This document shows, piece by piece, positions 1 through 64,000 of a DNA stretch of 64,000 nt; the stretch's first letter is position 1; every line of letters starts with the position of its first letter. Source of the stretch: Sporomusa termitida. Lineage in GTDB: Bacteria; Bacillota; Negativicutes; Sporomusales; Sporomusaceae. Made by a program: the position numbers and the translations under genes. Location of the stretch: NCBI RefSeq assembly GCF_007641255.1, contig NZ_CP036259.1, forward strand, positions 3,970,501 through 4,034,500, written 5' to 3'. The notes under the pieces are model-generated. The model searched no databases. It was not told where the DNA came from and saw only the letters and a list, made by a program, of their open reading frames with translations.

Positions 1-90
1 ATGGCTATACGTAAAATAGGCATAACTATTGACGTCTGGTTTCTTAAAAAATGCCGTTTCGCCTTTTAATTCAAACCGAAGTGCCCGCAT
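1..90 (-). CDS. cas5: Cas5 (type I-B), N-terminal fragment cut by the window edge
   Basis: The reverse strand reads an open frame from an ATG at 90 that starts MRALRFELKGETAFFKKPDV and continues with NSYAYFTYSH to the window edge. An opening of this kind (short beta strand, then GxTAFFKKPxxN) is typical of Cas5 subunits of type I-B Cascade. Cas5 binds the 5' handle of the crRNA and forms the foot of the complex with Cas8. It starts two bases after the cas7 stop, as expected in a cas8-cas7-cas5 operon. Only 30 residues are visible. The rest of the gene, and any cas3/cas4/cas1/cas2, would lie outside the window. Confidence 0.8.
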   Translation of the reverse strand, partial: MRALRFELKGETAFFKKPDVNSYAYFTYSH

Positions 91-92
91 GG

Positions 93-1043
93 TTACAGCG
101 CCGCCCTCGTAATAATATTGTAACGCTTGAGGCCGTCAAGCTCTAAAAGAACTTCTGCTGCATAAGGATTGATGTAGAGTTCAATTTGCTCAACCTGCTC
201 CTGAATGCCTGCCACTATCGGGGCGATTGCCGACAGATCATACATTGTTTTATCCTCTTTTTTACATACCGTAACGTAAGGGTCCAGATTAGGCAGATAG
301 GCTAGCGCATTCTCCTTTAATACAATAAACAGGCTAAAAGCATTTTCGCTGCCGGACTTACTGTTTGTCTGCAGGGCAGTGGCCCCCAGCAAAGCGCCCT
401 CTTTGAAGGCGGCGTAAGCCTCCTGGGTATAGCCCTGAAATTCATCTAACCCTGGCAACCCAATATAACTTTCATAATGGTTCGGACTTACTGTAAAAGG
501 ATAAATATAATGCGCTTCATCGACCATGATTTTTTTGCCAATCGAAGTGGCATCCTTGTCCAGACTCTTCTCATTGGAGTTGCGAAAGGGTGATAAGATA
601 TCCTGTACTTCCACATTGGTCTCCTCATACTTATTAAAACCTTGTCCAATTTGCACGGCACCGGTTAAGCCAATATTCTGTCCTTCCACCGCAAACGTAG
701 CGCCGAAATTCATAACGTCAACGCATGCGAATAATCGTTTCAATACAATCGTCGAATCCTTGGCCACACTTTCACCAAATAATTGCTGATATCGCTCCTG
801 CAAATCCCGGGGCTGCAGTTTTTCGCCTTCTTTGCCCTTCCCTAATTTGTAGGAACGAATATACAGCACCTTTTCTCCGTTTAATTCCCACAAACGCTTT
901 ATACTATATTTCAAGGCTTTATCGCTGCCGAAAATATTTCCGTCACTCGTTGTCTTCGGTAATCCCGTAAAATCAGCATTCCAATTGGCCATTCTGCTGA
1001 CAATACCGATTAAGCCAATAACGCGCTGCTTCATTTTTATCAT
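93..1043 (-). CDS. cas7: Cas7 backbone subunit of type I-B Cascade
   Basis: A 316-residue protein of the Cas7/Csh2 family, the RAMP subunit that polymerises along crRNA to form the Cascade backbone. Visible family hallmarks are the start KQRVIGLIGIVSRMANWNADF, a central stretch around KRLFACVDVMNFGATFAVEG, and GAVQIGQGFNKYEE. I chose the ATG at 1043 because it follows the cas8b stop by one base and has GGGAG just upstream. The open frame extends further upstream but only into cas8b. It lies in the order cas6-cas8b-cas7-cas5, all minus strand and tightly packed, so co-transcription is likely. No damage is seen. Confidence 0.88.
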   Translation of the reverse strand: MIKMKQRVIGLIGIVSRMANWNADFTGLPKTTSDGNIFGSDKALKYSIKRLWELNGEKVLYIRSYKLGKGKEGEKLQPRDLQERYQQLFGESVAKDSTIVLKRLFACVDVMNFGATFAVEGQNIGLTGAVQIGQGFNKYEETNVEVQDILSPFRNSNEKSLDKDATSIGKKIMVDEAHYIYPFTVSPNHYESYIGLPGLDEFQGYTQEAYAAFKEGALLGATALQTNSKSGSENAFSLFIVLKENALAYLPNLDPYVTVCKKEDKTMYDLSAIAPIVAGIQEQVEQIELYINPYAAEVLLELDGLKRYNIITRAAL

Positions 1044-1044
1044 C

Positions 1045-2889
1045 TCATTCCACTCCCTTAACTGTTTTTTCAAACAACAAATTATATGCAAAAATCCCTG
1101 CCAATAACAGTTCCCGGGCACTGCCTTGATTATCGGTTTCCGGCACATAACCCAGCACTAGGGAAAAGGCCTGATTGAACCGGTGATAACCGGAAAAAAT
1201 CTCATGCTTATAAAGCATATACGCTTCTTCCAGGCGTTTCTTCAACTGGTGCCCATTTTTTGCCCGCAAGAAAGGCTCATACATCTCGCCGGTTATTTTT
1301 TGCGCCCTGGACTGACTAATTAAATAGTGAGCCAATTGGCCGGCCATAAAATAAAACTCTTCATCATTTGCGCATACAGCAAGCTCCTCACTTACCAGCT
1401 TGTTACGCAACGCCTCCATTGTGCCTTTAATGCGGTCTGCCATTACTTTTCCTCCCTTATCATCGATTGCCATTTGGATAGATAAACGCAGATTGAAAGC
1501 ATCGCCAAGCTCTGCCATACGTGATGTTTCCACATGGACCAATTGCTCGACCAGCAACCGCAACGTCACTTTGGCAAAAATCCCCTGTAATGAAATAGTT
1601 GTCCCCTTATAAAACCAATCATGAAACGCCTGTCTGCTTTGCAAATACAAAGCGGCCATAAGAGCGGTAAACTCCCCGGCCTTTACATCCGGCTCGTTGA
1701 ATATAAACGAATTATTCATGCGGCCACGAAAGAATCTACTGCTAATCGTTTTTTGCAAGGCTTCCGCATCTTGAATGGTTCCGTAATATTTTTCATCACC
1801 AGCAGGATCTTTTAGCTGCAAAATATTAAGCCACTCTACTTGTACCGTTGTCGTTGGCGGAAAAGGAACATTCTCAAAACCGTAGAGTTCATTATACTTT
1901 CCATCCATATAGACATGAAAGGTACCTTCCGGTGGTACATAACCGGTTGGCGGAATAAACCCTGACTCATAGCCGATTTTATTGGTGGCATAGGGGGGCT
2001 TAGCCGCTGCCAGCCATTCGGTAGTCTGCTTGGCCAGCGTTGCCTGCTGCAGGGTAACCCGTTCAGGGGCCTGGCTGCCCATTGTTTTGTGCTCCAGAAA
2101 GGGCTTTTTACTGTTCATTGTCATATCAATGTTTGGCAGCCCGACAAGTTCTCCAGCTACCAATTGGTTATAGTCGTTGCTGTTAAAAATCTTGGGGATG
2201 GTATACAGTACATATTCAAAGGCATACATTCGCTCACAAGCAAGGGTTGGGGCCGATGAATCGAAAGTAAAAAACAGTTTCACATAATTTTTAAAAGAAA
2301 GTTGTCCGATATATTCCGTTAGTGCTGCAAGATTGGAGTAATACCACTTCGTAATTTCTTCGATTAACTGCAGCCGTTCAGAACTCTCCAGATAAGTCAG
2401 CATGACTGCATATTCAGAAGCCTGAAAGAATTGACGATTATCTTTGTCATTTTTGTTTTTCGGTATCATTTCCAACCATTTTTGACGCACCGGGTCGCGG
2501 CCGGCGGCTAGTAAGTAACGATTTATATTTTCTTCTGCAGTATATTTACCGCCCTGTTTTTCTCCCAGAAAAACCTCCTTTTTCATAAAAAGAGCAAAGG
2601 GATTATTGCTATGTACTTGCTTCTTGGGATCAACCGGCTTATTCATGTCCACTAAGGAAGATAAATAATCCCGGCATTTAAACCAATTGAGCAGTTCAAT
2701 ATTTTGCGGTTCTTCCTCTTTACGGACAATGGTTACATGATTTTTCTCGAATGCGGCTGACTGACTTTCCCAGTCCTGCTTCAGCTTCAACCGGATATAA
2801 ACACCCTCTTTTAGCTTATAGTTATCCTGAATGATCGCGGGAAACTTCTCCTGCGCTTTTTGAAAGCCCACCGCCAAATCTCTGATCAA
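1045..2889 (-). CDS. cas8b: Cas8b/Csh1 (TM1802 family) large Cascade subunit
   Basis: A 614-residue protein with the layout of TM1802-type Cas8b, the large subunit that recognises the PAM and helps open the target. It is placed directly before cas7 and cas5. Characteristic stretches are NPFALFMKKE near residue 95, a middle segment FFTFDSSAPTLACERMYAFE, and an all-helical C-terminus with repeated Tyr/Leu helices. Cas8b families are very divergent, so the call rests on length, these stretches and operon position. It starts with TTG at 2889 behind AGGAGGTGA, 21 bases after the cas6 stop. The frame is intact, so interference capacity is plausible for this part of the complex. Confidence 0.85.
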   Translation of the reverse strand: MIRDLAVGFQKAQEKFPAIIQDNYKLKEGVYIRLKLKQDWESQSAAFEKNHVTIVRKEEEPQNIELLNWFKCRDYLSSLVDMNKPVDPKKQVHSNNPFALFMKKEVFLGEKQGGKYTAEENINRYLLAAGRDPVRQKWLEMIPKNKNDKDNRQFFQASEYAVMLTYLESSERLQLIEEITKWYYSNLAALTEYIGQLSFKNYVKLFFTFDSSAPTLACERMYAFEYVLYTIPKIFNSNDYNQLVAGELVGLPNIDMTMNSKKPFLEHKTMGSQAPERVTLQQATLAKQTTEWLAAAKPPYATNKIGYESGFIPPTGYVPPEGTFHVYMDGKYNELYGFENVPFPPTTTVQVEWLNILQLKDPAGDEKYYGTIQDAEALQKTISSRFFRGRMNNSFIFNEPDVKAGEFTALMAALYLQSRQAFHDWFYKGTTISLQGIFAKVTLRLLVEQLVHVETSRMAELGDAFNLRLSIQMAIDDKGGKVMADRIKGTMEALRNKLVSEELAVCANDEEFYFMAGQLAHYLISQSRAQKITGEMYEPFLRAKNGHQLKKRLEEAYMLYKHEIFSGYHRFNQAFSLVLGYVPETDNQGSARELLLAGIFAYNLLFEKTVKGVE

Positions 2890-2910
2890 AAAAATTCACC
2901 TCCTTTTGCT

Positions 2911-3615
2911 TCATTTGAGGTATTTCGCTAGACAGAAGCCTGCGCCAAGAATCGATCCCTTCTCTGCTAACCCGGAACCCATAACTACGTTGGCTAATTT
3001 TTGCGCATATTCATCCTCATGAATAAGCAGATGCAGCTTATTGCCCAACAATTTGCGACCTTTGTAAGCAGTCGCCAGTGGCTTGCGGTTCTCAATGGTA
3101 ATGCCTTGAATAAAGGTCTGCCCCGCTTGTACCAGGGTGTCAGGATAAAGTGATTTAAATTTCTTTTCCGCATTAGCCTCAAGCCGCTGGATCAATAATT
3201 CAATATTGTCTTCCGGTGTCCAGGGCTTTTGATTCTCAATTGTCACAATCGCCGGTGTAATCGTAAGCAGTTCCGTAATGTGCCCTAGCCGTCTTGTTCG
3301 CTGTTCACAGGCAACAAGTTGAAAATAGTCGCTTTCCCGGCATTTTTTCAGGCACTGATGAATACGGTTTAAGGTGTCTTCAATTGAACTGCGAATCGTC
3401 AGGACGTATATCCGCCCTTGCTGGTAGATCCCGTCTTTTTCTGTGGGATAAAGGTTGCTAAATACAAAATGCTTATAGATTTTGTCATAATGGGTTTGTT
3501 TGAAAAGAGGATCGGTTAGCTGGGCCTGACTAATCCAGTTCCCAATCGGTTCCTGCATCTGTAAATGATGTGTTGATTTTTTCAGCAGTACTGTTAGCTT
3601 TAATTCGAAAAGCAA
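2911..3615 (-). CDS. cas6: Cas6 pre-crRNA endoribonuclease
   Basis: A 234-residue RAMP protein ending in the Cas6 glycine-rich loop (residues about 211-228, GSGLAEKGSILGAGFCLAKY). Cas6 cleaves the CRISPR transcript inside each repeat and leaves an 8-nt 5' handle, here predicted as ATTGAAAC. It is the first cas gene on the minus strand. The start is TTG at 3615 after GGAGGAG. Its own promoter is visible upstream, and a terminator separates it from the CreA-like RNA gene further upstream. If that RNA is processed like a crRNA, Cas6 would be the enzyme, because the 3' ATTGAAAC of the repeat is kept in one of the degenerate repeats. Confidence 0.88.
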   Translation of the reverse strand: MLFELKLTVLLKKSTHHLQMQEPIGNWISQAQLTDPLFKQTHYDKIYKHFVFSNLYPTEKDGIYQQGRIYVLTIRSSIEDTLNRIHQCLKKCRESDYFQLVACEQRTRRLGHITELLTITPAIVTIENQKPWTPEDNIELLIQRLEANAEKKFKSLYPDTLVQAGQTFIQGITIENRKPLATAYKGRKLLGNKLHLLIHEDEYAQKLANVVMGSGLAEKGSILGAGFCLAKYLK

Positions 3616-3676
3616 ATTCTCTCCTCCTTATCTAAATTTAATTTCATTATATTTAGGTTTTTAAAATTATATTATT

Positions 3677-3705
3677 ATAATAGCAAATATACCATAATTT
3701 AGCAA
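3677..3705 (-). promoter_or_regulatory. Predicted sigma-A promoter of the cas6 operon
   Basis: On the minus strand TTGCTA (3705-3700) and TATTAT (3682-3677) are separated by exactly 17 bases, in a very AT-rich stretch about 60 bases before the cas6 start. Seen by eye only; other weak -10 hexamers exist nearby. Confidence 0.5.
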
Positions 3706-3733
3706 TACAATTTTCTGATTTTTCTTTTTCTTA

Positions 3734-3780
3734 TTATAAAAAAACTCCTATATAGCGAAAGTTCGCCACACAGGAGTTTT
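3734..3780 (-). terminator. Rho-independent terminator of the CreA-like RNA
   Basis: The arms AAAACTCCT (3741-3749) and AGGAGTTTT (3772-3780) pair perfectly. Inside them an extra GCGAA/TTCGC stem forms across a symmetric 5-by-5 internal loop. Read on the minus strand the hairpin is followed by a run of seven T. It ends transcription coming from the degenerate repeats before the cas6 promoter. Confidence 0.75.
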
Positions 3781-3793
3781 TAAATTAACATTT

Positions 3794-3887
3794 AAAACAA
3801 TACACTACGTGTTACGGTTAATAGCAACAATATTACCTTATCCAAACCTACTTATAAGTTTCAATACATCCATGTTACGGTTCATTA
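3794..3887 (-). ncRNA. CreA-like crRNA mimic: degenerate repeat - spacer - degenerate repeat
   Basis: Read on the minus strand, 3887-3858 is a copy of the local CRISPR repeat. Its 3' half is intact (ACATGGATGT then the ATTGAAAC handle) and its 5' end is changed. A spacer-like segment of about 33 nt follows (3857 to about 3825). Then comes a more degenerate repeat (3824-3794) that keeps CCGTAACA and GTATTG. A terminator follows. This is a single-unit mini-array detached from the main array 1.9 kb away. In known CreTA systems the antitoxin RNA CreA has this layout and guides Cascade to repress a toxin gene. The spacer segment matches the facing promoter at 3932-3954. It could instead be only a relic of an old array, but the terminator and the promoter match argue against that. 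Confidence 0.72.
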
Positions 3888-3923
3888 ATACGCATATCTG
3901 AAACTGCTCCAGCCTCACTGCGC

Positions 3924-3955
3924 TTATACCAATCTTATCAAAACCACGGTATAGT
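3924..3955 (+). promoter_or_regulatory. Predicted promoter of the small toxin-like ORF, and putative Cascade target
   Basis: A -10 hexamer TATAGT lies at 3950-3955. A possible weak -35 (TTATAC, 3924-3929) is 20 bases upstream. The homologous site in the decayed copy has a perfect TATAAT at 13702-13707. The 23 bases 3932-3954, read on the minus strand, match the CreA-like spacer at 16 positions (2-5, 10-14, 16-21 and 23 of the spacer). A Cascade complex guided there would sit on the core promoter. Confidence 0.55.
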
Positions 3956-3960
3956 GTAAA

Positions 3961-3984
3961 TGGGATGAGCGCACACTCATCCCA
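3961..3984 (+). other. 5' hairpin at the predicted transcript start
   Basis: TGGGATGAG (3961-3969) and CTCATCCCA (3976-3984) form a perfect 9-bp stem with a 6-nt loop, beginning about seven bases after the -10 box. The decayed copy at 13713-13736 keeps the stem with a paired T-A to C-G change, which supports an RNA-level structure. Confidence 0.65.
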
Positions 3985-4007
3985 AACTGAATAAGGAGGT
4001 GAATACC

Positions 4008-4100
4008 GTGTGGATTTCTCCACGAGTGATTGCCTGGTTAATTATCGCCATAACGATAATGTTACTTAAACCATTAGCACTCACAATTTGGCTCAGGTAG
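4008..4100 (+). CDS. 30-residue hydrophobic peptide, putative CreT-type toxin
   Basis: A GTG start at 4008 follows a strong Shine-Dalgarno, AAGGAGGTGA (3993-4002), and opens 30 codons ending in TAG. The peptide begins MWISPRVIAWLIIAITIMLL and ends KPLALTIWLR. It has one strongly hydrophobic segment (residues about 7-20), a basic residue on each side and a Pro break, as in small membrane-damaging type I toxins. I do not recognise the sequence itself. The ORF is divergent from the CreA-like RNA, carries a 5' hairpin, and is likely repressed by Cascade plus that RNA. Toxicity is inferred from context and composition, not shown. A possible hairpin terminator follows at 4117-4151. Confidence 0.6.
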   Translation: MWISPRVIAWLIIAITIMLLKPLALTIWLR

Positions 4101-4116
4101 CCTCCCTATTTCAAAG

Positions 4117-4151
4117 GCAAAGCGCGCCTGTTAGCACCAGGGGCATTTTGC
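4117..4151 (+). terminator. Possible terminator of the small ORF
   Basis: GCAAA (4117-4121) and CCTG (4127-4130) pair with CAGG (4138-4141) and TTTGC (4147-4151), with a mismatched middle; TTAATCTTT follows. Weak. The rest of 4152-4374 has no gene I can support. It contains a GTACCCC/GGGGTAC hairpin at about 4315-4336 that may end the ATPase transcript on the minus strand, and a decayed REP-like motif (AACGTCCCC) near 4260. Confidence 0.35.
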
Positions 4152-4374
4152 TATATTAATCTTTGTCTATTATACCCTATTTATGTGAGATGTAAAAGTA
4201 ATTTCAAGACGGCGCACATTCGCAGCATTCTGGTGAGTAAATACTGGGAAGCAAAAAGAACGTCCCCACGCTTCGTCTACGCTGTTTTTAGAACAGGGTT
4301 ATACATTTTATAGTACCCCTAAAAATTGGGGTACAACGTCTTGATTGTGAGAGTAAATACCGCAATACTTCAAC

Positions 4375-5604
4375 TTATATCCCCCAAATAGGCACAATCA
4401 AATTTTGGCTGTCAAACGCCGACAGTCGATCAGTAGTACAAAGCACAGCTCCTATTCCGCGCTCCAAAGTAGCCTTGTCAATCACCCCAAACACACGAGT
4501 GAGCTGGCTTTGCGGCGTGGCGGTTTTCTTGATTTCCATGGGGTATAGCTTGCCGCTGTCCTCTAGTAGAAGATCAATCTCCTTAGTGTCCTTATCCCGA
4601 TAGTAATAAATAAAGGCCTCCCAGCCGCAGTTCTGATAGCTTTTGACAATCTCAGATACCGCAAAATTCTCAAGAATCGCACCACTCATGGCACCGTTCA
4701 TCAGGGTATCACTGTCACTCCATTTGGTCAGGTAGGCCACCAACCCGCAGTCATAGAAATAGAGCTTTGGCTTGGTTACCATGCGTTTAAGCATATTGCT
4801 GGAATACGGGTGAAGATAGAATACAATGCCCAGTCTCTCTAAAATCCCCAGCCAGTTTTTGGCGGTAATCTGGTCAATCCCGGCAGCGTCAGCAATGGTC
4901 TTGTAGTTGAGCATCTGTCCGCACAGGGCTGCGGCGGCCGTGATGAAATCCATAAACTTGAGCGAATCAATGGCACCGGAAAGCTCTTTTACATCCCGGT
5001 CTATATAGGTACTGATGTAGCTGGAATAAACTGCTCGATAGTCGCTATGCTGCCCGCTGATGAGGGCAGGCATGCCGCCTCTGAAAATACGCTCATAAAG
5101 TGCAGGCGTATCAATCGGGGTGCGCTCCTTTATTCGCTGTGACAGCTGCTCCAAAGCCAGCACAAAAGGTGCAGTGGCAGCACCATAGATCTCCGCCTGT
5201 GACAGGGGAGCCATATGCAGCAGGCAGACGCGCCCGGCCAGCGACTCCTGTATCCCCTCCATCAATTTGAATACCTGCGAACCAGTCAACCAAAAGTCAC
5301 CGGCCCGTCGGTTCTGGTCAACGTGTATTTTGATATAGGTAAACAGCTCCGGTGCATACTGTACCTCATCGATATACACCGGCGGCTTGTGGATTTGCAG
5401 GAACATCTTCGGGTCATTCTTCGCCATTTGGCGCTCCGTCAAATCATCCAGTGTCACATACTCCCGTCCTATGTTTTCCTCCGCAGCTAGTTTTTGCAGC
5501 ATGGTTGTCTTGCCAACCTGCCTTGGACCGGTAAGTAGCAGTGCGGGAAACTCCTTACTAAGGTGGAGAAACGTATCCTCCATTGCTCTATGTATATAAT
5601 TCAT
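4375..5604 (-). CDS. AAA ATPase of the AAA_14/DUF4143 family
   Basis: A 409-residue protein with an N-terminal P-loop (LLLTGPRQVGKTTML, residues about 22-36), Walker B PVYIDEVQYA near 95-104, and a sensor-like segment DFWLTGSQVFKLM. A C-terminal DUF4143 region follows, with a nuclease-like EIDLLLEDSGKLYPMEIKK stretch (D...ExK spacing). Proteins of this family are common, often hypervariable in copy number, and have no settled function; links to toxin or mobile loci are reported for some. The start ATG at 5604 has GAGGTGA upstream. It is inserted between the CRISPR array and the cas/CreTA block, facing away from the array. I see no link to CRISPR function beyond position. Confidence 0.8.
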   Translation of the reverse strand: MNYIHRAMEDTFLHLSKEFPALLLTGPRQVGKTTMLQKLAAEENIGREYVTLDDLTERQMAKNDPKMFLQIHKPPVYIDEVQYAPELFTYIKIHVDQNRRAGDFWLTGSQVFKLMEGIQESLAGRVCLLHMAPLSQAEIYGAATAPFVLALEQLSQRIKERTPIDTPALYERIFRGGMPALISGQHSDYRAVYSSYISTYIDRDVKELSGAIDSLKFMDFITAAAALCGQMLNYKTIADAAGIDQITAKNWLGILERLGIVFYLHPYSSNMLKRMVTKPKLYFYDCGLVAYLTKWSDSDTLMNGAMSGAILENFAVSEIVKSYQNCGWEAFIYYYRDKDTKEIDLLLEDSGKLYPMEIKKTATPQSQLTRVFGVIDKATLERGIGAVLCTTDRLSAFDSQNLIVPIWGI

Positions 5605-5786
5605 GAAATCACCTCATCGTCTAAAAATAAAGTTTATTACATTATAGCCGAAACACGTCTCGTGGTCAATGAATTTTCGGCTATTGGTAAGCGCATAACA
5701 AGAAAGTGGCTAGACAAAAAAATAAAACCGGCTTCTCATTTGCCGGTTTTGTTCGAAGATTTGCAAACTGTACCTTCTGTAAAGCA

Positions 5787-6983
5787 GTTTCAATACATCC
5801 ATTACGGTCAAAGAGGCCATTTGGAAGTACATAATCCGGGAGATATCTAGTTTCAATACATCCATGTTACGGTCAAAGTTATAAACATAAGCATTGCCCC
5901 ACGGATCAACAATGTTTCAATACATCCATGTTACGGTCAAAGCTGTTTCTGCCGTTAGGTTATATATCGATATCTCCGGTTTCAATACATCCATGTTACG
6001 GTCAAAGACAACTGAGTGGCCCTATACTTTTGCCATTTTTAAGTTTCAATACATCCATGTTACGGTCAAAGACGTGGTATCCCGTAATTCATTCACTCCT
6101 TTCCGCAGTTTCAATACATCCATGTTACGGTCAAAGAACAGTCGGCTGCCCCTTGAGAGATGATTTTATTGCGTTTCAATACATCCATGTTACGGTCAAA
6201 GATATCGGCAGGTGATGAAAATGTACGGCGAACACTGGTTTCAATACATCCATGTTACGGTCAAAGGAATTTTAACCCATCCATTGACCGGAGTTTAAAC
6301 AGTTTCAATACATCCATGTTACGGTCAAAGGCCTACTTCGATTAACATATAATCACTCCCATGCCTTGTTTCAATACATCCATGTTACGGTCAAAGAAGT
6401 TAACACGCCATTTTTAATGGATATTTTAATGTTGTTTCAATACATCCATGTTACGGTCAAAGATGTTTTTCATGTAGACCACTGCCGAAGTCGCCATAGT
6501 TTCAATACATCCATGTTACGGTCAAAGTTTGTTCGCCGATGCCGAATGTTCTGGCAACTTCCTGTTTCAATACATCCATGTTACGGTCAAAGCTCTATTT
6601 CCCATTCCGGATAGGCTTGCGTGCGGAGGTTTCAATACATCCATGTTACGGTCAAAGAAGGATGACAAACGGCTCTCTATCCCAATTCAGCCGTTTCAAT
6701 ACATCCATGTTACGGTCAAAGCCATTAATCAGTATCCCCTCAGTAGAAATATTGATTGTTTCAATACATCCATGTTACGGTCAAAGTCGAACGATGGTTA
6801 TATCCATTGTGGTTGAGGCTGCTAGTTTCAATACATCCATGTTACGGTCAAAGCATACCACCCATTCCCGGACAACCGCCAAATCGCTCGTTTCAATACA
6901 TCCATGTTACGGTCAAAGTTGGCCCTGACATATTGGCGCTGATCCAAATAGAGAGTTTCAATACATCCATGTTACGGTCAAAG
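5787..6983 (-). CRISPR. CRISPR array: 19 repeats of 29 bp, 18 spacers
   Basis: The repeat on the plus strand starts GTTTCAATACAT and ends TTACGGTCAAAG (29 bp). Eighteen copies are identical. The copy at 5787-5813 lacks GT and is 27 bp. Repeats begin at 5787, 5850, 5914, 5979, 6043, 6108, 6173, 6238, 6302, 6368, 6434, 6499, 6564, 6629, 6693, 6758, 6825, 6890 and 6955. Spacers are 35-38 bp and all different. The minus-strand repeat ends in ATTGAAAC, the usual type I-B crRNA 5' handle. This and the damaged repeat at the low end place the leader at high coordinates, with newest spacers near 6983. The repeats belong with the I-B cas genes at 1-3615. Confidence 0.97.
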
Positions 6984-7011
6984 ACTAGTAAAATCAAGCT
7001 TTGTCAAAACA

Positions 7012-7040
7012 CCTATAGCTATACAATACAATGTTTACAA
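7012..7040 (-). promoter_or_regulatory. Predicted leader promoter of the CRISPR array
   Basis: On the minus strand TTGTAA (7040-7035) and TATAGG (7017-7012) are 17 bases apart. Transcription would start about 22 bases before the first repeat. The leader-side sequence is AT-rich as expected. Confidence 0.42.
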
Positions 7041-7052
7041 GGGTTTAGCAAT

Positions 7053-7160
7053 ATTTTCCCAACCGGAGAGCAACATTTAATCAATTGCTTCAAATTGCGC
7101 TTCATCCCTTATAGCTCTTGGACGCAAGCCTTGCCTAGAGATTAGGCCGGTTGGGAAAAT
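7053..7160. repeat. 14-bp perfect inverted repeat in the CRISPR leader region
   Basis: ATTTTCCCAACCGG (7053-7066) and its exact complement CCGGTTGGGAAAAT (7147-7160) enclose 80 bases, 70 bases beyond the newest repeat. No gene lies here. It could be the ends of a very small mobile element or a structured leader RNA. Confidence 0.7.
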
Positions 7161-7312
7161 TATTACAGTAGCATTGCTTCTTGATTATGGAGACGAACGC
7201 CAATAACTTCTTCATCAAATACAAATCGACGGTCATTTTAAAAGAGCTACAAAATCTACTTTTTTATCAATGACTTTTTGAAGTTCACTTCAAGTTTAAT
7301 TATGGGTGCATT

Positions 7313-8230
7313 GGGGTCAGGCTTAACTTATTTCATATAATTGACTTATTTTATTTAATTTACTGACTGTCAATCATATTTTAATAAATTGTTGGCAAAC
7401 CGCCGCTTGGTTATATACCATTCATTTAGGCACAATGTACCGTCTGTTAAATAGCCAGCTAGCTTACCTCCATAAAGCAATCCAAACAAATTCACCATCA
7501 TAATCGCTATAAACAATCTCAGCTACGACCCGGATTTCTTTATCATAATAAATATGCTTGATTAAGCGTTGTTCGCGGTCTTCTGTTTTTGCCAAATAGT
7601 TTTCACCTAATAAGCCGCTTATTTCCTCTATTGTGGATATATCTTTATTTCCATTTATGTTTAACAGCACATCTTCGTCAAAAGCAAAAATGTAGCTTAC
7701 CTTATTATCATCGACATCCAATATCAGTTCATCAAAATAGTAGGCATGGTCGCCACCGCTATTACGAAAGCGATTACTTGCCTGATATGCCGCTAAGTCA
7801 ACATCCTCAAGGTTGGAACCAATTCTTATTGTGTCAACGGTAATATTAGATAAATCTGTAGTCGCCAGCCGGCCTATCTCCCAATTCCTGTACTGATTAC
7901 CGATAAAACTGAACATAGAACCGAACGCAGAATTAAATATCAAAACCAGAGCAATAACCGTGCAGACTATAACCGCTACGGCAATTTTAATCTTAGTGCT
8001 TTTCTTTTTATTCAATGCATTATTACCTTCTTTTTCGTATCGCTTTCCCCAAACGCCAGCATTGACCTTGTGATTTTAATTTTTGTCCACTTTCCTTTTG
8101 GTCTCTCGTACAGAGAGCCTTTTTTTATTATACGTGCAGCTAATGCCTTAGACAACATGCGCGGGCAATACCTTCCATAAATAACAGCGTAAATATAAGT
8201 CAATTTTTGCCATAACGCAAGCCTGACCCC
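7313..8230. repeat. Segment bounded by inverted REP-type ends GGGGTCAGGCTT
   Basis: GGGGTCAGGCTT at 7313-7324 is mirrored by AAGCCTGACCCC at 8219-8230. The right end is followed by a second tandem GACCCCATGCCCAAC unit. The same 10-base core bounds the RAYT remnants at 46243-46469 and 53619-54124. Here no transposase is left and the enclosed cargo is a single unrelated gene (7464-8015). Whether this moved as a unit is inference. Confidence 0.5.
7464..8015 (-). CDS. Hypothetical membrane-anchored protein, 183 residues
   Basis: The product begins with a Lys-rich N-terminus (MNKKKSTKIKIAVAVIVCTV), one membrane segment at about residues 10-32, then a soluble, acidic extracytoplasmic domain of about 140 residues. 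The ending is SDYDGEFVWIALWR. I do not recognise a family. The fold is suggested to be a small beta-rich domain by the alternating hydrophobic/acidic pattern. The start is taken as TTG at 8015 with GAAGG ten bases upstream; the nearby ATG reads only three codons. It lies alone inside a segment bounded by inverted REP-type ends, with non-coding sequence on both sides, suggesting acquired cargo. Confidence 0.65.
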   Translation of the reverse strand: MNKKKSTKIKIAVAVIVCTVIALVLIFNSAFGSMFSFIGNQYRNWEIGRLATTDLSNITVDTIRIGSNLEDVDLAAYQASNRFRNSGGDHAYYFDELILDVDDNKVSYIFAFDEDVLLNINGNKDISTIEEISGLLGENYLAKTEDREQRLIKHIYYDKEIRVVAEIVYSDYDGEFVWIALWR

Positions 8231-8441
8231 ATGCCCAACTGACCCCATGCCCAACGATTGTTAGAAACTATCATATCATATATAATAAATATTATTTATT
8301 TGTCTTTATCCAGCTTATAGTAGAATAGAGCGAATAATGCTGTTAAATTATCCCCAATTATAATTAATTAACGAAATAGCACCTACTACCATTAGCCGGA
8401 CTATCTGCAACAGTTACTATTAAGTGAGGGGAGATATTGTT

Positions 8442-9692
8442 ATGCAGGAACAACCAAAAACAAAACATATTGTCATCATCGGGGCCGGTTTTGGCGGCAT
8501 CCGGGCCGTTCGGGCTTTAAGCAAAGCCGATGTCCGGATAACCTTAATCGACAAGCATAATTATCATTTGTTTCAGCCGTTGCTGTATCAGGTATCAACA
8601 GCCACCTTATCCATTGATGATATTGCCTATCCGGTGCGGGCTATGATAAAGCAGCAAAAAAATGTTCATTTCCGGATGGGCGAGGTAAACACTATTGATT
8701 TTGAGCGAAAATCAGTGATACTTGCTACCGCGGCGGTAGCTTATGACTATCTGATAATAGCTACAGGCGGCGTTACCAATTATTTCGGGCTCAAAGCTGT
8801 GGAAAAGAATAGTTTTGGCATGAAAAACCTGGATGAGTCAGTAACAATCCGCAACCACATTCTTCATCAATTTGAATTGGCGGCCTATGAACAAGACCGG
8901 GACAAGCGCCGGGCACGCTTAACCTTTATCATTGTCGGGGGCGGGCCAACCGGTGTCGAATCTGCCGGTGCCTTATCAGAATTAATCTATTTAGTCATGG
9001 CCAGAGAGTACCATACCCTTAACTTTAAAGAAGTTCGCATTGTATTAGTTGAGGCTTCAGATAAAGTATTGGCAGCAATGCCGGCGGAATTACAGGAAAC
9101 CACTGTGGAAACACTAATTCGCAAGCATGTTGAAGTCCGTCTTTGCGTGCAGGTCACTGATTATGATGGTGAGCGCTTATCGCTCAAGGGTGGTGAAGTA
9201 ATCCCCACCCGTACAGTCATCTGGGCAGCCGGGATAAAGGCGGCGCCTCTTCTGGATACCTTGCATATTGAGCAGGATCAGGCACGCCGGGCGGTTGTAA
9301 ATGAGTTTTTACAATTGCCTGCTCACCCGGATGTTTTTGTTATCGGTGATGCTGCCCATTACGAGTATGCCGGGCGGCCTTTACCAATGATTGCACCGGT
9401 GGCAATCCAACAGGCAGATGTTGCAGCTAAAAACATTAAACAGCTTATGGCAGAAAAGCCCTTGGAAAAATTTACGTACAAGGACGTAGGCAGCATGGCA
9501 ACAATTGGCCGGAATGCGGCCGTTGTTCACATGGGACATCTTAAATTAAAAGGGGTTGCCGCTTGGCTAATCTGGTCGCTTGTCCATATTTTACGCTTGA
9601 TTGACTTCCGCAATCGCTTTGTTGTATTTATGAAATGGGTCTGGGAGTATATGTTCTACGACAGGCTTGTCCGCATTATTACCCGTCAATAG
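8442..9692 (+). CDS. ndh: Type II NADH dehydrogenase (NDH-2)
   Basis: A 416-residue FAD protein that oxidises NADH and passes electrons to the quinone pool without pumping protons. It has an N-terminal dinucleotide fold HIVIIGAGFGGIRAV, the NDH-2 signature HNYHLFQPLLYQVSTATLS, a second Rossmann motif FIIVGGGPTGVESAGAL at about residue 165, and VFVIGDAAHYE near 295. The C-terminus is amphipathic and aromatic, as in membrane-bound NDH-2. The start is ATG 8442 behind GAGGGGAG; an in-frame GTG at 8424 overlaps that ribosome site and is less likely. It is monocistronic, closed by a strong terminator. In a Negativicute it would serve redox balance or microaerobic NADH oxidation. Confidence 0.9.
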   Translation: MQEQPKTKHIVIIGAGFGGIRAVRALSKADVRITLIDKHNYHLFQPLLYQVSTATLSIDDIAYPVRAMIKQQKNVHFRMGEVNTIDFERKSVILATAAVAYDYLIIATGGVTNYFGLKAVEKNSFGMKNLDESVTIRNHILHQFELAAYEQDRDKRRARLTFIIVGGGPTGVESAGALSELIYLVMAREYHTLNFKEVRIVLVEASDKVLAAMPAELQETTVETLIRKHVEVRLCVQVTDYDGERLSLKGGEVIPTRTVIWAAGIKAAPLLDTLHIEQDQARRAVVNEFLQLPAHPDVFVIGDAAHYEYAGRPLPMIAPVAIQQADVAAKNIKQLMAEKPLEKFTYKDVGSMATIGRNAAVVHMGHLKLKGVAAWLIWSLVHILRLIDFRNRFVVFMKWVWEYMFYDRLVRIITRQ

Positions 9693-9850
9693 AGTTTCTT
9701 TACGAATTGTGCCAACGCCACTAAAGCTTGACGAGTGCTTCATCTTTCTTAAAACGATGGAATAAGCAGGGTCCCCCAAAAACTTAAAACATCATCCCTG
9801 TCCGCCTTCGCCTATGAAAAAATCGCCCTATCAAGGTAATGTAATTTCAT

Positions 9851-9893
9851 AAAAAAGAACCGGGTACGTTTTTTCTCGTACTCGGTTCTTTTT
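9851..9893. terminator. Bidirectional terminator between ndh and the siderophore receptor
   Basis: A long stem (AAAAAAGAACCGGGTACG with CGTACTCGGTTCTTTTT) with an 8-nt T-rich loop and T/A tracts on both sides. It serves the convergent genes on each side. The remaining gap 9693-10025 shows nothing else. Confidence 0.85.
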
Positions 9894-10025
9894 GGGATTT
9901 ATCTTTTTTGCTTTAACTCAAAAACAGGCAGAAAAGACAGCGAGAATCAGTTCCCCCACACAGGCCCGTTGCGACAGCCGTCAGGGCGTTTAAGGGCTAA
10001 AGTGGTTATACGGCGACATACTCCG

Positions 10026-12263
10026 TTAAAGATCAATGGTCGTCGACAGTTTGAAGGTACGGCCGCTGCCAAGCGTGAGATAGCCGTCAGAGAAGCAGCC
10101 TGACCAATAATTTTTATCAAGCACGTTTTCTACAGTAAACCGGAAAGCGACCGGTTGGCCGTTGACTTTAGTCACATATCTGGCGCCGACGTCATAGCGG
10201 ATCCAGCTTGGAATTTGCATTGTATTGGCGGAATTACTATATTGCGGGCCGGTATAAACGGCGCGGGTGGACAACGTCAGGCCGGAAACATTGGGCGCAT
10301 CCCATTCGAAGCCCAGATTACTTTGCCATTTTGGTGTGCCAAAAGCTGTGTTGCCGTCATAGGTGCCGTTGGCAGTATGCGTTGTCACACCGCGGAGGAA
10401 GCTCACGCCGCCCAGAATGCGCCAATCTCGGTTGATTTGGCCGAATACGTTCCACTCGACGCCGCGGTTACGCTGCTCTCCGTCCTGTTTATAAGTTGTG
10501 ACACTGGTGCTGCGGTCCGCGATGACGCTTGGTCTGGTAATTTGGAACAAGCTCAGGGTATGGGCATAATCGCCTGCGTCCCATTTTACCCCTGTCTCAA
10601 TCTGTTTCGTTTTGAAGGGGGCAAAGACGTGACCATAATTGCTGGCAGTCGTATCGGTAACGGTGCTGCCTGAACTTAGCCCTTCGATATAGTTTGCATA
10701 TAAAGACACCGGCGCGGCCCACGGTTTGACGACAAGGGCAATTGCCGGGGTGACGGCGCTTTTGTCGTAACGGGCAGTTATCGCGCCGGTGCTGCTGTTG
10801 AAGTTTTTGGTGTTCACCCGTTGATTGCGGACCCCCAGCGTGAGCCGGTATTTATCCTGGCTGAAGGATAAGGTGTCAGTCAGCGCCACACCAGTGAGAT
10901 CAGACTCCGCGACTTTGGACGGCGAACCCGGATCAGCGGCAAAAACGAGAGTGGCCGGATTATAGATATTGGAAGGATATGCGGCGCCTTCCTTGAAAAC
11001 CTGCCCTCTTTCAAGGCTAAGCGAAGTCGCGCTTAAAACGACCTGGTGGCTGACCGCCCCTGTTTGGAAACGGCCGCGCAGCCCCGCCTCGGCCGATACG
11101 ATGTCGGTGTAGCCGGTAGTATAGGTGGTGACGGCGCTATAATTCCCCAGCGCGTCTATGCCTTTTGCATGCGTCGACATCATATAGCCGGAAAAATCGT
11201 AATTTGCTGTTCCCAGACCGGCATAGGCAGTCAGCTTGTCATTAATGTCATATTCGCCGCGCGCCGCCACGCCCTTGTTTTCTATCCAGCCCCAGGTTCC
11301 GGCAAATAAGTTTGTGCTAGGATCGGGGGCTGAGGGAACGGAAGTGATGTCCGTGTTGAAATAGTAATCCGCCAACGTTCCGCCGCTGGAATTTTCTTTG
11401 CTGTAATAGGCATCAAGCGAAGCGCGCCAGCGTTCTCCGCGGTAGTCCAGGCCCACCGCGCCCAGTTCGCGTTTCTTTGACTGCCCGGAGATGTCGGTAT
11501 CGCCATCCCGGTAGACGCCGTTGACCCGTATCCCCCACTCGTTGTTTTGGCCGAAGCGGCGGCCGATATCCAGATGGGCGCCGAGCTGAGAGTCCGATGT
11601 ATAATCCATTGTGAAACGGGTCAGCGGCTCCTCCGCAGCGCGCTTGGGAACAAGATTGATCGTTCCGCCCAGGGAGCCGTTGGGCGGCATACCATAGAGT
11701 AAGGCGCTCGGCCCTCTTAGCAATTCCACCCGTTCAAGGAATTCTGTCGGCACATGGCTTATAGGCGCCAGGCCAAACATGCCGTCAAAGCCCAAATCGT
11801 AGGAATTAACGGTAAAACCGCGAATTCTGAAATTTTCTATTGTGTGGCCGTTGGAAGTTGCATCACGCACCGACGCATCATTGGACAAAACCTCGGAAAT
11901 AGTGCGGGCTTGCCGATTTTCAATCATTTGCGCCGTATAACTTGTAATGCTGAAGGGAGCATTCATGATGTCAACGTTGCCCAGCAATCCAAGCCGCGCT
12001 CCTCTAGCCACCTGACCGCCGGCATAGACCGACGGCAGATCGCGGCTGCGCATGGCGGTCACTTCAATCATTTCCAGGGTGAATTCCCGCTTGCCGGCGG
12101 TTGTTTCCGCGGCAGAGGCCGCTTGGGGATCGGTCTGGCCGGTAGCGGTAACTGCTCCCGCCGTATCCTCGGCAGACGCAATTGCCGGCGTGTGCCAGAA
12201 CAGGCTGCTGCCGATCAGGGCGTAAAGCAGCCGTTTTCTGGCAAGGGACAAATTGTTCTTCAT
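10026..12263 (-). CDS. TonB-dependent siderophore receptor
   Basis: A 745-residue outer-membrane receptor importing ferric siderophores with TonB energy. Residues 1-31 are a signal peptide ending ASA. The linker is followed by a TonB-box-like stretch (FTLEMIEVTAMRSR), a plug domain with IENFRIRGFTVNSYDLGFDG and VELLRGPSALLYGMPPNGSLGG (about residues 140-200), then a 22-strand barrel with the siderophore-receptor ending (VDVGAR-like RYDVGARYVTKV, NVLDKNYWSGCF, RTFKLSTTIDL). A single-gene unit on the minus strand with a Fur box in front and a divergent AraC regulator beyond. This pattern suggests iron-repressed, siderophore-induced expression. No ABC permease is adjacent, so the ligand is unknown. 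Confidence 0.92.
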   Translation of the reverse strand: MKNNLSLARKRLLYALIGSSLFWHTPAIASAEDTAGAVTATGQTDPQAASAAETTAGKREFTLEMIEVTAMRSRDLPSVYAGGQVARGARLGLLGNVDIMNAPFSITSYTAQMIENRQARTISEVLSNDASVRDATSNGHTIENFRIRGFTVNSYDLGFDGMFGLAPISHVPTEFLERVELLRGPSALLYGMPPNGSLGGTINLVPKRAAEEPLTRFTMDYTSDSQLGAHLDIGRRFGQNNEWGIRVNGVYRDGDTDISGQSKKRELGAVGLDYRGERWRASLDAYYSKENSSGGTLADYYFNTDITSVPSAPDPSTNLFAGTWGWIENKGVAARGEYDINDKLTAYAGLGTANYDFSGYMMSTHAKGIDALGNYSAVTTYTTGYTDIVSAEAGLRGRFQTGAVSHQVVLSATSLSLERGQVFKEGAAYPSNIYNPATLVFAADPGSPSKVAESDLTGVALTDTLSFSQDKYRLTLGVRNQRVNTKNFNSSTGAITARYDKSAVTPAIALVVKPWAAPVSLYANYIEGLSSGSTVTDTTASNYGHVFAPFKTKQIETGVKWDAGDYAHTLSLFQITRPSVIADRSTSVTTYKQDGEQRNRGVEWNVFGQINRDWRILGGVSFLRGVTTHTANGTYDGNTAFGTPKWQSNLGFEWDAPNVSGLTLSTRAVYTGPQYSNSANTMQIPSWIRYDVGARYVTKVNGQPVAFRFTVENVLDKNYWSGCFSDGYLTLGSGRTFKLSTTIDL

Positions 12264-12325
12264 GTTGTCAACTCCTCGTATAATAAGTTGTAATTTTTCT
12301 TAATTTCAGCCAGAAAGGTGGTGTA

Positions 12326-12345
12326 TTGATAATAATTATCATTAA
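12326..12345. promoter_or_regulatory. Fur box upstream of the siderophore receptor
   Basis: TTGATAATAATTATCATTAA is a near-perfect palindrome matching the Fur consensus GATAATGATAATCATTATC. It lies about 65 bases before the receptor start. Confidence 0.8.
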
Positions 12346-12466
12346 TTTGTTTTTATCAGTATAACAAACTGCAAAGCACAGGCAAATAGAGGTTTTTCCA
12401 ATGATCCTTGATATTTTTCAAAATTAGCGATAAATAAATTTGATAATTACTGGTAATAGTGATAGA

Positions 12467-12491
12467 ATGATAGTGATAATTATTATCATTT
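12467..12491. promoter_or_regulatory. Second Fur box, on the AraC-regulator side
   Basis: AATGATAGTGATAATTATTATCATT-like inverted repeat with GATAAT/ATTATC half-sites, about 190 bases before the AraC-type gene. With the box at 12326 it makes the divergent region a double Fur target. Confidence 0.72.
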
Positions 12492-12569
12492 GATTTTTAT
12501 AAAAAAACTACCCTTCAGGCGGAATTTCTACCCCGGCAGAAAGTTAGTCGACCTTAGCCAGAGATTTTA

Positions 12570-12615
12570 GCGTTCTTATCCCCCGCTGAGGCATGCAGGA
12601 AGTTTCAGAACGCTT
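12570..12615 (+). other. Paired segment in the long 5' leader of the AraC-type gene
   Basis: AGCGTTCT (12570-12577) and AGAACGCT (12608-12615) are exact complements. Between and after them CCCCCGCTG and CAGGGG can also pair. A later AGCGG/CCGCT pair ends at the ribosome site. It fits no riboswitch class I can name. Confidence 0.35.
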
Positions 12616-12681
12616 GGCAGGGGAGCATTATAAACAATAGCGGTCTTTACAGACTTGTTGCCGCTTAGGAGGATACGAAAA

Positions 12682-13497
12682 ATGAAGGTGGATATCAACG
12701 ATCTATCCGGCTATTTTGCCAAAATAAACTTTAGCATAGTTGATATAAGACGAGCGGTTATCGAACCTGGAAGTAAACTTTTCGGCATAACGACTTCACC
12801 ATTTCCAGGGATGATTTTTCCGCTGCGCGGCCGGTCAAGAATGTCTTTTGACGGCGTTCCCTATGACATGGAGCCTGGCAAAGTATTCCACGGCGGGCCG
12901 AGTATGCCCTTGGATAAAGAGGTTCTGGGACAGTCAAATTGGGATTATATGGTCGTACATTACCAGGTGCACGGCAATACCCGGGGGACGTTTCCCTATG
13001 CATTGTCGCATTATGAACTCAGCCCGGGCTATAATCCCCGGATAAACGACACGCTGCACCGGATGTACCATATCTGCAAAACACCGGGTAATCTGCCGGC
13101 GCTGAAAATTAAATCCCTGTTTTTCATCATTTTGGATGAAATTCTAACTTTCGTCAATTGTAACGACAGCCGCGAACTGGTGGCAGAAGCCGCTGAATAT
13201 ATGAAGAATTACCATATGGAACCGCTCACCATACCGGAATTAGCCAGGCAATATGACCTGACCAGCAAACAGTTTGCCTATTTGTTTCAAAAGCATACGG
13301 GTATGAGTCCGAATAAATTTCTGATTGAGTACCGAATGCGGCGGGCGAAAGAACTGCTCTGCACCACAACCTTCTCTGTCGCGAAAATTGCCGAGTACGT
13401 GGGTTATTCCGATCCTTATTATTTCAGCCTGTTATTCAAGAAGCGAATGGGCTTGTCTCCCAGTACGCTGCAGGCATTTAAAAAAATAAAAATTTGA
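12682..13497 (+). CDS. AraC-family transcriptional regulator (iron/siderophore context)
   Basis: A 271-residue regulator. The N-terminal part is a cupin-like sensing domain (GMIFPLRGRSRMSFDGVPYDMEPGKVFHG), the C-terminal part a double helix-turn-helix (about residues 175-270) with AraC hallmarks IPELARQYDLTSKQFAYLFQKHTGMSP and FSVAKIAEYVGYSDPYYFSLLFKKRMGLSP. It starts at ATG 12682 behind TAGGAGG. The long upstream leader has paired segments. Divergent from the siderophore receptor with two Fur boxes in between, it most likely activates that receptor when the cognate siderophore is present, like PchR/YbtA-type regulators. The ligand is not deducible from sequence. Confidence 0.87.
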   Translation: MKVDINDLSGYFAKINFSIVDIRRAVIEPGSKLFGITTSPFPGMIFPLRGRSRMSFDGVPYDMEPGKVFHGGPSMPLDKEVLGQSNWDYMVVHYQVHGNTRGTFPYALSHYELSPGYNPRINDTLHRMYHICKTPGNLPALKIKSLFFIILDEILTFVNCNDSRELVAEAAEYMKNYHMEPLTIPELARQYDLTSKQFAYLFQKHTGMSPNKFLIEYRMRRAKELLCTTTFSVAKIAEYVGYSDPYYFSLLFKKRMGLSPSTLQAFKKIKI

Positions 13498-13540
13498 TTT
13501 GCAATTAAAAATTATTTTAAAAACACGGGGACAGGGATTT

Positions 13541-13790
13541 TGTTTCAACAACTAACCCTGGAATTATGTTATCGCAGTTTTGCGAGGATCGCTTACATTG
13601 TATCGCAGCCATTTCAATACACCAGTGTTGCGGTGTCATTAGACCATTGTCTCAGCTGCGCAAGCCTTCACTGCGCTTACCAGGCTGACCAAAAAACACG
13701 GTATAATGTAAATGGGACGAGCGCCTACCCGTCCCAAACTGAATAAAGCGGTGAGTCCCAGGTGGATTTCTCCGTCCCTGCTATAACTAA
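13541..13790. pseudogene. Decayed second copy of the CreTA-like module
   Basis: Aligned by eye with 3794-4020. The segment 13611-13640 is a degenerate CRISPR repeat (ATTTCAATACACCAGTGTTG start) with an ATTGAAAT handle on the minus strand. A more damaged repeat lies about 33 bases away (13541-13577, starting GTTTCAACAA). Then come CACTGCGCTTA, a perfect -10 TATAAT (13702-13707), a hairpin at 13713-13736 and CCCAAACTGAATAA, as in the intact copy. The ribosome site is mutated to AAGCGGTGA. The ORF keeps GTGGATTTCTCC but then runs into TAA at once. The toxin part is thus lost while the regulatory part remains. It sits between the AraC gene and the histidine kinase, 7 kb from the CRISPR array. Confidence 0.68.
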
Positions 13791-13794
13791 GGGG

Positions 13795-15333
13795 TTATTC
13801 TACAACCTTAAACCGAACAAAAAATGTTGTTCCCCGTGAAGAGGTTTCAACCTCAATCCTTGCCCCATGACTTTCAGCGATACGGTAGCAAACCGATAAT
13901 CCCAGACCGGTTCCCCCCTCTTTGGTAGTCAGGAAAGGTGTGCCGATTTTGGGCAAAATATTTTCCGGAATACCAGGTCCGGTGTCCTGGACAGCTAGTG
14001 TTATCGCCTGATTATCGGCATAGGTCCTAATCGTTACTGACCCGCGGGAATCCATGGCCTCCATGGCATTACGCACTAAATTCAAGATAAGCTGCCTTAT
14101 CTCTTTATCATCATAGCAGGTGGGGGGGATATCGCCGATATCAGCCTCAATCTCATGGCCAAAACGAAAAGCATCGGCTTGTAACAAAGGAAATAATGCG
14201 TGAATGGTCCCGTTTAAATTGCCTGGTTTGGGTTCAATCCGCTTATTTTTGGCCAGGGATAAGAATTCGGTAATAATTAAATTTGCCCTGTCCAGCTCCT
14301 CAATCATGACCATTAGCTGTTCATGATCATCGGCATACTTTTCTTTACGCTGGAACAGCTGTAAATAACCGCGCACAGTTGTCATCGGGTTCCGGACCTC
14401 GTGGCCAATGCCGGCCGCCATTTCCCCGACCAGATTAAGGCGGTCCAGGCGGGTCATTTCATGGACAAGCAGGCATTGATCAGTTATATCGGTTAAGGTG
14501 ACAACATAGCCGATGAGGTTATCATCCGCTTCATTCGCATTGAATTGACCGGCATTAATAAGTAAGTTGAAGGCTTTGCCGTCCTGCCTCTCATATTTGA
14601 CTTCGATACCACAGGACAAACTGGAATCAGCAGCCTGGTTCAAGCCGATCCTTACGCCATTATCTTCACGAAACAAGGGGATTACTCTATCAAAGTCATG
14701 CCCAACCAACTGACCGCCCACCATGGCCACAGCGGCAGGATTGGCCTGAATAATCTGTCCGTTTTTGTCACAGGCGATAATCGGTTCTTTAGCCTGATTA
14801 AATATCATTTGGGTAAAACGCTCGCTGCGCCTTTGTTCTGTCAGGTCGGTAATGACCAGGCAGGTAAGAGTATCCCCGCCAATGGCAATATTGCTTGCAG
14901 ATAGAATCACTGAGGCACAGAATTTATCGTTGATTTCAAAGCTGCACTCTGTATAAAAACGGCCTGTGCGGGTTGATATAAAAAAAGCAAAGGCCTCCCT
15001 GTCCTTTGGCTTTAAAAAGTTATATATGGACAACCCTATGACTTTTTCAAACGGGGTTTTGACGATATCGGCAAAGTTTTTATTGCAGAACAGGATTGTC
15101 CCGTTGGCGGCAATTGTTGCGCAGCCTTCCTGCATTTCCTCCACTAAAACGCGATAAATGTGATTTGCACCCTTTAGGATATAATCCTGGCCGCCCGCAG
15201 CCTCCGCAACCAGCAAGGCGTCAATGTCGCCAGGCTTAATAGCGTCAAGGATACGACGAGCTTCCGCAAGCTGCTGACGCAGTTGTTTATTCTCCTTTAA
15301 TAGAGCATTCACTGAACGATATTTGCGAATCAT
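13795..15333 (-). CDS. PAS-domain sensor histidine kinase
   Basis: A 512-residue soluble kinase with no membrane segment. Order: a short coiled coil (residues about 12-40), PAS domain 1 (about 60-160, starting YRVLVEEMQEGCATIAANGT), PAS domain 2 (about 175-285, QAKEPIIACDKNGQIIQANPAA), HisKA with the phospho-acceptor in GEMAAGIGHEVRNPMTTVRGYL, and HATPase_c with N box NLVRNAMEA, DTGPGIP and GGTGLGLS. This matches the soluble PAS kinases (KinA/KinE-like, sporulation-phosphorelay style) frequent in Sporomusaceae. The start is ATG 15333 with GAGG six bases before. No response regulator is adjacent, which fits a phosphorelay kinase. The signal sensed is unknown. Confidence 0.88.
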   Translation of the reverse strand: MIRKYRSVNALLKENKQLRQQLAEARRILDAIKPGDIDALLVAEAAGGQDYILKGANHIYRVLVEEMQEGCATIAANGTILFCNKNFADIVKTPFEKVIGLSIYNFLKPKDREAFAFFISTRTGRFYTECSFEINDKFCASVILSASNIAIGGDTLTCLVITDLTEQRRSERFTQMIFNQAKEPIIACDKNGQIIQANPAAVAMVGGQLVGHDFDRVIPLFREDNGVRIGLNQAADSSLSCGIEVKYERQDGKAFNLLINAGQFNANEADDNLIGYVVTLTDITDQCLLVHEMTRLDRLNLVGEMAAGIGHEVRNPMTTVRGYLQLFQRKEKYADDHEQLMVMIEELDRANLIITEFLSLAKNKRIEPKPGNLNGTIHALFPLLQADAFRFGHEIEADIGDIPPTCYDDKEIRQLILNLVRNAMEAMDSRGSVTIRTYADNQAITLAVQDTGPGIPENILPKIGTPFLTTKEGGTGLGLSVCYRIAESHGARIEVETSSRGTTFFVRFKVVE

Positions 15334-15478
15334 TTTAGTCCTCACTCTTCGGTAACTATGAATCTAACTGGCAAAAATAGTGTTCGTATAAGACATATAT
15401 ATGATTTGCCGGCTCTGCGACTGCCTGTTCAACTTCGCACGCCTTATTGGTTATCCCGGCCGTTTTGGAACCTCCTAA

Positions 15479-15532
15479 TTAGGCTCTATACTGAGTCCCA
15501 CCAGTACACGTTTGTTCAGCATTGGCGTTCAT
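15479..15532 (-). CDS. Possible 17-codon ORF in the leader of the histidine kinase
   Basis: ATG at 15532 follows GGGGGAGGTGAATC and opens MNANAEQTCTGGTQYRA then TAA. Its ATG overlaps by four bases (ATGA) the stop of a further upstream open frame (15529-15654, 41 codons, no ribosome site). A second AGGAGG lies just after its stop, with a downstream open frame lacking a usual start codon. Nothing known is recognised. The rest of the gap 15655-15850 is AT-rich with no gene. Confidence 0.3.
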   Translation of the reverse strand: MNANAEQTCTGGTQYRA

Positions 15533-15852
15533 GATTCACCTCCCCCAACCTGGCTATTGGGTAACATCAATTGGCGCATAACCGCTAAGTGTTTCCTGTT
15601 TTCATCCGGAGCTGCTATTGAACTGCTTCCTGGGTAATATCCCCTCCAGTTCATAATGATCGCAACAATAGACAGCTTAAGGATACCGCATAAAATAAAT
15701 GATATTCTTATCATATAAGAAAATTAAAAATCACGCAATTTATTTTCTTACTAAATGAGTAATTACTAGTATAATTTTACAATCAGGCTACTATACGGTG
15801 CTGCTGCCCTGATAAATCTTTAAATCTAAGGGGTTAGGTGCACCTATAATAC

Positions 15853-15884
15853 AAAAGGGGCTGTGTAAGAACACAGTCCCTTTT
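15853..15884. terminator. Rho-independent terminator downstream of the P1B ATPase unit
   Basis: AAAAGGGGCTGTGT pairs with ACACAGTCCCTTTT around a 4-nt loop. On the minus strand it follows the end of the ATPase/small-ORF unit and ends in TTTT. Confidence 0.7.
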
Positions 15885-15906
15885 CGCTTGCTGCAACAAG
15901 GCTCCC

Positions 15907-16074
15907 TTAGGCCAGCTCATCCATCAATAAAGACACCTCAACAGTAGCCAGCGGCTGCCCAACCAGCGTGGTACCGGCCAATGGCGGCAGCGAGTTTTCA
16001 AACGCCCTGCGTGTGGCCCGGTAAAATACACCGATAAGAATTTTACTAATCTGGCTCAGGCAATTCCGGGTCAT
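15907..16074 (-). CDS. Small ORF overlapping the end of the P1B ATPase gene
   Basis: An open frame of 55 codons from ATG 16074, overlapping the last 29 bases of the ATPase in another frame and ending just before the terminator. The sequence starts MTRNCLSQISKILIGVFYRA and ends VEVSLLMDELA. It is moderately basic in front and acidic at the end. No ribosome site is seen, so translation would be coupled to the ATPase. I recognise no family. It may be only a chance frame, but the position between ATPase stop and terminator favours a real short product. Confidence 0.35.
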   Translation of the reverse strand: MTRNCLSQISKILIGVFYRATRRAFENSLPPLAGTTLVGQPLATVEVSLLMDELA

Positions 16075-18295
16075 AGGCAAGGGTGTATTGATCACATGCA
16101 GCAGGACTTAGCGTTCGCGGCTTGCTCAATTGAGCAGGGGCATAGGAAAGCAGCCGTGTGGAATTAAGCACCACCGCCAGAGTACTGGCATTATGCAAAA
16201 TCGCTGCCAGAAAAGGCGAGATCAATTTGGCTGATCCCAGTCCTAAGCCAAGGATATTGGCCCCAATGGCAAACAGGAAGTTCTGTCTGATCACGATCAA
16301 GGACTGTTTCCCCAGGCGGATTACTTCCACAATCTTCTCAGGATTGTCTTCACGCAGCACAATTCCGGCTGTTTCAATGGCCGCATCGGCTCCCCCTACC
16401 CCCATAGCTACCCCAACATCGGCCAGGGCCAGGGAAGGGGAGTCGTTAATCCCGTCACCAACCATCCCCACCACATGTCCTCTAGCTTTTAAAGACTTTA
16501 CTAATTCGAATTTATCCTGGGGAAGCATAGTAGACCAGACTGTCTCTACCCCCAGTTGATTTGCAGTTGCCTGGACAACGGCCTCCGTATCGCCACTGAC
16601 AATCCCGATATTGATAATCCCCTCTGCTCTAAGATCGCAAATAGCCTTGACAGCATTGGGCCGTACCGCATCCTGGATGACAATAACCCCTACCACCTGA
16701 GTCCCGCTGCCGACATATACCAGTGTTGAACTTTCTGCGAAATCGCGGATTAACGCCGGAATGCGCGGCGACAGCTTAACCCCCATCTCAGTTAAGTACC
16801 GGGAGTTGCCAACATGGATCGCCTTGCCATTGATCATGGCCCTAACCCCACCCCCCACAGTCATTTCACTGTTGGGAATTACCGGGAGGGTTATTCCCTG
16901 TTTCTCAGCAGCCTCTTTAATGGCATTGGCCAACGGGTGATTGGCATTAGCCTCAGCGGCAGCGGCGAGCGTTAAAATAGCAGCCGTATCATATTTCTGA
17001 TGAACGGGGATTACTTCGACTACCGCAGGTTTTCCCTCCGTTAATGTGCCTGTTTTATCAAATAAAAGAAAATCGACCTTGCCTGCTTCCTCAAGATAAC
17101 GGCCGCCTTTAACAAGGATACCCCTGCCGGCGGCATTGCCGATGGCCGCACTGAGAGCTGTCGGGGTTGCTAATCCGGCCGCACAGGGACAGGCAACAAT
17201 CAGGATTGTCATGGTGCGCCGTATATCTCTCGTCAATAAAAATACAATAAAGGCCAGGAGGAAGGAGGCGGGAATGATCCGGGCAGAGTATTGGTCAGCC
17301 AGCCTCTGAATGGGTGCTTTGGAATGGGTTGCCTGCTCAACAAGGTGAATAATACGGGCTACAGAGGTTTGATCGCCTACTCTTTCCGCCCGTATATAGA
17401 GAGTGCCTTGCTCAATGGTAGAGCCTGCCAGCACTTGATCACCCGGGTGTTTATACACCGGTATCGGCTCGCCTGTTAGAGCAGCCTGATTGACAACGGC
17501 TGCGCCTTCAACTACGGTCCCATCCACCGGAATTTTACTGCCTAGTTTTACCGATACCGTATCAGCTTGCTGTAACTGGGTTATTGGAATTGATAGCTCC
17601 TGCCCATTCACAACAATCCAGGCACTTTTCTGATCACCTTCCAGCATTGTGCGAATCGTACGGCGTGATCTGTCCAGTGTTAATGTTTCTATTAAGGTAC
17701 TCAGGTTAACCAACCAGACAACAACTAACCCGGTGGCGCCTTCCCGTAATAATAACGACAGGAGCGTTGCTGCACCGATCAAAATTTCATTGTTTAGTTT
17801 TCTTTGTAATATAATACTTTCCAAGCCACTACGCAGTATGGGTAAAGCTGTAATCAGGGTGATCAGACTTGCTATCCTTTCCATACCAATAGAGATAGGA
17901 CTATAGCGGCAGAAATACTTAACTACGTAGTATAGCAGGGTAACGCCGCCAAGAGCAACCAGGCCAATTTGAGTAGGAATGGCCATATCTTCCAACTCAA
18001 AGGGCTTGCTCTTTTCGCTATTTTTTTTGTCTAAATCAGCTTTTGGGGGACTTGTCCCCGCATAATCGTATTGCCGGAGTAAAAGACATACCATCTGCTC
18101 AGACAGCCTGGTTCGGTCATATAGGATTAATATCCTGCCTGATTTTGGGTTAGCCCTGTATTCTTTAATCCCTGGTTGCTGCTGTAGAAATGCTTCAATC
18201 TGTAAGCCAAAACCAGGATTACATCTAAGCTGCGGGCAATACAGGCGAATGCGTCCCGGTAATTTGTGGACAATATGTAGGGGTCCTGTAGACAA
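16046..18295 (-). CDS. HMA-type P1B metal-transporting ATPase
   Basis: A 749-residue heavy-metal P-type ATPase moving a transition metal across the inner membrane. An N-terminal HMA_2-like domain (residues about 5-75, IVHKLPGRIRLYCPQL) lacks the usual CxxC. Later motifs are TGEP (274-277), the membrane metal motif CPC (369-371), DKTGT with the phosphorylated Asp (413-417), the P1B His-Pro pair (453-454) and GDGINDS (613-619). All catalytic residues are present. The C-terminal membrane pair ends ILHNASTLAVVLNSTRLL, as in CtpC-like ATPases. The start is TTG 18295 after GGAGG. CPC alone fits Cu, Zn or Mn-type export, so the metal stays open. It is downstream of a Fur-box gene, but a terminator lies between. 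Confidence 0.9.
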   Translation of the reverse strand: MSTGPLHIVHKLPGRIRLYCPQLRCNPGFGLQIEAFLQQQPGIKEYRANPKSGRILILYDRTRLSEQMVCLLLRQYDYAGTSPPKADLDKKNSEKSKPFELEDMAIPTQIGLVALGGVTLLYYVVKYFCRYSPISIGMERIASLITLITALPILRSGLESIILQRKLNNEILIGAATLLSLLLREGATGLVVVWLVNLSTLIETLTLDRSRRTIRTMLEGDQKSAWIVVNGQELSIPITQLQQADTVSVKLGSKIPVDGTVVEGAAVVNQAALTGEPIPVYKHPGDQVLAGSTIEQGTLYIRAERVGDQTSVARIIHLVEQATHSKAPIQRLADQYSARIIPASFLLAFIVFLLTRDIRRTMTILIVACPCAAGLATPTALSAAIGNAAGRGILVKGGRYLEEAGKVDFLLFDKTGTLTEGKPAVVEVIPVHQKYDTAAILTLAAAAEANANHPLANAIKEAAEKQGITLPVIPNSEMTVGGGVRAMINGKAIHVGNSRYLTEMGVKLSPRIPALIRDFAESSTLVYVGSGTQVVGVIVIQDAVRPNAVKAICDLRAEGIINIGIVSGDTEAVVQATANQLGVETVWSTMLPQDKFELVKSLKARGHVVGMVGDGINDSPSLALADVGVAMGVGGADAAIETAGIVLREDNPEKIVEVIRLGKQSLIVIRQNFLFAIGANILGLGLGSAKLISPFLAAILHNASTLAVVLNSTRLLSYAPAQLSKPRTLSPAACDQYTLAYDPELPEPD

Positions 18296-18367
18296 TTCTG
18301 TTCCTCCTTTGAGGTCATAGGATAAACGTAAAAATCGCTATTGTCTTATATTAAAAACAAAAATAAA

Positions 18368-18392
18368 AATAATCCCAGACACTGGGATTATT
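18368..18392. terminator. Terminator between the Fur-box gene and the P1B ATPase
   Basis: AATAATCCCAG and CTGGGATTATT form an 11-bp stem with a 3-nt loop, with T-rich sequence following on the minus strand. Read-through into the ATPase cannot be excluded. Confidence 0.7.
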
Positions 18393-18444
18393 GTGCCTAG
18401 CGAAACCAATGCCCGCTAGAGTATTATATGGAAGATGCTGTTGT

Positions 18445-19071
18445 TTATACGGCGGCTTCTGAAATAGGCAAAGGCAAATTTGTCTTGTACAATAATAGCT
18501 GTTCCTGAACCTGCTCAATAAGTAAAGCCTCACAGGCAAACAGAAAATTAATAATGCTGCCCCTGATCCGCTGCGTAAGATCAGCCAGAACAACTGACCA
18601 CTGCTGTTTAGCCGAGCAGCCGCAAGCATCCAAGGCCCAGGTTGCAACATGAACATGAACAGGCATCAACCTTTTCCGGACTGGCTTTAGGGCGTGATCC
18701 CAGATCTTATTGCCCAAAAATTCAATACATCCTGCCATACGTAATGTGGTACGGTGTTCCTCAATCACAGCCTGCAAAGGTCTGAGTGAGAATGAGGGAA
18801 AAGGGCCTCTGAAAACCAACTCTGTTTCGGCTGGAAAACCCTGCCGCCGGAGATGAAAATTCAGATGCTTTAACAACCGGCTATGCAGCTTGCCTTTTTG
18901 CAGCTCATACAATGCGCGGGGCCACTCCGGCGGGGTCTTGTGAAGCAGACCTTCCGCTAACCGCTGAACCTCTTCTGGCCGAATCCGCAAATATATTTGA
19001 TGGAACTCCCACCGTATATCTCTTTTGCATTCTGCTAATAGCGAATCTATTGGCTGTACACATGCTGACAT
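18445..19071 (-). CDS. Unrecognised 208-residue protein under a Fur box
   Basis: The ATG at 19071 has GGAGG ten bases upstream; the longer frame back to 19113 runs into the Fur box and is rejected. The product is soluble and mostly helical, rich in Arg, Leu and His. It contains EFHQIYLRIRPEEVQRLAEG, FRGPFPSFSLRPLQAVIEEH, a motif DACGCSAKQQW with two Cys, and a leucine-rich end. No family is recognised. The upstream Fur box suggests iron-responsive expression, and the neighbouring P1B ATPase and divergent ORF suggest a metal-related role, but this is position only. Confidence 0.6.
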   Translation of the reverse strand: MSACVQPIDSLLAECKRDIRWEFHQIYLRIRPEEVQRLAEGLLHKTPPEWPRALYELQKGKLHSRLLKHLNFHLRRQGFPAETELVFRGPFPSFSLRPLQAVIEEHRTTLRMAGCIEFLGNKIWDHALKPVRKRLMPVHVHVATWALDACGCSAKQQWSVVLADLTQRIRGSIINFLFACEALLIEQVQEQLLLYKTNLPLPISEAAV

Positions 19072-19092
19072 AGAGTAGAAGCCTCCTTTAAA

Positions 19093-19115
19093 GATAGCGA
19101 TAATCATTATCATCT
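19093..19115. promoter_or_regulatory. Fur box
   Basis: GATAGCGATAATCATTATCATCT contains GATAATCATTATC, a perfect central palindrome matching the Fur consensus. It lies 22 bases before the start of the 208-residue ORF. Confidence 0.82.
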
Positions 19116-19307
19116 AATCTTATTATAGTATATACTGGCCTACCTAGTCAATATGTGTGCAGCGCCAAAAAATTTTTAATTAAGAATTTAATTCCCGTCG
19201 GTACCGTAGCTGCTAAAAATAACAAAAAGTTAATATTGTTTTAACCAAGAAATTGGTCAAGCACGCTATACTAATAATAGAATAGTTCATGAAAGTCGGT
19301 GAGATCA

Positions 19308-20132
19308 ATGAGCCTGGCCCGCCTACAATCTCAGAGACACGACTTCTATTCCTCAGCTAAAAAAGTGCATTTTCGCTATCATAGATTTCAGAAGACCCTG
19401 TTTTTCGGTGAAAAAATTTTCATTAACCGCCATAAGGTAAAGCTGCTGGCCGCAGCAGCCAAAGAGCGGAAAAAAGAATGGCCAGCCGTTAATACAGTAT
19501 TGACTTGCAGTCAGTTTGTCAATCAGTTATTGAGTAATTCCTTAGCAGTAGCCCGCACTAACCTTCGACCGTTTATCAATGATGTAATTTCCGGGGCCGA
19601 ACCCTTCAATTCGGAATCCTTTTATCGTAGAATAGTGAGCCGTGATGAGTTGCAAAGGCTCCATCTACAGATTAGCCGGCACCTAAGTACTGCCTTGCTG
19701 CTGCCTGTCGAGCATTGTTCAACTGTGTTAAAAGGGAGTTGCCAAGATCCTGTGTCTTTTTTATCCTCCACCGGGCTTATCGAGCAATATAAGAGTACGG
19801 TAGCGATTACCAAGGGCATCGCCCTGGTTGCAGAAGCCATTTATGATCAAAGCCTTGCTCAGCTTCAGCCTCACTGGATCATAAAAAAGCTTATAAACAA
19901 ACTTAACGTAAGCACTGCATTGCTTGCGGCAACAGATTGTCACCCTGTTAACCATGAAAAAAGATGCCTGGCTGAGATTGAGAGCTGCCTGGCGGGAAGT
20001 ATCGAAAGCTTCTACCATCAGCTTCGCCACCACTATCTAAGCAAGACTGCCACTCTGATTTATTCCTTCCATGATGCGCACAGGCAAATGCCGCCCCGGC
20101 ATTTATATCTCGTAAAAAAGCCGTCTCAATAG
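19308..20132 (+). CDS. Unrecognised 274-residue basic protein
   Basis: The ATG at 19308 has GGTGAG just upstream; an in-frame GTG at 19299 overlaps that site. The product is soluble, helical and basic. It starts MSLARLQSQRHDFYSSAKKV, has His/Arg-rich blocks (HFRYHRFQKTLFFGEK, FYHQLRHHYLSKTATLIYSF), and ends in Lys-Pro-Ser. I see no known domain. It is divergent from the Fur-box gene (about 235 bases between starts) and is closed by a strong terminator. Codon use and GC are like its neighbours. It may belong functionally to the metal ATPase region, but nothing in the sequence proves it. Confidence 0.55.
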   Translation: MSLARLQSQRHDFYSSAKKVHFRYHRFQKTLFFGEKIFINRHKVKLLAAAAKERKKEWPAVNTVLTCSQFVNQLLSNSLAVARTNLRPFINDVISGAEPFNSESFYRRIVSRDELQRLHLQISRHLSTALLLPVEHCSTVLKGSCQDPVSFLSSTGLIEQYKSTVAITKGIALVAEAIYDQSLAQLQPHWIIKKLINKLNVSTALLAATDCHPVNHEKRCLAEIESCLAGSIESFYHQLRHHYLSKTATLIYSFHDAHRQMPPRHLYLVKKPSQ

Positions 20133-20199
20133 GAATCGAGGTGGCTTTCACAATTTTCAGATAAAATAAAGCTGTTATTTTAATTCACTAAAATGCAAA

Positions 20200-20242
20200 G
20201 GTGTGACTCCGAATAGGCTAAAGATCTATTCGGAGTCACACC
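20200..20242 (+). terminator. Rho-independent terminator
   Basis: A perfect 17-bp stem (GGTGTGACTCCGAATAG with its complement at 20226-20242) and a 9-nt loop, followed by TTCTTCTTCC. The gap to 20434 shows no gene I can support. Confidence 0.85.
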
Positions 20243-20434
20243 TTCTTCTTCCCGCTTCCCTGCCATCCATCTCCGGCAGCATGAGCGCCAAGAGAATCAG
20301 GTCGAGGTTTTTCAGCAAGAAGGTATATGTTGACAGGAAGAAGAAATCCTCTGCAAGAAACCTTTTCTATTGGCAGGCCAGAGCAGGGTATCCCTGGCAG
20401 ATCGGAAATGAATGATTAAAGGGAGTGCTGGACA

Positions 20435-21388
20435 GTGGAAAGACGTCAGTTTATCAGCGGGCTTGGCTACGGGTTACTATCGTTAGGCTTGGCAGGCTGC
20501 GGCCTGCGGTTTTCCGGAAAAAGTGCCGATCCGGAAGAAAAGCGTGGTGCTACGGACAACAAGCAAACAGCAGCTCCGGCGGCCGGCGTGTATGATCGCG
20601 GCAAACTTATTGTCGCGGAGGGCACTGACCCCAACTCGCTCATCGAAAAAGGGTTTAAGGCTCTTGGCGGCATTGCCGCATTAGTCCGCAGCGGAGCTAC
20701 CGTGGTGATTAAGCCGAATTTCAGTGTACCCAGAAAACCGGAGGAAGCAGCAACGACCAATCCGCTTTTAGTTGCCGCTGTGGTAAAACAATGTTTGGCA
20801 GCAGGGGCCAAGACGGTCAAAGTAATTGATTATCCCTTTAGCAGCCCGCCGGTATGTCTTGTCAACAGCGGTATAAAGGCGGCAGTAGAAGCTGCCGGGG
20901 GCAGGGCATTTGCCATCAATGCGCCAAACTTCTACACGCAGGTTGATATGGGCGGCAAAATTCTGAAAGATGTGTTGTTTTCTAAGGATGTGCTAGAGGC
21001 GGACGTATTTATTAACTTTCCCATACTGAAGCATCACAACGCGACCAAGCTGACTCTGGGGCTGAAGAATATGATGGGGCTGGTATGGGACCGCGGCTAT
21101 TTTCACCGGACAGATCTTCTTCAGGGAATTGCTGAACTGGCAGCTTTTCGCAGACCGCACCTTACCATTTTAGACGCTACAAAGGGCATTACCGGTAATG
21201 GCCCTGTCGGGCCGGGACCCATTCGCGCATGGAACCAAGTGGTTTTTGGTGTCGATCCTGTTGCCGTTGATGCTTACGGAGCGACGTTGTTTGGTCTTAA
21301 ACCGGCGGAAATCGGCTATGTGCCGCTGGCCGCGCAATTGGGTGCAGGCGAGCTGGAGCTGCAAAAGCTTACGGTTGTGAAGGTGTAG
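20435..21388 (+). CDS. DUF362 lipoprotein
   Basis: A 317-residue protein. The N-terminus (MERRQFISGLGYGLLSLGLA then GC) looks like a Tat/lipoprotein signal with an LAGC lipobox, cysteine near residue 22. The rest is a DUF362 domain: VVIKPNFSVPRKPEEAATTNP (about 92-112), INFPILKHHNATKLTLGLKN (about 193-212) and GPVGPGPIRAWNQVVFGVDPVAVDAYG near the end. DUF362 proteins often carry or accompany Fe-S ferredoxin domains; their reaction is not established. The next gene begins two bases after this stop and encodes a membrane polyferredoxin, so the two probably form an exported electron-transfer unit. Confidence 0.83.
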   Translation: MERRQFISGLGYGLLSLGLAGCGLRFSGKSADPEEKRGATDNKQTAAPAAGVYDRGKLIVAEGTDPNSLIEKGFKALGGIAALVRSGATVVIKPNFSVPRKPEEAATTNPLLVAAVVKQCLAAGAKTVKVIDYPFSSPPVCLVNSGIKAAVEAAGGRAFAINAPNFYTQVDMGGKILKDVLFSKDVLEADVFINFPILKHHNATKLTLGLKNMMGLVWDRGYFHRTDLLQGIAELAAFRRPHLTILDATKGITGNGPVGPGPIRAWNQVVFGVDPVAVDAYGATLFGLKPAEIGYVPLAAQLGAGELELQKLTVVKV

Positions 21389-21390
21389 GC

Positions 21391-22749
21391 GTGCGATCTA
21401 AGCAGGGATCTTCCTGGCGATATATGCTGCAATTGATCTCGGTTGTTGCGTTTGTAATGCTGCTTGCCAGCTTATCGTATCCTCCCGGCCGGGAAAATTG
21501 GTTACTCCAATGGGCTTCCCGGCTTGATCCCTGGCTGTTGCTGAGCCAACTCCGCTGGCAGCAGGCGGTGCCCGCCTGGGTGTGGTTGCCGCTGCTGACT
21601 GTGACGGCAACGTTGCTGTGGGGGCGGGTGTTTTGCGGCTGGTTGTGCCCGTTAGGTGCCATGTTAATGTGGACAGATAAAATCGGCAAAGCAGCCTTTA
21701 AAAATATGTCGCCGGTCAGAGTACAAATATTGCGCACCGTCCAGCCAATACGGTATTACTGGCTGCTTGTCTTACTGATTGTCTTTGCTCTAGGATCAAA
21801 CTGGGTTATTTTTTTAACCCCGTTTGCGCTGTTTAGCCATGAGCTGGCAAGGGTGTTGCAGGGGTATATGCCGTGGCTGCTCATTGGGATTATGGCCGGT
21901 ACCCTGCTCTTTTCCCGCCTCTGGTGCAGTGTGCTATGCCCAACCGGCGTACTGCTGTCATTGGCAGCCCGGCTGCGGCTGTTCGGCTACCGGATTGCCG
22001 GAAACTGTGTGTATTGCGAGCAATGTGCGAGCGCCTGCTCAGTCGGCGCCGCATCGGTGGATACGGCGGTTGCGCAAGCAGGCTGTTTAGCCTGCGGGGA
22101 CTGCCACCGGGTTTGCCCTGCCAAGGCAATTAGCTGGCAACACCGTTGGCCAAGTGGTAAGGACAGTCGTCTTGTTCCTGCGGACGGTGGGGCAGCGGCA
22201 AAGCGGCAAGGGTCACGACGGCAGTTTTTAAAAGCTGCTGGCGCCGTTGCTTTGGCGGCGGCTTTTTGGGAAAAAACGGTTGGAGCAGCAGAACCAGTAT
22301 TACGTCCGCCCGGGTCTCTCCCGGCCCCGGACTTTACCGCGGTTTGCAACCGTTGCGGGCGGTGTATTCAGGTCTGTCCCGGTAAAGCACTACAGCCAAT
22401 GCCAATTACAGACGGCCTGACAAATTTTGCAACACCTTATATTATCCCACGTCAAAGCCGCTGTGATTTATGCCTGTCGTGCCAGGAGGTATGTCCAACC
22501 GGAGCGATTGTTCAGGTGCCTCTGGACAAAGTCCGGATGGGCAGGGCAATTCTGGATAAGTCTCGTTGTATAGCCTGGGAGGAGAATAAATTATGCTTCA
22601 TTTGTGGTGAACAATGCCCGGTCCTGGCAATCACAGGCGATGAATACCATCGGCCAACCATTCTATTGGATAAATGTGCGGGCTGCGGCTCCTGTGAAAA
22701 CGCTTGTCCGGTGGCTGGAGAAGCCGCCATTCGCGTGCTTCCCCAATAG
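21391..22749 (+). CDS. NapH/MauN-type membrane polyferredoxin
   Basis: A 452-residue protein with about five membrane segments (residues about 10-190) including the NapH-type CGWLCPLGAM and CSVLCPTGVLL turns, where each CxxxCP sits after a membrane helix. Several 4Fe-4S clusters follow: CVYCEQCASACS, CLACGDCHRVCP, CNRCGRCIQVCP, CDLCLSCQEVCP and CAGCGSCENACP. A twin-Arg-like RRQFLKAAGA near residue 272 hints that the second half may be a fused, separately exported ferredoxin module. The start is GTG 21391, right after the DUF362 stop, in an operon closed by a terminator. The likely role is passing electrons from the quinol pool to exported Fe-S proteins. Confidence 0.85.
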   Translation: MRSKQGSSWRYMLQLISVVAFVMLLASLSYPPGRENWLLQWASRLDPWLLLSQLRWQQAVPAWVWLPLLTVTATLLWGRVFCGWLCPLGAMLMWTDKIGKAAFKNMSPVRVQILRTVQPIRYYWLLVLLIVFALGSNWVIFLTPFALFSHELARVLQGYMPWLLIGIMAGTLLFSRLWCSVLCPTGVLLSLAARLRLFGYRIAGNCVYCEQCASACSVGAASVDTAVAQAGCLACGDCHRVCPAKAISWQHRWPSGKDSRLVPADGGAAAKRQGSRRQFLKAAGAVALAAAFWEKTVGAAEPVLRPPGSLPAPDFTAVCNRCGRCIQVCPGKALQPMPITDGLTNFATPYIIPRQSRCDLCLSCQEVCPTGAIVQVPLDKVRMGRAILDKSRCIAWEENKLCFICGEQCPVLAITGDEYHRPTILLDKCAGCGSCENACPVAGEAAIRVLPQ

Positions 22750-22803
22750 CTGGCTTTTTCCGTTGAGTTTCCTTAGCAGCAGTGGCCTAAGTAATTCGCT
22801 ATA

Positions 22804-22842
22804 AAAATGGTACACAGCCTGACAATGGCTGTGTACCATTTT
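22804..22842. terminator. Rho-independent terminator
   Basis: A 16-bp perfect stem (AAAATGGTACACAGCC and its complement) with a 7-nt loop, ending in TTTT. It closes the DUF362/polyferredoxin operon. Confidence 0.88.
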
Positions 22843-23033
22843 ATTCAACAAACCGGTACTGTCAGGTTAGATAATGCCTACGCATAGCTGGTTAGCTGCG
22901 CTTCAAAAAAACTATTTTGCAATAATTACCACTTATTTTAATATCACTTGAAAAATATGAATACTATGGTTAACTATGGAAAGAATATTCTTGTCTAGGA
23001 CAATATACATAAAAGCGACAAAGGAGGGATATA

Positions 23034-23654
23034 ATGCCTAACATAGAGTCATCACCGGCAGACGGGTGTGAACCACGGCCAGCAGGCAAACGCGAAGTAA
23101 GATCTGAGCCAAGGTACAGCCGCAGGCAGCGCATGCGCGAACGGGCCCTGGAAACCAGCAACGAAGAAACGGTCACCGGATTAGAACAGGTATTTGAGGC
23201 TAAGCTGGCTGCGATACGGACTTACGAACAGCGATTAAGCACGATCACTGACCCATATGCCCGCAGGTCGTTACAGCAAATGATCCGTAAAGAGCGGAAG
23301 GAGTTACTCCACTTGGCTGATCTTACCGATTTAGTGGAGCAAAGCCCTGAGCTGAATGGCCTGACACGGACCCAGCGCCGTTTTAACCATGAGGTCAAAA
23401 TGCATACAGGCCAGGACCTGACCTTCTGGTTAGGAGCTGCAGTTGTCGGCGCAGTCCTGCTGCCAAGTGTAAGAGAAAAACTACGACCTTTGGCCGTAAA
23501 AGCGGTCCAAGGCATAGTCGGGTTGACCGAACAGGCGCAAGGGGTATTTAGTGGTGTCCGTGAGGATATTGAAGACTTGGTCAGCGAAGCACAATTTGAG
23601 CGCTTTAAAGACTCGCTTGAACCAGTGGCTGAAGAAGGACCGGCTGAGCCGTAA
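23034..23654 (+). CDS. Membrane-anchored accessory protein of the P-type ATPase cluster
   Basis: A 206-residue protein. The N-terminal half is highly charged and helical (RRQRMRERALETSNEETVTG; coiled coil at about residues 50-105). One hydrophobic segment (about 130-147, FWLGAAVVGAVLLPSVREK) follows, then an amphipathic tail (GIVGLTEQAQGVFSGVREDIEDLVSEAQFE). The tail resembles the DUF5132-like pattern in the protein at 29493-30032 and in accessory proteins beside HMA ATPases. It starts at ATG 23034 behind AAAGGAGGG. The 3' end is 4 bases from a MITE. Its function is unknown; scaffolding or regulation of the large ATPase is a guess from position. Confidence 0.6.
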   Translation: MPNIESSPADGCEPRPAGKREVRSEPRYSRRQRMRERALETSNEETVTGLEQVFEAKLAAIRTYEQRLSTITDPYARRSLQQMIRKERKELLHLADLTDLVEQSPELNGLTRTQRRFNHEVKMHTGQDLTFWLGAAVVGAVLLPSVREKLRPLAVKAVQGIVGLTEQAQGVFSGVREDIEDLVSEAQFERFKDSLEPVAEEGPAEP

Positions 23655-23657
23655 ACT

Positions 23658-23821
23658 AGTGTCTTGACCACATTATCTTTTTAGTTTGATGACGGCCAAA
23701 ATGGCAAATGGCGGCGTCAGCCCCTCCTAGCAGACCCCTGCCAGTATGCGTCGTCGGTGCTTCCTTGCCCTTTACCATTTTGTCTCGCCCTAAAACTAAC
23801 ATATAACATGGTCAAGACACT
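23658..23821. mobile_element. 164-bp MITE, copy 1
   Basis: The terminal inverted repeats AGTGTCTTGACCA and TGGTCAAGACACT are exact. The inside is an imperfect foldback (CCAAAATGGCAAA against CAAAATGGTAAAG). Copy 2 at 41417-41580 has the same length and near-identical sequence. No ORF. The flanking TA suggests a TA target. Confidence 0.82.
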
Positions 23822-23869
23822 AAGTACAGGCTGATGCTATTTTCTTACTGAGTGTGTCAGGAGGAGCAA

Positions 23870-24103
23870 GTGGCAACTATTGAATTATTGCAACAGAAAA
23901 TCGTAAATGCCAGCAGGGAACTGAATGAAGCCATTGACATGAGTGTCGAGCTAAGGCGCCACTCACCCCAGACGAAAACAGAAGTGATGAAAATCTGGGA
24001 AGAATTTTTGGGGCAGTTTTTCGGCTATATCAAAAAGAAAAGTAAAGAATCGAAAGATAACTTGCTTGCGGGTATCTCCTGGACGCGTTTAAAACTTTTT
24101 TAA
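23870..24103 (+). CDS. Small hypothetical protein, 77 residues
   Basis: The start is taken as GTG 23870 with CAGGAGGAG directly upstream; an earlier in-frame start at 23852 would overlap that site. The protein begins MATIELLQQKIVNASRELNE, is amphipathic and coiled-coil-like, and ends in a Lys-rich stretch and WTRLKLF. A Spo0E-like motif was considered because of length and the helical hairpin, but the SQxLD signature is absent. It is followed by a strong terminator before the large ATPase gene, so it is a separate transcript from it. Function not recognised. Confidence 0.6.
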   Translation: MATIELLQQKIVNASRELNEAIDMSVELRRHSPQTKTEVMKIWEEFLGQFFGYIKKKSKESKDNLLAGISWTRLKLF

Positions 24104-24130
24104 GCCGTGTCTAGTCCCTCCCACTTGAAA

Positions 24131-24168
24131 TTAACAGCAAGGAGCCAATCCTTGCTGTTAATTTTTTA
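24131..24168 (+). terminator. Rho-independent terminator
   Basis: TTAACAGCAAGGA and its exact complement form a 13-bp stem with a 5-nt loop, followed by TTTTTTAA. It separates the 77-residue ORF from the large ATPase. Confidence 0.88.
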
Positions 24169-24199
24169 ACCATTACTTACTAAAGGGGGATGCACTCTA

Positions 24200-27100
24200 T
24201 TGGCTACAGCAGGCATTGCAGCAAATGAGTACAGGTTAATACCAGGACGTTTACGGATAGTGATCAAAGGGCTCCGCCGGAACGCTGCGTATGCTCAGTA
24301 TATAGTTGAACAATTGCTGGCGAAAAAGGGGATCCGGACAGCCACTGCCAACCCGCTTACCGGCAGGGCGCTTATTCACTTTGACCAGACCCTGATCGGA
24401 TTACCCGAAATTCAACAGGTGATTCATACTGCCAGCCAGGCTTATGCCCCGGCTGCGGCCAATTCTCAGCCGCTAATCGCCCCCGCTGTTCATAATGCGC
24501 AGGAATTAGGCAAGGCACAATCTATATATGCCTTGGTAACAGGCGGAATGTTAGCTGCCTTAGTGCTAAAGCGGTGGTTAATCGGAAAATCAGCTTTTTC
24601 CTCCTCTCCCCGGATATTTAATCTTGCCGCACTTATAACAATTGTGGGCGGGTATCCCATTTTATATAATGGCTGCGAATCATTAGCTAAACGTAAACGG
24701 ATCAATCATGACGTAATGCTGTTTTTAGCCACACTGGTTCTCCTGGCCCTGCGGGAAAGCATCACCGGACTATCGGTTCTCTGGCTGGTGCATCTGACCA
24801 ATTTATTTAGATCCACTATGCAAATTCGTGCCAACAGGAACATTGGCAACCTCCTGCTGGACAAGCAGCAAAAGGTATGGCGCTGGGAAAATCGGCGAAA
24901 GACGCTGGTACAAAACCACGATCTTCAGGCCGGGGATATTGTTCTTATCCATCCGGGTGAAACCAGCCCTGTTGATGGGCAGATTGTAGCCGGGAAAGCC
25001 TGTGTCCATCAGGCTTCCCTAACCGGAGACTATCAGTCCCAGCTTAGGGCTGCAGGCGATATGGTCTATGCCGGCATGCAAGTGCAGGCCGGTTCGATAA
25101 AGGTTAGAGCTGAACATGTCGGCAATGCAACATCACTGGCTCAGATGGCCTGCTTGGTAGCAGATGCTCAGGCTAAAGAAATGCGAAGCCGCCCACCGGA
25201 TCAGTATACTGGCAAGGTTATGAGTTGGGCCCTGGCCATTGCCGGAGCTGTCTTTTTCCTGACCCGTGATTTCACGCGCAGCCTGGCTGTCCTGCTTGCC
25301 GGCTGCCCGGCTGCCATTGCCATATCGCGCAACACAGCCCTCGGCGTGGCGGCTGCCGAAGCGGCGGGACAAGGAATTTTTGTAAAAGAAATTGCTGCTG
25401 TCGAACGCACCGGGCAAATTGATACGATATTATTTGATAAAACCGGGACATTAACAACAGCCTTGCCCAAGGTTGCCGAGATTATTGCGCTGACCCCGGA
25501 CTACAATGAAGCTGAAGTCTTAACGCTTGCCGCTTCAGCGGAAAAATCCACCTGCCACCCCCTGGCCCGAATGCTGCTAAGTGAAGTCAAGCAACGGAAT
25601 CTTGCTTTACTGCCTGCAGCTAGCCAGGGATTCCTGGGTTATGGCATACAGGCAGTCATTAACGGGAAAAAAATTATTGTCGGCAACTTGTTAGCCATGG
25701 AGCGGGAAAAGGTGCCGGTCTTCCGGGCGCGGTCTAAGGTCATGCGGCTAGAGCAGTTAGGCAATAGCCTTCTCTATGTCGCAGTAAACCGGCGCCTCAT
25801 CGGCGTGATTGGCGTAAGCGACAGGATCAAACCTGAGAGCTATGCAGCGGTTGACCGGCTTCGTTCCTTAGGAATCAGGAATATTGGGGTTATTACCGGT
25901 GATTCTTCCGGTGCGGCTGAGCATCTGGCTGTTGAACTCAGCCTAACAGAGCAGCGGCATGCAATGCTCCCTGAGGATAAAATGCACAGAATTCTGGAAC
26001 TACGGCGTACAGGCAAACGGATTGCCATGATCGGCGACGGGACAAACGACGCTCCGGCATTTGCTGCCAGTGAGGTAGGCATTGTCATGGGCCTGAGTGG
26101 AACGCCGCAGGCAATTCGTGCTGCTGATATCGTTATTGCCAATGATGATCCACGCCAGGTCGCCGCGACGGTACGGCTCGGTAGACACACCAACGAAGTG
26201 ATTAAACAAAATTTAGCAATGTCTGTCGGCTTTAACATGGCCGGCATGGCCCTGGCCGCTGCAGCTTTGATATCGCCGGTGACAGCAGGACTACTGCTGA
26301 ATGCGAGCACGTTGGCAGTCATTGTTAATTCAGGTCGCTTGCTGTCGCGCAAAAAGCCGGCCAAACATTTTGCCCCCATGGATCTACAGCGGTTTGCCAA
26401 AAAAAATGCTGAGGATAAGGCCTGCCTGACCTCGACAAATAACCTGCTATCTTTTCCCGGCAGCAATAACGGCTCTGCGAATTCCACGAATACACAGCAG
26501 CAGCCCTGGCATGTTCAAACTCAGGCCGGCGTGTGTGACGTACTGGCAACCTCCCATCATTTTGGTCTCACTGAGCGTGAGGCGCAATTACGAATTGCCT
26601 ATTATGGAAAAAACGCCCTGCAAGAGGCGGAGAAGCCTTCTTTTTGGAAGCTATTGAGAACTCAATTTAAAGATTTTATGGTGCAGGTTTTACTGGGAGC
26701 GGCAGGGCTTTCCTTTGCTCTCGGCAAAGCGAAAGATGCGCTGCTTACAGTTGGGATCGTAGTGGCCAATGCTGCCATGGGGGTTGTCCAGGAACGGAAA
26801 GCAAGCAGTTCTCTTGATTCACTAAAAATACTAACCGCTCCTCAGGCGCGTGTGATCAGAGGGGGACGAACCTGTAAAATATTGTCTGCAAGCCTGGTTC
26901 CCGGAGATATTATTGTGCTTGAGGCCGGCGACCATATCCCTGCGGACGTAAGACTGCTAACCACAGCCCGCTTTGAAGTGGAAGAATCTGCCCTAACAGG
27001 AGAATCACTACCAGTACGAAAAGAAGCTAACATGGTCTACCCCCGGGAGTATGCTTTAGCCAATAGACATAATATGGCTTTTATGGGTACTAACGTGACC

Positions 27101-29263
27101 CGGGGCCGGGCGACGGCTGTTGTCATTGCTACCGGCATGGCCACAGAGATGGGAAACATTGCCTCGTTGATTCATAATCACGAAGAAGGCACTACGCCGC
27201 TGCAGAAGCGGCTTGAGGAACTGGGCCGAAGTCTGGTCTGCGGTTGTCTTGGCGTGTCAGGCCTCATATTTTTAACCGGGCTGCTGCGAGGCCAACCAAT
27301 TCTCAGCCTGCTCCAGACGGCGGCCAGTCTGACGGTAGCCGCCATTCCTGAGGGCTTAGCAGCGATTGTCATTATTGCCTTAGCCATGGGCGTTCAGCGC
27401 ATGAGCAAGCGCAATATTATTGTCCGCAAGCTATCTTCCCTTGAAGCCCTTGGCTGCGCGACGGCTATTTGTTCAGACAAGACCGGTACGTTAACGCAAA
27501 ATAAGATGACAGTCCGGGAGATATATACCCTGGGCCGGACTTGGCAAATAACCGGTGAAGGCTATAGCCCCGAGGGTAATTTCCAGCTCGGCAATACAGC
27601 GATTGACGCTGCCGGCAATGCAGAGTTGATGAGCACGCTCAGATGCGGCCTGCTGTGCAACAATGCCCGGCTGGTGACAGCATTGCCCTCTGGCAAAGTA
27701 ATTCCGATTAATAAAAAAAATCAACCAGGCTGGACCATTGAGGGTGATCCCACGGAAGGAGCCCTTGTCGTCCTTGCCGCCAAAGCAGGACTAAAGCAGG
27801 TCCAATACGAAAAAAACTACCGCCGTTTAAAAGAAATTCCTTTTGAGGCCGAACGGCGGATGATGTCGGTTGTGTGCCAGGAAAAACAAGCGCTGCCAGC
27901 CCTCTATTGTAAGGGAGCAGCGGATAAAATCTTATCTATTTCCACCCATTATGTCAAAGATGGCCAAACTCTGCCTTTAGATGCTATGACCCGGAAAAAG
28001 ATTGAACAGGCAAACCGGCATATGGCCGGCAAAGCAATGCGGGTGCTCGCCTGTGCCTACCGGGATCTCCCGTATTTTCACGCTGAAGAACCGGCTGATT
28101 CTTTAGAGGACCAGCTTGTCTTTTGCGGGTTAGTGGGAATGATCGACCCACCTCGCCCTGAGGTGGCGGCGGCGATCATGAAATGTAAAGCTGCCGGCGT
28201 CAAAGTTATCATGATTACTGGTGATCATCCCCTGACTGCCAAAGCCATCGCCTGTGAGGTAGGTATGATTGATAAAAACAGCGCTGTATGTATCGACAGT
28301 CAGTTAGAGCAACTGTCTGATGCTGAACTTGAAGAAATTGTGGCAGATACCTGCGTATATGCGCGGACTTCGCCGCAGCAAAAGCTGCTTCTTGTCAAAG
28401 CCCTGCAGAGAAAAGGATTTGTTGTGGTCATGACCGGGGATGGGGTAAATGATGCACCGGCGGTACAATGTGCGGATATTGGCATCGCTATGGGTATTAT
28501 GGGTACAGATATCACCAAACAGGCGGCAAGCATCACCTTAGCGGACGATAACTTCGCTACCATTGTGCGGGCAATGGAGGAAGGACGTTCTATCTATGCC
28601 AACATCCGTAAAGCTATTCGCTATCTGGTAGCAACCAATATTGGCGAGGTTGTCCTGATGCTGCTGGCGGCAGTGATTGGTCTGCCGCTGCCGCTACTCC
28701 CGCTGCAACTCCTCGCGATCAATCTGATCGGTGATGGCTTACCGGCTATTGCCCTCGTTAATGACCCGCCGGCCAAAAATATTATGAAGCAACCGCCGAA
28801 AACTGCAGACCAAAGCGTATTTGCCGGTGGGCTGGGCCGCAAAGTCATCAGCCGCGGACTAATTATCGGCATTGCCAGTTTAGCACTATTTACCTGGAAA
28901 CTGGGCAGGACAGGCAACCTCTTGCTTGCCCGGTCTATCGTAATTGCCCAACTGGCGCTCAGTCAATTCTTTCATCTGTTCGATTGCCGGCTCGAACGGG
29001 AAACTGGCACTGTTGGCATGTTCAGCAATCCGTGGTTGTTTGGTGCGGTTTCACTCTCGTTGGCTATGGTTGTTGCCATGCTCCACCTGCCTTCACTCCA
29101 ATCAGTTTGCAGTACCGTAGCCCTGCCAGGCAGCGACTGGTTAATCGCCGTGCTGTTAGCAGGACTTACCGCTGTTGTAGATTTTGGTATCGAAAAAACT
29201 GTGGCAAGGGATCGTTTATTGCCTCTTCCCGTTCAGATTTGCCAACCATCGCTGCCGGAATAG
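24200..29263 (+). CDS. Tandem double P-type ATPase: P1B-like half fused to a P2A-like half
   Basis: A 1687-residue protein, about twice normal size. Half 1 (residues 1 to about 720): HMA_2-like N-terminus (LIPGRLRIVIKGL), membrane motif CPA (369-371) instead of CPC, DKTGT (413-417), His-Pro (453-454), GDGTNDA (613-619). Its actuator loop reads TGD (275-277) where TGE is expected. A Ser/Asn/Gln-rich linker (about 745-770) follows. Half 2 (about 770-1687): cation ATPase N domain, TGES (933-936), IPEGLAA (1049-1055, Ca-ATPase type IPEGL), a second DKTGT (1093-1097) and MTGDGVNDAPA. Mycobacterial CtpH and CtpI are of similar length. The start is TTG 24200 behind AAGGGGG. Half 2 looks fully active and half 1 possibly slowed or regulatory. 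The substrates are unknown. Confidence 0.88.
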   Translation: MATAGIAANEYRLIPGRLRIVIKGLRRNAAYAQYIVEQLLAKKGIRTATANPLTGRALIHFDQTLIGLPEIQQVIHTASQAYAPAAANSQPLIAPAVHNAQELGKAQSIYALVTGGMLAALVLKRWLIGKSAFSSSPRIFNLAALITIVGGYPILYNGCESLAKRKRINHDVMLFLATLVLLALRESITGLSVLWLVHLTNLFRSTMQIRANRNIGNLLLDKQQKVWRWENRRKTLVQNHDLQAGDIVLIHPGETSPVDGQIVAGKACVHQASLTGDYQSQLRAAGDMVYAGMQVQAGSIKVRAEHVGNATSLAQMACLVADAQAKEMRSRPPDQYTGKVMSWALAIAGAVFFLTRDFTRSLAVLLAGCPAAIAISRNTALGVAAAEAAGQGIFVKEIAAVERTGQIDTILFDKTGTLTTALPKVAEIIALTPDYNEAEVLTLAASAEKSTCHPLARMLLSEVKQRNLALLPAASQGFLGYGIQAVINGKKIIVGNLLAMEREKVPVFRARSKVMRLEQLGNSLLYVAVNRRLIGVIGVSDRIKPESYAAVDRLRSLGIRNIGVITGDSSGAAEHLAVELSLTEQRHAMLPEDKMHRILELRRTGKRIAMIGDGTNDAPAFAASEVGIVMGLSGTPQAIRAADIVIANDDPRQVAATVRLGRHTNEVIKQNLAMSVGFNMAGMALAAAALISPVTAGLLLNASTLAVIVNSGRLLSRKKPAKHFAPMDLQRFAKKNAEDKACLTSTNNLLSFPGSNNGSANSTNTQQQPWHVQTQAGVCDVLATSHHFGLTEREAQLRIAYYGKNALQEAEKPSFWKLLRTQFKDFMVQVLLGAAGLSFALGKAKDALLTVGIVVANAAMGVVQERKASSSLDSLKILTAPQARVIRGGRTCKILSASLVPGDIIVLEAGDHIPADVRLLTTARFEVEESALTGESLPVRKEANMVYPREYALANRHNMAFMGTNVTRGRATAVVIATGMATEMGNIASLIHNHEEGTTPLQKRLEELGRSLVCGCLGVSGLIFLTGLLRGQPILSLLQTAASLTVAAIPEGLAAIVIIALAMGVQRMSKRNIIVRKLSSLEALGCATAICSDKTGTLTQNKMTVREIYTLGRTWQITGEGYSPEGNFQLGNTAIDAAGNAELMSTLRCGLLCNNARLVTALPSGKVIPINKKNQPGWTIEGDPTEGALVVLAAKAGLKQVQYEKNYRRLKEIPFEAERRMMSVVCQEKQALPALYCKGAADKILSISTHYVKDGQTLPLDAMTRKKIEQANRHMAGKAMRVLACAYRDLPYFHAEEPADSLEDQLVFCGLVGMIDPPRPEVAAAIMKCKAAGVKVIMITGDHPLTAKAIACEVGMIDKNSAVCIDSQLEQLSDAELEEIVADTCVYARTSPQQKLLLVKALQRKGFVVVMTGDGVNDAPAVQCADIGIAMGIMGTDITKQAASITLADDNFATIVRAMEEGRSIYANIRKAIRYLVATNIGEVVLMLLAAVIGLPLPLLPLQLLAINLIGDGLPAIALVNDPPAKNIMKQPPKTADQSVFAGGLGRKVISRGLIIGIASLALFTWKLGRTGNLLLARSIVIAQLALSQFFHLFDCRLERETGTVGMFSNPWLFGAVSLSLAMVVAMLHLPSLQSVCSTVALPGSDWLIAVLLAGLTAVVDFGIEKTVARDRLLPLPVQICQPSLPE

Positions 29264-29305
29264 ATTTATTCGTGTTGTAGATACTACCTTCAAGGAGGTG
29301 GTGTG

Positions 29306-29455
29306 ATGCATTGGTTTTTCATGCGTCCAGTACTGGGCTGGGGCACGTTCCTGCTTGTCCACGCCATTGGAATTCCACTTGTTTACGGTTTAGGTAAGAC
29401 CTGCGGGGCAAAGGAAGCTAACAAAGAAAGCCTTCACCACCAAGAACTTCAATAA
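29306..29455 (+). CDS. 49-residue membrane peptide downstream of the double ATPase
   Basis: The ATG at 29306 follows AAGGAGGTGG and encodes MHWFFMRPVLGWGTFLLVHA then IGIPLVYGLGKTCG and a hydrophilic tail, ending at the terminator. One membrane helix is likely (residues about 9-31). It is 42 bases after the ATPase stop and so in the same unit. Small single-helix proteins often modulate P-type ATPases (phospholamban/KdpF logic), but that role here is only inferred. No family is recognised. Confidence 0.65.
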   Translation: MHWFFMRPVLGWGTFLLVHAIGIPLVYGLGKTCGAKEANKESLHHQELQ

Positions 29456-29493
29456 TACTAAAACCCTCCGCTTCGCCGGAGGGTTTTAGTATT
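29454..29493. terminator. Strong bidirectional terminator
   Basis: A 17-bp stem (AATACTAAAACCCTCCG with CGGAGGGTTTTAGTATT) around a 6-nt loop. It lies between the convergent 49-residue ORF and the 29493-30032 gene. Confidence 0.9.
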
Positions 29494-30032
29494 TATTCGG
29501 GAGCTTTTTTGGAGGAGGCGGAATAGCCTTTGCGCGGCGAAGCGGGACCAATGTCTTTCATTGAGGCTTCAAGTCCATCATGAGGTATCTCAGTACCGGT
29601 TATTTCTTTTTCCGGGTCTGCTTGGTTTGCTCCGCGCCGCTGCTTGGCTTCATCGACAATATCCTTAAAGTCGTCACGGACAGACTTGGCTTTCTCTTGC
29701 ACACTCAGTACGCCCGCAGTCGTAGCAACAGCAATTTGCCGCCCCTTAACTTTGGCCGAAGACCGCAGCGATGTAAGCGCAGCCCCGGGGCAAGGACAGC
29801 CACCGCGCTCACGGGCCTCGACTACGATGTCGGAAGCCTTGTCTCGCAGCTTTGCGGTTAAGTTCTTTACCTCATCGCCAACAATCAAGGCCCCTTTTGT
29901 TGCTTGCACAGCAGCCATCCGCAAACCTCGCCGCACCGGGGGCAATGTCAAAACCAGTGCAGCACCGCCGGCAAGCAATAATGCGGGCGCACTTCTAGTG
30001 AGTATTCGTGCTCCCATACGTAAAAAGTTCAT
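29493..30032 (-). CDS. DUF5132-like membrane-anchored protein
   Basis: A 179-residue protein with one N-terminal membrane segment (SAPALLLAGGAALVLTLPPV, residues about 14-33), then an amphipathic helical part (TKGALIVGDEVKNLTAKLRD, residues about 45-64), a CPC triplet in GGCPCPGAAL, and a charged C-terminal tail. This layout (membrane helix, then xGxLIxxDEVKxLxxxxxD) is what I associate with DUF5132 proteins encoded near HMA-domain ATPases. It converges on the ATPase unit. Function unknown; a helper or regulator of metal handling is possible. The call is moderate because the similarity is judged from pattern only. Confidence 0.6.
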   Translation of the reverse strand: MNFLRMGARILTRSAPALLLAGGAALVLTLPPVRRGLRMAAVQATKGALIVGDEVKNLTAKLRDKASDIVVEARERGGCPCPGAALTSLRSSAKVKGRQIAVATTAGVLSVQEKAKSVRDDFKDIVDEAKQRRGANQADPEKEITGTEIPHDGLEASMKDIGPASPRKGYSASSKKAPE

Positions 30033-30160
30033 AATGCACTACCTCCTTATACTTATTTTAATTTTCCCGTAGTAAGGAGGTTTATGTACCCAAATCGGGA
30101 TTTGGGCGGTATAGCAGCCTGTTTATTATCTAATTTTATGTGTTTTTACCCGGCCAATGA

Positions 30161-31654
30161 TCACATTCCCTCTTTAGCGGCAGTCTTGTCGCTAACATCA
30201 GCGACAGGTTGTTTAACCAGACCTTTGATGATTTGCGCAAGATCAACCCCGGAAACATTCTTCAGCATTTCAGGTGCCGTTGCCATCAAGGAGGTCACAT
30301 ACTTGCTAACCCGCACAGCACCATCGCCATTGCCGGCATCAACAACCGTAAGTTTATCGATAGACTGCAGCGGCTCGGCTATTTTTCCTGCCAGTTCGGG
30401 CAGCATCTTGATAATAATATCCAAAACTGCCGCCTCACCAAATTTTTCAAATGCTTCGGCCAGTTTTTCTTTTGCTTCCGCCTCGGCTAAACCTTTTAGG
30501 CGGACAATATCAGCTTCCGCAGTACCTTTGGCCCGCTCCGCGTCAGCAACGGCCAACCCGTCCAGGCGCTTCTGCTCGGCATTTGCTTTCGCTTCAGCCT
30601 CAATGCGATACTGGAGGGCGTCAGCTTCCCGCATCTGCCTGGCTTTGGCAGCTTCAGCCGCTTGCTCGACCGCATACCGGTCTGCATCCGCCTTTTTTTT
30701 CACCTCGGCATCAAACTGCTTTTCCCGGCGCAGAATTTCCTTATCCTGCACATCAATTTCCCGTTCTTTACGGACAATCTCAATCTTCATCTGCTCTTGT
30801 ATTACCATTTGCTCTGATTTGGCTTGTTGGATATTATACGCCTGATCGGCCTCGGCTTTGGCTGTATCCTGTTCCTGTTTAAACGCAGCAATTTTGAGTT
30901 CTTTCTCTTTTGTAGCCTCGGCAACATTGGTATCACGCAATAGCTCCGCTTTTTGTCCCTGTTCCTCTGCCTGGGCCTTCTTGATCCGGGAATCCCTTAC
31001 AGCCTCGGCTTCGGCAATCTCGGCATCCCTTTTTACGGCAGCAATGCGCGGTTTACCAAGCGCTTCAAGATACCCCTGCTTATCACGGACATCCTTGATT
31101 GTAAAAGATACAATCTGGAGGCCCATCTTTTTTAAGTCTCTGGCAGCCACCCCCTGAACCTCCTGGGCGAATTTGTCCCGGTTGCGATACACCTCTTCGA
31201 CAGTCATCGTGCCCAGGATAGCCCGCAGGTGCCCCTCTAATACCTCCTGCGCCTCCCCCTGCACGGCTGCTGTCGGCTTACCCATAAACTGCTCGGCCGC
31301 GGTTGCGACATCCTCAATCGAACTGCCAACCTTAATAATTGCCACCCCATCGGCCATTACCGGCACCCCCTGCTCGGTATATACCTCAGGCGTAGAAACA
31401 TCCAGCTTATGCGAAAGCAGCGATAACGTGGCTGCTTGTTGGAAAATTGGCAGGATGAAGGCGCCGCCGCCTCTCACAATTTTAATTTTCCGCCCCGAGT
31501 CGTCGGTAAGCACATCTTTGCCTACTAAAAATGAACCGGTGACAATCATTGCCTCATCGGGTCCTACGGTTTTATACCTGGCCCAAAAAGCCAGGCCTAA
31601 AACGACAAACACACTCATTATTATTACAGGAATCGTTAAAAAAGCTACATTCAT
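30161..31654 (-). CDS. floT: Flotillin-like protein (FloT/YuaG)
   Basis: A 497-residue SPFH protein. It has an N-terminal membrane hairpin (residues 3-24), an SPFH/PHB domain (about 30-200) with GVPVMADGVAIIKVGSS and TVEEVYRNRDKFAQEVQ, then a long coiled coil very rich in Ala, Glu and Lys (about 205-390, e.g. AEAEADQ-type heptads) and a C-terminal oligomerisation part. Flotillins organise fluid membrane zones and associate with NfeD proteins. The NfeD gene overlaps its start by four bases, the same pairing as yuaF-yuaG in Bacillus. Length and domain order are normal. Confidence 0.92.
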   Translation of the reverse strand: MNVAFLTIPVIIMSVFVVLGLAFWARYKTVGPDEAMIVTGSFLVGKDVLTDDSGRKIKIVRGGGAFILPIFQQAATLSLLSHKLDVSTPEVYTEQGVPVMADGVAIIKVGSSIEDVATAAEQFMGKPTAAVQGEAQEVLEGHLRAILGTMTVEEVYRNRDKFAQEVQGVAARDLKKMGLQIVSFTIKDVRDKQGYLEALGKPRIAAVKRDAEIAEAEAVRDSRIKKAQAEEQGQKAELLRDTNVAEATKEKELKIAAFKQEQDTAKAEADQAYNIQQAKSEQMVIQEQMKIEIVRKEREIDVQDKEILRREKQFDAEVKKKADADRYAVEQAAEAAKARQMREADALQYRIEAEAKANAEQKRLDGLAVADAERAKGTAEADIVRLKGLAEAEAKEKLAEAFEKFGEAAVLDIIIKMLPELAGKIAEPLQSIDKLTVVDAGNGDGAVRVSKYVTSLMATAPEMLKNVSGVDLAQIIKGLVKQPVADVSDKTAAKEGM

Positions 31655-32193
31655 ATTGTTCCTCCTCCTTGTTTATCGGCGCGGCATACATATAAAACCC
31701 CTGCACGAACTTCGGCCACGATGACCTGCGTACCGGCAGCAAGCTCCACCTGATCACGGCTTGCCGCAATCTGATTTGTATTGCCGGCACCAATTCTCAG
31801 CAATACCTCCCCTACACCAGCGGCCGGGATGAGTACAATCACTTCTCCTGTTTTGCCAATAAGATCGGTCATAAAAAAACCGGCTGAATTTTCACAGTTC
31901 CTCATCGGTTTTATGTAGATGAAATATACAAGGCCGGACAGCAAAACAGCTGCAAGGAAGGAGTACAGCATAACCTCAGAACCTGTAAATTCCGCAGCCC
32001 CTGTTAGCAGCACTCCGGCTCCGCCAAAGCTGGTTATCCCCCCGACAACAACCATAGGCTGCAACCAGGCTAAGTGATCGCCAGGGAACTCCAGGGAGAA
32101 GCTCAGTGCCTGTTGTAGAACCTCACCGAATAAGAGAGTGACTATGGCCGAGAATACGCCAAAGATCAGACAACCCCAATATAAGTCCAGCAT
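31651..32193 (-). CDS. NfeD-family membrane protein (YuaF-like)
   Basis: A 180-residue protein with three to four membrane segments (residues about 5-25, 45-65, 75-95) and a C-terminal OB-fold NfeD domain (about 105-178, LIGKTGEVIVLIPAAGVGEVLL and GTQVIVAEVRAGVLYVC). It is the first gene of the flotillin pair; its stop overlaps the floT start (ATGA-type coupling at 31651-31654). NfeD/YuaF is thought to stabilise flotillin assemblies and membrane fluidity under stress. The 32194-32402 gap upstream has no recognisable gene. Confidence 0.88.
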   Translation of the reverse strand: MLDLYWGCLIFGVFSAIVTLLFGEVLQQALSFSLEFPGDHLAWLQPMVVVGGITSFGGAGVLLTGAAEFTGSEVMLYSFLAAVLLSGLVYFIYIKPMRNCENSAGFFMTDLIGKTGEVIVLIPAAGVGEVLLRIGAGNTNQIAASRDQVELAAGTQVIVAEVRAGVLYVCRADKQGGGTI

Positions 32194-32402
32194 ACACTCC
32201 TTCCTTTCACAGGTAATCCGAAGATTGAGGTAAATTAAGCCTTGAACCGGCTAATACTGTATAATTTCTTCCCTAACACCGCCATTCCTTTAATAAGCAT
32301 AAAATTTACCTTCTTTGTCATTTTTTAATAGTATTACAGGATGTATTACCATTCGTTAGGGGGTGTATAATCCTTGAGCCGACTCTTTGACAATGCAAAA
32401 TA

Positions 32403-32434
32403 GCGCTCATATCTGTTACAACAGACATGAGCGC
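32403..32434. terminator. Terminator downstream of ddl
   Basis: GCGCTCAT and ATGAGCGC enclose TCTGTT/AACAGA, giving a nearly perfect 15-bp stem. On the minus strand TATTTTG follows. Confidence 0.78.
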
Positions 32435-32448
32435 CACCGAAGAATTAC

Positions 32449-33546
32449 TTAGATATACGATGTTTTTAAATGCTGCTCCCTGGCATGCCGCGCCAGCGCC
32501 AGCTGGATGAGTCTGTCAATAAGCGCGGGATAGCTTATGCCGCTGATTTCCCAAAGCTTCGGGTACATACTAATTTTAGTAAAACCGGGAATGGTATTGA
32601 TCTCATTAATTACCGCTTTATTAGCCTGCGTTAAGAAAAAATCAACTCTGGCCATTCCTTCGCAGCAAAGCACTTTAAAGGCCTTGATCGCAATAGCCTG
32701 AACTTCTTTCTCCACCTCAGGCGGGATCTTAGCGGGAATTTCCAGAATAGCCCCGTTCTCATCGATATATTTTGCTTCATAAGAGTAAAACTCCTGCTGG
32801 GCGATAATGGCGCCAAGCCGGGAGGCTATCGGGGTCTCATTACCTAAAACAGCGCACTCCACTTCCCGACCGGCGATAAACTCTTCAATTAATACCTTCG
32901 TATCAAACCTAAACGCCAGTTCAACAGCTTGTAAAAACTGTTCTTCACTCTTCACCTTACTAACGCCAACAGAGGAGCCGGCGTTTGCTGGCTTAACAAA
33001 AAAGGGTAAGCCCAGAACCTGCGCAATCTCATTAAAGTCCAACTGGTCCTGCTCCCACTTATAAACAACCCGGAAATCAGCGATCGGAATACCTGCATCC
33101 CGCAGCAGCCGCTTGGTAACATCTTTATCCATGCCAACAGCTGATCCCAATACCCCAGCCCCGACAAAAGGAACATTCGCCAGTTTCAGCAGCCCCTGAA
33201 CCGTTCCGTCCTCACCAAAAGGGCCGTGCAGAATGGGAAAGATCACATCAATATTGCCGCCGGCACTGCTGTCGGTAATGTGTAAAAGTTTCTCATTTTC
33301 CTTGCCCGGCACCAAAACAACATCTTTTCCTGTTTTACTTAACGCAATAGATTTAGGATCATGACTATTTAATAAAAACTGCGAGCTGTCATTTAAATGC
33401 CATTGCCCGGTTTTATCTATGCCAATAAGGGTTACCTCGTATTTTTCCTTGTCGATGGCATCAATAACATTTTTTGCCGACTGCAGGGAAACTTCATGCT
33501 CAGCCGACTTGCCCCCGAACAAAATTCCCACATTAACCTTCTTCAC
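32449..33546 (-). CDS. ddl: D-alanine--D-alanine ligase
   Basis: A 365-residue ATP-grasp enzyme making D-Ala-D-Ala for peptidoglycan. It begins VKKVNVGILFGGKSAEHEVS, has ILHGPFGEDGTVQGLLKL (about residues 95-112), the ATP-grasp segment FFVKPANAGSSVGVSKV, EFIAGREVECAVLG, and the metal/ATP end VINEINTIPGFTKISMYPKL. The GTG at 33546 was chosen because GGGAG is eight bases upstream and the product then aligns with normal Ddl starts; an ATG at 33561 is possible. It is a single gene with a terminator. Close to other cell-wall genes (carboxypeptidase, LD-carboxypeptidase) but not in operon with them. Confidence 0.93.
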   Translation of the reverse strand: MKKVNVGILFGGKSAEHEVSLQSAKNVIDAIDKEKYEVTLIGIDKTGQWHLNDSSQFLLNSHDPKSIALSKTGKDVVLVPGKENEKLLHITDSSAGGNIDVIFPILHGPFGEDGTVQGLLKLANVPFVGAGVLGSAVGMDKDVTKRLLRDAGIPIADFRVVYKWEQDQLDFNEIAQVLGLPFFVKPANAGSSVGVSKVKSEEQFLQAVELAFRFDTKVLIEEFIAGREVECAVLGNETPIASRLGAIIAQQEFYSYEAKYIDENGAILEIPAKIPPEVEKEVQAIAIKAFKVLCCEGMARVDFFLTQANKAVINEINTIPGFTKISMYPKLWEISGISYPALIDRLIQLALARHAREQHLKTSYI

Positions 33547-33799
33547 AAGACCATCTCCCATTCCGCTTATTACCTTAATTTATTTCATCTTTACAAAGAT
33601 TATCCCTGCTCCTTTTCAGAAAAAAGGTGAATAGTGATTATGCCCCAGGACCGCCTCGTCTTATAGACAAAAAGGTCTGTCTCCACAGGAATTGCCAAGC
33701 CCCGTAACCTGAAGAAAATACGGCAGGCAGGTCCTTTCCGTGTAAAATTAAATTTTTTTTCTGAAAAAAGGGTGGGTTAGTAAAATAATTAACAGCTTG

Positions 33800-33828
33800 T
33801 TGGCAAGTTATGGAGTATTCTGTATAGT
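33800..33828 (+). promoter_or_regulatory. Predicted sigma-A promoter of the flavodoxin-like gene
   Basis: TTGGCA (33800-33805), exactly 17 bases, then TATAGT (33823-33828). The leader downstream is about 110 nt and contains an AAGGAG-preceded three-codon ORF (ATGATAGGTTAG at 33861). Confidence 0.65.
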
Positions 33829-33942
33829 AGTACCCATAATTAATTTAAGGAGTGAGGAAAATGATAGGTTAGTCTCCGGCGGCAAATAAGCACACCGCTT
33901 AATGAGTTTGCTCTGGAATAAAAATTTAAAAGGGGTGATGTC

Positions 33943-34572
33943 TTGATATTAGGAATTAGTGCCAGCGGGAGAAAAGATGGTGTTACTGCTGCAGCTGTGC
34001 AAGCAGTACTCGCAGCGACCGAATTAAAATACCAGTACATTTCTTTGTCCGGGAAAAAAATTAATGGCTGTACCGGCTGTACTCTATGTGCTAGTGATAA
34101 TTGCTGTGTAGAGGCTGATGACTGGAATGAAATCGGCGAACTTATGAAGCAGGCAGATGCCATTGTCTTTGGCGCTGCAAATTATTTTGATCGTATGAAC
34201 GCACTTGGCCATGCATGTTGGGAACGCACATTTTGTTTTCGTCATCGCGAAATATTTGATTTAGCCGGAAAACTGGGGGTTAGTGTCAGTGTGCAATTTG
34301 AAGGCGCAAATTCTGTGCAGCCGGAAATTGAACACTATATGAAATGGAATTACATAGTTCCGGTAGCTACCGTGTCCGTCTGTGGGCACGGCCAATGCTA
34401 TACCTGTGGCTACGGTCATGATTGTGCAGTGGGTAAAGTAGTTAGGGATCACGGCTTTCTCGAAAAAATTTCTCCAGATCAATTTCCGCTTCACTTCAAC
34501 GAGCAGGCTCTGCCAAAAGTTGAGGCCTACAGGGCAGGCAAGATTTTGGGCTCAATTCTCCGGAACAGATAA
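33943..34572 (+). CDS. Flavodoxin-family NAD(P)H/Fe-S flavoprotein
   Basis: A 209-residue protein. The start LGISASGRKDGVTAAAVQAV is the phosphate-binding loop of the NADPH-dependent FMN reductase / iron-sulfur flavoprotein family. Cys-rich segments follow: GCTGCTLCASDNCC (residues about 43-56), which fits an Fe-S cluster site as in ISF proteins, and later CGHGQCYTCGYGHDC. The first is likely 4Fe-4S; the second is not a standard motif. Role: small redox carrier or oxidative-stress protein in anaerobes. It starts at TTG 33943 with GGGGTGA upstream and stands alone between a clear promoter and terminator. Confidence 0.8.
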   Translation: MILGISASGRKDGVTAAAVQAVLAATELKYQYISLSGKKINGCTGCTLCASDNCCVEADDWNEIGELMKQADAIVFGAANYFDRMNALGHACWERTFCFRHREIFDLAGKLGVSVSVQFEGANSVQPEIEHYMKWNYIVPVATVSVCGHGQCYTCGYGHDCAVGKVVRDHGFLEKISPDQFPLHFNEQALPKVEAYRAGKILGSILRNR

Positions 34573-34578
34573 TTATGT

Positions 34579-34640
34579 CTAAGCCAAAAGGGCTACCGCT
34601 TAGGTTCAATAAACCGGTAAGCGGTAGCCCTTTGGCTTAG
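34579..34640. terminator. Strong bidirectional terminator
   Basis: A stem of more than 20 bp (CTAAGCC...CCGCTTA with TAAGCGG...GGCTTAG, one bulge) and a T-rich tail on the plus strand. It separates the flavoprotein gene from convergent msrB. Confidence 0.9.
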
Positions 34641-34650
34641 TATCGTTTTT

Positions 34651-35109
34651 TTATCTTTCCTGTTCAAAGAGCTTCACATACTCCCCATAGCCTGCCTGGA
34701 CCAGCTGTTCCTTAGGAATAAAGCGCAGGGCGGCTGAATTTATGCAGTAACGCAAACCGCCGGGGCCGGGTCCATCCGGAAAAACATGGCCGAGATGCGA
34801 ATTGGCCCCGGTGCTCCGCACTTCAGTCCGGATCAGCCTGTGACTGGTATCGGTTTTTTCCTGGATTTTTTCCCGGGCCAGGGGCTGGGTAAAGCTAGGC
34901 CAGCCACACCCGGAATCGAATTTATCCTTTGAACTGAATAACGGTTCCCCTGACACAATGTCCACATAAATGCCCTCAAGTTTATTATCCCAGTACTCAT
35001 TCCGGAAAGGTGGTTCGGTGGCGTTTTCCTGCGTCACTGCATACTGCAGCTTATTTAATCTTTTCTCCAGGTCCTGGGATGTATAGTCTTTAGTTCCTTT
35101 GCCGTCCAT
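34651..35109 (-). CDS. msrB: Peptide-methionine (R)-S-oxide reductase
   Basis: A 152-residue MsrB repairing methionine-R-sulfoxide. Motifs: [13 protein letters not shown] with the probable resolving Cys, [16 protein letters not shown], and [11 protein letters not shown] with the catalytic Cys. The zinc-binding CxxC pairs of many MsrBs are absent ([12 protein letters not shown] at that place), as in the Bacillus enzyme. The ATG at 35109 has TTGGAGGG upstream; an earlier in-frame ATG at 35151 lacks a ribosome site. No msrA in view. The gap up to 35295 holds no recognisable gene. Confidence 0.93.
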
Positions 35110-35295
35110 TAAAGCACCCTCCAAATGATAATTGGCTGATAACTCTTCCATAATTCTGACCTGCCGCTTTCTTGTTCTGCCCTATCTAACGGCAAATCAT
35201 ACTGATAACAGACAACATCTTTCTCCATTCTGCCGGTAAAGTCCTGCAGCAGTGTTAATTGCAGCAGGCACAGCCACCGTCCCATTGTCTTGTTG

Positions 35296-35658
35296 TTATT
35301 TTGCAAACACCGCTTTGATGACCTCTCTAATAATCCGGGCATAAAGAGCAAAGGTCTCGAAACTTTCCCGCAAATCATCTACCGTATCAGTAATTTCATT
35401 GGGAATTGACCGCACGGCGCTAGCAGTCTGAGCAGTCGCTTCCTTTAAGCTCCCTGTAAGCTCATTGATATTGACGAGCGTTGCCTGAAACAGAGAAATG
35501 GTTTCGTGAATCTCGTCCTGATGGTCATTTAGAACTCCGTGCACCAGGCCAAGCACGCCTAACGCCCGCCGTAAAACGGCGATTAAATAGCCGGCACCGA
35601 TAAGCAGCACCACAAATAGGATAAAAAAAGCCAAATCATATAATGAGATATACATCAT
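35296..35658 (-). CDS. DUF948 membrane protein
   Basis: A 120-residue protein with one N-terminal membrane segment (residues about 8-30, LAFFILFVVLLIGAGYLIAV), then a long amphipathic helix/coiled coil (HQDEIHETISLFQATLVNIN onwards). This is the DUF948 pattern, common beside ytxH in Firmicutes general-stress loci. Here the YtxH-like gene lies directly upstream on the same strand. Molecular function is not established. Confidence 0.78.
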   Translation of the reverse strand: MMYISLYDLAFFILFVVLLIGAGYLIAVLRRALGVLGLVHGVLNDHQDEIHETISLFQATLVNINELTGSLKEATAQTASAVRSIPNEITDTVDDLRESFETFALYARIIREVIKAVFAK

Positions 35659-35739
35659 TATCCCCTCTTTCTCCTTAATTAATCAATGACGGGCAGGCAT
35701 TTCTGCCCGCCCGCCGCCATGCTTTCCCTGTCGCAAACG

Positions 35740-36039
35740 TTATTGTTGGCCCTCTGCCGCCACCGTGGAATCCTTCTTGTCGGCGATTGCCTTCTTCGCA
35801 TCTTCAACCTTTTCTTTGGTTTTTTCCACAATTTCTTTCGCCTTCGCCGGCAGCTCCTTAGCAGCCTGGGCGATGTCGGCCCGCGTCTCCTTGCCGGCCT
35901 TCGGTGCCAATAACAGGCCAGCGGCTGCGCCAACAGTCACGCCAATAGCAGCACCAACCGCCGCATTTTGCAAGGTTCTCTTTCGTTCCTTTAGCTTACG
36001 TTGTTGCTTCCCTTTTTCAATAATATCAAAAATCGACAT
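35740..36039 (-). CDS. YtxH-domain protein
   Basis: A 99-residue protein starting at ATG 36039 behind GGAGGTGGTTT. A glycine/alanine-rich membrane segment (AAVGAAIGVTVGAAAGLLLAPKAGKETRADI, given in part; residues about 26-56) carries the YtxH hallmark GxxAGLLLAPKxGxETR. A Lys/Glu coiled coil (AKEIVEKTKEKVEDAKKAI) follows. It is associated with envelope stress and pairs with the DUF948 gene downstream. A small GGGCAG/CTGCCC hairpin between the two may attenuate transcription. The upstream gap 36040-36440 holds no gene I can support. Confidence 0.85.
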   Translation of the reverse strand: MSIFDIIEKGKQQRKLKERKRTLQNAAVGAAIGVTVGAAAGLLLAPKAGKETRADIAQAAKELPAKAKEIVEKTKEKVEDAKKAIADKKDSTVAAEGQQ

Positions 36040-36445
36040 GCAAACCACCTCCAGAATCATTAGCTTAATTTTACTATACTTTACCAATTCGACAAATAAT
36101 GGTAAAACTCCTGCGGATAAAATACATCTATTAATAAATATTTTCTTAATCGCACCTGCTTGCTGTAAAATTCATTAAAGCCGAAGTGATTGCTATAAAT
36201 TCTCCCTGCCGGAAGCCCGGGAAGCCAGGCGTTGCGCTTTGACATAATGCATTTACGCAACATATGTTTAAAATCGAATCAGGCAGTCCCCTCAGCAGAT
36301 CTCGGATCATGATTGTGCGGATAAAAACCACCCGTCATACCGGTAACAGAGCTGTTGGTAAATTCACAACATATTATGGAATGTATCGGGTACGCTAAGG
36401 TTGTATATTGCTAAACGCAATCAGGCTATCCTTTGCAGTATAATA

Positions 36446-36475
36446 AACCCCTAGAGCATTAAGCTTCTAGGGGTT
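36446..36475. terminator. Terminator downstream of the D,D-carboxypeptidase
   Basis: AACCCCTAGA pairs with TCTAGGGGTT, 10-bp stem, 10-nt loop. On the minus strand TTATTATA follows. Confidence 0.75.
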
Positions 36476-36521
36476 GTTGATAGTTTTAACCAGTATAGGT
36501 AATCTCTTTTGTTAGAGAACT

Positions 36522-37328
36522 TTATAAGCCCAGCTGCTGAAAGCCATAGTTTAACAGCCGGGTTGCATCCTCCCAGCGCTTGTCGCTGTTCAGCACAACG
36601 GCAATCAGCTGCACTCCGTTCCGTTTGGCGGCGGCGACCAGACACTCGCCGGCCGCATTGGTAAACCCGGTTTTTACCCCATTAGCCCCCGTATAGGTAC
36701 CAAGCAGCTTATTGGTGTTCCGGGCATGAGTGCGGCCGCTGCGGCTGACAAAATGAACATCATATTCCCGGGTGGACACAATACTGGCAAACACCGGATT
36801 TTGCAGCCCATACGCAGTCATCAGCGCCAGGTCGTAGGCTGTGGTAAAATGATTGGGGTCCGGCAGCCCATGCGGATTGCTGAACTGGGTGCGAACGGTG
36901 CCAAGCTGGTCCGCCTTGTCATTCATCAGCCGGACAAAGGCCGGCACCGAACCGGCAACATTCTCGGCTACGGCTTCCGCCGCGTCATTGCCGGACACCA
37001 GCATCAAGCCATATAACGCCGCCCGCAGTGTCAGGCGGTCACCGGCCCGCAATTCCAGACTTGAGCCCTCACAGCCGGCCGCCGCCGGACTGACAACAAC
37101 CACACTGTCCGGATCACCCTGCTCCAGGGCTGTAATCAGGGTCATGATCTTGGTCGTGCTGGCCGGATACATAACGTTATCCAGGTTTTTCGCATACAAT
37201 ACCCGCTTGTCACCAGCCCGCATCACCACTGCCGCTTCGGCCTCCACCTGGGGCAGCACCGCCGCCAGCACACCATTGGCGCACCCCAGAATCATAATAA
37301 ACACGGCAATTGCTGCCTGCCTTCTCAT
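36522..37328 (-). CDS. D-alanyl-D-alanine carboxypeptidase (DacF/PBP5-like)
   Basis: A 268-residue penicillin-binding protein trimming the terminal D-Ala of peptidoglycan stem peptides. Signal peptide residues 1-22; STTK (57-60) with the nucleophilic Ser, SGN in MLVSGNDAAEA, and KTG in GVKTGFTNAAGE complete the active site. It is short for the family because the C-terminal beta domain (PBP5_C) is lacking. The ATG at 37328 follows AAAGGAG at a normal distance; an upstream in-frame ATG would overlap that site. Spore-former genomes carry several of these; this one stands alone. Confidence 0.9.
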   Translation of the reverse strand: MRRQAAIAVFIMILGCANGVLAAVLPQVEAEAAVVMRAGDKRVLYAKNLDNVMYPASTTKIMTLITALEQGDPDSVVVVSPAAAGCEGSSLELRAGDRLTLRAALYGLMLVSGNDAAEAVAENVAGSVPAFVRLMNDKADQLGTVRTQFSNPHGLPDPNHFTTAYDLALMTAYGLQNPVFASIVSTREYDVHFVSRSGRTHARNTNKLLGTYTGANGVKTGFTNAAGECLVAAAKRNGVQLIAVVLNSDKRWEDATRLLNYGFQQLGL

Positions 37329-37544
37329 TACCAACATGCTCCTTTAGCCATCAAATTAAAATATAACCTATTTGTACTGCCGTAATCGCGGCTACACGCC
37401 TTCTATTCTACAACAAATTGCCAACTCCTCCCGTTAAATTGCCCAATTATTTACTTTCTGTGAGGTTGCTTGCCGGTTATAAAGAGGGATCAAGGGGCCG
37501 GGAGCGAATATAATCTTATCTGCACGCGAAAGGGGTGCCCGCGT

Positions 37545-38477
37545 TTGTTCCGCTATATGGCCAACCGTATTGTCAGCGCTCTGCTGGTTTTATTAGCCAT
37601 CATTTCCATTACGTTTCTGTTAATGCATGCCATTCCCGGCGGACCTTTCACCAATGAAAAGAACCTCCCCGCCGCCGTCCTGAAAACAATTGAAGCCCAT
37701 TACCGCCTGCATGATCCCCTCTGGCGGCAATACATAGATTATTTAGCCGGCTTAGCCCGGTTTGATCTGGGCCCGTCCTTTAAATATGCCGGCCGCTCGG
37801 TTAATGATATCATCAGCGAAAGTTTCCCCGTATCCCTGCAGTTAGGGGCTGTAAGCATCGGCCTCGCCATCCTGCTCGGTATCCCGGCCGGCGCGCTGGC
37901 AGCCTTACGCCAGAATAAATGGCAGGATTACGCCACCATGCTGCTGGCAACAGCCGGGGTGTCGGTTCCCAGTTTTGTCCTGGCCACCGTGCTGGTCTAT
38001 GTACTGGCCATCAGATTGGGCTTATTGCCAGCCGCCATGTGGGGCGGTGTGGAATATATCATTATGCCGGCCCTGGCTTTGGCGGCCCATCCCATGGCGT
38101 TTATCGCCCGCCTGACCCGCGCCAGCATGCTGGAGGTCCTCGCCCAGGATTATATTAAGACAGCCCGGGCCAAAGGCCTGCCGCCAACAGTGATCCTCTA
38201 CCGGCACGCTTTAAAAAACGCCCTGATCCCGGTCATTACCTACATCGGCCCGATGTCGGCCTCGGTTTTGACAGGCAGTTTTATCATCGAAAATATCTTT
38301 GCCATTCCCGGTTTAGGCCGCCATTTTGTGACAAGCATCTATAACCGGGACTACACTGTCATTCTTGGGGTTACCATTTTTTACAGCCTATTAATCATTG
38401 CCCTGAATCTGCTTGTTGATCTGATCTATCCGCTGCTGGACCCCCGTATAAAACTAAACGGAAAACAGGAGGGCTGA
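37545..38477 (+). CDS. dppB: Dipeptide/oligopeptide ABC transporter permease, DppB type
   Basis: A 310-residue permease with six membrane segments. It begins LFRYMANRIVSALLVLLAII and carries the family motifs HAIPGGPFTNEKNLP (periplasmic loop) and the EAA-like coupling loop DYIKTARAKGLPPTVILYRHALKNA. TTG at 37545 was chosen since AAAGGGG precedes it and the frame upstream to 37470 looks non-coding. First gene of a plus-strand operon dppBCDF-hydrolase-dppA-ldcA-M20. The following gene starts three bases after its stop. Confidence 0.9.
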   Translation: MFRYMANRIVSALLVLLAIISITFLLMHAIPGGPFTNEKNLPAAVLKTIEAHYRLHDPLWRQYIDYLAGLARFDLGPSFKYAGRSVNDIISESFPVSLQLGAVSIGLAILLGIPAGALAALRQNKWQDYATMLLATAGVSVPSFVLATVLVYVLAIRLGLLPAAMWGGVEYIIMPALALAAHPMAFIARLTRASMLEVLAQDYIKTARAKGLPPTVILYRHALKNALIPVITYIGPMSASVLTGSFIIENIFAIPGLGRHFVTSIYNRDYTVILGVTIFYSLLIIALNLLVDLIYPLLDPRIKLNGKQEG

Positions 38478-38480
38478 ACC

Positions 38481-39392
38481 ATGCGGCTGCACAGCGATTC
38501 CTTTGCCCCTCTCCTTCGCAACAGCCCGGCCGAAGCTAATTTCCCCCCCAGCACCACCTACTGGCAGGACGCCTGGCAACGCCTGCAAAAAAATAAATTG
38601 GCTATAATCGGCCTGTATACCCTGGCCCTGATTGTCGTCATAGCGATTATAGGCCCGTGGCTTTCCCCATTTTCTTACTCTGATCAGGACCTCAGCCAAA
38701 CCAATCAGCCACCAAGCGCCGAGCACTGGTTTGGTACCGATAATCTTGGCCGGGACTTATTTATCCGGGTCTTGTACGGGGCGCGGGTGTCCCTGGCCAT
38801 CGGCGTTGCCGCCAGTTTGATCAACCTTACCATCGGTGTTGTTTACGGGGGCTTGGCGGGGGTCTTAGGCGGCCGTACCGACAGGATCATGATGAATATT
38901 GTAGATATCCTGTACGGCATCCCGCTGCTGCTGTATGTCATTTTACTGATGGTTGTCCTGAAACCGGGCTTAACCAATATTTTTATCGCTCTCGGTATTG
39001 CCTACTGGCTGGGTATGGCCCGGATTGTCCGCGGCCAGATTCTGAGCCTCAAGGAACAGGAATATATTCTGGCCGCCCGGACGCTGGGTGCCGGCACCTG
39101 GCGGATACTATTGCGTCATCTTATCCCCAACAGCCTGGGGCCCATTATTATTACGATGACGCTCGCGATTCCGGAAGCCATCTTTGCCGAAGCCTTCTTA
39201 AGCTTTATCGGCCTGGGGGTGGCGGCACCGATGGCCAGTTGGGGCGTGCTGGCCTCCGAAGGGGTAACCAGCTTACGGTCTTATCCCTTCCAGTTATTCT
39301 TTCCCGCGCTGGCGATCAGCCTTACAATGCTGGCCTTTAATTTCCTCGGGGACGGCCTGCGTGACGCCCTTGATCCCCGTGTACGGAGGTAA
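38481..39392 (+). CDS. dppC: Dipeptide/oligopeptide ABC transporter permease, DppC type
   Basis: A 303-residue permease with an N-terminal OppC_N segment (WQRLQKNKLAIIGLYTLALI, residues about 34-54), the loop HWFGTDNLGRDLFIRVLYGARVSL and the EAA loop EYILAARTLGAGTWRILLRHLIPN. The end FNFLGDGLRDALDPR is the classic OppC/DppC finish. Pairs with the preceding DppB to make the membrane channel. Confidence 0.92.
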   Translation: MRLHSDSFAPLLRNSPAEANFPPSTTYWQDAWQRLQKNKLAIIGLYTLALIVVIAIIGPWLSPFSYSDQDLSQTNQPPSAEHWFGTDNLGRDLFIRVLYGARVSLAIGVAASLINLTIGVVYGGLAGVLGGRTDRIMMNIVDILYGIPLLLYVILLMVVLKPGLTNIFIALGIAYWLGMARIVRGQILSLKEQEYILAARTLGAGTWRILLRHLIPNSLGPIIITMTLAIPEAIFAEAFLSFIGLGVAAPMASWGVLASEGVTSLRSYPFQLFFPALAISLTMLAFNFLGDGLRDALDPRVRR

Positions 39393-39395
39393 GCC

Positions 39396-40400
39396 ATGAA
39401 GCCATTATTGGATATCCAGGAGCTGGCCGTCTCCTTTGCCACCTACGCCGGTGAGGTAAAAGCCGTGGACAACGTTAGTTTTCAGGTATTTCCGGGAGAG
39501 GCTGTCGGCATTGTCGGCGAATCAGGCTGCGGCAAAAGCGTAACCGCTCACGCCATTATGCAGCTGATTACCACCCCGCCGGGGAGATATAACCACGGTA
39601 AAATTCTGTTTGCCGGGGTCGATCTCTTGCAGCAGCCGGAAGCTGAATTGGAAAAAATCCGGGGTAATGATATCAGTATGGTATTTCAGGACCCCATGAC
39701 TTCCCTGAATCCCGTCCTTACTGTTGGTCTGCAGATTGCCGAATCCTTACAGCAGCATCAGCAGCTGGGCAAAGCCGCCGCGTATGCCCAGGCTGTCGAA
39801 TTGCTGCATCTGGTGGGCATCCCCTCGCCGGAGCAGCGCAGCAAAAATTATCCGCATCAGTTCAGCGGCGGCATGCGCCAGCGGGCCATGATCGCCATTG
39901 CGCTGGCCTGCAAGCCCAGGCTGTTGCTGGCTGACGAGCCGACAACAGCGCTTGATGTAACCATTCAGGCCCAGATTCTCACGTTGCTGAAGGACCTGCA
40001 GGCCAAGCTGCAGATGTCCATTCTGCTTATATCCCATGATCTTGGCGCCATCGCCGGCGTCTGCAGCCGGGTTATCGTCATGTATGCCGGCAAAATTGCC
40101 GAGGCGGGTACCGCCGAGGATATCTTTCATAATCCCCGGCACCCCTATACCTGGGGCCTCCTAAAATCGGTACCGCGGCTGGATGTTAACAAACAAACCT
40201 TAACCGGCATTGAGGGCCAACCGCCGGACCTGCTCAGGCCGCCGGCCGGGTGCCCTTTTCATCCCCGCTGCCGCCAGGCCATGCGTATCTGCGCCGAGTA
40301 TTATCCCGCCACCACCCGGATTACCAGGCTGCACAGTGTAAATTGCTGGCTGCAGCATCCCAGCGCCCCGCCGCCGGAGGTGCAGACTGATGGCAACTAG
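39396..40400 (+). CDS. dppD: Dipeptide ABC transporter ATPase, DppD type
   Basis: A 334-residue ATPase with Walker [17 protein letters not shown], signature [15 protein letters not shown], Walker [13 protein letters not shown] and H-loop ISHDLG. The C-terminal oligopeptide-transport extension [15 protein letters not shown] holds conserved Cys as in other DppD/OppD proteins. It starts three bases after dppC and overlaps the next ATPase by 11 bases. Confidence 0.93.
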
Positions 40401-41367
40401 ACCGATTTTGGCAGTACGGAATCTTAAGAAATATTTTACCATACAGACCGACTTCCGGGGACGGCCTACAGCCTGTCTGCAAGCGGTGGATGACGTCAGT
40501 TTTGACATTGCCGGGGGGGAAACTCTCGGCCTGGTTGGCGAAAGCGGCTGTGGCAAATCCACAACCGGCCGCTCGATCATCCATTTATACAAGCCCACAG
40601 CCGGTGAGATCATCTTTAACGGCCAGACCATCAGCAGCAGGAACGACGAACAGCACTTACGCCGCAACATGCAGATGATCTTTCAGGACCCCTATGCCTC
40701 CCTCAACCCCCGCATGACTGTTGGCGACATCATCGGCGAGCCCCTGGATATCCACAAGCTGGCCAGCGGCCGCCGGCGGACCGGGCGGATTGCTGAACTG
40801 CTGCAGCTGGTCGGGCTCAACCAGGGACATGCCGGCCGTTTCCCCCATGAGTTCAGCGGCGGCCAGCGGCAGCGGATCGGCATTGCCCGGGCCCTGGCGA
40901 TTGAACCAAAATTCATTATCTGTGATGAACCGATTTCGGCTTTGGATGTTTCCATTCAGGCCCAAATCGTCAACTTGCTGGCAGACCTTCAGGCCAAGCT
41001 GGGACTGACTTATTTATTTATAGCCCACGACCTGGCGATGGTGAAACATATCAGTAAACGGGTGGCGGTCATGTACCTGGGGAAAATTGTTGAAATTGCC
41101 GGCAGCGCCGAGTTATACGGCAACCCCCGGCATCCTTACACCCAGGCCCTGTTGTCGGCTATCCCCATCCCGGATCCGCGCCTGGAGGCCAGCCGGCCGC
41201 GCCTGCTGTTGCCAGGTGACAGCCAGAGCCCCATCAATCCCCCCGCCGGCTGCCGGTTCCGCCCCCGCTGCCGCCAGGCCCTGCCGCGGTGTGCCGAACA
41301 GGAACCGGTGCTCGCAGACCTTGGGGCCGGCCACAGGGCCGCCTGCCATTTATATCCCGGCCCCTGA
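40390..41367 (+). CDS. dppF: Dipeptide ABC transporter ATPase, DppF type
   Basis: A 325-residue partner ATPase with [32 protein letters not shown] and FIICDEPISALDVSIQ, plus the C-terminal GCRFRPRCRQALPRC extension. Overlaps dppD, indicating translational coupling. A 164-bp MITE lies 50 bases downstream, between it and the rest of the operon. Confidence 0.93.
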   Translation: MATRPILAVRNLKKYFTIQTDFRGRPTACLQAVDDVSFDIAGGETLGLVGESGCGKSTTGRSIIHLYKPTAGEIIFNGQTISSRNDEQHLRRNMQMIFQDPYASLNPRMTVGDIIGEPLDIHKLASGRRRTGRIAELLQLVGLNQGHAGRFPHEFSGGQRQRIGIARALAIEPKFIICDEPISALDVSIQAQIVNLLADLQAKLGLTYLFIAHDLAMVKHISKRVAVMYLGKIVEIAGSAELYGNPRHPYTQALLSAIPIPDPRLEASRPRLLLPGDSQSPINPPAGCRFRPRCRQALPRCAEQEPVLADLGAGHRAACHLYPGP

Positions 41368-41416
41368 TTTTTACCTCATATCACCGGGTCTGCACCGGCC
41401 GGCTTTTTCGCGGTCT

Positions 41417-41580
41417 AGTGTCTTGACCACATTATCTTTTAAGTTTGATGACGGCCAAAATGGCAAATGGCGGCGTCAGCCCCTCCTAGCAGACCCCTGC
41501 CAGTATGCGTCGTCGGGGCTTCCTTGCCCTTTACCATGTTGTCTCGCCCTAAAACGAAAATCTAACATGGCCAAGACACT
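41417..41580. mobile_element. 164-bp MITE, copy 2
   Basis: Same element as at 23658-23821: identical length, near-identical body. Terminal inverted repeat AGTGTCTTGACCA / TGGCCAAGACACT with one mismatch. It is inserted inside the peptide operon between dppF and the hydrolase gene, without a terminator-like T run. Confidence 0.82.
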
Positions 41581-41609
41581 TGTACCTTACCCGGCCAAAG
41601 GAGTTCACT

Positions 41610-42389
41610 ATGGAAAGGCTGCATACAAAGATCCAGACCCTTCTGGCTCAGTATTCCTGCCGTTCAGCGGTTATCGTTAGGAATGAAAGCACCGGGAATG
41701 CCCTAGCCATCAATCCGGCGATGGTATTCCCGGCAGCCAGTATGATTAAGATCCCCATTATGATTGAAGTGATGCGGCAGGCGGCGGCAGGTAAGCTGCC
41801 GCTGGCTAAAACAGTGGCAATAACCAGCCAAATGCAAACCGGCGGGGCCGGCATTCTAAAAGAACTGCAGCCCGGCATAAAAATGACTGTAGCCGAACTG
41901 GTTACGCTGATGATTATCCTCAGCGACAATACGGCTACGAATGTCCTCATTGACCTCGCCGGTATGGCAGCGATCAATGCGGCCATAACCGGTCTGGGCT
42001 TACGGTCCACAGTCCTGCAGCGTAAAATGATGGATTTCGCCGCCGCCAAAGCAGGCCGGGAAAACCTTACGTCAGCCGCCGACCTGGCTCGCCTGTTTGC
42101 CGGGATTGCCGGCAGCACTCCCGCCGTCCCGCCCCCCTACAACGCCATGATGCTGGATATCCTGAAACGGCAGCAGATCCGGGACAAATTGCCCTTTTAC
42201 CTGCCGGCAGAGGTTATTATCGCTCATAAAACAGGGACCCTGGCCGGGGCTGAACATGACGGCGGCATATTATTCGCCCCCGGCGGTCCGTATATCATTT
42301 GTGTGCTTACCGCCGAACTTACGGCCAATTATGAAGGGCTGCAGCTGGTGGCCATGATTGGCAAAATTATCTATGAATACATAGCATAA
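41610..42389 (+). CDS. Class A beta-lactamase-fold serine hydrolase, cytoplasmic
   Basis: A 259-residue protein with S-x-x-K as SMIK (44-47), SDN (105-107) and KTG (207-209), so the serine hydrolase centre is intact. The omega-loop Glu motif ExxLN of true beta-lactamases is not evident (ENLTSAADLARL at that place). There is no signal peptide, so it acts inside the cell. In this operon a peptidase or amidase acting on imported murein peptides is more likely than antibiotic resistance. The ATG at 41610 follows AAAGGAG and lies 30 bases after the MITE end. Confidence 0.83.
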   Translation: MERLHTKIQTLLAQYSCRSAVIVRNESTGNALAINPAMVFPAASMIKIPIMIEVMRQAAAGKLPLAKTVAITSQMQTGGAGILKELQPGIKMTVAELVTLMIILSDNTATNVLIDLAGMAAINAAITGLGLRSTVLQRKMMDFAAAKAGRENLTSAADLARLFAGIAGSTPAVPPPYNAMMLDILKRQQIRDKLPFYLPAEVIIAHKTGTLAGAEHDGGILFAPGGPYIICVLTAELTANYEGLQLVAMIGKIIYEYIA

Positions 42390-42401
42390 GGAGGAATAAC
42401 C

Positions 42402-44003
42402 ATGACGTGTAAAAAACTCTGTGCCGCCTTGCTGCTGCTGGCAATGCTGGCCACGCTGGCGGCCGGCTGCGGCAAATCCGGCGCCGGCACCAATGAGCAG
42501 GTGTTTCGCTATGCCCTCGAAGCCGAGCCTGCAACCCTGGACCCGGCCAAGTCCACCGCCATTCCGGAGTCATTGGTGGAACTGCAGATCTTTGAGGGCT
42601 TAACCCGGCTTGATGCCCAAGACCAGCCGGCACCCGGCGTAGCGGAAAAATGGGAGGTATCCCCGGACGGACTAACCTATGTCTTTCATTTACGGGCCGG
42701 TGCCAAATGGGCTAACGGCGAGCCTGTTACCGCCCAGGATTTTGCCTTTGCCTGGCAGCGGGTCTTAAATCCTGAAACAGCTTCAGAGAATGCCTATATG
42801 TTATTCCCGGTCAAAAATGCCCAGGCCTACAATGAAAAAAAACTGCCGGCCGAGCAGCTGGGCATAAAAGCCCTGGATGAACTGACGCTGGAGGTTACAC
42901 TGGAAAAGCCTACCGCCTATTTCTTAAGCTTAGTTGCCTTCCATGCCTTTTATCCGGTTCATCAAAAAACAGTAACGGCCAGCCCTGATAACTGGGCGAA
43001 TGAAGTGGCCACTTTAATCGGTAATGGTCCCTTCAAAATCAGCCACTGGACCCATAGCGGCAAACTTGAATTTGTCAAAAATGATCAGTACTGGGATACC
43101 ACGGCCGTAAAGCTGACCAAAATGGAATGGCCGATCAGTGATTCGCAAACCACCCGCCTGGCCATGCTGGAAAACAATCAGGTGGATATGATAGTCGAAC
43201 CCCCTGTCGTTGAGCATGACCGTCTCACCCAGGCCGGACTGCTTAAAATATCGCCTTATCTCGGCATCTACTACTATGTCTTTAATACCCAGGCCGCCCC
43301 CTTTGACAACCCCCAGGTCCGCAAGGCTTTTGCCCAGGCGGTTAACCGGGAGGCCCTGGTCAAGAACGTAATTAAGGGCGGCAAAAAACCTGCTTATGCC
43401 TGGGTAGCCCCCGGCCTCATCAACCCGGCCAGCAGCAGGGATTTCCGGGAAGAAGGCGGTAACTACGCCGTTGAGGATGCAGGTCAGGCCAAAAAACTGC
43501 TGGCTGACGCCGGCTACCCGGACGGCAAGGGCCTGCCGCCTGTTACCCTCACATTTAATACCAGTGAACTGCACAAATCAATTGCCGAGGCCATGCAGGA
43601 AATGTGGAAACAAAACCTGGGTATAACCGTCAATTTAACCAACCAGGAATCAAAAGTATTCTTAGAGGCCAGAAACCATGGTGATTATCAGATCGCCCGG
43701 GCTTCCTGGGTTGGTGACTATGCCGATCCCATGACCTTTATGGATGTCTTTAAAGATCCTGATAATGACGCCAACTACACCAATCCGGCCTATAACCGCC
43801 TGGTAGAGCAGGCGCAGTCCACACCTGACCAGCAGGTCCGGATGCAGGCCATGCATGCCGCGGAGAAAATCCTCTTTGATGACGCCGTAATTATCCCCAT
43901 CTACTACACCACCCAGCCATTTATCAGCAAACCCTATGTTAAGGGTTATTTCTGGTCAGTATTGGGCTTAGCCGACTTTAAAACAACCTATATTGAGAAA
44001 TAA
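42402..44003 (+). CDS. dppA: Peptide-binding lipoprotein of the ABC transporter
   Basis: A 533-residue SBP_bac_5 protein. Lipoprotein signal with LAAGC (Cys about residue 23). Motifs: RYALEAEPATLDPAKSTAIP, VAEKWEVSPDGLTYVFHLRAGAKW, VRKAFAQAVNREALVKNVIKGGKKPA and the C-terminal WVGDYADPMTFMDVF. It captures peptides outside the cytoplasmic membrane and delivers them to DppBC. Length and motifs are normal. The start has AAGGAGG upstream, 12 bases after the hydrolase stop. Confidence 0.92.
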   Translation: MTCKKLCAALLLLAMLATLAAGCGKSGAGTNEQVFRYALEAEPATLDPAKSTAIPESLVELQIFEGLTRLDAQDQPAPGVAEKWEVSPDGLTYVFHLRAGAKWANGEPVTAQDFAFAWQRVLNPETASENAYMLFPVKNAQAYNEKKLPAEQLGIKALDELTLEVTLEKPTAYFLSLVAFHAFYPVHQKTVTASPDNWANEVATLIGNGPFKISHWTHSGKLEFVKNDQYWDTTAVKLTKMEWPISDSQTTRLAMLENNQVDMIVEPPVVEHDRLTQAGLLKISPYLGIYYYVFNTQAAPFDNPQVRKAFAQAVNREALVKNVIKGGKKPAYAWVAPGLINPASSRDFREEGGNYAVEDAGQAKKLLADAGYPDGKGLPPVTLTFNTSELHKSIAEAMQEMWKQNLGITVNLTNQESKVFLEARNHGDYQIARASWVGDYADPMTFMDVFKDPDNDANYTNPAYNRLVEQAQSTPDQQVRMQAMHAAEKILFDDAVIIPIYYTTQPFISKPYVKGYFWSVLGLADFKTTYIEK

Positions 44004-44120
44004 GTCCGGTCACCCTTCTTCTCCCCTCTCAGCCACAACCAGTGTTCAGCACCAGCCGGGGACGTGCCGTTATTCACGTGCATATCCCTTGCTGCTGAGA
44101 CTTTGCAAGGAGTTGATACT

Positions 44121-45071
44121 ATGGATAGCAAGCCCCGGCTCAAACCCCGCCGGCTTCGGCCGGGCGCCACGCTCGGCGTCATTGCCCCGGCCGGCCCGGG
44201 CAACCAGGAACAGACCGCCGCCGGCATTGCCTGGCTGGAGCAGGCAGGGTTCCGGATTAAACCGGGTACTACCGTCAGTCAGGAACTGGGCTATCTGGCG
44301 GGCCCGGACGCCCTGCGCGCCGCAGACCTGCAGGCGATGTTTGCCGACCCGGCTGTGGATGGAATCATTTGCCTGCGGGGCGGGTATGGCACCATGCGGT
44401 TATTAGAGCTGCTGGACTATGATCTCATCCGGCAAAACCCCAAAGTATTTGTTGGCTATAGCGATATTACCGCCCTGCACACCAGTATTGGCCAGCGTGC
44501 CGGCCTGATCACCTTCCACGGCCCAATGGTGGCATCAGATATGGGTAAAGAATTGCCCCTGTATACCTGGGACTACTTTCTGCAGGCCGTTACAGCGCCG
44601 GCACCGCTGGGCCTGATTGCTAATCCGCCGCTGGCCCCCGATCCCGCATTTATCGTGCCCGGCACCGCGGCCGGCCCCCTGACCGGGGGTAATCTCAGCC
44701 TGCTTGCCGCCACCCTGGGCACCCCCTATGAAATTGATACCGCCGGCAAAATCCTCTGTCTGGAGGAAGTGGGCGAAGCGCCCTACCGTATTGACCGCCT
44801 GCTGACCCAGCTGTCGCTGGCCGGCAAGCTCCAGGCTGCGGCCGGCATTGTGTTCGATGTTTGTGCCGACTGCGAAACAGAAGCCAAACCGCCCAGTTTT
44901 ACCATCGCCGAGGTATTGGCTGAACGGTTGGGCAGCCTAGGCAAACCGGTACTGATTAATCTGCATTTTGGGCACACTGCCGACAAAGCGACCCTGCCCC
45001 TGGGGGTTAACGCCACCTTACGGCCGGAAGACGGCGGGCTCGTAATCACAGAAGCGGCAACCACCGCATAA
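44121..45071 (+). CDS. LD-carboxypeptidase (S66 family, LdcA/MccF-like)
   Basis: A 316-residue S66 peptidase that removes D-Ala from murein tetrapeptides in the cytosol. Visible: GATLGVIAPAGPGNQEQTAA, CLRGGYGTMRLLELLDYDLI, nucleophile Ser in FVGYSDITAL, Glu in CLEEVGEAPYRIDRLL, His in LINLHFGHTADKATLPLG. The ATG at 44121 has GCAAGGAG upstream; an earlier in-frame start at 44064 has no ribosome site. Bacillus ykfA, of the same family, is next to its dpp operon, supporting a murein-peptide recycling role here. Confidence 0.92.
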   Translation: MDSKPRLKPRRLRPGATLGVIAPAGPGNQEQTAAGIAWLEQAGFRIKPGTTVSQELGYLAGPDALRAADLQAMFADPAVDGIICLRGGYGTMRLLELLDYDLIRQNPKVFVGYSDITALHTSIGQRAGLITFHGPMVASDMGKELPLYTWDYFLQAVTAPAPLGLIANPPLAPDPAFIVPGTAAGPLTGGNLSLLAATLGTPYEIDTAGKILCLEEVGEAPYRIDRLLTQLSLAGKLQAAAGIVFDVCADCETEAKPPSFTIAEVLAERLGSLGKPVLINLHFGHTADKATLPLGVNATLRPEDGGLVITEAATTA

Positions 45072-45101
45072 ACCGGCAGATCTGTGCAACAGGAGGGAAA
45101 A

Positions 45102-46226
45102 ATGGATAAACACAGCCGCAAGGAGCAGGCGATTGAGTTTATAAATAACATGGCGCCCGAACTAAAAAACATCAGCCGCTTTCTCCACACTAATCCTGAG
45201 CTGGGCCGGCAGGAATACCAGGCCGCCCGGCTCCTTACCGAAGCTGCTGCCCGCCAGGGCTTTGCCCTGGAGAAAAATATCAGCGGCTATGAAACCGCCT
45301 TTATTGCCAGTAAAGGGATCAGGGGACCAAAGATTGCCTTTTTGGCCGAATATGATGCCTTGCCCGGTCTGGGCCATGCCTGCGGCCATAATCTTATCGC
45401 TGCAATGAGCTGGGGAGCGGCGGCGGCCTTTGCCGCCGTGGCTGCCGGCCAGGCAGTGTCTTATCTGATCGGCTGCCCGGCCGAGGAAACCAGCGGGGCT
45501 AAAGTGGCCATGGCCGAGGCCGGTATTTTTGACAACCTGACAGCCGCCCTGATCATCCACCCGGCCAGCGGCAACAATGTCGGCGGCACCTCCTACGCCA
45601 CCCATCCGCTGCAGGTAACCTTTCATGGCCGCCCGGCCCATGTGGCCGGTAAAACCGATAAAGGGGTAAACGCCCTGGATGCCCTGGTTATGTTCTACCA
45701 GGGGCTGAAGCCCTTACAGCAGACCTTCACCCGGCCAACTATTCTCGGCGGCATTATTACCAAAGGCGGCACCGCCCCTAATATCATTCCGGCCGAGGCC
45801 GAGGCCAGACTCACCGTCCGGGCCCTCTCCTCCGACTTCCTGGAAGAAACCGTGCTGCCGGCAGTGCGCCGACTGGCGTCAGGGGTGGCTCAGGCTACAG
45901 GCACTACCGTAACGGCCGTCCATTATGAACCCTTGTTTAAAGAATTAATCAATGCTTCGCACCTCATGACCCTGTTCCAAAACAACATGGCCCAGCTGGG
46001 CGAAACAGTGACCGTACTGCCGCCGGCAGACGCCGGCGGTTCAACTGATGTCGGCAACGTCAGTCACAGGGTGCCCACCCTGCATCCGGATATTGGCATT
46101 GGCGGCGGGCTTGTTGCCCATACACCGGAATTTGCCGCTGCCGCCGGCTCTGACTACGCCCAGGAGCGTCTGCTGGTGGGCGCTAAAGCGATGGCAATGA
46201 CCGCGATTGATTTGCTGCCTGAGTAA
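45102..46226 (+). CDS. M20 family metallo-amidohydrolase/peptidase
   Basis: A 374-residue M20 (AbgA/amidohydrolase-like) enzyme. Metal-binding motifs: AFLAEYDALPGLGHACGHN (around residues 75-95), PAEETSGAKVAM, and a dimerisation domain with HVAGKTDKGVNALDA. It hydrolyses dipeptides or N-acyl amino acids, fitting the last step of degrading imported peptides. The start is ATG 45102 behind CAGGAGGG. Last gene of the operon; a RAYT-derived remnant begins 17 bases after its stop. Confidence 0.9.
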   Translation: MDKHSRKEQAIEFINNMAPELKNISRFLHTNPELGRQEYQAARLLTEAAARQGFALEKNISGYETAFIASKGIRGPKIAFLAEYDALPGLGHACGHNLIAAMSWGAAAAFAAVAAGQAVSYLIGCPAEETSGAKVAMAEAGIFDNLTAALIIHPASGNNVGGTSYATHPLQVTFHGRPAHVAGKTDKGVNALDALVMFYQGLKPLQQTFTRPTILGGIITKGGTAPNIIPAEAEARLTVRALSSDFLEETVLPAVRRLASGVAQATGTTVTAVHYEPLFKELINASHLMTLFQNNMAQLGETVTVLPPADAGGSTDVGNVSHRVPTLHPDIGIGGGLVAHTPEFAAAAGSDYAQERLLVGAKAMAMTAIDLLPE

Positions 46227-46242
46227 GAAACTTTGAACTTTC

Positions 46243-46469
46243 GGGGTCAGGCCTTACTGTTTACACTAATGATAAAATATGATAGTATGGCCGCAAAAAG
46301 AGAAAGGCAGGATGTGTCCGGCTGGCAAGACGCCATCAGGGAATAACCATGCCCACCTGCTAGGGGAGTTGCAGCTGAAAGGGTACAACAAAGTCGTTGA
46401 CAGAACTGAGCTGAAACACCTGGCAAAAAAGATTAGCAACAATTTGTGCAAAGTGTAAGGCCTGACCCC
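46243..46469. mobile_element. RAYT/REP remnant, short form (227 bp)
   Basis: The 15-bp perfect inverted ends GGGGTCAGGCCTTAC / GTAAGGCCTGACCCC. The interior matches the two ends of the 53619-54124 element and lacks its middle, so it is an internally deleted copy of the same element. No intact ORF. Confidence 0.72.
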
Positions 46470-46503
46470 GCGCACTCCCCCGTGCCGGGCACACGACCAA
46501 AAA

Positions 46504-46545
46504 AAAGGTTAGAGCAACAGAATTTTTTCTGTTGCTCTAACCTTT
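46504..46545. terminator. Terminator at the end of the TonB/ABC/receptor operon
   Basis: A perfect 19-bp stem (AAAGGTTAGAGCAACAGAA and complement) with a 4-nt loop of T. On the minus strand a TTTT run follows. Confidence 0.92.
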
Positions 46546-46603
46546 AAACATACCCTGCGGCCACAGCCAACAATGGCGGCCGTCAGGAGTGCCAATACGG
46601 GTT

Positions 46604-47440
46604 TTATGCGCTCACTTCGTCCGGCCGCCACCACAGAACAAAGGTTTTGGTCTTCCTAAGCAGCTTGAAGCCGCCGTCTGGCTGTGGTATTAAATAACGG
46701 TCAACGTTGCTGCGGTATTGCTCTTCAAATTCCGGGCGAATCTCGCCGACAAACCGCAGGTCTGCGTAGGCTTGTTCGCGGGAAACATAATCACGCTCAA
46801 AACCGTCCTCCACAACAACAATATTGGGATTGGCCCCCATGTCGTACACCATGTTAAACATCATGTTGTAGCCGAACATGCGGGCATCGGGATCATGCGG
46901 CACTTTTTCCTGTCCAATGCCCTCAAGAAAGTCTAACTGGATTTCCCGGAGACTGGGGGCATTGGCCCAGCCCAGAATAAAGACATACTTTCTGGCAATC
47001 CGGTTGATTTTCACTAAATCGGCAAAGCCTACTGACCGTGAGGCAATGGCAATATCATATTTGCCAACGGTTTCAACTGCGTCCTCTGCCAGCCAGTTCG
47101 CTCTCATCGGCGTAATATTGTGGACGCCTTCGCGCCTGGCATTTTCCATGCATTTCGCCAGCATCGCCTCGGAAACATCCAGAGCAGTGACACTCTTTAC
47201 TTTTTGGGCTACCGGAACAGACAGTCGTCCCGGTCCACAGCCGATGTCGATTACCGAATCCTCGGCCGACAACAGCATCTGCCCCACCTGTTTTTTGGTA
47301 AACTCTTTTTCCAGCTTCGCCATTCCGTCATACATACCGGCAAAACTGCCCCATTGCTTTGCTTGCGCCGCCTCGTCCATATTGGCAAACGGCAATTTCT
47401 GGTACTTTTGCAAAGCTTCCCAGTTAATTAAGCCCTTCAT
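46604..47440 (-). CDS. Class I SAM-dependent methyltransferase
   Basis: A 278-residue protein with the SAM-binding motif VIDIGCGPGRLSVPVA (residues about 63-78) and motif II-like VTALDVSEAMLAKC. The C-terminal part carries FGYNMMFNMVYDMGANPN and ends VLWWRPDEVSA. It is the last gene of the minus-strand tonB-permease-ATPase-receptor-binding-protein operon, 51 bases after the binding-protein gene. Methyltransferases of this type appear at the end of some metal-chelate uptake operons; what it methylates (a corrinoid, a metallophore, or something unrelated) is not deducible. Confidence 0.85.
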   Translation of the reverse strand: MKGLINWEALQKYQKLPFANMDEAAQAKQWGSFAGMYDGMAKLEKEFTKKQVGQMLLSAEDSVIDIGCGPGRLSVPVAQKVKSVTALDVSEAMLAKCMENARREGVHNITPMRANWLAEDAVETVGKYDIAIASRSVGFADLVKINRIARKYVFILGWANAPSLREIQLDFLEGIGQEKVPHDPDARMFGYNMMFNMVYDMGANPNIVVVEDGFERDYVSREQAYADLRFVGEIRPEFEEQYRSNVDRYLIPQPDGGFKLLRKTKTFVLWWRPDEVSA

Positions 47441-47491
47441 CTTTACACCTCTTTACCAGCAGCCGCTTTATATTTTTGAACTTACCCCTTA

Positions 47492-48571
47492 TCATGGCCG
47501 GACCGGCGGTTTCCCGCTGATGATTCTGCTTGCCTCTGCTGCCGACAGATCATAATGTAAAAAAGTCCGGTAAAAATAACGGGTTTCCTGAACGATGTCA
47601 ATATCCTGAAACTTATCTGGATGCAAAACCTTGGCCGCCCACTGAATTTGCAGCGCTACCTCCGCCCCGTACCGATCCCAGAAAAAAGCCCCCTCCGGAT
47701 TAATATGCACATTCCCTGTTTGTACCGCCTGCAAGCGCCGCCACTTTTCATCCTGCAGGATGTTGTTCAGAGCTTTTGCTCCGTCCTCCACTCCGTTCAA
47801 GGCCAGTGCCGTATTGCCAAATATAATCACGTCAGGATTCCAGGTTATCAGCTGCTCCATCGCTACTTCACCGCCGGTATCGGCGGCATTGATTCCCCCG
47901 GCAACCCTTATCCAGGCATCAATAATTGTATCTTTTCCGTCTACCATTAATGGTGCAAGCCTGGTAATATGGATCACTTTCGGTTTTTGTTCCCGGGGAA
48001 TCCCCGCAGTTATCCCGGTTATCCGGTCGAGGTTGTGATCCAGATAAGCGATATATTTTTCCGCTCTCGGCTTTGCTTCCCCGCCCAGAATGACACCGGT
48101 TAGCCGGAAGCATTCTTTCAAGCTGTCAAAATCGTTAAACATCAATTGCACAACCGGGATCTTTACATCAGCTATTTTGCGGGCGCTTTTATTATTCAGC
48201 GGCGTAAACACAATGTCCGGTTTAGCGGCCATAAGGGTTTCCAGATTTACACCGCTAGCGTCAAAAGCCGTGACCGCCTGGTTCATTTGCGGATTAACGA
48301 CCTTCATCCAGGGCCGTTGCGCCGCCGCCGTCGTCGTCGCAACGATTTTATCCCCCGCTCCCAGCATGCACACCACCTCATTGTGAGCAGGCCAGGCATC
48401 TGCGATCCGTTGAATCCGGGCCGGGATTGCCACTGTGGCTCCACTGGCATCGGTAATCGTGATCTGGTTGGGATTTGCTGCCGGTTGAGCCTTAAAAGCG
48501 TTCTGGCAGCCGGCTAGGAAAATGAATAAGCTAAAAATGCCGCCCCATATGATATATTTTCCTGTTTTCAT
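47492..48571 (-). CDS. Periplasmic binding lipoprotein of a metal-chelate ABC transporter
   Basis: A 359-residue Peripla_BP_2 (BtuF/FecB-type) protein with a lipobox in LFIFLAGCQNAF (Cys about 22). Motifs: ITDASGATVAIPARIQRIAD near residue 40 and NPDVIIFGNTALAL. The C-terminal part is long. It hands the iron- or cobalt-containing ligand to the FecCD permease. In operon with receptor and transporter, 42 bases after the receptor gene. Confidence 0.9.
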   Translation of the reverse strand: MKTGKYIIWGGIFSLFIFLAGCQNAFKAQPAANPNQITITDASGATVAIPARIQRIADAWPAHNEVVCMLGAGDKIVATTTAAAQRPWMKVVNPQMNQAVTAFDASGVNLETLMAAKPDIVFTPLNNKSARKIADVKIPVVQLMFNDFDSLKECFRLTGVILGGEAKPRAEKYIAYLDHNLDRITGITAGIPREQKPKVIHITRLAPLMVDGKDTIIDAWIRVAGGINAADTGGEVAMEQLITWNPDVIIFGNTALALNGVEDGAKALNNILQDEKWRRLQAVQTGNVHINPEGAFFWDRYGAEVALQIQWAAKVLHPDKFQDIDIVQETRYFYRTFLHYDLSAAEASRIISGKPPVRP

Positions 48572-48613
48572 CGCATCACCCCCTGTTCTTGCCTGCCCGG
48601 CACCTGCTCGGTG

Positions 48614-50617
48614 TTAAAACTTCTTACTGACCTCTATCCCGTATTCGGCGCCGGCATCATAATAGTTCATGCCTCTGCCATAACGCCGGTCGGTAATATT
48701 GCGCCCGTACAGGGTAAGCTTGGTCGTTCTATCCAGGTCCTTGCTGATGTTGGCGTCGATGGTGGTATAGCCGCCTAACTTAGTGGCATCTCCCATCGAA
48801 CTTGCAAACCGGCTGAGGTACAGGAGGCTGATATTGGCCGCGATATCGGCCTGCCTGTAGTTCAGCGCCAGATTGTAGCTGCTATGCGGTATATAGCTGT
48901 CATCCAGGGCGTCGCTCGAAGTAAAATAAGAATACCCGGCTTTATAGCCGAGGGGGCCGGACAAACGGCCATGCACCGACAGTTCCAGGCCCTTGCGCGT
49001 CAGATCCCTTCCGGTATAGGTCGTTACATCCATGCCAGTCTCCGCATCGTAATACGTTTTTCCCGTAGAAACCCGGGCATCGTTGATATCATATAAAAAT
49101 GCCGTCAGCGAGGCATTGAGAGCCTTGTTATAGCTGGCCGTAACGCCTGTTTCATATTTATAACGCACTTCCGCATCAAGCAGCTCGTTGTTTTCCGTAA
49201 GCAGATACCTGCCCGCGGGCTGACGCGAGTAGGAGAAACGCGAAGACAGCTTATAGACCGGGTCCAGCTGATAAGCGGCTCCCAGGGAAAAGCTAACGGC
49301 TTCTTTCTCCCAAAATTCCCCGTATGTCGCGTCGTATTGGATGTTGCTGCCGCCGCCCGCGAAATATTTGGCGACGCCCTTGGTAATATGTTTTCTGTCC
49401 AGCCGCGCCCCGGTATCCAGCGTCAGTTTATCATTGACCCGCCGCTCCCCGTACAAATAGTAGCCGTACAGTTCCTCCTGGCGTTCATAGCCGGCCTGCC
49501 CTGCAACCCCGGTCGGCGAATGCCACCACATGGCCTGGACGCCGAATTTCAGCGTATCCCGGCCAAAATTCAAGGTATGCGCCAGGTTTACTTCGCGCAG
49601 GTATTCATTTTCTTCCCAGTGCGATTTTATTGCCGGCGAGTAGACCAGCGCAATCCGGCTGGACCGCACCGAGCTATAGCCGAAGCTGAAGGTTGTCGTG
49701 CGGTTTTCATCCCATAGTTTCGCCGCATTCGTTGTAAACAGCGTCGTATTAATGGGATCCCATTTGCCTAGGCTGCTGGTGCGATTCAGGTAGCTGCCGT
49801 CTTCGTTAAACAATACCTGCTGGCCACTCCAGCCATTGTTGACAATCAGGGTCATATCGGCAAACCAGTCTTCGCCTTTATCCCCGGCCTTTAGAAAATA
49901 CGTATCAAAATTTCGGCCGTTAAACCAGCCGGACCTACCGTCGCTCCGGTCTTTGGCGTATCCCAGCGCATAATAAGCGCTGTCACCGGGTTTATCGCCA
50001 TGCAGGAGGCTGAATTTTTCCGTATCAAAAGTACCGTAACTCAGCTTGGCTTTATCGACAGGCCCGGTTACTTTCAGGGTTTCTATGATAATGAAACCCT
50101 GGCTGGGAGAGCCTCCCTTGACAAAATTGGTGGCAAAATTGGCAATAGGACCCAGTGTCAGGATGGAGGCGTCCCGGACAAGGGTGATGGATTCGATCAG
50201 GTCAACCGGCAGATTTGCCAAAATACGCGAGGCCTGCGTGTCGGGCAAATAGACCCCGTCAATGATGATCCCGATATTATCGCCGCCGCGCGCCTGGACT
50301 TTGTAATAGCCCTTTTGACCCCAGCGCGTACCTACAATCCCGGTGCCGCGTTCAAGTATTTCCAGCACATCCTTGGGATGCATGGCCTCAATATCTTCCC
50401 GGGTAATGACTTCCGTCGCCGCCTTGCTGCTCTCCGGAATCGCCAAACGGCTGTATACCGGTGTTTCCGCCTCTGCCTTTTGGGCCTTGACCACGACTGT
50501 TGACATTTCCGGGTCTTTAGCGGCAGCTGATTCCTCCGCCCAGGCAGGCACTGCCGCCCCGACCAGAGTAGACAAAACAAGCGCAGCCACTGTTTTTCCC
50601 ATCTTACTGTTTTTCAC
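48614..50617 (-). CDS. TonB-dependent outer-membrane receptor
   Basis: A 667-residue receptor with signal peptide 1-27 ending AWA, a TonB-box-like MSTVVVKAQKAEAE at about 39-52, and a plug with ITREDIEAMHPKDVLEILER and GGDNIGIIIDGVYLPDTQAS. The plug is unusual in lacking the tight R-G-P-x-S-x-L-Y-G motif; here it is ITLVRDASILTLGPIANFAT. The barrel ends in ...GAEYGIEVSKKF with the usual terminal Phe. Between ATPase and binding-protein genes of one operon, it supplies the same ligand to the ABC transporter. The ligand class (siderophore, corrinoid or other metal chelate) is open. Confidence 0.9.
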   Translation of the reverse strand: MKNSKMGKTVAALVLSTLVGAAVPAWAEESAAAKDPEMSTVVVKAQKAEAETPVYSRLAIPESSKAATEVITREDIEAMHPKDVLEILERGTGIVGTRWGQKGYYKVQARGGDNIGIIIDGVYLPDTQASRILANLPVDLIESITLVRDASILTLGPIANFATNFVKGGSPSQGFIIIETLKVTGPVDKAKLSYGTFDTEKFSLLHGDKPGDSAYYALGYAKDRSDGRSGWFNGRNFDTYFLKAGDKGEDWFADMTLIVNNGWSGQQVLFNEDGSYLNRTSSLGKWDPINTTLFTTNAAKLWDENRTTTFSFGYSSVRSSRIALVYSPAIKSHWEENEYLREVNLAHTLNFGRDTLKFGVQAMWWHSPTGVAGQAGYERQEELYGYYLYGERRVNDKLTLDTGARLDRKHITKGVAKYFAGGGSNIQYDATYGEFWEKEAVSFSLGAAYQLDPVYKLSSRFSYSRQPAGRYLLTENNELLDAEVRYKYETGVTASYNKALNASLTAFLYDINDARVSTGKTYYDAETGMDVTTYTGRDLTRKGLELSVHGRLSGPLGYKAGYSYFTSSDALDDSYIPHSSYNLALNYRQADIAANISLLYLSRFASSMGDATKLGGYTTIDANISKDLDRTTKLTLYGRNITDRRYGRGMNYYDAGAEYGIEVSKKF

Positions 50618-50647
50618 ACCGCTTCCCTCCTGTTATATAATATATCT

Positions 50648-51463
50648 TTATCCCGTCTTTTCCGCTGTGGAAGCTGTCTGGGTAGACAACGGGATGCAAG
50701 CAGACGCAACCTGTCCATCACGTAACTGCAACTGAACAATCTGCACATTCACACCATAGGTATCTTGTAAATATTGTTCGGTAATCACCTGCCGGGGCGC
50801 GCCGGTTGTAAGACTGCCGTTCTTGCCTATGGCCGCCACCTTCGACCCATACCGCAGCGCATGGTTGGGATAATGGGTGGTCATTAGCACGCCGATGCCG
50901 GATTTGGTGACCAGGTCGCGGATATAGTCCAGGACCCGTATCTGGTTGCCAAAGTCCAGACTGGCAGTAGGCTCATCCATAATCAGAAATTCCGGCTGCT
51001 GCGCCAAGGCCCTGGCAATCAATACCAATTGCCGTTCACCGCCGCTGATACGGGTATAGATGCTGCTGCGTAAATAACCTATTGATAGTGTCTCCAGGGC
51101 CTGGCCGGCTATTTTCATATCGGCAGGCGACGGCGAGCCAAACAGTCCCAGGCGGGCGCTCCGGCCCATCGCGACCACATCAAGCACGGTAAACGGAAAG
51201 GGCGGTGTGTGGGCCTGGGGAACATAACCGATTTTTGCCGCCAGCTGTGGCTGGGACCAGTTGGCAATATTTTTTCCATTTAGCAATATTTTCCCGGACT
51301 GAATTTTCAACAACCGTAAAATAGTTTTAAACAACGTGGTTTTCCCCACGCCGTTAGGCCCCAGCAAACACATGAAATCGCCGGAATGAATTTCAAAGGA
51401 TACCCCGCTAAGGACCGTTTGGGCCCCATAGCCACAGGCAATATTGTCGACTGTAAGGATCAT
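50648..51463 (-). CDS. ABC ATPase of metal-chelate transporter (FecE/BtuD type)
   Basis: A 271-residue ATPase: Walker A LLGPNGVGKTTLFKTIL, signature SGGERQLVLIARAL, Walker B FLIMDEPTASLD, H-loop TTHYPNHA. In this family the pair with a FecCD permease transports siderophores, haem or B12. It starts 21 bases after the permease stop and its stop is 30 bases before the receptor start. Confidence 0.93.
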   Translation of the reverse strand: MILTVDNIACGYGAQTVLSGVSFEIHSGDFMCLLGPNGVGKTTLFKTILRLLKIQSGKILLNGKNIANWSQPQLAAKIGYVPQAHTPPFPFTVLDVVAMGRSARLGLFGSPSPADMKIAGQALETLSIGYLRSSIYTRISGGERQLVLIARALAQQPEFLIMDEPTASLDFGNQIRVLDYIRDLVTKSGIGVLMTTHYPNHALRYGSKVAAIGKNGSLTTGAPRQVITEQYLQDTYGVNVQIVQLQLRDGQVASACIPLSTQTASTAEKTG

Positions 51464-51484
51464 GCTGCCACTCCTTGCCGGCTG

Positions 51485-52516
51485 TTAAGCCCAGCCTTTG
51501 CGTGTATGTAAGAGGAGATAAAGGAAAAACGGCGCTCCGATTATGGAGGTCAGTATACCCAAAGGGACCTCCACTGCAAACATCGTCCGCGCTAAATCAT
51601 CTACCAGTAACATAAATATACTCCCCATAACGATGGCAACCGGGAGTAAAATCTTATAATTAGGCCCCACCAGCAGCCGGGACAAATGGGGCACCACCAG
51701 GCCCACCAGACCGATGACGCCGCTAATGGCCACGGCCGACGCCGTCACCATAGTGGCGCAGACCACAACAATAATCCGCAGCCGGACGGTATTTATCCCT
51801 AAGGCTTTGGCCTCTTCGTCGCCAAAGGACATCACATTCAAATTCCAGCGCAGCAGTGTCAGCACAAACAGTCCGGCCACAATCGGAACAGCGGCCAGAT
51901 ACACATCACGGTTATTAACAGCAGCCAGGCTGCCCATCAGCCAATAGGTAATAGCCGGCAGTGCGTCGTTGGGGTCGGCCACATACTTAATCAAGGAAAC
52001 AAATGAGGTAAACAACGTGCCGATAATAATGCCGGCCAGGATCATGATCAGAATCGTCTCACCTTTTTTTCCCAGCCAGAGGGTAATCAGGTAGGTTGCC
52101 GTCACGGCCAGTAAGCCAAAAGCAAAGGCCGCCAATTGAATGCCAACAGCATTGAGAGACAACAGAATTGCCAGGGCGGCACCAAAACTGGCACCGGCCG
52201 TCACTCCTAAAATTCCGGGGGAAACCATTGGATTGCGGAACATCCCCTGGTATGCGGCCCCGGAGGCGGATAAGGCTGCCCCCACCAGAATAGCGGCTGT
52301 AATTCTCGGCAACCTGATCTTCAGCATGATAATTTCCATATCCTCTGTCCAAAAAGGTGTCAGGTGAATGATTTTTGACAGAAGAATCCCCAACGCAATA
52401 TCCGGGGCAATCGGATAGCGTCCTATCAGGAAAGACAAAAAAAATATAGCGACTAACACCATAATTAATAGGGAAAACTTTATTGACGCCACGGACTGCT
52501 CAGTTATTTTTGCCAT
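51485..52516 (-). CDS. FecCD-family permease of metal-chelate transporter
   Basis: A 343-residue permease with about ten membrane segments and the family motifs RLPRITAAILVGAALSASGAAYQGMFRNPM-type (in part) near residue 70 and GVIGLVGLVVPHLSRLLVG near 265. Forms a homodimer with two copies of the ATPase. Same operon as tonB, ATPase and receptor. Start ATG at 52516 lies 126 bases after the tonB stop. Confidence 0.93.
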   Translation of the reverse strand: MAKITEQSVASIKFSLLIMVLVAIFFLSFLIGRYPIAPDIALGILLSKIIHLTPFWTEDMEIIMLKIRLPRITAAILVGAALSASGAAYQGMFRNPMVSPGILGVTAGASFGAALAILLSLNAVGIQLAAFAFGLLAVTATYLITLWLGKKGETILIMILAGIIIGTLFTSFVSLIKYVADPNDALPAITYWLMGSLAAVNNRDVYLAAVPIVAGLFVLTLLRWNLNVMSFGDEEAKALGINTVRLRIIVVVCATMVTASAVAISGVIGLVGLVVPHLSRLLVGPNYKILLPVAIVMGSIFMLLVDDLARTMFAVEVPLGILTSIIGAPFFLYLLLHTRKGWA

Positions 52517-52642
52517 GTTATCCCCTTCAATCCCCTACAACCGTTATGGACATACACCGGCGTCATCACAGTTGTTCAACTATCCTGACCGTTTGGCTGT
52601 TCATATCCGCGCCCATACCGGGCTGCCTGCTGTCTTTCTTCA

Positions 52643-53335
52643 TTATTCGAGTTGAAAAACAACAGGTACAACAACCCAGGCCGGAACCGGCCTCCCACCT
52701 TGATAAGCCGGGCTGAACCGCCAGCGGCGCAGGCCGCTGACAGCCGACTGATCCACGCTGCGATAACCCGAACTCTGTACAATTGCCATATCGCCGACAG
52801 TTCCTTTTTCCAGGACTAAAACCCGGACACGTACCGTTCCCTCCCAGCCGCGCAGCCTGGCTTCTTCTGGATAGGGCGGCGGCGGACCTTCAATCACATA
52901 GGGAAGCCGGCCGGCCCCGCCATATGGTGAACTCCCCTGGGCGTCATGGCCGTGGCCGCTGTCAGACTGGCTGGCCGAACCAGTGCCATTGCCGGCCTGG
53001 CCTGCTTTTTCCTGCACCGGCATTTTTTCCTTTACAGCTTTAGGAGCAGCAGTGGGAGCAGTATCGGCAAAAACCGGAGCGGACTCTGGCGCAAGCCGGC
53101 TGATAGCAACTGGTGCAGGCCGGCTCGGCCGCGGATTGGGCGCGGCCGCTTGTACCGGCGCATCAGCGGGATCGTCCTCCACGTTATATTCACCCAATTC
53201 CACTTCTATCGGCAGCAGCGGTTCCGCCAAAGCCTCCGGTTTATCCCGCAAATAAAAAAAACTAATGCCGGCAACAAGCATCAGATGGACAGTTGCTGAC
53301 AGGCAAAGTGCGATTCCCCAGCGTTTTTGCGTCAT
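52643..53335 (-). CDS. tonB: TonB energy-transducing protein
   Basis: A 230-residue TonB: short cytosolic start, membrane segment (GIALCLSATVHLMLVAGISF, residues about 6-25), a Pro/Ala-rich periplasmic linker (about 50-150), and the C-terminal TonB domain with PPYPEEARLRGWEGTVRVRVLV and SGYRSVDQSAVSGLRRWRFSPA. It links inner-membrane proton force to the receptors. The ATG at 53335 was chosen because it overlaps the stop of a short ORF (ATGA), meaning translational coupling. No exbB/exbD is in this window, so TonB must use partners encoded elsewhere. Upstream 53345-53618 is otherwise AT-rich. Confidence 0.9.
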   Translation of the reverse strand: MTQKRWGIALCLSATVHLMLVAGISFFYLRDKPEALAEPLLPIEVELGEYNVEDDPADAPVQAAAPNPRPSRPAPVAISRLAPESAPVFADTAPTAAPKAVKEKMPVQEKAGQAGNGTGSASQSDSGHGHDAQGSSPYGGAGRLPYVIEGPPPPYPEEARLRGWEGTVRVRVLVLEKGTVGDMAIVQSSGYRSVDQSAVSGLRRWRFSPAYQGGRPVPAWVVVPVVFQLE

Positions 53336-53421
53336 TGCAGCCACTTTTTATTTTTTACAGCCATTACTATTGGAACAATGTCAGCCGTGTTACTTATCAT
53401 CGCCACTTCAGGTATCGGCAT
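53332..53421 (-). CDS. 29-codon ORF translationally coupled to tonB
   Basis: The ATG at 53421 follows GCGGAGGTGGGG and encodes MPIPEVAMISNTADIVPIVM then AVKNKKWLQ, with the TGA overlapping the tonB ATG. The strong ribosome site and overlap suggest it is translated. No family is recognised. It may work as a leader/coupling peptide rather than have its own function. Confidence 0.5.
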   Translation of the reverse strand: MPIPEVAMISNTADIVPIVMAVKNKKWLQ

Positions 53422-53618
53422 TTCCCCACCTCCGCAATGATCAGAATACCTATGCCAAACCCCTTCTGAGGGTTAATATAAAATGAAATCAAATGGAAAA
53501 TTTACCATATTATACTTATTAAGTTATTACATAAACTAACATAAGTCAACAGATTTATCGAATTAAATTTATTTTTGTTACTTTTTATCTATTTTTGTTT
53601 GTTTTTTCATTGCTTTTC

Positions 53619-54124
53619 GGGGTCAGGCCTTACTGTTTACACTAATGATAAATATGATAGTATGGCCGCAAAAAGAGAAAGGCAGGATGTGTCCGGCTGG
53701 CAAGACGCCATCAGGGAATAACCATGTCCACCTGCTGAGATGAGTTGCAACAGAACCACTTTCTAAAATCATGACGGGGATTAGCAAAGCTACACCCAAT
53801 ATTATAATCGTAAATATGACAGAGTGGGAAACCCTGTTGACCAGTCAGCTTGCATGTCCGACTGGAAACAGCAGTATCGTGGATACAGAATTTATATTAT
53901 CCATGCTTGCCAATAACAAAACGAAGGCGAACGAGAAGTATATGGAATATATGGGAGTAAAACTGCCGGAGATTCAGCAAGCCGAGACTTTTGAGCATCT
54001 ATATACCCTGAGTATGAGCGGATTATTAGAGAGTACAACAAAGTCGTTGACAGAGATGAGCTGAAACACCTGGCAGAAAAGATTAGCAACAATTTGGAAG
54101 TGTAAGGCCTTAAGGCCTGACCCC
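53619..54124. mobile_element. RAYT/REP remnant, long form (506 bp)
   Basis: Inverted ends GGGGTCAGGCCTTAC and AAGGCCTGACCCC. Inside, frame 53771-54064 encodes CPTGNSSIVDTEFILSMLAN and KTKANEKYMEYM, resembling the C-terminal part of REP-associated tyrosine transposases (which read like DTDFVLSMF...FxEFM there). The catalytic HUH domain is missing, so it is dead. Shares both ends with 46243-46469. Confidence 0.7.
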
Positions 54125-54225
54125 GCATATACAAATTAGCCCCCGATAATAGACACTTATAAAAGTCCATTATCAGGGGCTTAGTTATATATACCCAAGC
54201 GATTTTGACAGTATGTAACCGCTTG

Positions 54226-54771
54226 CTACTCAGGCTGCGGTACTTCCATAACATCGAATAATGCTGCGGCCGGCCTGGACAGGAGAAATCCGGCAATTTC
54301 CTCTTTGAGCAGGGCCAGCCGCGTTGCCTCGGCGGCAGTCAGGGTGCCATCGTGGGTTTTATAGGCCAGGGTGATAAATTCCGCCGGCAGCAGCCCGTGT
54401 TTTAGCGAGTATATACGTTGCCTGTGATGATACGTAATTTCAAAATAATAGCGGCCGCCACAGCCGTCGGCGGCATCGGGCGCCGCTTTGGTACTGGCCG
54501 TCTGCGGATCAACAAGCATCGCGGCCCGCGATTTCGCCCGGGTGACCATTTCCAAACCATCAATAATCCCCGGACCCTGAACGCCAATCAGAATAGCAAA
54601 TTTCTCCCGCGCCGGGGGCTCAGCCGGCGAAAGCTGGCTGAAGGCCAGCTCCAGCAGCTTAAAGGCCAGCGCCACCCCCCCGATAAACTCCCGCCCGTGA
54701 TATTTGACCATATCCTGAAAGGTAATGGCAAGCACATCCTGGTGGTCTTTAACTAACAATACCGGCTCCAT
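54226..54771 (-). CDS. FmdE-domain protein
   Basis: A 181-residue protein resembling the FmdE family (named for a formylmethanofuran dehydrogenase operon gene, although many members are outside methanogens). Seen: MVKYHGREFIGGVALAFKLL (residues about 21-40, with HG...GG), ILIGVQGPGIIDGLEMVTRA, and a C-terminal helical part; it has a single Cys (CGGRYY) and lacks the Zn ribbon of longer members. Role unknown. Last gene of a minus-strand group with the hydrogenase-like gene, the ECF-S-like gene and a TonB receptor. Confidence 0.72.
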   Translation of the reverse strand: MEPVLLVKDHQDVLAITFQDMVKYHGREFIGGVALAFKLLELAFSQLSPAEPPAREKFAILIGVQGPGIIDGLEMVTRAKSRAAMLVDPQTASTKAAPDAADGCGGRYYFEITYHHRQRIYSLKHGLLPAEFITLAYKTHDGTLTAAEATRLALLKEEIAGFLLSRPAAALFDVMEVPQPE

Positions 54772-54835
54772 AGCTCCTCCTTTACGCTCATTCTATTAAA
54801 TAGATGCTAACCTGGGTTGCAGCAAGCCGCACCGG

Positions 54836-55900
54836 TTAGATCCGGATAAAATCCGCTACATTTAATTCGCGGTCAAACCTGCTAAAAATGGCTGCCGCCG
54901 TTTGCGCCTGATTTTGATCAGGCTGCCGGCCGCCTGGCGTTTCTATATTGCTCAGATAAGCGCCCACTCCGGTCCCGCGGTCACAGCCGCCCGCACAGTT
55001 ATAGACTTCGGTCAGCGTCGGCAAAGGATATTTTTTTGCCAGGGCCTGCTGGTAGTCGGCCAGAAACGGGTAAACTGAGCCGGTGCCGCTGATTTTTTGA
55101 TAGCTCCCTGGCGGCAGATGGCCGGCCAGGCATTCGCAAATTCCGCCATAAGCACCGAGCGTCTGGCCGTTGCCTTCACCGGCATCAGTAAAATCCACCG
55201 GGTCATAGCGGTTCAGGTCAATGCCGGCCGCGTGGAGGTACTGTTGCAGGCGACCGATGGTGACACTGTATTCGATCCCGTACGGCTGCGGCCGGTTCAG
55301 GCGGATCTCGCCGCGTTTGGCAATACAGGGCGATAAGAAAGCCAGCTGCTCCCGGACGGCGGCATATTTTTTCAGATAGATAGCCGCACACTGGAGCGGG
55401 CTATAGACCGGCAATAAATGGGCCTGTAAGCGGGGGGCGTGTTTAATAATATAATTGTTGACGGCCGCACAGGGCGAGGAAATGTAGGGCGTGCCCCGAT
55501 TGCGCCGCAGGATGTGGACATAGGCCCAGATCGTGATGTCAGCGCGCAGCAGGACATTGTAAAAGGCGGTAACCCCCAGGGTTTGCAAATAGCCGAACAG
55601 TCGCCGGTAAGCGGGAAAATGCCGTTGAACTGCCGGGGCCACCAGCAGGGCTAAGGGTTTACCGGCAGTTAATTCAGCCAGAAAGGCCTGAATATCATCC
55701 TGGTAATCAACCGCCTGATGCGGGCACCGCCGGAAACAGGCGCCGCAGGTAATGCAGTCCTGGCTGACAATCGGCTGTACCGACAAACAGCCGGGCCGGC
55801 TGCGGCCGCTGCTGAGCGGGCAGGCCTCGAGACAAAGCCGGCAGGTGCGGCACCGGTGGCCGGCAAGCGTGATTTCCGTCTGCCGCTGCGGCCGGGTCAT
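54836..55900 (-). CDS. [FeFe]-hydrogenase-like protein with two 4Fe-4S motifs
   Basis: A 354-residue protein. Two ferredoxin motifs (CRTCRLCLEACP and CITCGACFRRCP, residues about 17-28 and 49-60) precede an H-cluster-like domain. Its three signature loops are altered: SSPCAAV (instead of TSCCP; the first Cys is Pro), LSPCIAKRGEI and VYNCAGGCDRGTGVG. The four cluster-binding Cys are thus kept, but the Cys that relays protons is lost, as in sensory/low-activity groups. So it is probably not a main hydrogen-turnover enzyme. ATG 55900 overlaps the ECF-S-like stop (ATGA coupling); an earlier ATG at 55954 lies within that gene. Confidence 0.75.
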   Translation of the reverse strand: MTRPQRQTEITLAGHRCRTCRLCLEACPLSSGRSRPGCLSVQPIVSQDCITCGACFRRCPHQAVDYQDDIQAFLAELTAGKPLALLVAPAVQRHFPAYRRLFGYLQTLGVTAFYNVLLRADITIWAYVHILRRNRGTPYISSPCAAVNNYIIKHAPRLQAHLLPVYSPLQCAAIYLKKYAAVREQLAFLSPCIAKRGEIRLNRPQPYGIEYSVTIGRLQQYLHAAGIDLNRYDPVDFTDAGEGNGQTLGAYGGICECLAGHLPPGSYQKISGTGSVYPFLADYQQALAKKYPLPTLTEVYNCAGGCDRGTGVGAYLSNIETPGGRQPDQNQAQTAAAIFSRFDRELNVADFIRI

Positions 55901-56418
55901 AGCCCGGCTCGCCGCCCGTTGCCGCCCTGCCGTCTTGCTAATACCACAAAACATATGATTCCTCCTGTGACGCCGGTGATAAGCTGAGGCCAGCTCAGCA
56001 TCATTTTGATCATGACTGCCAGGTTCGCCGGTATATTGACGAAGGTTAACAGCCAGGCCACGGCCACATACAGGCCGGCCATTTTAAGCCCGGCCGCCGC
56101 CGCAACCGCCAGCCAGCGATTGACCGGCAGCAGCACTTTATAACCGGCAATATAGAAGATATTGGCGGCAATCACCGGGATAATCAATACCGGCACCGGC
56201 AGGGCCTGCTGCAGACAGGCAATAACGGGGGCCGCAAGCCCCAGCAGCAGGGCCGCCTGCCAGCCGGCGGTTTCCACCGCCGCCAGCAGGCAGGCATTGA
56301 CGGCACTGCCGATAACAAACATGGAGACAAAGGCCGGCACCGGCAGGAACAGGCGCAGGGACTGAAATATAAACATCAGCGCCAATAGCAAGGCGGCTCT
56401 TGTCATAGTGCGATACAT
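55897..56418 (-). CDS. ECF transporter S-component-like membrane protein
   Basis: A 173-residue protein, almost wholly hydrophobic with five to six membrane segments, starting MYRTMTRAALLLALMFIFQS. Size and the small-residue-rich helices (GSAVNACLLAAVETAGWQAA, with its Pro-rich loop near LPVPVLIIP) resemble substrate-binding S units of ECF-type vitamin/metal importers. No ECF ATPase or T unit is adjacent, so it would share them or act otherwise. Located between the receptor gene and the hydrogenase-like gene, overlapping the latter. Confidence 0.6.
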   Translation of the reverse strand: MYRTMTRAALLLALMFIFQSLRLFLPVPAFVSMFVIGSAVNACLLAAVETAGWQAALLLGLAAPVIACLQQALPVPVLIIPVIAANIFYIAGYKVLLPVNRWLAVAAAAGLKMAGLYVAVAWLLTFVNIPANLAVMIKMMLSWPQLITGVTGGIICFVVLARRQGGNGRRAGL

Positions 56419-56469
56419 GGTATCCTCCTGTTTCAGTGATACTTACGCCGGGTTACCCCGGCCGGCTGC

Positions 56470-58419
56470 TTAGAATTTCAGCCGGATTTCACTGTATACA
56501 AAGGCCCCCTGCAGGGACAGGTCCTCATCTTTCTTGTTGAGCAGGTTTTCCACCCCGACGCTGAAGGTGTAATTGGGGGTTAGCGCTTTTTCCAGGTTTA
56601 GGTTCCACAGGGAATAGGACTTATTCTTGCTGGCACCCGCACCGGCATCATACAGAAAATCGCCATAAAATTCGCACCAGAGACTGGCCCGGACCGAGTC
56701 GTGATCATCATAGGCCAGGCGGGAGGCCAGCTTATGGCGGGCCCGGTTTGTCAGCCGTGAATTGTTCTGGTCATCGGTGGCATCCAGGTTGGTATAATTG
56801 GCTGTCCACGCAAGGGTCGCCGACAAGGGATAGCTCAGCTCGGCCTCCACCCCCTGCAGGGTGGCCTTGTCGATATTTTGATAGGTAACTTGACTGCTGG
56901 ACAGCCAGTCTTCTTCAATCATATTGTCAAGCTTGTTGACAAAATAGGTCAGCTTGCCGGTAGCCTTGCCCCAGTCCTGCTCCAGTGAGAGCTCATAGGA
57001 ATTCGACTTTTCGGACCGGAGCTGATCGTTGCCAATTAAGGTTACAAAATCATCATTGCGTTTCACCGATGAGCTGATATAAAGCTGATTAGGGGTGGGA
57101 GTGCGGAAGCCCTTGGCAACGTTAAGCTTAAGCCGCGATTCCCCGCTGGCCTCGTAGGTGAGGCCCAGCTTGGGGCTGAGATTGCTTTCAAATCGATTGC
57201 TGTCGTCATAGCGGAGGGAGGAAACAGCCAGCAGCTTGGGCGACACCTGCCACTGGTCCTGAATATATAACGCGGAATAATCGAGATCAATGCCCGAACC
57301 TGTGAGAACCTTGCCGCCATGGTTCACAGAAAATATTTTCTGACCGGTTTTGACTGCGGTCCCGCGGAATTTTTCCGGCCGGTATTCACCGCCGTAGGTC
57401 AGGATATGCCGGTCTCCGGCCGCCCGGGTCAGGCGGGCTTCAAAACCGGGCAGGGTGCGATGAGAGTCGCCAAAATTCATGAACTGTCCGGATGCGGCAT
57501 TATAGATATCACTTTTCTTATAATACTCGGATAAATAGGCCCGCAGAAAAACACTGTTGGTGGCCGTCTCCTGTTTGTTGTAGCTCAGTGAATAATCGTA
57601 GCGCTTATTCTGGTCATGAATTCTCATTCTGGTGTTTCCCGCCGGCGTTTCTTTATAAGCATACTCCTGCGTATCCTCACTCATATAGGCCGCGGTCAGG
57701 GTAATGGTTTCGTCTTCTGTCAGCCGGTAATCCACGCTGGTGCTGATATTCTCCCGCTCGCCATACGGCGCATAGGTAGTCCCGTTGCTTTTGAAAGAGG
57801 CGTTATTTTCTAAGCGGGAGCCGGATAGGGTCACCCCGGTTTTGCCCTGCAGCCCCGAATCATAGGTAAAATGATAGCGGTCTTTCCCGCCCCGGTCGCC
57901 GCGGCTGTTGGCTCCGTGGCCCAGGCTGGCACTGAAGGCCGGTGCGGCTGCCCGCTTAGTGATAATATTGACCACGCCGCCCATTGCATCGGTGCCGTAC
58001 AGGGAGCTGACAGGCCCGCGCACAATCTCAATCCGCTCCACATTCGCCAGCGCGATCCGTTCCAGTTCATAGCTCTGGTCAATCTCCGAGGAAATCCGTT
58101 TGCCGTCAATGAGGATCATTGAGAACCACGACTCAAACCCCCGGATGGAAACGGCATCGCGGCCGGTTGAGCGGATCATGCTGACACCGGCGGCCGTACT
58201 GATAATATCTTTTAGCGTGTGCGCCCCCCGGGCATTAATATCCTCCCGGGTAATCACCTCAACAGAGGCCGGTACTGTTTTTTTCTTCATATCGGTCTTG
58301 GTTGCCGTAACCACGACCTCCTCCAGGGCAAATTCCTCAGGGTCCACCGCCTGCGCATAGGTAGGGGCTGCGGAAAATGCTAAGGCAGTCAAGGCTACAA
58401 TGGCTGTTTTTTTCATCAT
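56470..58419 (-). CDS. TonB-dependent receptor (BtuB/CirA-like)
   Basis: A 649-residue receptor with signal peptide 1-24 (ending TYAQA-like), a TonB box LEEVVVTATKTDMK (residues about 33-46), a plug with VEVITREDINARGAHTLKDI and IVRGPVSSLYGTDAMGGVVN (typical R-G-P-x-S-x-L-Y-G), and a barrel ending SEIRLKF. The length and start resemble BtuB/CirA-type receptors for corrinoids, haem or catechols. Expressed from the divergent region shared with a Crp/Fnr regulator, probably as first gene of the group to 54226. Confidence 0.9.
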   Translation of the reverse strand: MMKKTAIVALTALAFSAAPTYAQAVDPEEFALEEVVVTATKTDMKKKTVPASVEVITREDINARGAHTLKDIISTAAGVSMIRSTGRDAVSIRGFESWFSMILIDGKRISSEIDQSYELERIALANVERIEIVRGPVSSLYGTDAMGGVVNIITKRAAAPAFSASLGHGANSRGDRGGKDRYHFTYDSGLQGKTGVTLSGSRLENNASFKSNGTTYAPYGERENISTSVDYRLTEDETITLTAAYMSEDTQEYAYKETPAGNTRMRIHDQNKRYDYSLSYNKQETATNSVFLRAYLSEYYKKSDIYNAASGQFMNFGDSHRTLPGFEARLTRAAGDRHILTYGGEYRPEKFRGTAVKTGQKIFSVNHGGKVLTGSGIDLDYSALYIQDQWQVSPKLLAVSSLRYDDSNRFESNLSPKLGLTYEASGESRLKLNVAKGFRTPTPNQLYISSSVKRNDDFVTLIGNDQLRSEKSNSYELSLEQDWGKATGKLTYFVNKLDNMIEEDWLSSSQVTYQNIDKATLQGVEAELSYPLSATLAWTANYTNLDATDDQNNSRLTNRARHKLASRLAYDDHDSVRASLWCEFYGDFLYDAGAGASKNKSYSLWNLNLEKALTPNYTFSVGVENLLNKKDEDLSLQGAFVYSEIRLKF

Positions 58420-58470
58420 GTCTCCTCCTCGTATACATCAGCATCGCTTGAATAAAAACCTCAATGAACG

Positions 58471-58491
58471 ATAATGAAAACCTTTATCATT
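58471..58491. promoter_or_regulatory. Fur-like palindrome upstream of the TonB receptor
   Basis: GATAATGAAAACCTTTATCAT approximates the Fur consensus (GATAATG...ATTATC type) with a disturbed centre. It lies about 60 bases before the receptor start. Confidence 0.45.
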
Positions 58492-58529
58492 TGTGTTTAG
58501 GTGTATTATAATTAAATTAAAAAATAAGT

Positions 58530-58549
58530 TGTGTATCCCAGGTTACACA
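58530..58549. promoter_or_regulatory. Crp/Fnr-type operator candidate
   Basis: TGTGTATCCCAGGTTACACA is a palindrome (TGTGTA / TACACA with 8-base centre), the spacing used by Crp/Fnr proteins. It is between the divergent receptor and regulator genes, 21 bases before the regulator's start, and could allow autoregulation. Confidence 0.6.
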
Positions 58550-58569
58550 CATTGGAGATGGAGCTAAAA

Positions 58570-59253
58570 ATGGAGAATTTTTTCCCGGCGATCGCCAGTT
58601 GCCCGCTGTTTAAAAACTGCAGCCGCTCGGACCTGGAGCGGTTTCTGGAACAGGCCGGCTACAAAATCGGCAATTATAGAAAAAACCAGTTCATTTTCAG
58701 AATGGACCAGCCGATCACCGATGTGGGGATTATCCTCAAAGGCAGTGTCGAGGTGCAGAAGATCTTCCCGTCAGGCAAGGTTGTTAACCTGATCTGTAAG
58801 GAAAAAGGCGAATTATTCGCCGAAGGCACGATATTCTCCAGCCTGCCGGCCTATCCGTGCCAGGTCATAGCCCGGGCCACCACGGACGTTATGCTGCTTC
58901 CCAAACAATATCTGATCAGGGCCCTGGCTGACAACAGCGTGCTGCTGGCCAATTTTCTGGCCCTTATGGCCGACAAGCTTGTTTTTTTGAACAAAAAAAT
59001 TGAGCTGTTGTCCTATTGCTCAATTCAAAGCAAAATTGCTTATTCGTTAGTGCATTGTATTGCCACCGCCGGCAATGCCGGCGTCATCAAGCTGCCGTAT
59101 ACGCAAAAAGCGTGGGCCGAGCATTTGAATGTGTCGCGCCCGTCCCTGTGCCGCGAGCTGAAAAACCTGTGCCAGGCCAAGATTCTCCTGGCCGACAAAG
59201 GAACAATCACCATTTTGCGGCAGGACAAACTAGAGGCACTGCTAAATGAATAA
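58570..59253 (+). CDS. Crp/Fnr-family transcriptional regulator
   Basis: A 227-residue protein. An N-terminal cyclic-nucleotide-binding fold (residues about 10-125) with ITDVGIILKGSVEVQKIFPSG and the roll segment EKGELFAEGTIFSS, a dimer helix, and a C-terminal winged helix (about 150-220) with AWAEHLNVSRPSLCRELKNL. It lacks the Cys cluster of FNR, so oxygen sensing by Fe-S is unlikely. ATG 58570 has GGAGC upstream. Divergent from the TonB receptor with a palindromic operator between; likely controls it in response to an unknown ligand (YeiL/HcpR-like small effectors are possible). Confidence 0.85.
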   Translation: MENFFPAIASCPLFKNCSRSDLERFLEQAGYKIGNYRKNQFIFRMDQPITDVGIILKGSVEVQKIFPSGKVVNLICKEKGELFAEGTIFSSLPAYPCQVIARATTDVMLLPKQYLIRALADNSVLLANFLALMADKLVFLNKKIELLSYCSIQSKIAYSLVHCIATAGNAGVIKLPYTQKAWAEHLNVSRPSLCRELKNLCQAKILLADKGTITILRQDKLEALLNE

Positions 59254-59320
59254 GCTGCAATAATAACACCGGCTTGGGCAAAATCGACGGAAACCTGGCC
59301 GCAACCGACGGCAGCCAGCA

Positions 59321-59668
59321 TTATTTGCCAGTCCTCTTGCTCCGGCCCCGTGAGCTGAATACCAGTTCATACGAATGGTCGATCAACCCTTTGGTCTCCG
59401 CCGCGGGTATAGTTCCATTAAGCAACAGTGTGTTCCAGTGGCGTTTATTTAGGTGATACCCGGGAATAACGGCCGGATATTGCTGTCGCAACAGCTCAGA
59501 ATAGTTGGGCTCGCATTTTAACGACAGAATATCCTGCCCCTGCCAGCGTGACAGCAGGGCAAAAATTTTACCGGCAACTCTGATGACAATGATGCCGGGG
59601 CCAAAAGGGTAATCCTCAATGGCTCCCAGTTTAGTCAGGCAATAGCAATAACATTCTTTAGAGTTCAC
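59321..59668 (-). CDS. MmcQ/YjbR family protein
   Basis: A 115-residue protein with the YjbR/CyaY-like fold pattern: YPFGPGIIVIRVAGKIFALL (residues about 20-39), SLKCEPNYSELLRQQYPAVIPGYHLNKRHWNT-type (given in part) and LIDHSYELV. These small proteins are common; molecular function is unclear (some bind DNA non-specifically). It converges with the Crp/Fnr gene and stands alone. Confidence 0.82.
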   Translation of the reverse strand: MNSKECYCYCLTKLGAIEDYPFGPGIIVIRVAGKIFALLSRWQGQDILSLKCEPNYSELLRQQYPAVIPGYHLNKRHWNTLLLNGTIPAAETKGLIDHSYELVFSSRGRSKRTGK

Positions 59669-59755
59669 AATTTCTCTCCTTTCTGCGGTTTGTCAGACTG
59701 ACCCGCTGGCCGGGTTAAATCAGGGCTTTTTCCGCCGGCAGCGAGAAAAATGGGT

Positions 59756-59818
59756 GAGGCAAAACAAAAATCCACCCTATCCGATGATTGTGGATACGGC
59801 TGATTTGTGTTTTGCCTC
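59756..59818. other. Hairpin with 11-bp closing stem in a gene-free region
   Basis: GAGGCAAAACA (59756-59766) and TGTTTTGCCTC (59808-59818) are exact complements with an inner ATCCA/TGGAT pair. The region 59669-59963 has no gene I can support. The hairpin lies about 90 bases upstream of the yjbR-like start, and fits no named RNA family. Confidence 0.4.
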
Positions 59819-59963
59819 TGTGATAAAGGTCCGTCCTCACTCATAGGATTAGCCGGTTTCATTAGCCTGTATGATAATTATAATCCTTTTTGGCGGTGAT
59901 TAACAGTATTTTCAAATACAGAAGGTTATATCCCGGCCAACAAAACAAGCTGATATTGGAAAA

Positions 59964-60001
59964 AGCTCTCTGAACAAGAATCCGTTTCTGTTCAAAGAGC
60001 T
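59964..60001. terminator. Terminator downstream of the universal stress protein gene
   Basis: AGCTCTCTGAACA with TGTTCAAAGAGCT, 13 bp with one mismatch, 12-nt loop; on the minus strand TTTTTCC follows. Confidence 0.7.
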
Positions 60002-60091
60002 CAGGCACCCAGAGTATTAATTTATGTCAATATGAAATTAACTGTTTTGTTGCTAGGCGCTGCCCTATAATACAGCTTTCCGCTAATGCAG

Positions 60092-60562
60092 CTATTCCGC
60101 ACAAGAGTAAGGTACAATGGTTACCGGGCAACCGGCAGCGTTGACCACCCCATAGCTGACGCTGCCCAATACCCCGCCCAGCACCGGATGCATGCCCCGG
60201 GACCCCATAACAATCATCCGCATACCGGTGGTGGCACAGCCGGGCAGAACCGTATTGCCGGCCATTGCTTCCAGGCAAATCTGCTCTTTGGCATCACCGA
60301 TCCGTAACCGGAGCTCATAGTCTATACCGGCCTCATCCAGTATCTTTCGCGCCGGGGCGGCAGTCTCTTCAAACAGCTGCTCCTGATACTCGCGGATTGT
60401 ATTCTCTTTGAAAAACATTTTCGTATGGACGGTCTGAAAACTAGGCTGAACGTTGAGGACAATCAGTTTTTCCTGCAGCAGTTTCGCCATAGTAATTGCC
60501 AGTTGCAGCGCTTCGGTGGCATTCCTGGACCCATCGAACGGAACAAGGATATCTTTCTTCAT
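60092..60562 (-). CDS. Universal stress protein (UspA family)
   Basis: A 156-residue USP with start KKDILVPFDGSRNATEALQL, the ATP-binding motif GSRGMHPVLGGVLGSVSYGV (G-2x-G-9x-G-S/T type, residues about 120-139) and VTIVP end. Many members respond to starvation or stress; ATP binding is likely here. The ATG at 60562 has GGGAGG upstream. Monocistronic with a terminator. Confidence 0.9.
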   Translation of the reverse strand: MKKDILVPFDGSRNATEALQLAITMAKLLQEKLIVLNVQPSFQTVHTKMFFKENTIREYQEQLFEETAAPARKILDEAGIDYELRLRIGDAKEQICLEAMAGNTVLPGCATTGMRMIVMGSRGMHPVLGGVLGSVSYGVVNAAGCPVTIVPYSCAE

Positions 60563-60678
60563 AAAAACCTCCCGCTTTCCAGTCTCTTGTTTTATGGTAA
60601 TTCGCCGCAGCCGCCGATTCTCCTTTTTGGCAAGAAACAGAAATTGAAACGCTGAGAAATTATAATTAATGTTTCGGC

Positions 60679-62229
60679 TTATAATAACGTTCCAATCCTA
60701 TCTTCCACCAGCTCGACTATTTTTTGCGAATGGATCAGATTCTTCAAGGTATTGATATGAGGGTAAAGGTAGATATCTTCACTCATAACCGGCACGGTAA
60801 GGGCAATCTCCCCCAAGACAGCCTGAGCTGCAGTGGCCGGCAGTCTGTCCCCGTCTATGAATTGATGCGCCTGATATACAGACAATAGTTCAATTGCCAG
60901 GATAAATTCCAGTTTTTCCACAACCTGTCGCGCTTTCTTAACCGCATTATAGCCCATCGCCACATAATCTTCCTGATTGCCGCAGGTTGGTATCCCGTCA
61001 ATGGTTGCCGGATGGGACAGGATCTTCATATCATTCAATAAGCCCGCCTGGGTATACTGTGGTATCATCAACCCGGAATTAAGGCCCGGTTTCCTGATAA
61101 GAAACCAGGGGTAGCCGGAGAGACTGCCGTCTACCAGCCGGTTATTTCGCCGCTCGGACATCTTGGCAAGAACGGTGGCGGCAATGCAGGCTGAGTCCAG
61201 TTCAATGCCCACATAGGAGGAATCCGCGTTGCAGCCGGAGATAGCTTCGCCGTCAGCGCCTTCGGGCCAGAGAATCGGGTTATCACAGCAAGAATTTATT
61301 TCTATTTCAATGGTTTTTAACGCATCTTTCAGAGTTTTCTTGGCAGCCCCGTGCAGTTGAGGTATACACCGCAGCGACAGCGCATCCTGCAAGCGGTAAT
61401 CCCGGAAATGCGCCGCAATCTCCGAATCCTGCAGCACATTTCTTACATTAGCCGCTGTGCTGCGTTGGTCCTCATGCGGCCGGACGCTCATCAGCCTGTC
61501 ATCAAAAGCGCGCGTAGTCCCTTTCAGGACTTCCAGCGTCAGCGCACCGATGATATCCGCGCTTTTTGCCGCATTTAGCATGTCATATAAGGCCAGCGAA
61601 CCAATGGCCGTGACGCTGGTTGTGCCGGAAACCAGCACTAAGCCTTCCTTGGCCGCCAACACGGTTGGGGTAAGCCCTACCCGCCGCAGCGCTTCCTTGG
61701 CCGGCAGTAGTTCTCCGGCCACATAAGCCTGCCCTTCACCAATCAGCACCAACGCCATATGTGCTTCCGGGCTGAGATAACCGACAGATCCCTCCCCGGG
61801 GGCGAACGGTGTCAGACCAAGGTTTAGAAATTGCCGGTACAGCTCTACGGTTTCCAGCCGCGCCCCACAAAAGCCCTGGCCGACATTTTGCAAGACCATA
61901 AACATAGTCGCCCGCACTTCTTCCACTGATAAGGGCGAACCCACTGAGGTTGCGTGTGATATGACAATGTTTCTTTGCAGCTGGGCCGTTTCCGCCGGTG
62001 AAATCACCTGGGTGCAAAGGGCCCCGAAGCCGGTGGTGATACCATACATCACCCGGCCCTCACCGATCCATTTTTCCACCAACCCCCGGGCTTGGTTTAC
62101 TCGCTGACAATACGCCTCAGAAAACTCCACCCTGGCACCAAAACGGGCAACCGCCACCAATTCTTTCATGGTCACCCGGCCGCCAAGAACCACTGTTGGC
62201 GTATTACGGGCATCTTTTTTTTCCACCAT
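60679..62229 (-). CDS. Histidine/aromatic ammonia-lyase homologue lacking the MIO triad
   Basis: A 516-residue protein of the aromatic amino-acid lyase family. Conserved parts: VMYGITTGFGALCTQ (Tyr of the active site), RNIVISHATSVGSPLS, AKEGLVLVSGTTSVTA (like the lyase AKEGLALINGT), SYVGIEL and the C-terminal PEGADGEAISGCNADSSYVG. But the place where Ala-Ser-Gly normally forms the MIO cofactor reads GSVGYLSPEAHMALV, three residues shorter. Without it, normal ammonia release is not expected. ATG 62229 behind GGAGG gives family length (~510); an upstream ATG 62280 is possible. Co-transcribed with a BCCT transporter. Confidence 0.82.
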   Translation of the reverse strand: MVEKKDARNTPTVVLGGRVTMKELVAVARFGARVEFSEAYCQRVNQARGLVEKWIGEGRVMYGITTGFGALCTQVISPAETAQLQRNIVISHATSVGSPLSVEEVRATMFMVLQNVGQGFCGARLETVELYRQFLNLGLTPFAPGEGSVGYLSPEAHMALVLIGEGQAYVAGELLPAKEALRRVGLTPTVLAAKEGLVLVSGTTSVTAIGSLALYDMLNAAKSADIIGALTLEVLKGTTRAFDDRLMSVRPHEDQRSTAANVRNVLQDSEIAAHFRDYRLQDALSLRCIPQLHGAAKKTLKDALKTIEIEINSCCDNPILWPEGADGEAISGCNADSSYVGIELDSACIAATVLAKMSERRNNRLVDGSLSGYPWFLIRKPGLNSGLMIPQYTQAGLLNDMKILSHPATIDGIPTCGNQEDYVAMGYNAVKKARQVVEKLEFILAIELLSVYQAHQFIDGDRLPATAAQAVLGEIALTVPVMSEDIYLYPHINTLKNLIHSQKIVELVEDRIGTLL

Positions 62230-62292
62230 GTCTACTGCCTCCAGTGAAGGGGAAAAAACTGCCGTCTTTCCCCCTCCCATAATGTGCTGATC

Positions 62293-63834
62293 CTACTCTT
62301 CTACTTTATCGATGAAAAATACTTTAATAGCCGAAATCACTTGCAAAACAAAGATAAACAGTACCATAAACCCGCCGGCTGCCGCCAGGAATTTAACGCC
62401 GTCAACCCCCTGGGCGCCGCCGGCATAGGCAACCATAAAGAAAGAAATGGCTCCTATCGAAATACCCCACAGGCATTTTTGCCACAACGGCGGTTCTTCA
62501 TCATGCTTGGAGTTTTTCGTGCATATCGACGCAATAGTGGTTGTCATTGCATCAGCGGCAGTGGAAAACGAAATGATAAGTGTAATCATAACTACCGGTA
62601 TAAGAATAAAACCTAACGGCAAATTGGCCAGGAAAGCCCACAAGCCGGCCACCGCCCCGCTGGCTTTAATTGTGGCGATCAGGTCCACTACGCCTTTCAT
62701 CTGCCATTCAATGGCTGTCGAACCCCAGATCCCGAACCAGACCAGACCAAAAACAGACGGCAGTATCCAGTTGATAATCATAAACTCACGAATGGTTCGT
62801 CCATAGGCAATCATAGCCAGGAAGATGCCTATCAGCGGCGCGTAGGCAATCCATATGGCCCAGTCATATAAGGTCCACCACATAACCAGCGCTTCGCCGC
62901 CGATATCACCCGGATCAAGGCCCCATAGCCAAAAGTTCTGCAGCCAATAAGCCAGGCTGGCTACCGAGTTTCGGCAGATATACAGCGTAGGTCCGACAAC
63001 CACCAGAAATAGCAGGATACAATAAAATATTTTGGAGTTGAAAATAGCCAGCCACCTGATCCCTTTATCCACCCCCAATGCGGAAGCAATGGTAAACGTA
63101 GCTGTCGTAACTACCGCCAGGGCCAGCCAGATCACGGTTCCCTGTTTAATGCCGTAAGAGAGCTCTAAGCCGGATGCTACCAACGCAATCCCTGCTCCCA
63201 GGGAAGAAGCCAGACCCAAAGCAATAGCCAGCAAGGACAGTGTGTCAATCACATTTGGCCAGATTCCCTTAGTTATTTTTTCCCCGAACAAAGGGATCAA
63301 GGTTGAAGTCACCGATAACGCTTTCTTCTTGTTGAAGTACATATAGGCCACAAGCAAGCCGCAAAGAGAATACATTGCATAGGGTATAAACGACCAGTTA
63401 TAAAAACAACGGGCAATCGCATAAATTGCGGCCAGCGGTGTTCCCGGCGCCACACCGGTCTGGGCCATTTCGCCGTATATATTGCCAAAATAAATGATTG
63501 GCTCATTGGCGCCATAAGTAATTACCCCCGTGGCAATCCCTCCCTGCAGCGCCATGGCAAACCAGGCCATAAACGGATACTTAGGCTTGGCATCTTTCCC
63601 GCCTAAACGGATACTGCCAAATTTGGAGAAGGTAACAATGGCCACAACAACTAAGGCTATAATGGCAATAACCTGATATAGCCAGCCAAATGTTCTTAAT
63701 GACCAGAGAAATGAGTTCATGGCCACATCTGTCAGCAGCTTATTATCGACAATGCCGACTAAGGCAGCTCCCCCCACAACCAGAAAGGATGGCCAAAAAA
63801 CACCTTTACGTATTTTCTTTGTTTCTACCGACAC
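62293..63834 (-). CDS. BCCT-family transporter
   Basis: A 513-residue transporter with twelve membrane segments. Family motifs: GIATGVITYGANEPIIYFG (variant of GxGxGLxFWGVAEP) and WTLYDWAIWIAYAPLIGIFLA with GRTIREFMI. The usual betaine-box Trp positions are partly kept. BCCT members carry betaine, carnitine, choline and related trimethylammonium or amino-acid-like compounds; precise substrate unknown. The start is GTG 63834 behind GGGAGG. Its stop is 63 bases before the lyase-homologue start, suggesting it imports that protein's ligand. 63835-64000 shows no gene. Confidence 0.88.
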   Translation of the reverse strand: MSVETKKIRKGVFWPSFLVVGGAALVGIVDNKLLTDVAMNSFLWSLRTFGWLYQVIAIIALVVVAIVTFSKFGSIRLGGKDAKPKYPFMAWFAMALQGGIATGVITYGANEPIIYFGNIYGEMAQTGVAPGTPLAAIYAIARCFYNWSFIPYAMYSLCGLLVAYMYFNKKKALSVTSTLIPLFGEKITKGIWPNVIDTLSLLAIALGLASSLGAGIALVASGLELSYGIKQGTVIWLALAVVTTATFTIASALGVDKGIRWLAIFNSKIFYCILLFLVVVGPTLYICRNSVASLAYWLQNFWLWGLDPGDIGGEALVMWWTLYDWAIWIAYAPLIGIFLAMIAYGRTIREFMIINWILPSVFGLVWFGIWGSTAIEWQMKGVVDLIATIKASGAVAGLWAFLANLPLGFILIPVVMITLIISFSTAADAMTTTIASICTKNSKHDEEPPLWQKCLWGISIGAISFFMVAYAGGAQGVDGVKFLAAAGGFMVLFIFVLQVISAIKVFFIDKVEE

Positions 63835-64000
63835 CTGAGTTTCCTCCCCTGCTTTTTGTTACGTCACCTGCTTAAACCGAAAAATCCCAGCTGCATTCAC
63901 CTCCGCTTTATTTTCCATAAGAATATTCCATAAGATTACTATCGCAAAAATTATGCCAACTCTCAACCACGTCTCCCCTCGGCAGGACAATCCGGCCTAA

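Follow-up and report, generated by a model that had tools for sequence, protein, structure and literature searches.

A conserved gene cluster of Sporomusa termitida that joins a TonB receptor and an ECF S-component-like protein to a hydrogenase-like and an FmdE-like protein behind a predicted Fur site

Introduction

The closest described systems are a heme transporter, the sensory hydrogenases and the FmdE family. LhaSTA of Staphylococcus lugdunensis is an ECF-type heme transporter that is preceded by a Fur box and acts against iron limitation (PMC7299338). The sensory [FeFe]-hydrogenases of groups C and D, such as TmHydS and TamHydS, have an H-domain with four cluster cysteines in which Cys299 is not conserved, and serine in place of Met353 is reported in group D; N-terminal ferredoxin-type cysteines, a C-terminal Cx2Cx4Cx16C cluster domain and a signalling domain are further traits (PMC8163306). 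The FmdE family (PF02663) is represented by the structures 2glz and 2gvi.

The locus described here lies in a stretch of 64,000 nucleotides of the Sporomusa termitida chromosome (NZ_CP036259.1, positions 3,970,501 to 4,034,500), hereafter the window. Unlike LhaSTA, the locus encodes a solitary S-component, with no T and A genes, that is preceded by a TonB receptor, and it adds hydrogenase-like and FmdE-like partners. Literature searches returned no paper that pairs FmdE and an iron hydrogenase with a TonB or ABC transporter, or FmdE with a TonB-dependent protein; the gene set was likewise not described in the broader literature, judged by titles and the start of abstracts and mostly from papers outside subscription.

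Results

Four minus-strand genes at 54226–58419, already recognized in a sequence-only reading of the window and borne out here, form a five-gene cluster with a divergent Crp/Fnr gene upstream:

54226–54771, minus strand: FmdE-fold protein without the FmdE metal-site cysteines, 181 aa (fold and profile comparison)
54836–55954, minus strand: [FeFe]-hydrogenase-like protein, 372 aa from the ATG at 55954 (Pfam Fe_hyd_lg_C)
55897–56418, minus strand: ECF S-component-like membrane protein, 173 aa, six helices (fold comparison)
56470–58419, minus strand: TonB-dependent outer-membrane receptor, 649 aa (Pfam Plug and TonB_dep_Rec_b-barrel)
58470–58488, minus strand: Fur-box-like palindrome GATAAAGGTTTTCATTATC, 16/19 on the better strand
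58505–58510, minus strand: predicted -10 hexamer TATAAT
58531–59253, plus strand: divergent Crp/Fnr-family regulator (cNMP_binding and HTH_Crp_2)
58532–58547, strand-neutral: Crp-type palindrome TGTAACCTGGGATACA, centre about -41.5

The ATGA at 55897–55900 had been taken to couple the ECF-S and hydrogenase-like genes, which is probably wrong. The ATG at 55954 is preceded by AGGAGG, and relatives of the hydrogenase-like protein begin at its equivalent with a conserved N-terminus, so that the ATGA was discarded as a translation start; the favoured start gives 372 aa instead of 354 aa from 55900 and a frame that overlaps the ECF-S gene by 58 bp. The regulator likely starts at Met14 of its ORF (about 58570) rather than at 58531, as this residue is invariant in six relatives.

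Genes that were not co-conserved in relatives would have spoken against a functional group. Among 380 Negativicutes genomes the short hydrogenase-like protein was found in 11, and the core FmdE-like protein in the same 11, which rules out an accidental neighbourhood. All five genes, the regulator included, are together in each of the 11 clusters, where gene order was inspected locus by locus; named hosts are Pelosinus fermentans JBW45, P. propionicus DSM 13327 and Propionispora sp. 2/2-37.

The promoter contains a feature that was absent from the sequence-only reading and points to iron. The predicted Fur site matches 16 of 19 positions of the Fur box consensus GATAATGATAATCATTATC on the better strand, and an equivalent site is present in 11/11 clusters at 22–23 nt from the -10 hexamer, which itself aligns in all 11 promoters. 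None of 415 control upstream regions reaches 14/19. A GTAnC-N4-GnTAC palindrome, a sequence match to a Crp site, stands 29 nt from the -10 in every one of the 11 promoters; its centre at about -41.5, with the start site placed from the -10, is a class II position and supports the earlier view of a Crp/Fnr-controlled region. The S. termitida genome has six TGTANC-N4-GNTACA matches and two of the reversed pattern. The palindrome was rejected as a regulon marker, as none of the other five genomic sites clearly falls within the promoter region of a related operon. One of these five sites is 0.9 kb from an S-component paralogue.

The receptor has Pfam matches to Plug (1.1e-25) and TonB_dep_Rec_b-barrel (3.5e-48) and is 47–71% identical to eight aligned relatives. 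No NCBIfam equivalog model reached its cut-off, the best being TonB-B12 with 202 bits vs 599.7, and none of these models pointed to a substrate. The label ECF-S, previously given to the 173-aa membrane protein, is upheld by its predicted fold but not by Pfam or NCBIfam, where no family matched. An AlphaFold2 model (pLDDT 81) has six helices, the top six Foldseek matches are all S components, and a structural comparison (VIA) gave Z 15.8 to TmRibU, with ECF-type transporters or S components in the first 17 rows and a Z of 6.1 for the next. An AxxxA motif in helix 1 is a hallmark of S-components, and Ala9-LLL-Ala13 is present in 8/8 aligned rows, while the relative L032 has Ser at position 9. 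The family occurs in 115 of the 150 class genomes searched. Five matches to EcfT (PF02361) exceed the cut-off in the S. termitida genome, and they are putative partners of the window S-component.

The label FmdE fared similarly: fold and profile comparison agree with it, but the 181-aa protein has no Pfam or NCBIfam match at E<=1, and a relative (L068) reaches 19.6 bits against a PF02663 gathering threshold of 22.9. The predicted structure (pLDDT 74) has the FmdE-like structures 2glz and 2gvi as its top three Foldseek matches (E 4e-4 to 2glz), with VIA Z 10.1 to 2glz and 9.2 to 2gvi and 4.2 for the next row. In hhalign the family matches canonical FmdE at 81.7%, collinearly, with YHGR opposite FHGH. 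The difference from PF02663 is in the cysteines, which are invariant in six canonical sequences, whereas 12 window-type relatives have no conserved Cys; both the conserved core cysteines and the C-terminal Cys pairs are missing.

The hydrogenase-like protein consists of two ferredoxin-type clusters and an H-domain (Fe_hyd_lg_C 79.7 bits, cut-off 22.1, E 3.5e-22). In 12/12 short proteins (328–380 aa) the H-cluster cysteines C162, C210, C320 and C324 are present and Lys213 and Glu216 are retained; Pro161, aligned with the first Cys of TSCCP, is likewise Pro in all 12, so the proton-relay Cys299 is absent, and the Met353 position is Ser. Ferredoxin cysteines, found in most window-type members as in groups C and D, are depleted in three of the 12 (G003, G057 and G133), while the H-site is invariant. 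The four cluster cysteines and SSPCA in place of TSCCP had both been noticed before, and both are there; what did not stand is the oddity of the change. Ten long HydS proteins in the data set have QPCP at this place, and Cys299 is not conserved in sensory groups C and D (PMC8163306), so the motif is typical of those groups rather than unique. In the tree the short proteins are the sister clade of the long HydS proteins, and judged by sequence the window protein is a truncated sister of these. In contrast to groups C and D (PMC8163306), it is encoded in an uptake operon and ends before the Cx2Cx4Cx16C motif in the alignment, and Pfam finds no output or PAS domain. Catalytic group A is a poor assignment, with TIGR02512 at 83.6 bits vs a cut-off of 405.95 and Cys299 absent. 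HydG exceeds its cut-off in all but one of the 15 carrier genomes, so H-cluster maturation is possible.

All 16 FmdE-like loci found adjoin importer genes. At G707, where the contig is cut, the neighbour encodes a solute-binding protein; this genome has no mini H-domain protein and its HydG is below cut-off. At five loci an SsuABC-type ABC importer with SsuA/NMT1-type binding proteins takes the place of TonB/ECF, and three of them also encode a hydrogenase-like protein, in full or minimal form. Most hits of a mini H-domain search across 299 genomes were ordinary hydrogenases, and the mini proteins are on a very long branch of the tree. In the FmdE-like/ABC operon of G026 the FmdE-like gene has no H-domain neighbour. 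Four of the five ABC-type loci show a promoter, and three of these four a strong Fur-like box (L068 16/19, L069 17/19, L076 17/19); L075 has a 14/19 site only. The association of the hydrogenase-like/FmdE-like part with a second type of importer suggests that an imported compound is processed in the cytoplasm.

The reverse arrangement, a TonB receptor and same-family S-component without the cytoplasmic pair, is found at L172, L173 and L174 (receptors 47–52% and S-components 48–51% identical to those of the window), where an O-methyltransferase replaces the pair; we know of no name for this system. Within 220 bp upstream of the methyltransferase gene the Fur scores are 13, 10 and 11 of 19, respectively, all below 14, which suggests that the iron signal goes with the hydrogenase-like/FmdE-like pair. 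A 494-aa neighbour at L172, considered for a radical-SAM or heme-degradation role, is a RecD2-like helicase. The SAO organometal system was also rejected, as the SaoA and SaoX models match ABC parts with scores far below cut-off.

Discussion

It is tentatively suggested, at somewhat less than even confidence, that the cluster is induced by iron starvation and serves to import an organic iron compound and process it in the cytoplasm. Fur-Fe2+ would block transcription and the divergent Crp/Fnr protein would activate it. At low iron an iron-bearing organic compound, for which a tetrapyrrole, a chelate or a product of siderophore breakdown are candidates, would enter the periplasm through the receptor, and the S-component, with a shared EcfT/EcfA module, would take it on to the cytoplasm. 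Once inside, it may be acted on by the hydrogenase-like and FmdE-like proteins as a pair, in which the Fe-S protein would give a low-potential reductive step or sense the result and the FmdE-fold protein would bind or cleave the organic ligand. The same pair could fit another importer in the SsuABC-type relatives, with the H-domain full, minimal or absent and a Fur-like site present. LhaSTA is a precedent for a Fur-box ECF transporter (PMC7299338). The earlier proposal of a nutrient uptake route with a reductive step or redox sensing fits, the reductive step being conjectural, and the Fur-box-like site narrows the cargo, formerly given as a cofactor or metal, to a candidate iron-linked compound.

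Some observations speak against the iron reading. A 4Fe-4S/H-cluster protein is costly under iron starvation and odd for a Fur-repressed gene, and the ferredoxin Cys depletion weakens an electron-transfer role. The lack of a conserved cysteine in the FmdE-like protein, the G026 operon, the 14/19 score at L075 and a receptor below every NCBIfam equivalog cut-off also count against it. It is tempting to speculate, although rather doubtful, that an H-domain from hydrogen-sensing hydrogenases and a Cys-free FmdE-fold partner were recruited to an imported iron compound as a module with interchangeable importers. The co-inherited gene set links a hydrogenase-family protein to predicted iron-responsive uptake, and the iron reading predicts induction by low iron. 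It further suggests what function to examine in two families poorly detected by libraries, the Cys-free FmdE-fold and the S-component. No hydrogenase-family protein is known to us to act in iron acquisition rather than hydrogen metabolism, and the speculated recruitment would, if true, be the first such case.

It is unlikely, but conceivable, that the hydrogenase-like protein acts as a sensor in the cytoplasm and not as an enzyme. Its H-domain would then respond to iron, CO, H2 or redox state and adjust uptake, perhaps with a signal via the Crp/Fnr regulator or the FmdE-like protein. The long HydS proteins as closest relatives, the change of Cys299 to Pro and of Met353 to Ser as in group D (PMC8163306), and the depletion of ferredoxin cysteines around an invariant H-site agree with a sensor. 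On the other hand the protein lacks both the output domains and the C-terminal Cys motif of HydS, there is no DNA-binding domain, and L068, L069 and L075 have no match to the Crp regulator.

With a similarly low probability, heme or another tetrapyrrole is imported as iron source and the pair opens or strips the cargo anaerobically. Apart from the ECF heme uptake precedent, TIGR01785, a heme-receptor model, is one of the best-scoring models for the window receptor (196 bits vs a cut-off of 316.85) and the best one for the L172 and L173 receptors, and methyltransferases of such loci weakly resemble BchU. However, BtuB and CirA-type models score about equally, and no known heme-degrading gene was recognized in the cluster. 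Receptor residues 439–470, which by motif match the heme-ligand region, have no invariant histidine.

Still less probable is a vitamin-like cargo that is needed for iron-sparing metabolism under iron scarcity instead of serving as an iron source. Vitamins are the cargo of most ECF S-components, the riboflavin carrier TmRibU is the nearest fold match, and the ABC-type relatives use SsuA/NMT1-type binding proteins, which favours such a cargo. Against it, S-component folds are shared across substrates, so that the TmRibU match says little on cargo, and Rfam finds no riboswitch or other match in the window.

Gene organization and conservation of the cluster

A divergent Crp/Fnr-type gene sits upstream of a minus-strand operon in which all four genes named in the sequence-only reading were found:

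56470-58419, minus strand: TonB-dependent receptor, operon member
55897-56418, minus strand: six-helix membrane protein (S-component-like), operon member
54836-55954, minus strand: hydrogenase-like protein, operon member, start ATG 55954
54226-54771, minus strand: 181-aa protein (FmdE-like), operon member

That reading had the hydrogenase-like gene begin at an ATGA overlap. As AGGAGG precedes ATG 55954 and relatives begin at the same position, the gene most likely starts there; ATGA is therefore probably no start, and the true overlap with the preceding gene would be 58 bp.

Among 380 genomes of the Negativicutes the FmdE-like profile found 12 genomes (13 places), and the short hydrogenase-like profile found 11 proteins with at least 519 bits, the next match being a long protein with 347 bits. 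The 11 genomes with the short protein are all among the 12 FmdE-like genomes; the twelfth, G026, is of the ABC type (see below). Inspection of all 11 loci, those of genomes G126, G127, and G133 in the named records taken to correspond to them (L051, L049, and L052), showed the five genes complete in every case, with the receptor of L049 split into two ORFs. The genes thus co-occur across the class in the same 11 genomes, which was the check proposed for the group. The receptor gene comes last in G003, G057, and G133, and this different order lowers the likelihood that the genes were merely inherited as neighbours. The distribution is patchy (3/9 genomes of the host genus) and the 11 carriers are not independent, because the genomes are related.

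Promoter architecture

All 11 promoters align as a palindrome GTAnC-N4-GnTAC, 29 nt, TATAAT, 22-23 nt, and a Fur-like palindrome that scores 15-17/19 against the Fur consensus in 11/11; the 415 upstream regions taken from 31 other loci all score below 14. If the transcription start is placed by the -10, the centre of the first palindrome falls at about -41.5, which would be a class II activator position. Further Fur-like sites (15-17/19) are found in the window at 12322-12487 and 19093-19111, one of them in the gap that separates a receptor gene (10026-12263) from a divergent gene at 12655.

Fold of the membrane protein and the 181-aa protein

Structure models of both proteins were built from the window sequence and seven relatives (named records). 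The membrane protein, described earlier as ECF-S, had no match in Pfam or NCBIfam, but its predicted fold matches S-components: these were the first Foldseek matches, with weak E-values (0.05 at best), and in a second structure comparison the top 17 rows were ECF-type transporters or S-components (Z 9.1 to 15.8; following row 6.1), including rows named only 'transporter' or 'transition metal transporter' which we take to be ECF-type. The host genome has five EcfT-family genes. It also has an S-component paralogue at L134:4512-5012, of a family found in the majority of the class (115/150 genomes searched); the paralogues read often adjoin a small protein of 101-125 aa, and no Pfam match was found among the copies tested.

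Similarly, the designation FmdE held for the predicted fold but not for the family. The only strong matches of the 181-aa model were the FmdE-like structures 2glz and 2gvi (Foldseek 4e-4; in the second comparison Z 10.1 and 9.2, next 4.2), and a profile comparison against six canonical FmdE proteins points the same way (81.7%). Pfam and NCBIfam gave no FmdE match, a divergent relative matches PF02663 only under the cut-off (E 0.001), and the invariant cysteines of FmdE are not conserved. By its model the protein is FmdE-fold, yet Pfam's criterion leaves it outside FmdE.

The hydrogenase-like protein

As the sequence-only reading had noticed, the four cluster cysteines are retained, here in 12/12 relatives together with Lys213 and Glu216 of the H-domain. 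In the alignment the first Cys of TSCCP is replaced by Pro and the position of Met353 in CpI (CpI numbering, partly from PMC8163306) is Ser. According to PMC8163306, groups C and D have lost Cys299, group D typically has Ser or Thr instead of Met353, and TamHydS, a group D enzyme, retains low-rate H2 turnover. In a tree with long branches and seven open forks the 12 short proteins form one clade (100/99), which groups with ten long sensory hydrogenases (HydS) separate from the rest (99/99). Unlike HydS, the short proteins are without the C-terminal cluster and signalling domains. All eight ferredoxin-type cysteines are retained in 9/12 and are partly or mostly lost in G003, G057, and G133, which weakens a role in electron transfer. 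HydG was above cut-off in 14/15 carrier genomes, so a complete H-cluster could be made in those 14.

Exchange of uptake modules

The cytoplasmic pair of hydrogenase-like and FmdE-like proteins also occurs with ABC importers. Among 398 genomes of the wider phylum three FmdE-like genomes were found beyond the host's own. In G637 the short hydrogenase-like and FmdE-like genes are followed by an ABC importer, and an SsuABC-type importer adjoins a divergent FmdE-like gene in G003 (second locus), G026, G566, and G707, where the contig shows the binding protein only. A protein of ~222 aa in G003 and G566 matches Fe_hyd_lg_C above cut-off (29.4 and 45.9 bits) and, with RCP/TPC/CxxGC motifs retained, is a putative minimal H-domain. 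Importer genes adjoin 16/16 FmdE-like loci, and an H-domain protein, complete or minimal, is present at 14/16. Best Fur-like scores before ABC-type operons were 16 (L068), 17 (L069), 17 (L076), and 14 (L075, weak); G707 fell outside this scoring as its contig is cut. The minimal H-domain proteins of ~222 aa at L068:12635-13306 and L076:4026-4691 lack a ferredoxin domain and carry four cysteines that are candidates for cluster binding; both belong to ABC importer operons that have a Fur-like box. At L069:12851-13459 an apparent NADPH-dependent FMN reductase (by eye) lies upstream of an FmdE-like/ABC operon without an H-domain gene and could be a substitute reductase.

Conversely, receptor and S-component genes related to those of the window occur with an O-methyltransferase and without a hydrogenase-like or FmdE-like gene:

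L172:9281-12886: TonB receptor, S-component, Methyltransf_2
L173:6451-10039: TonB receptor, S-component, Methyltransf_2
L174:6509-10048: TonB receptor, S-component, Methyltransf_2

The best Fur-like scores in the 220 bp before their methyltransferase genes are only 13, 10, and 11/19. The iron signal therefore tracks the cytoplasmic pair and not the receptor and S-component, on three loci, which are few. A MarR gene lies near the clusters of L172 and L173.

Proposed function

What we regard as established is the gene set, the folds, the conserved cluster site, the promoter architecture, and the module swapping. From these we infer that Fur would repress the cluster and the Crp/Fnr protein activate it, that an iron compound would pass through the receptor and then a shared ECF module, and that reduction or sensing together with ligand handling would follow in the cytoplasm. 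We give this iron-uptake mechanism somewhat less than an even chance and regard as rather unlikely the H-cluster reading, in which an H-cluster-type domain of sensory-hydrogenase descent has been recruited with its FmdE-fold partner to act on the imported iron compound. Induction of an Fe-S-rich protein by iron lack is paradoxical, NCBIfam models for cobalamin, heme, and catecholate receptors score similarly on the window receptor and do not tell the cargo apart, and the G026 operon has no adjoining H-domain protein. It is for these reasons, with the cysteine loss, that neither estimate is set higher.

The adjacent cluster at 47492-53344 (binding protein, receptor, ATPase, permease, TonB) has a best Fur-like score of 11/19 before tonB and no riboswitch was found there, so its cargo may be other than iron. 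Among the long HydS proteins, those of L031:6826-8739 and L037-L043 end in an apparent chemoreceptor-type signalling domain and those of L044 and L045 carry other output domains (both by eye); sensory hydrogenases here may therefore serve several signalling routes.
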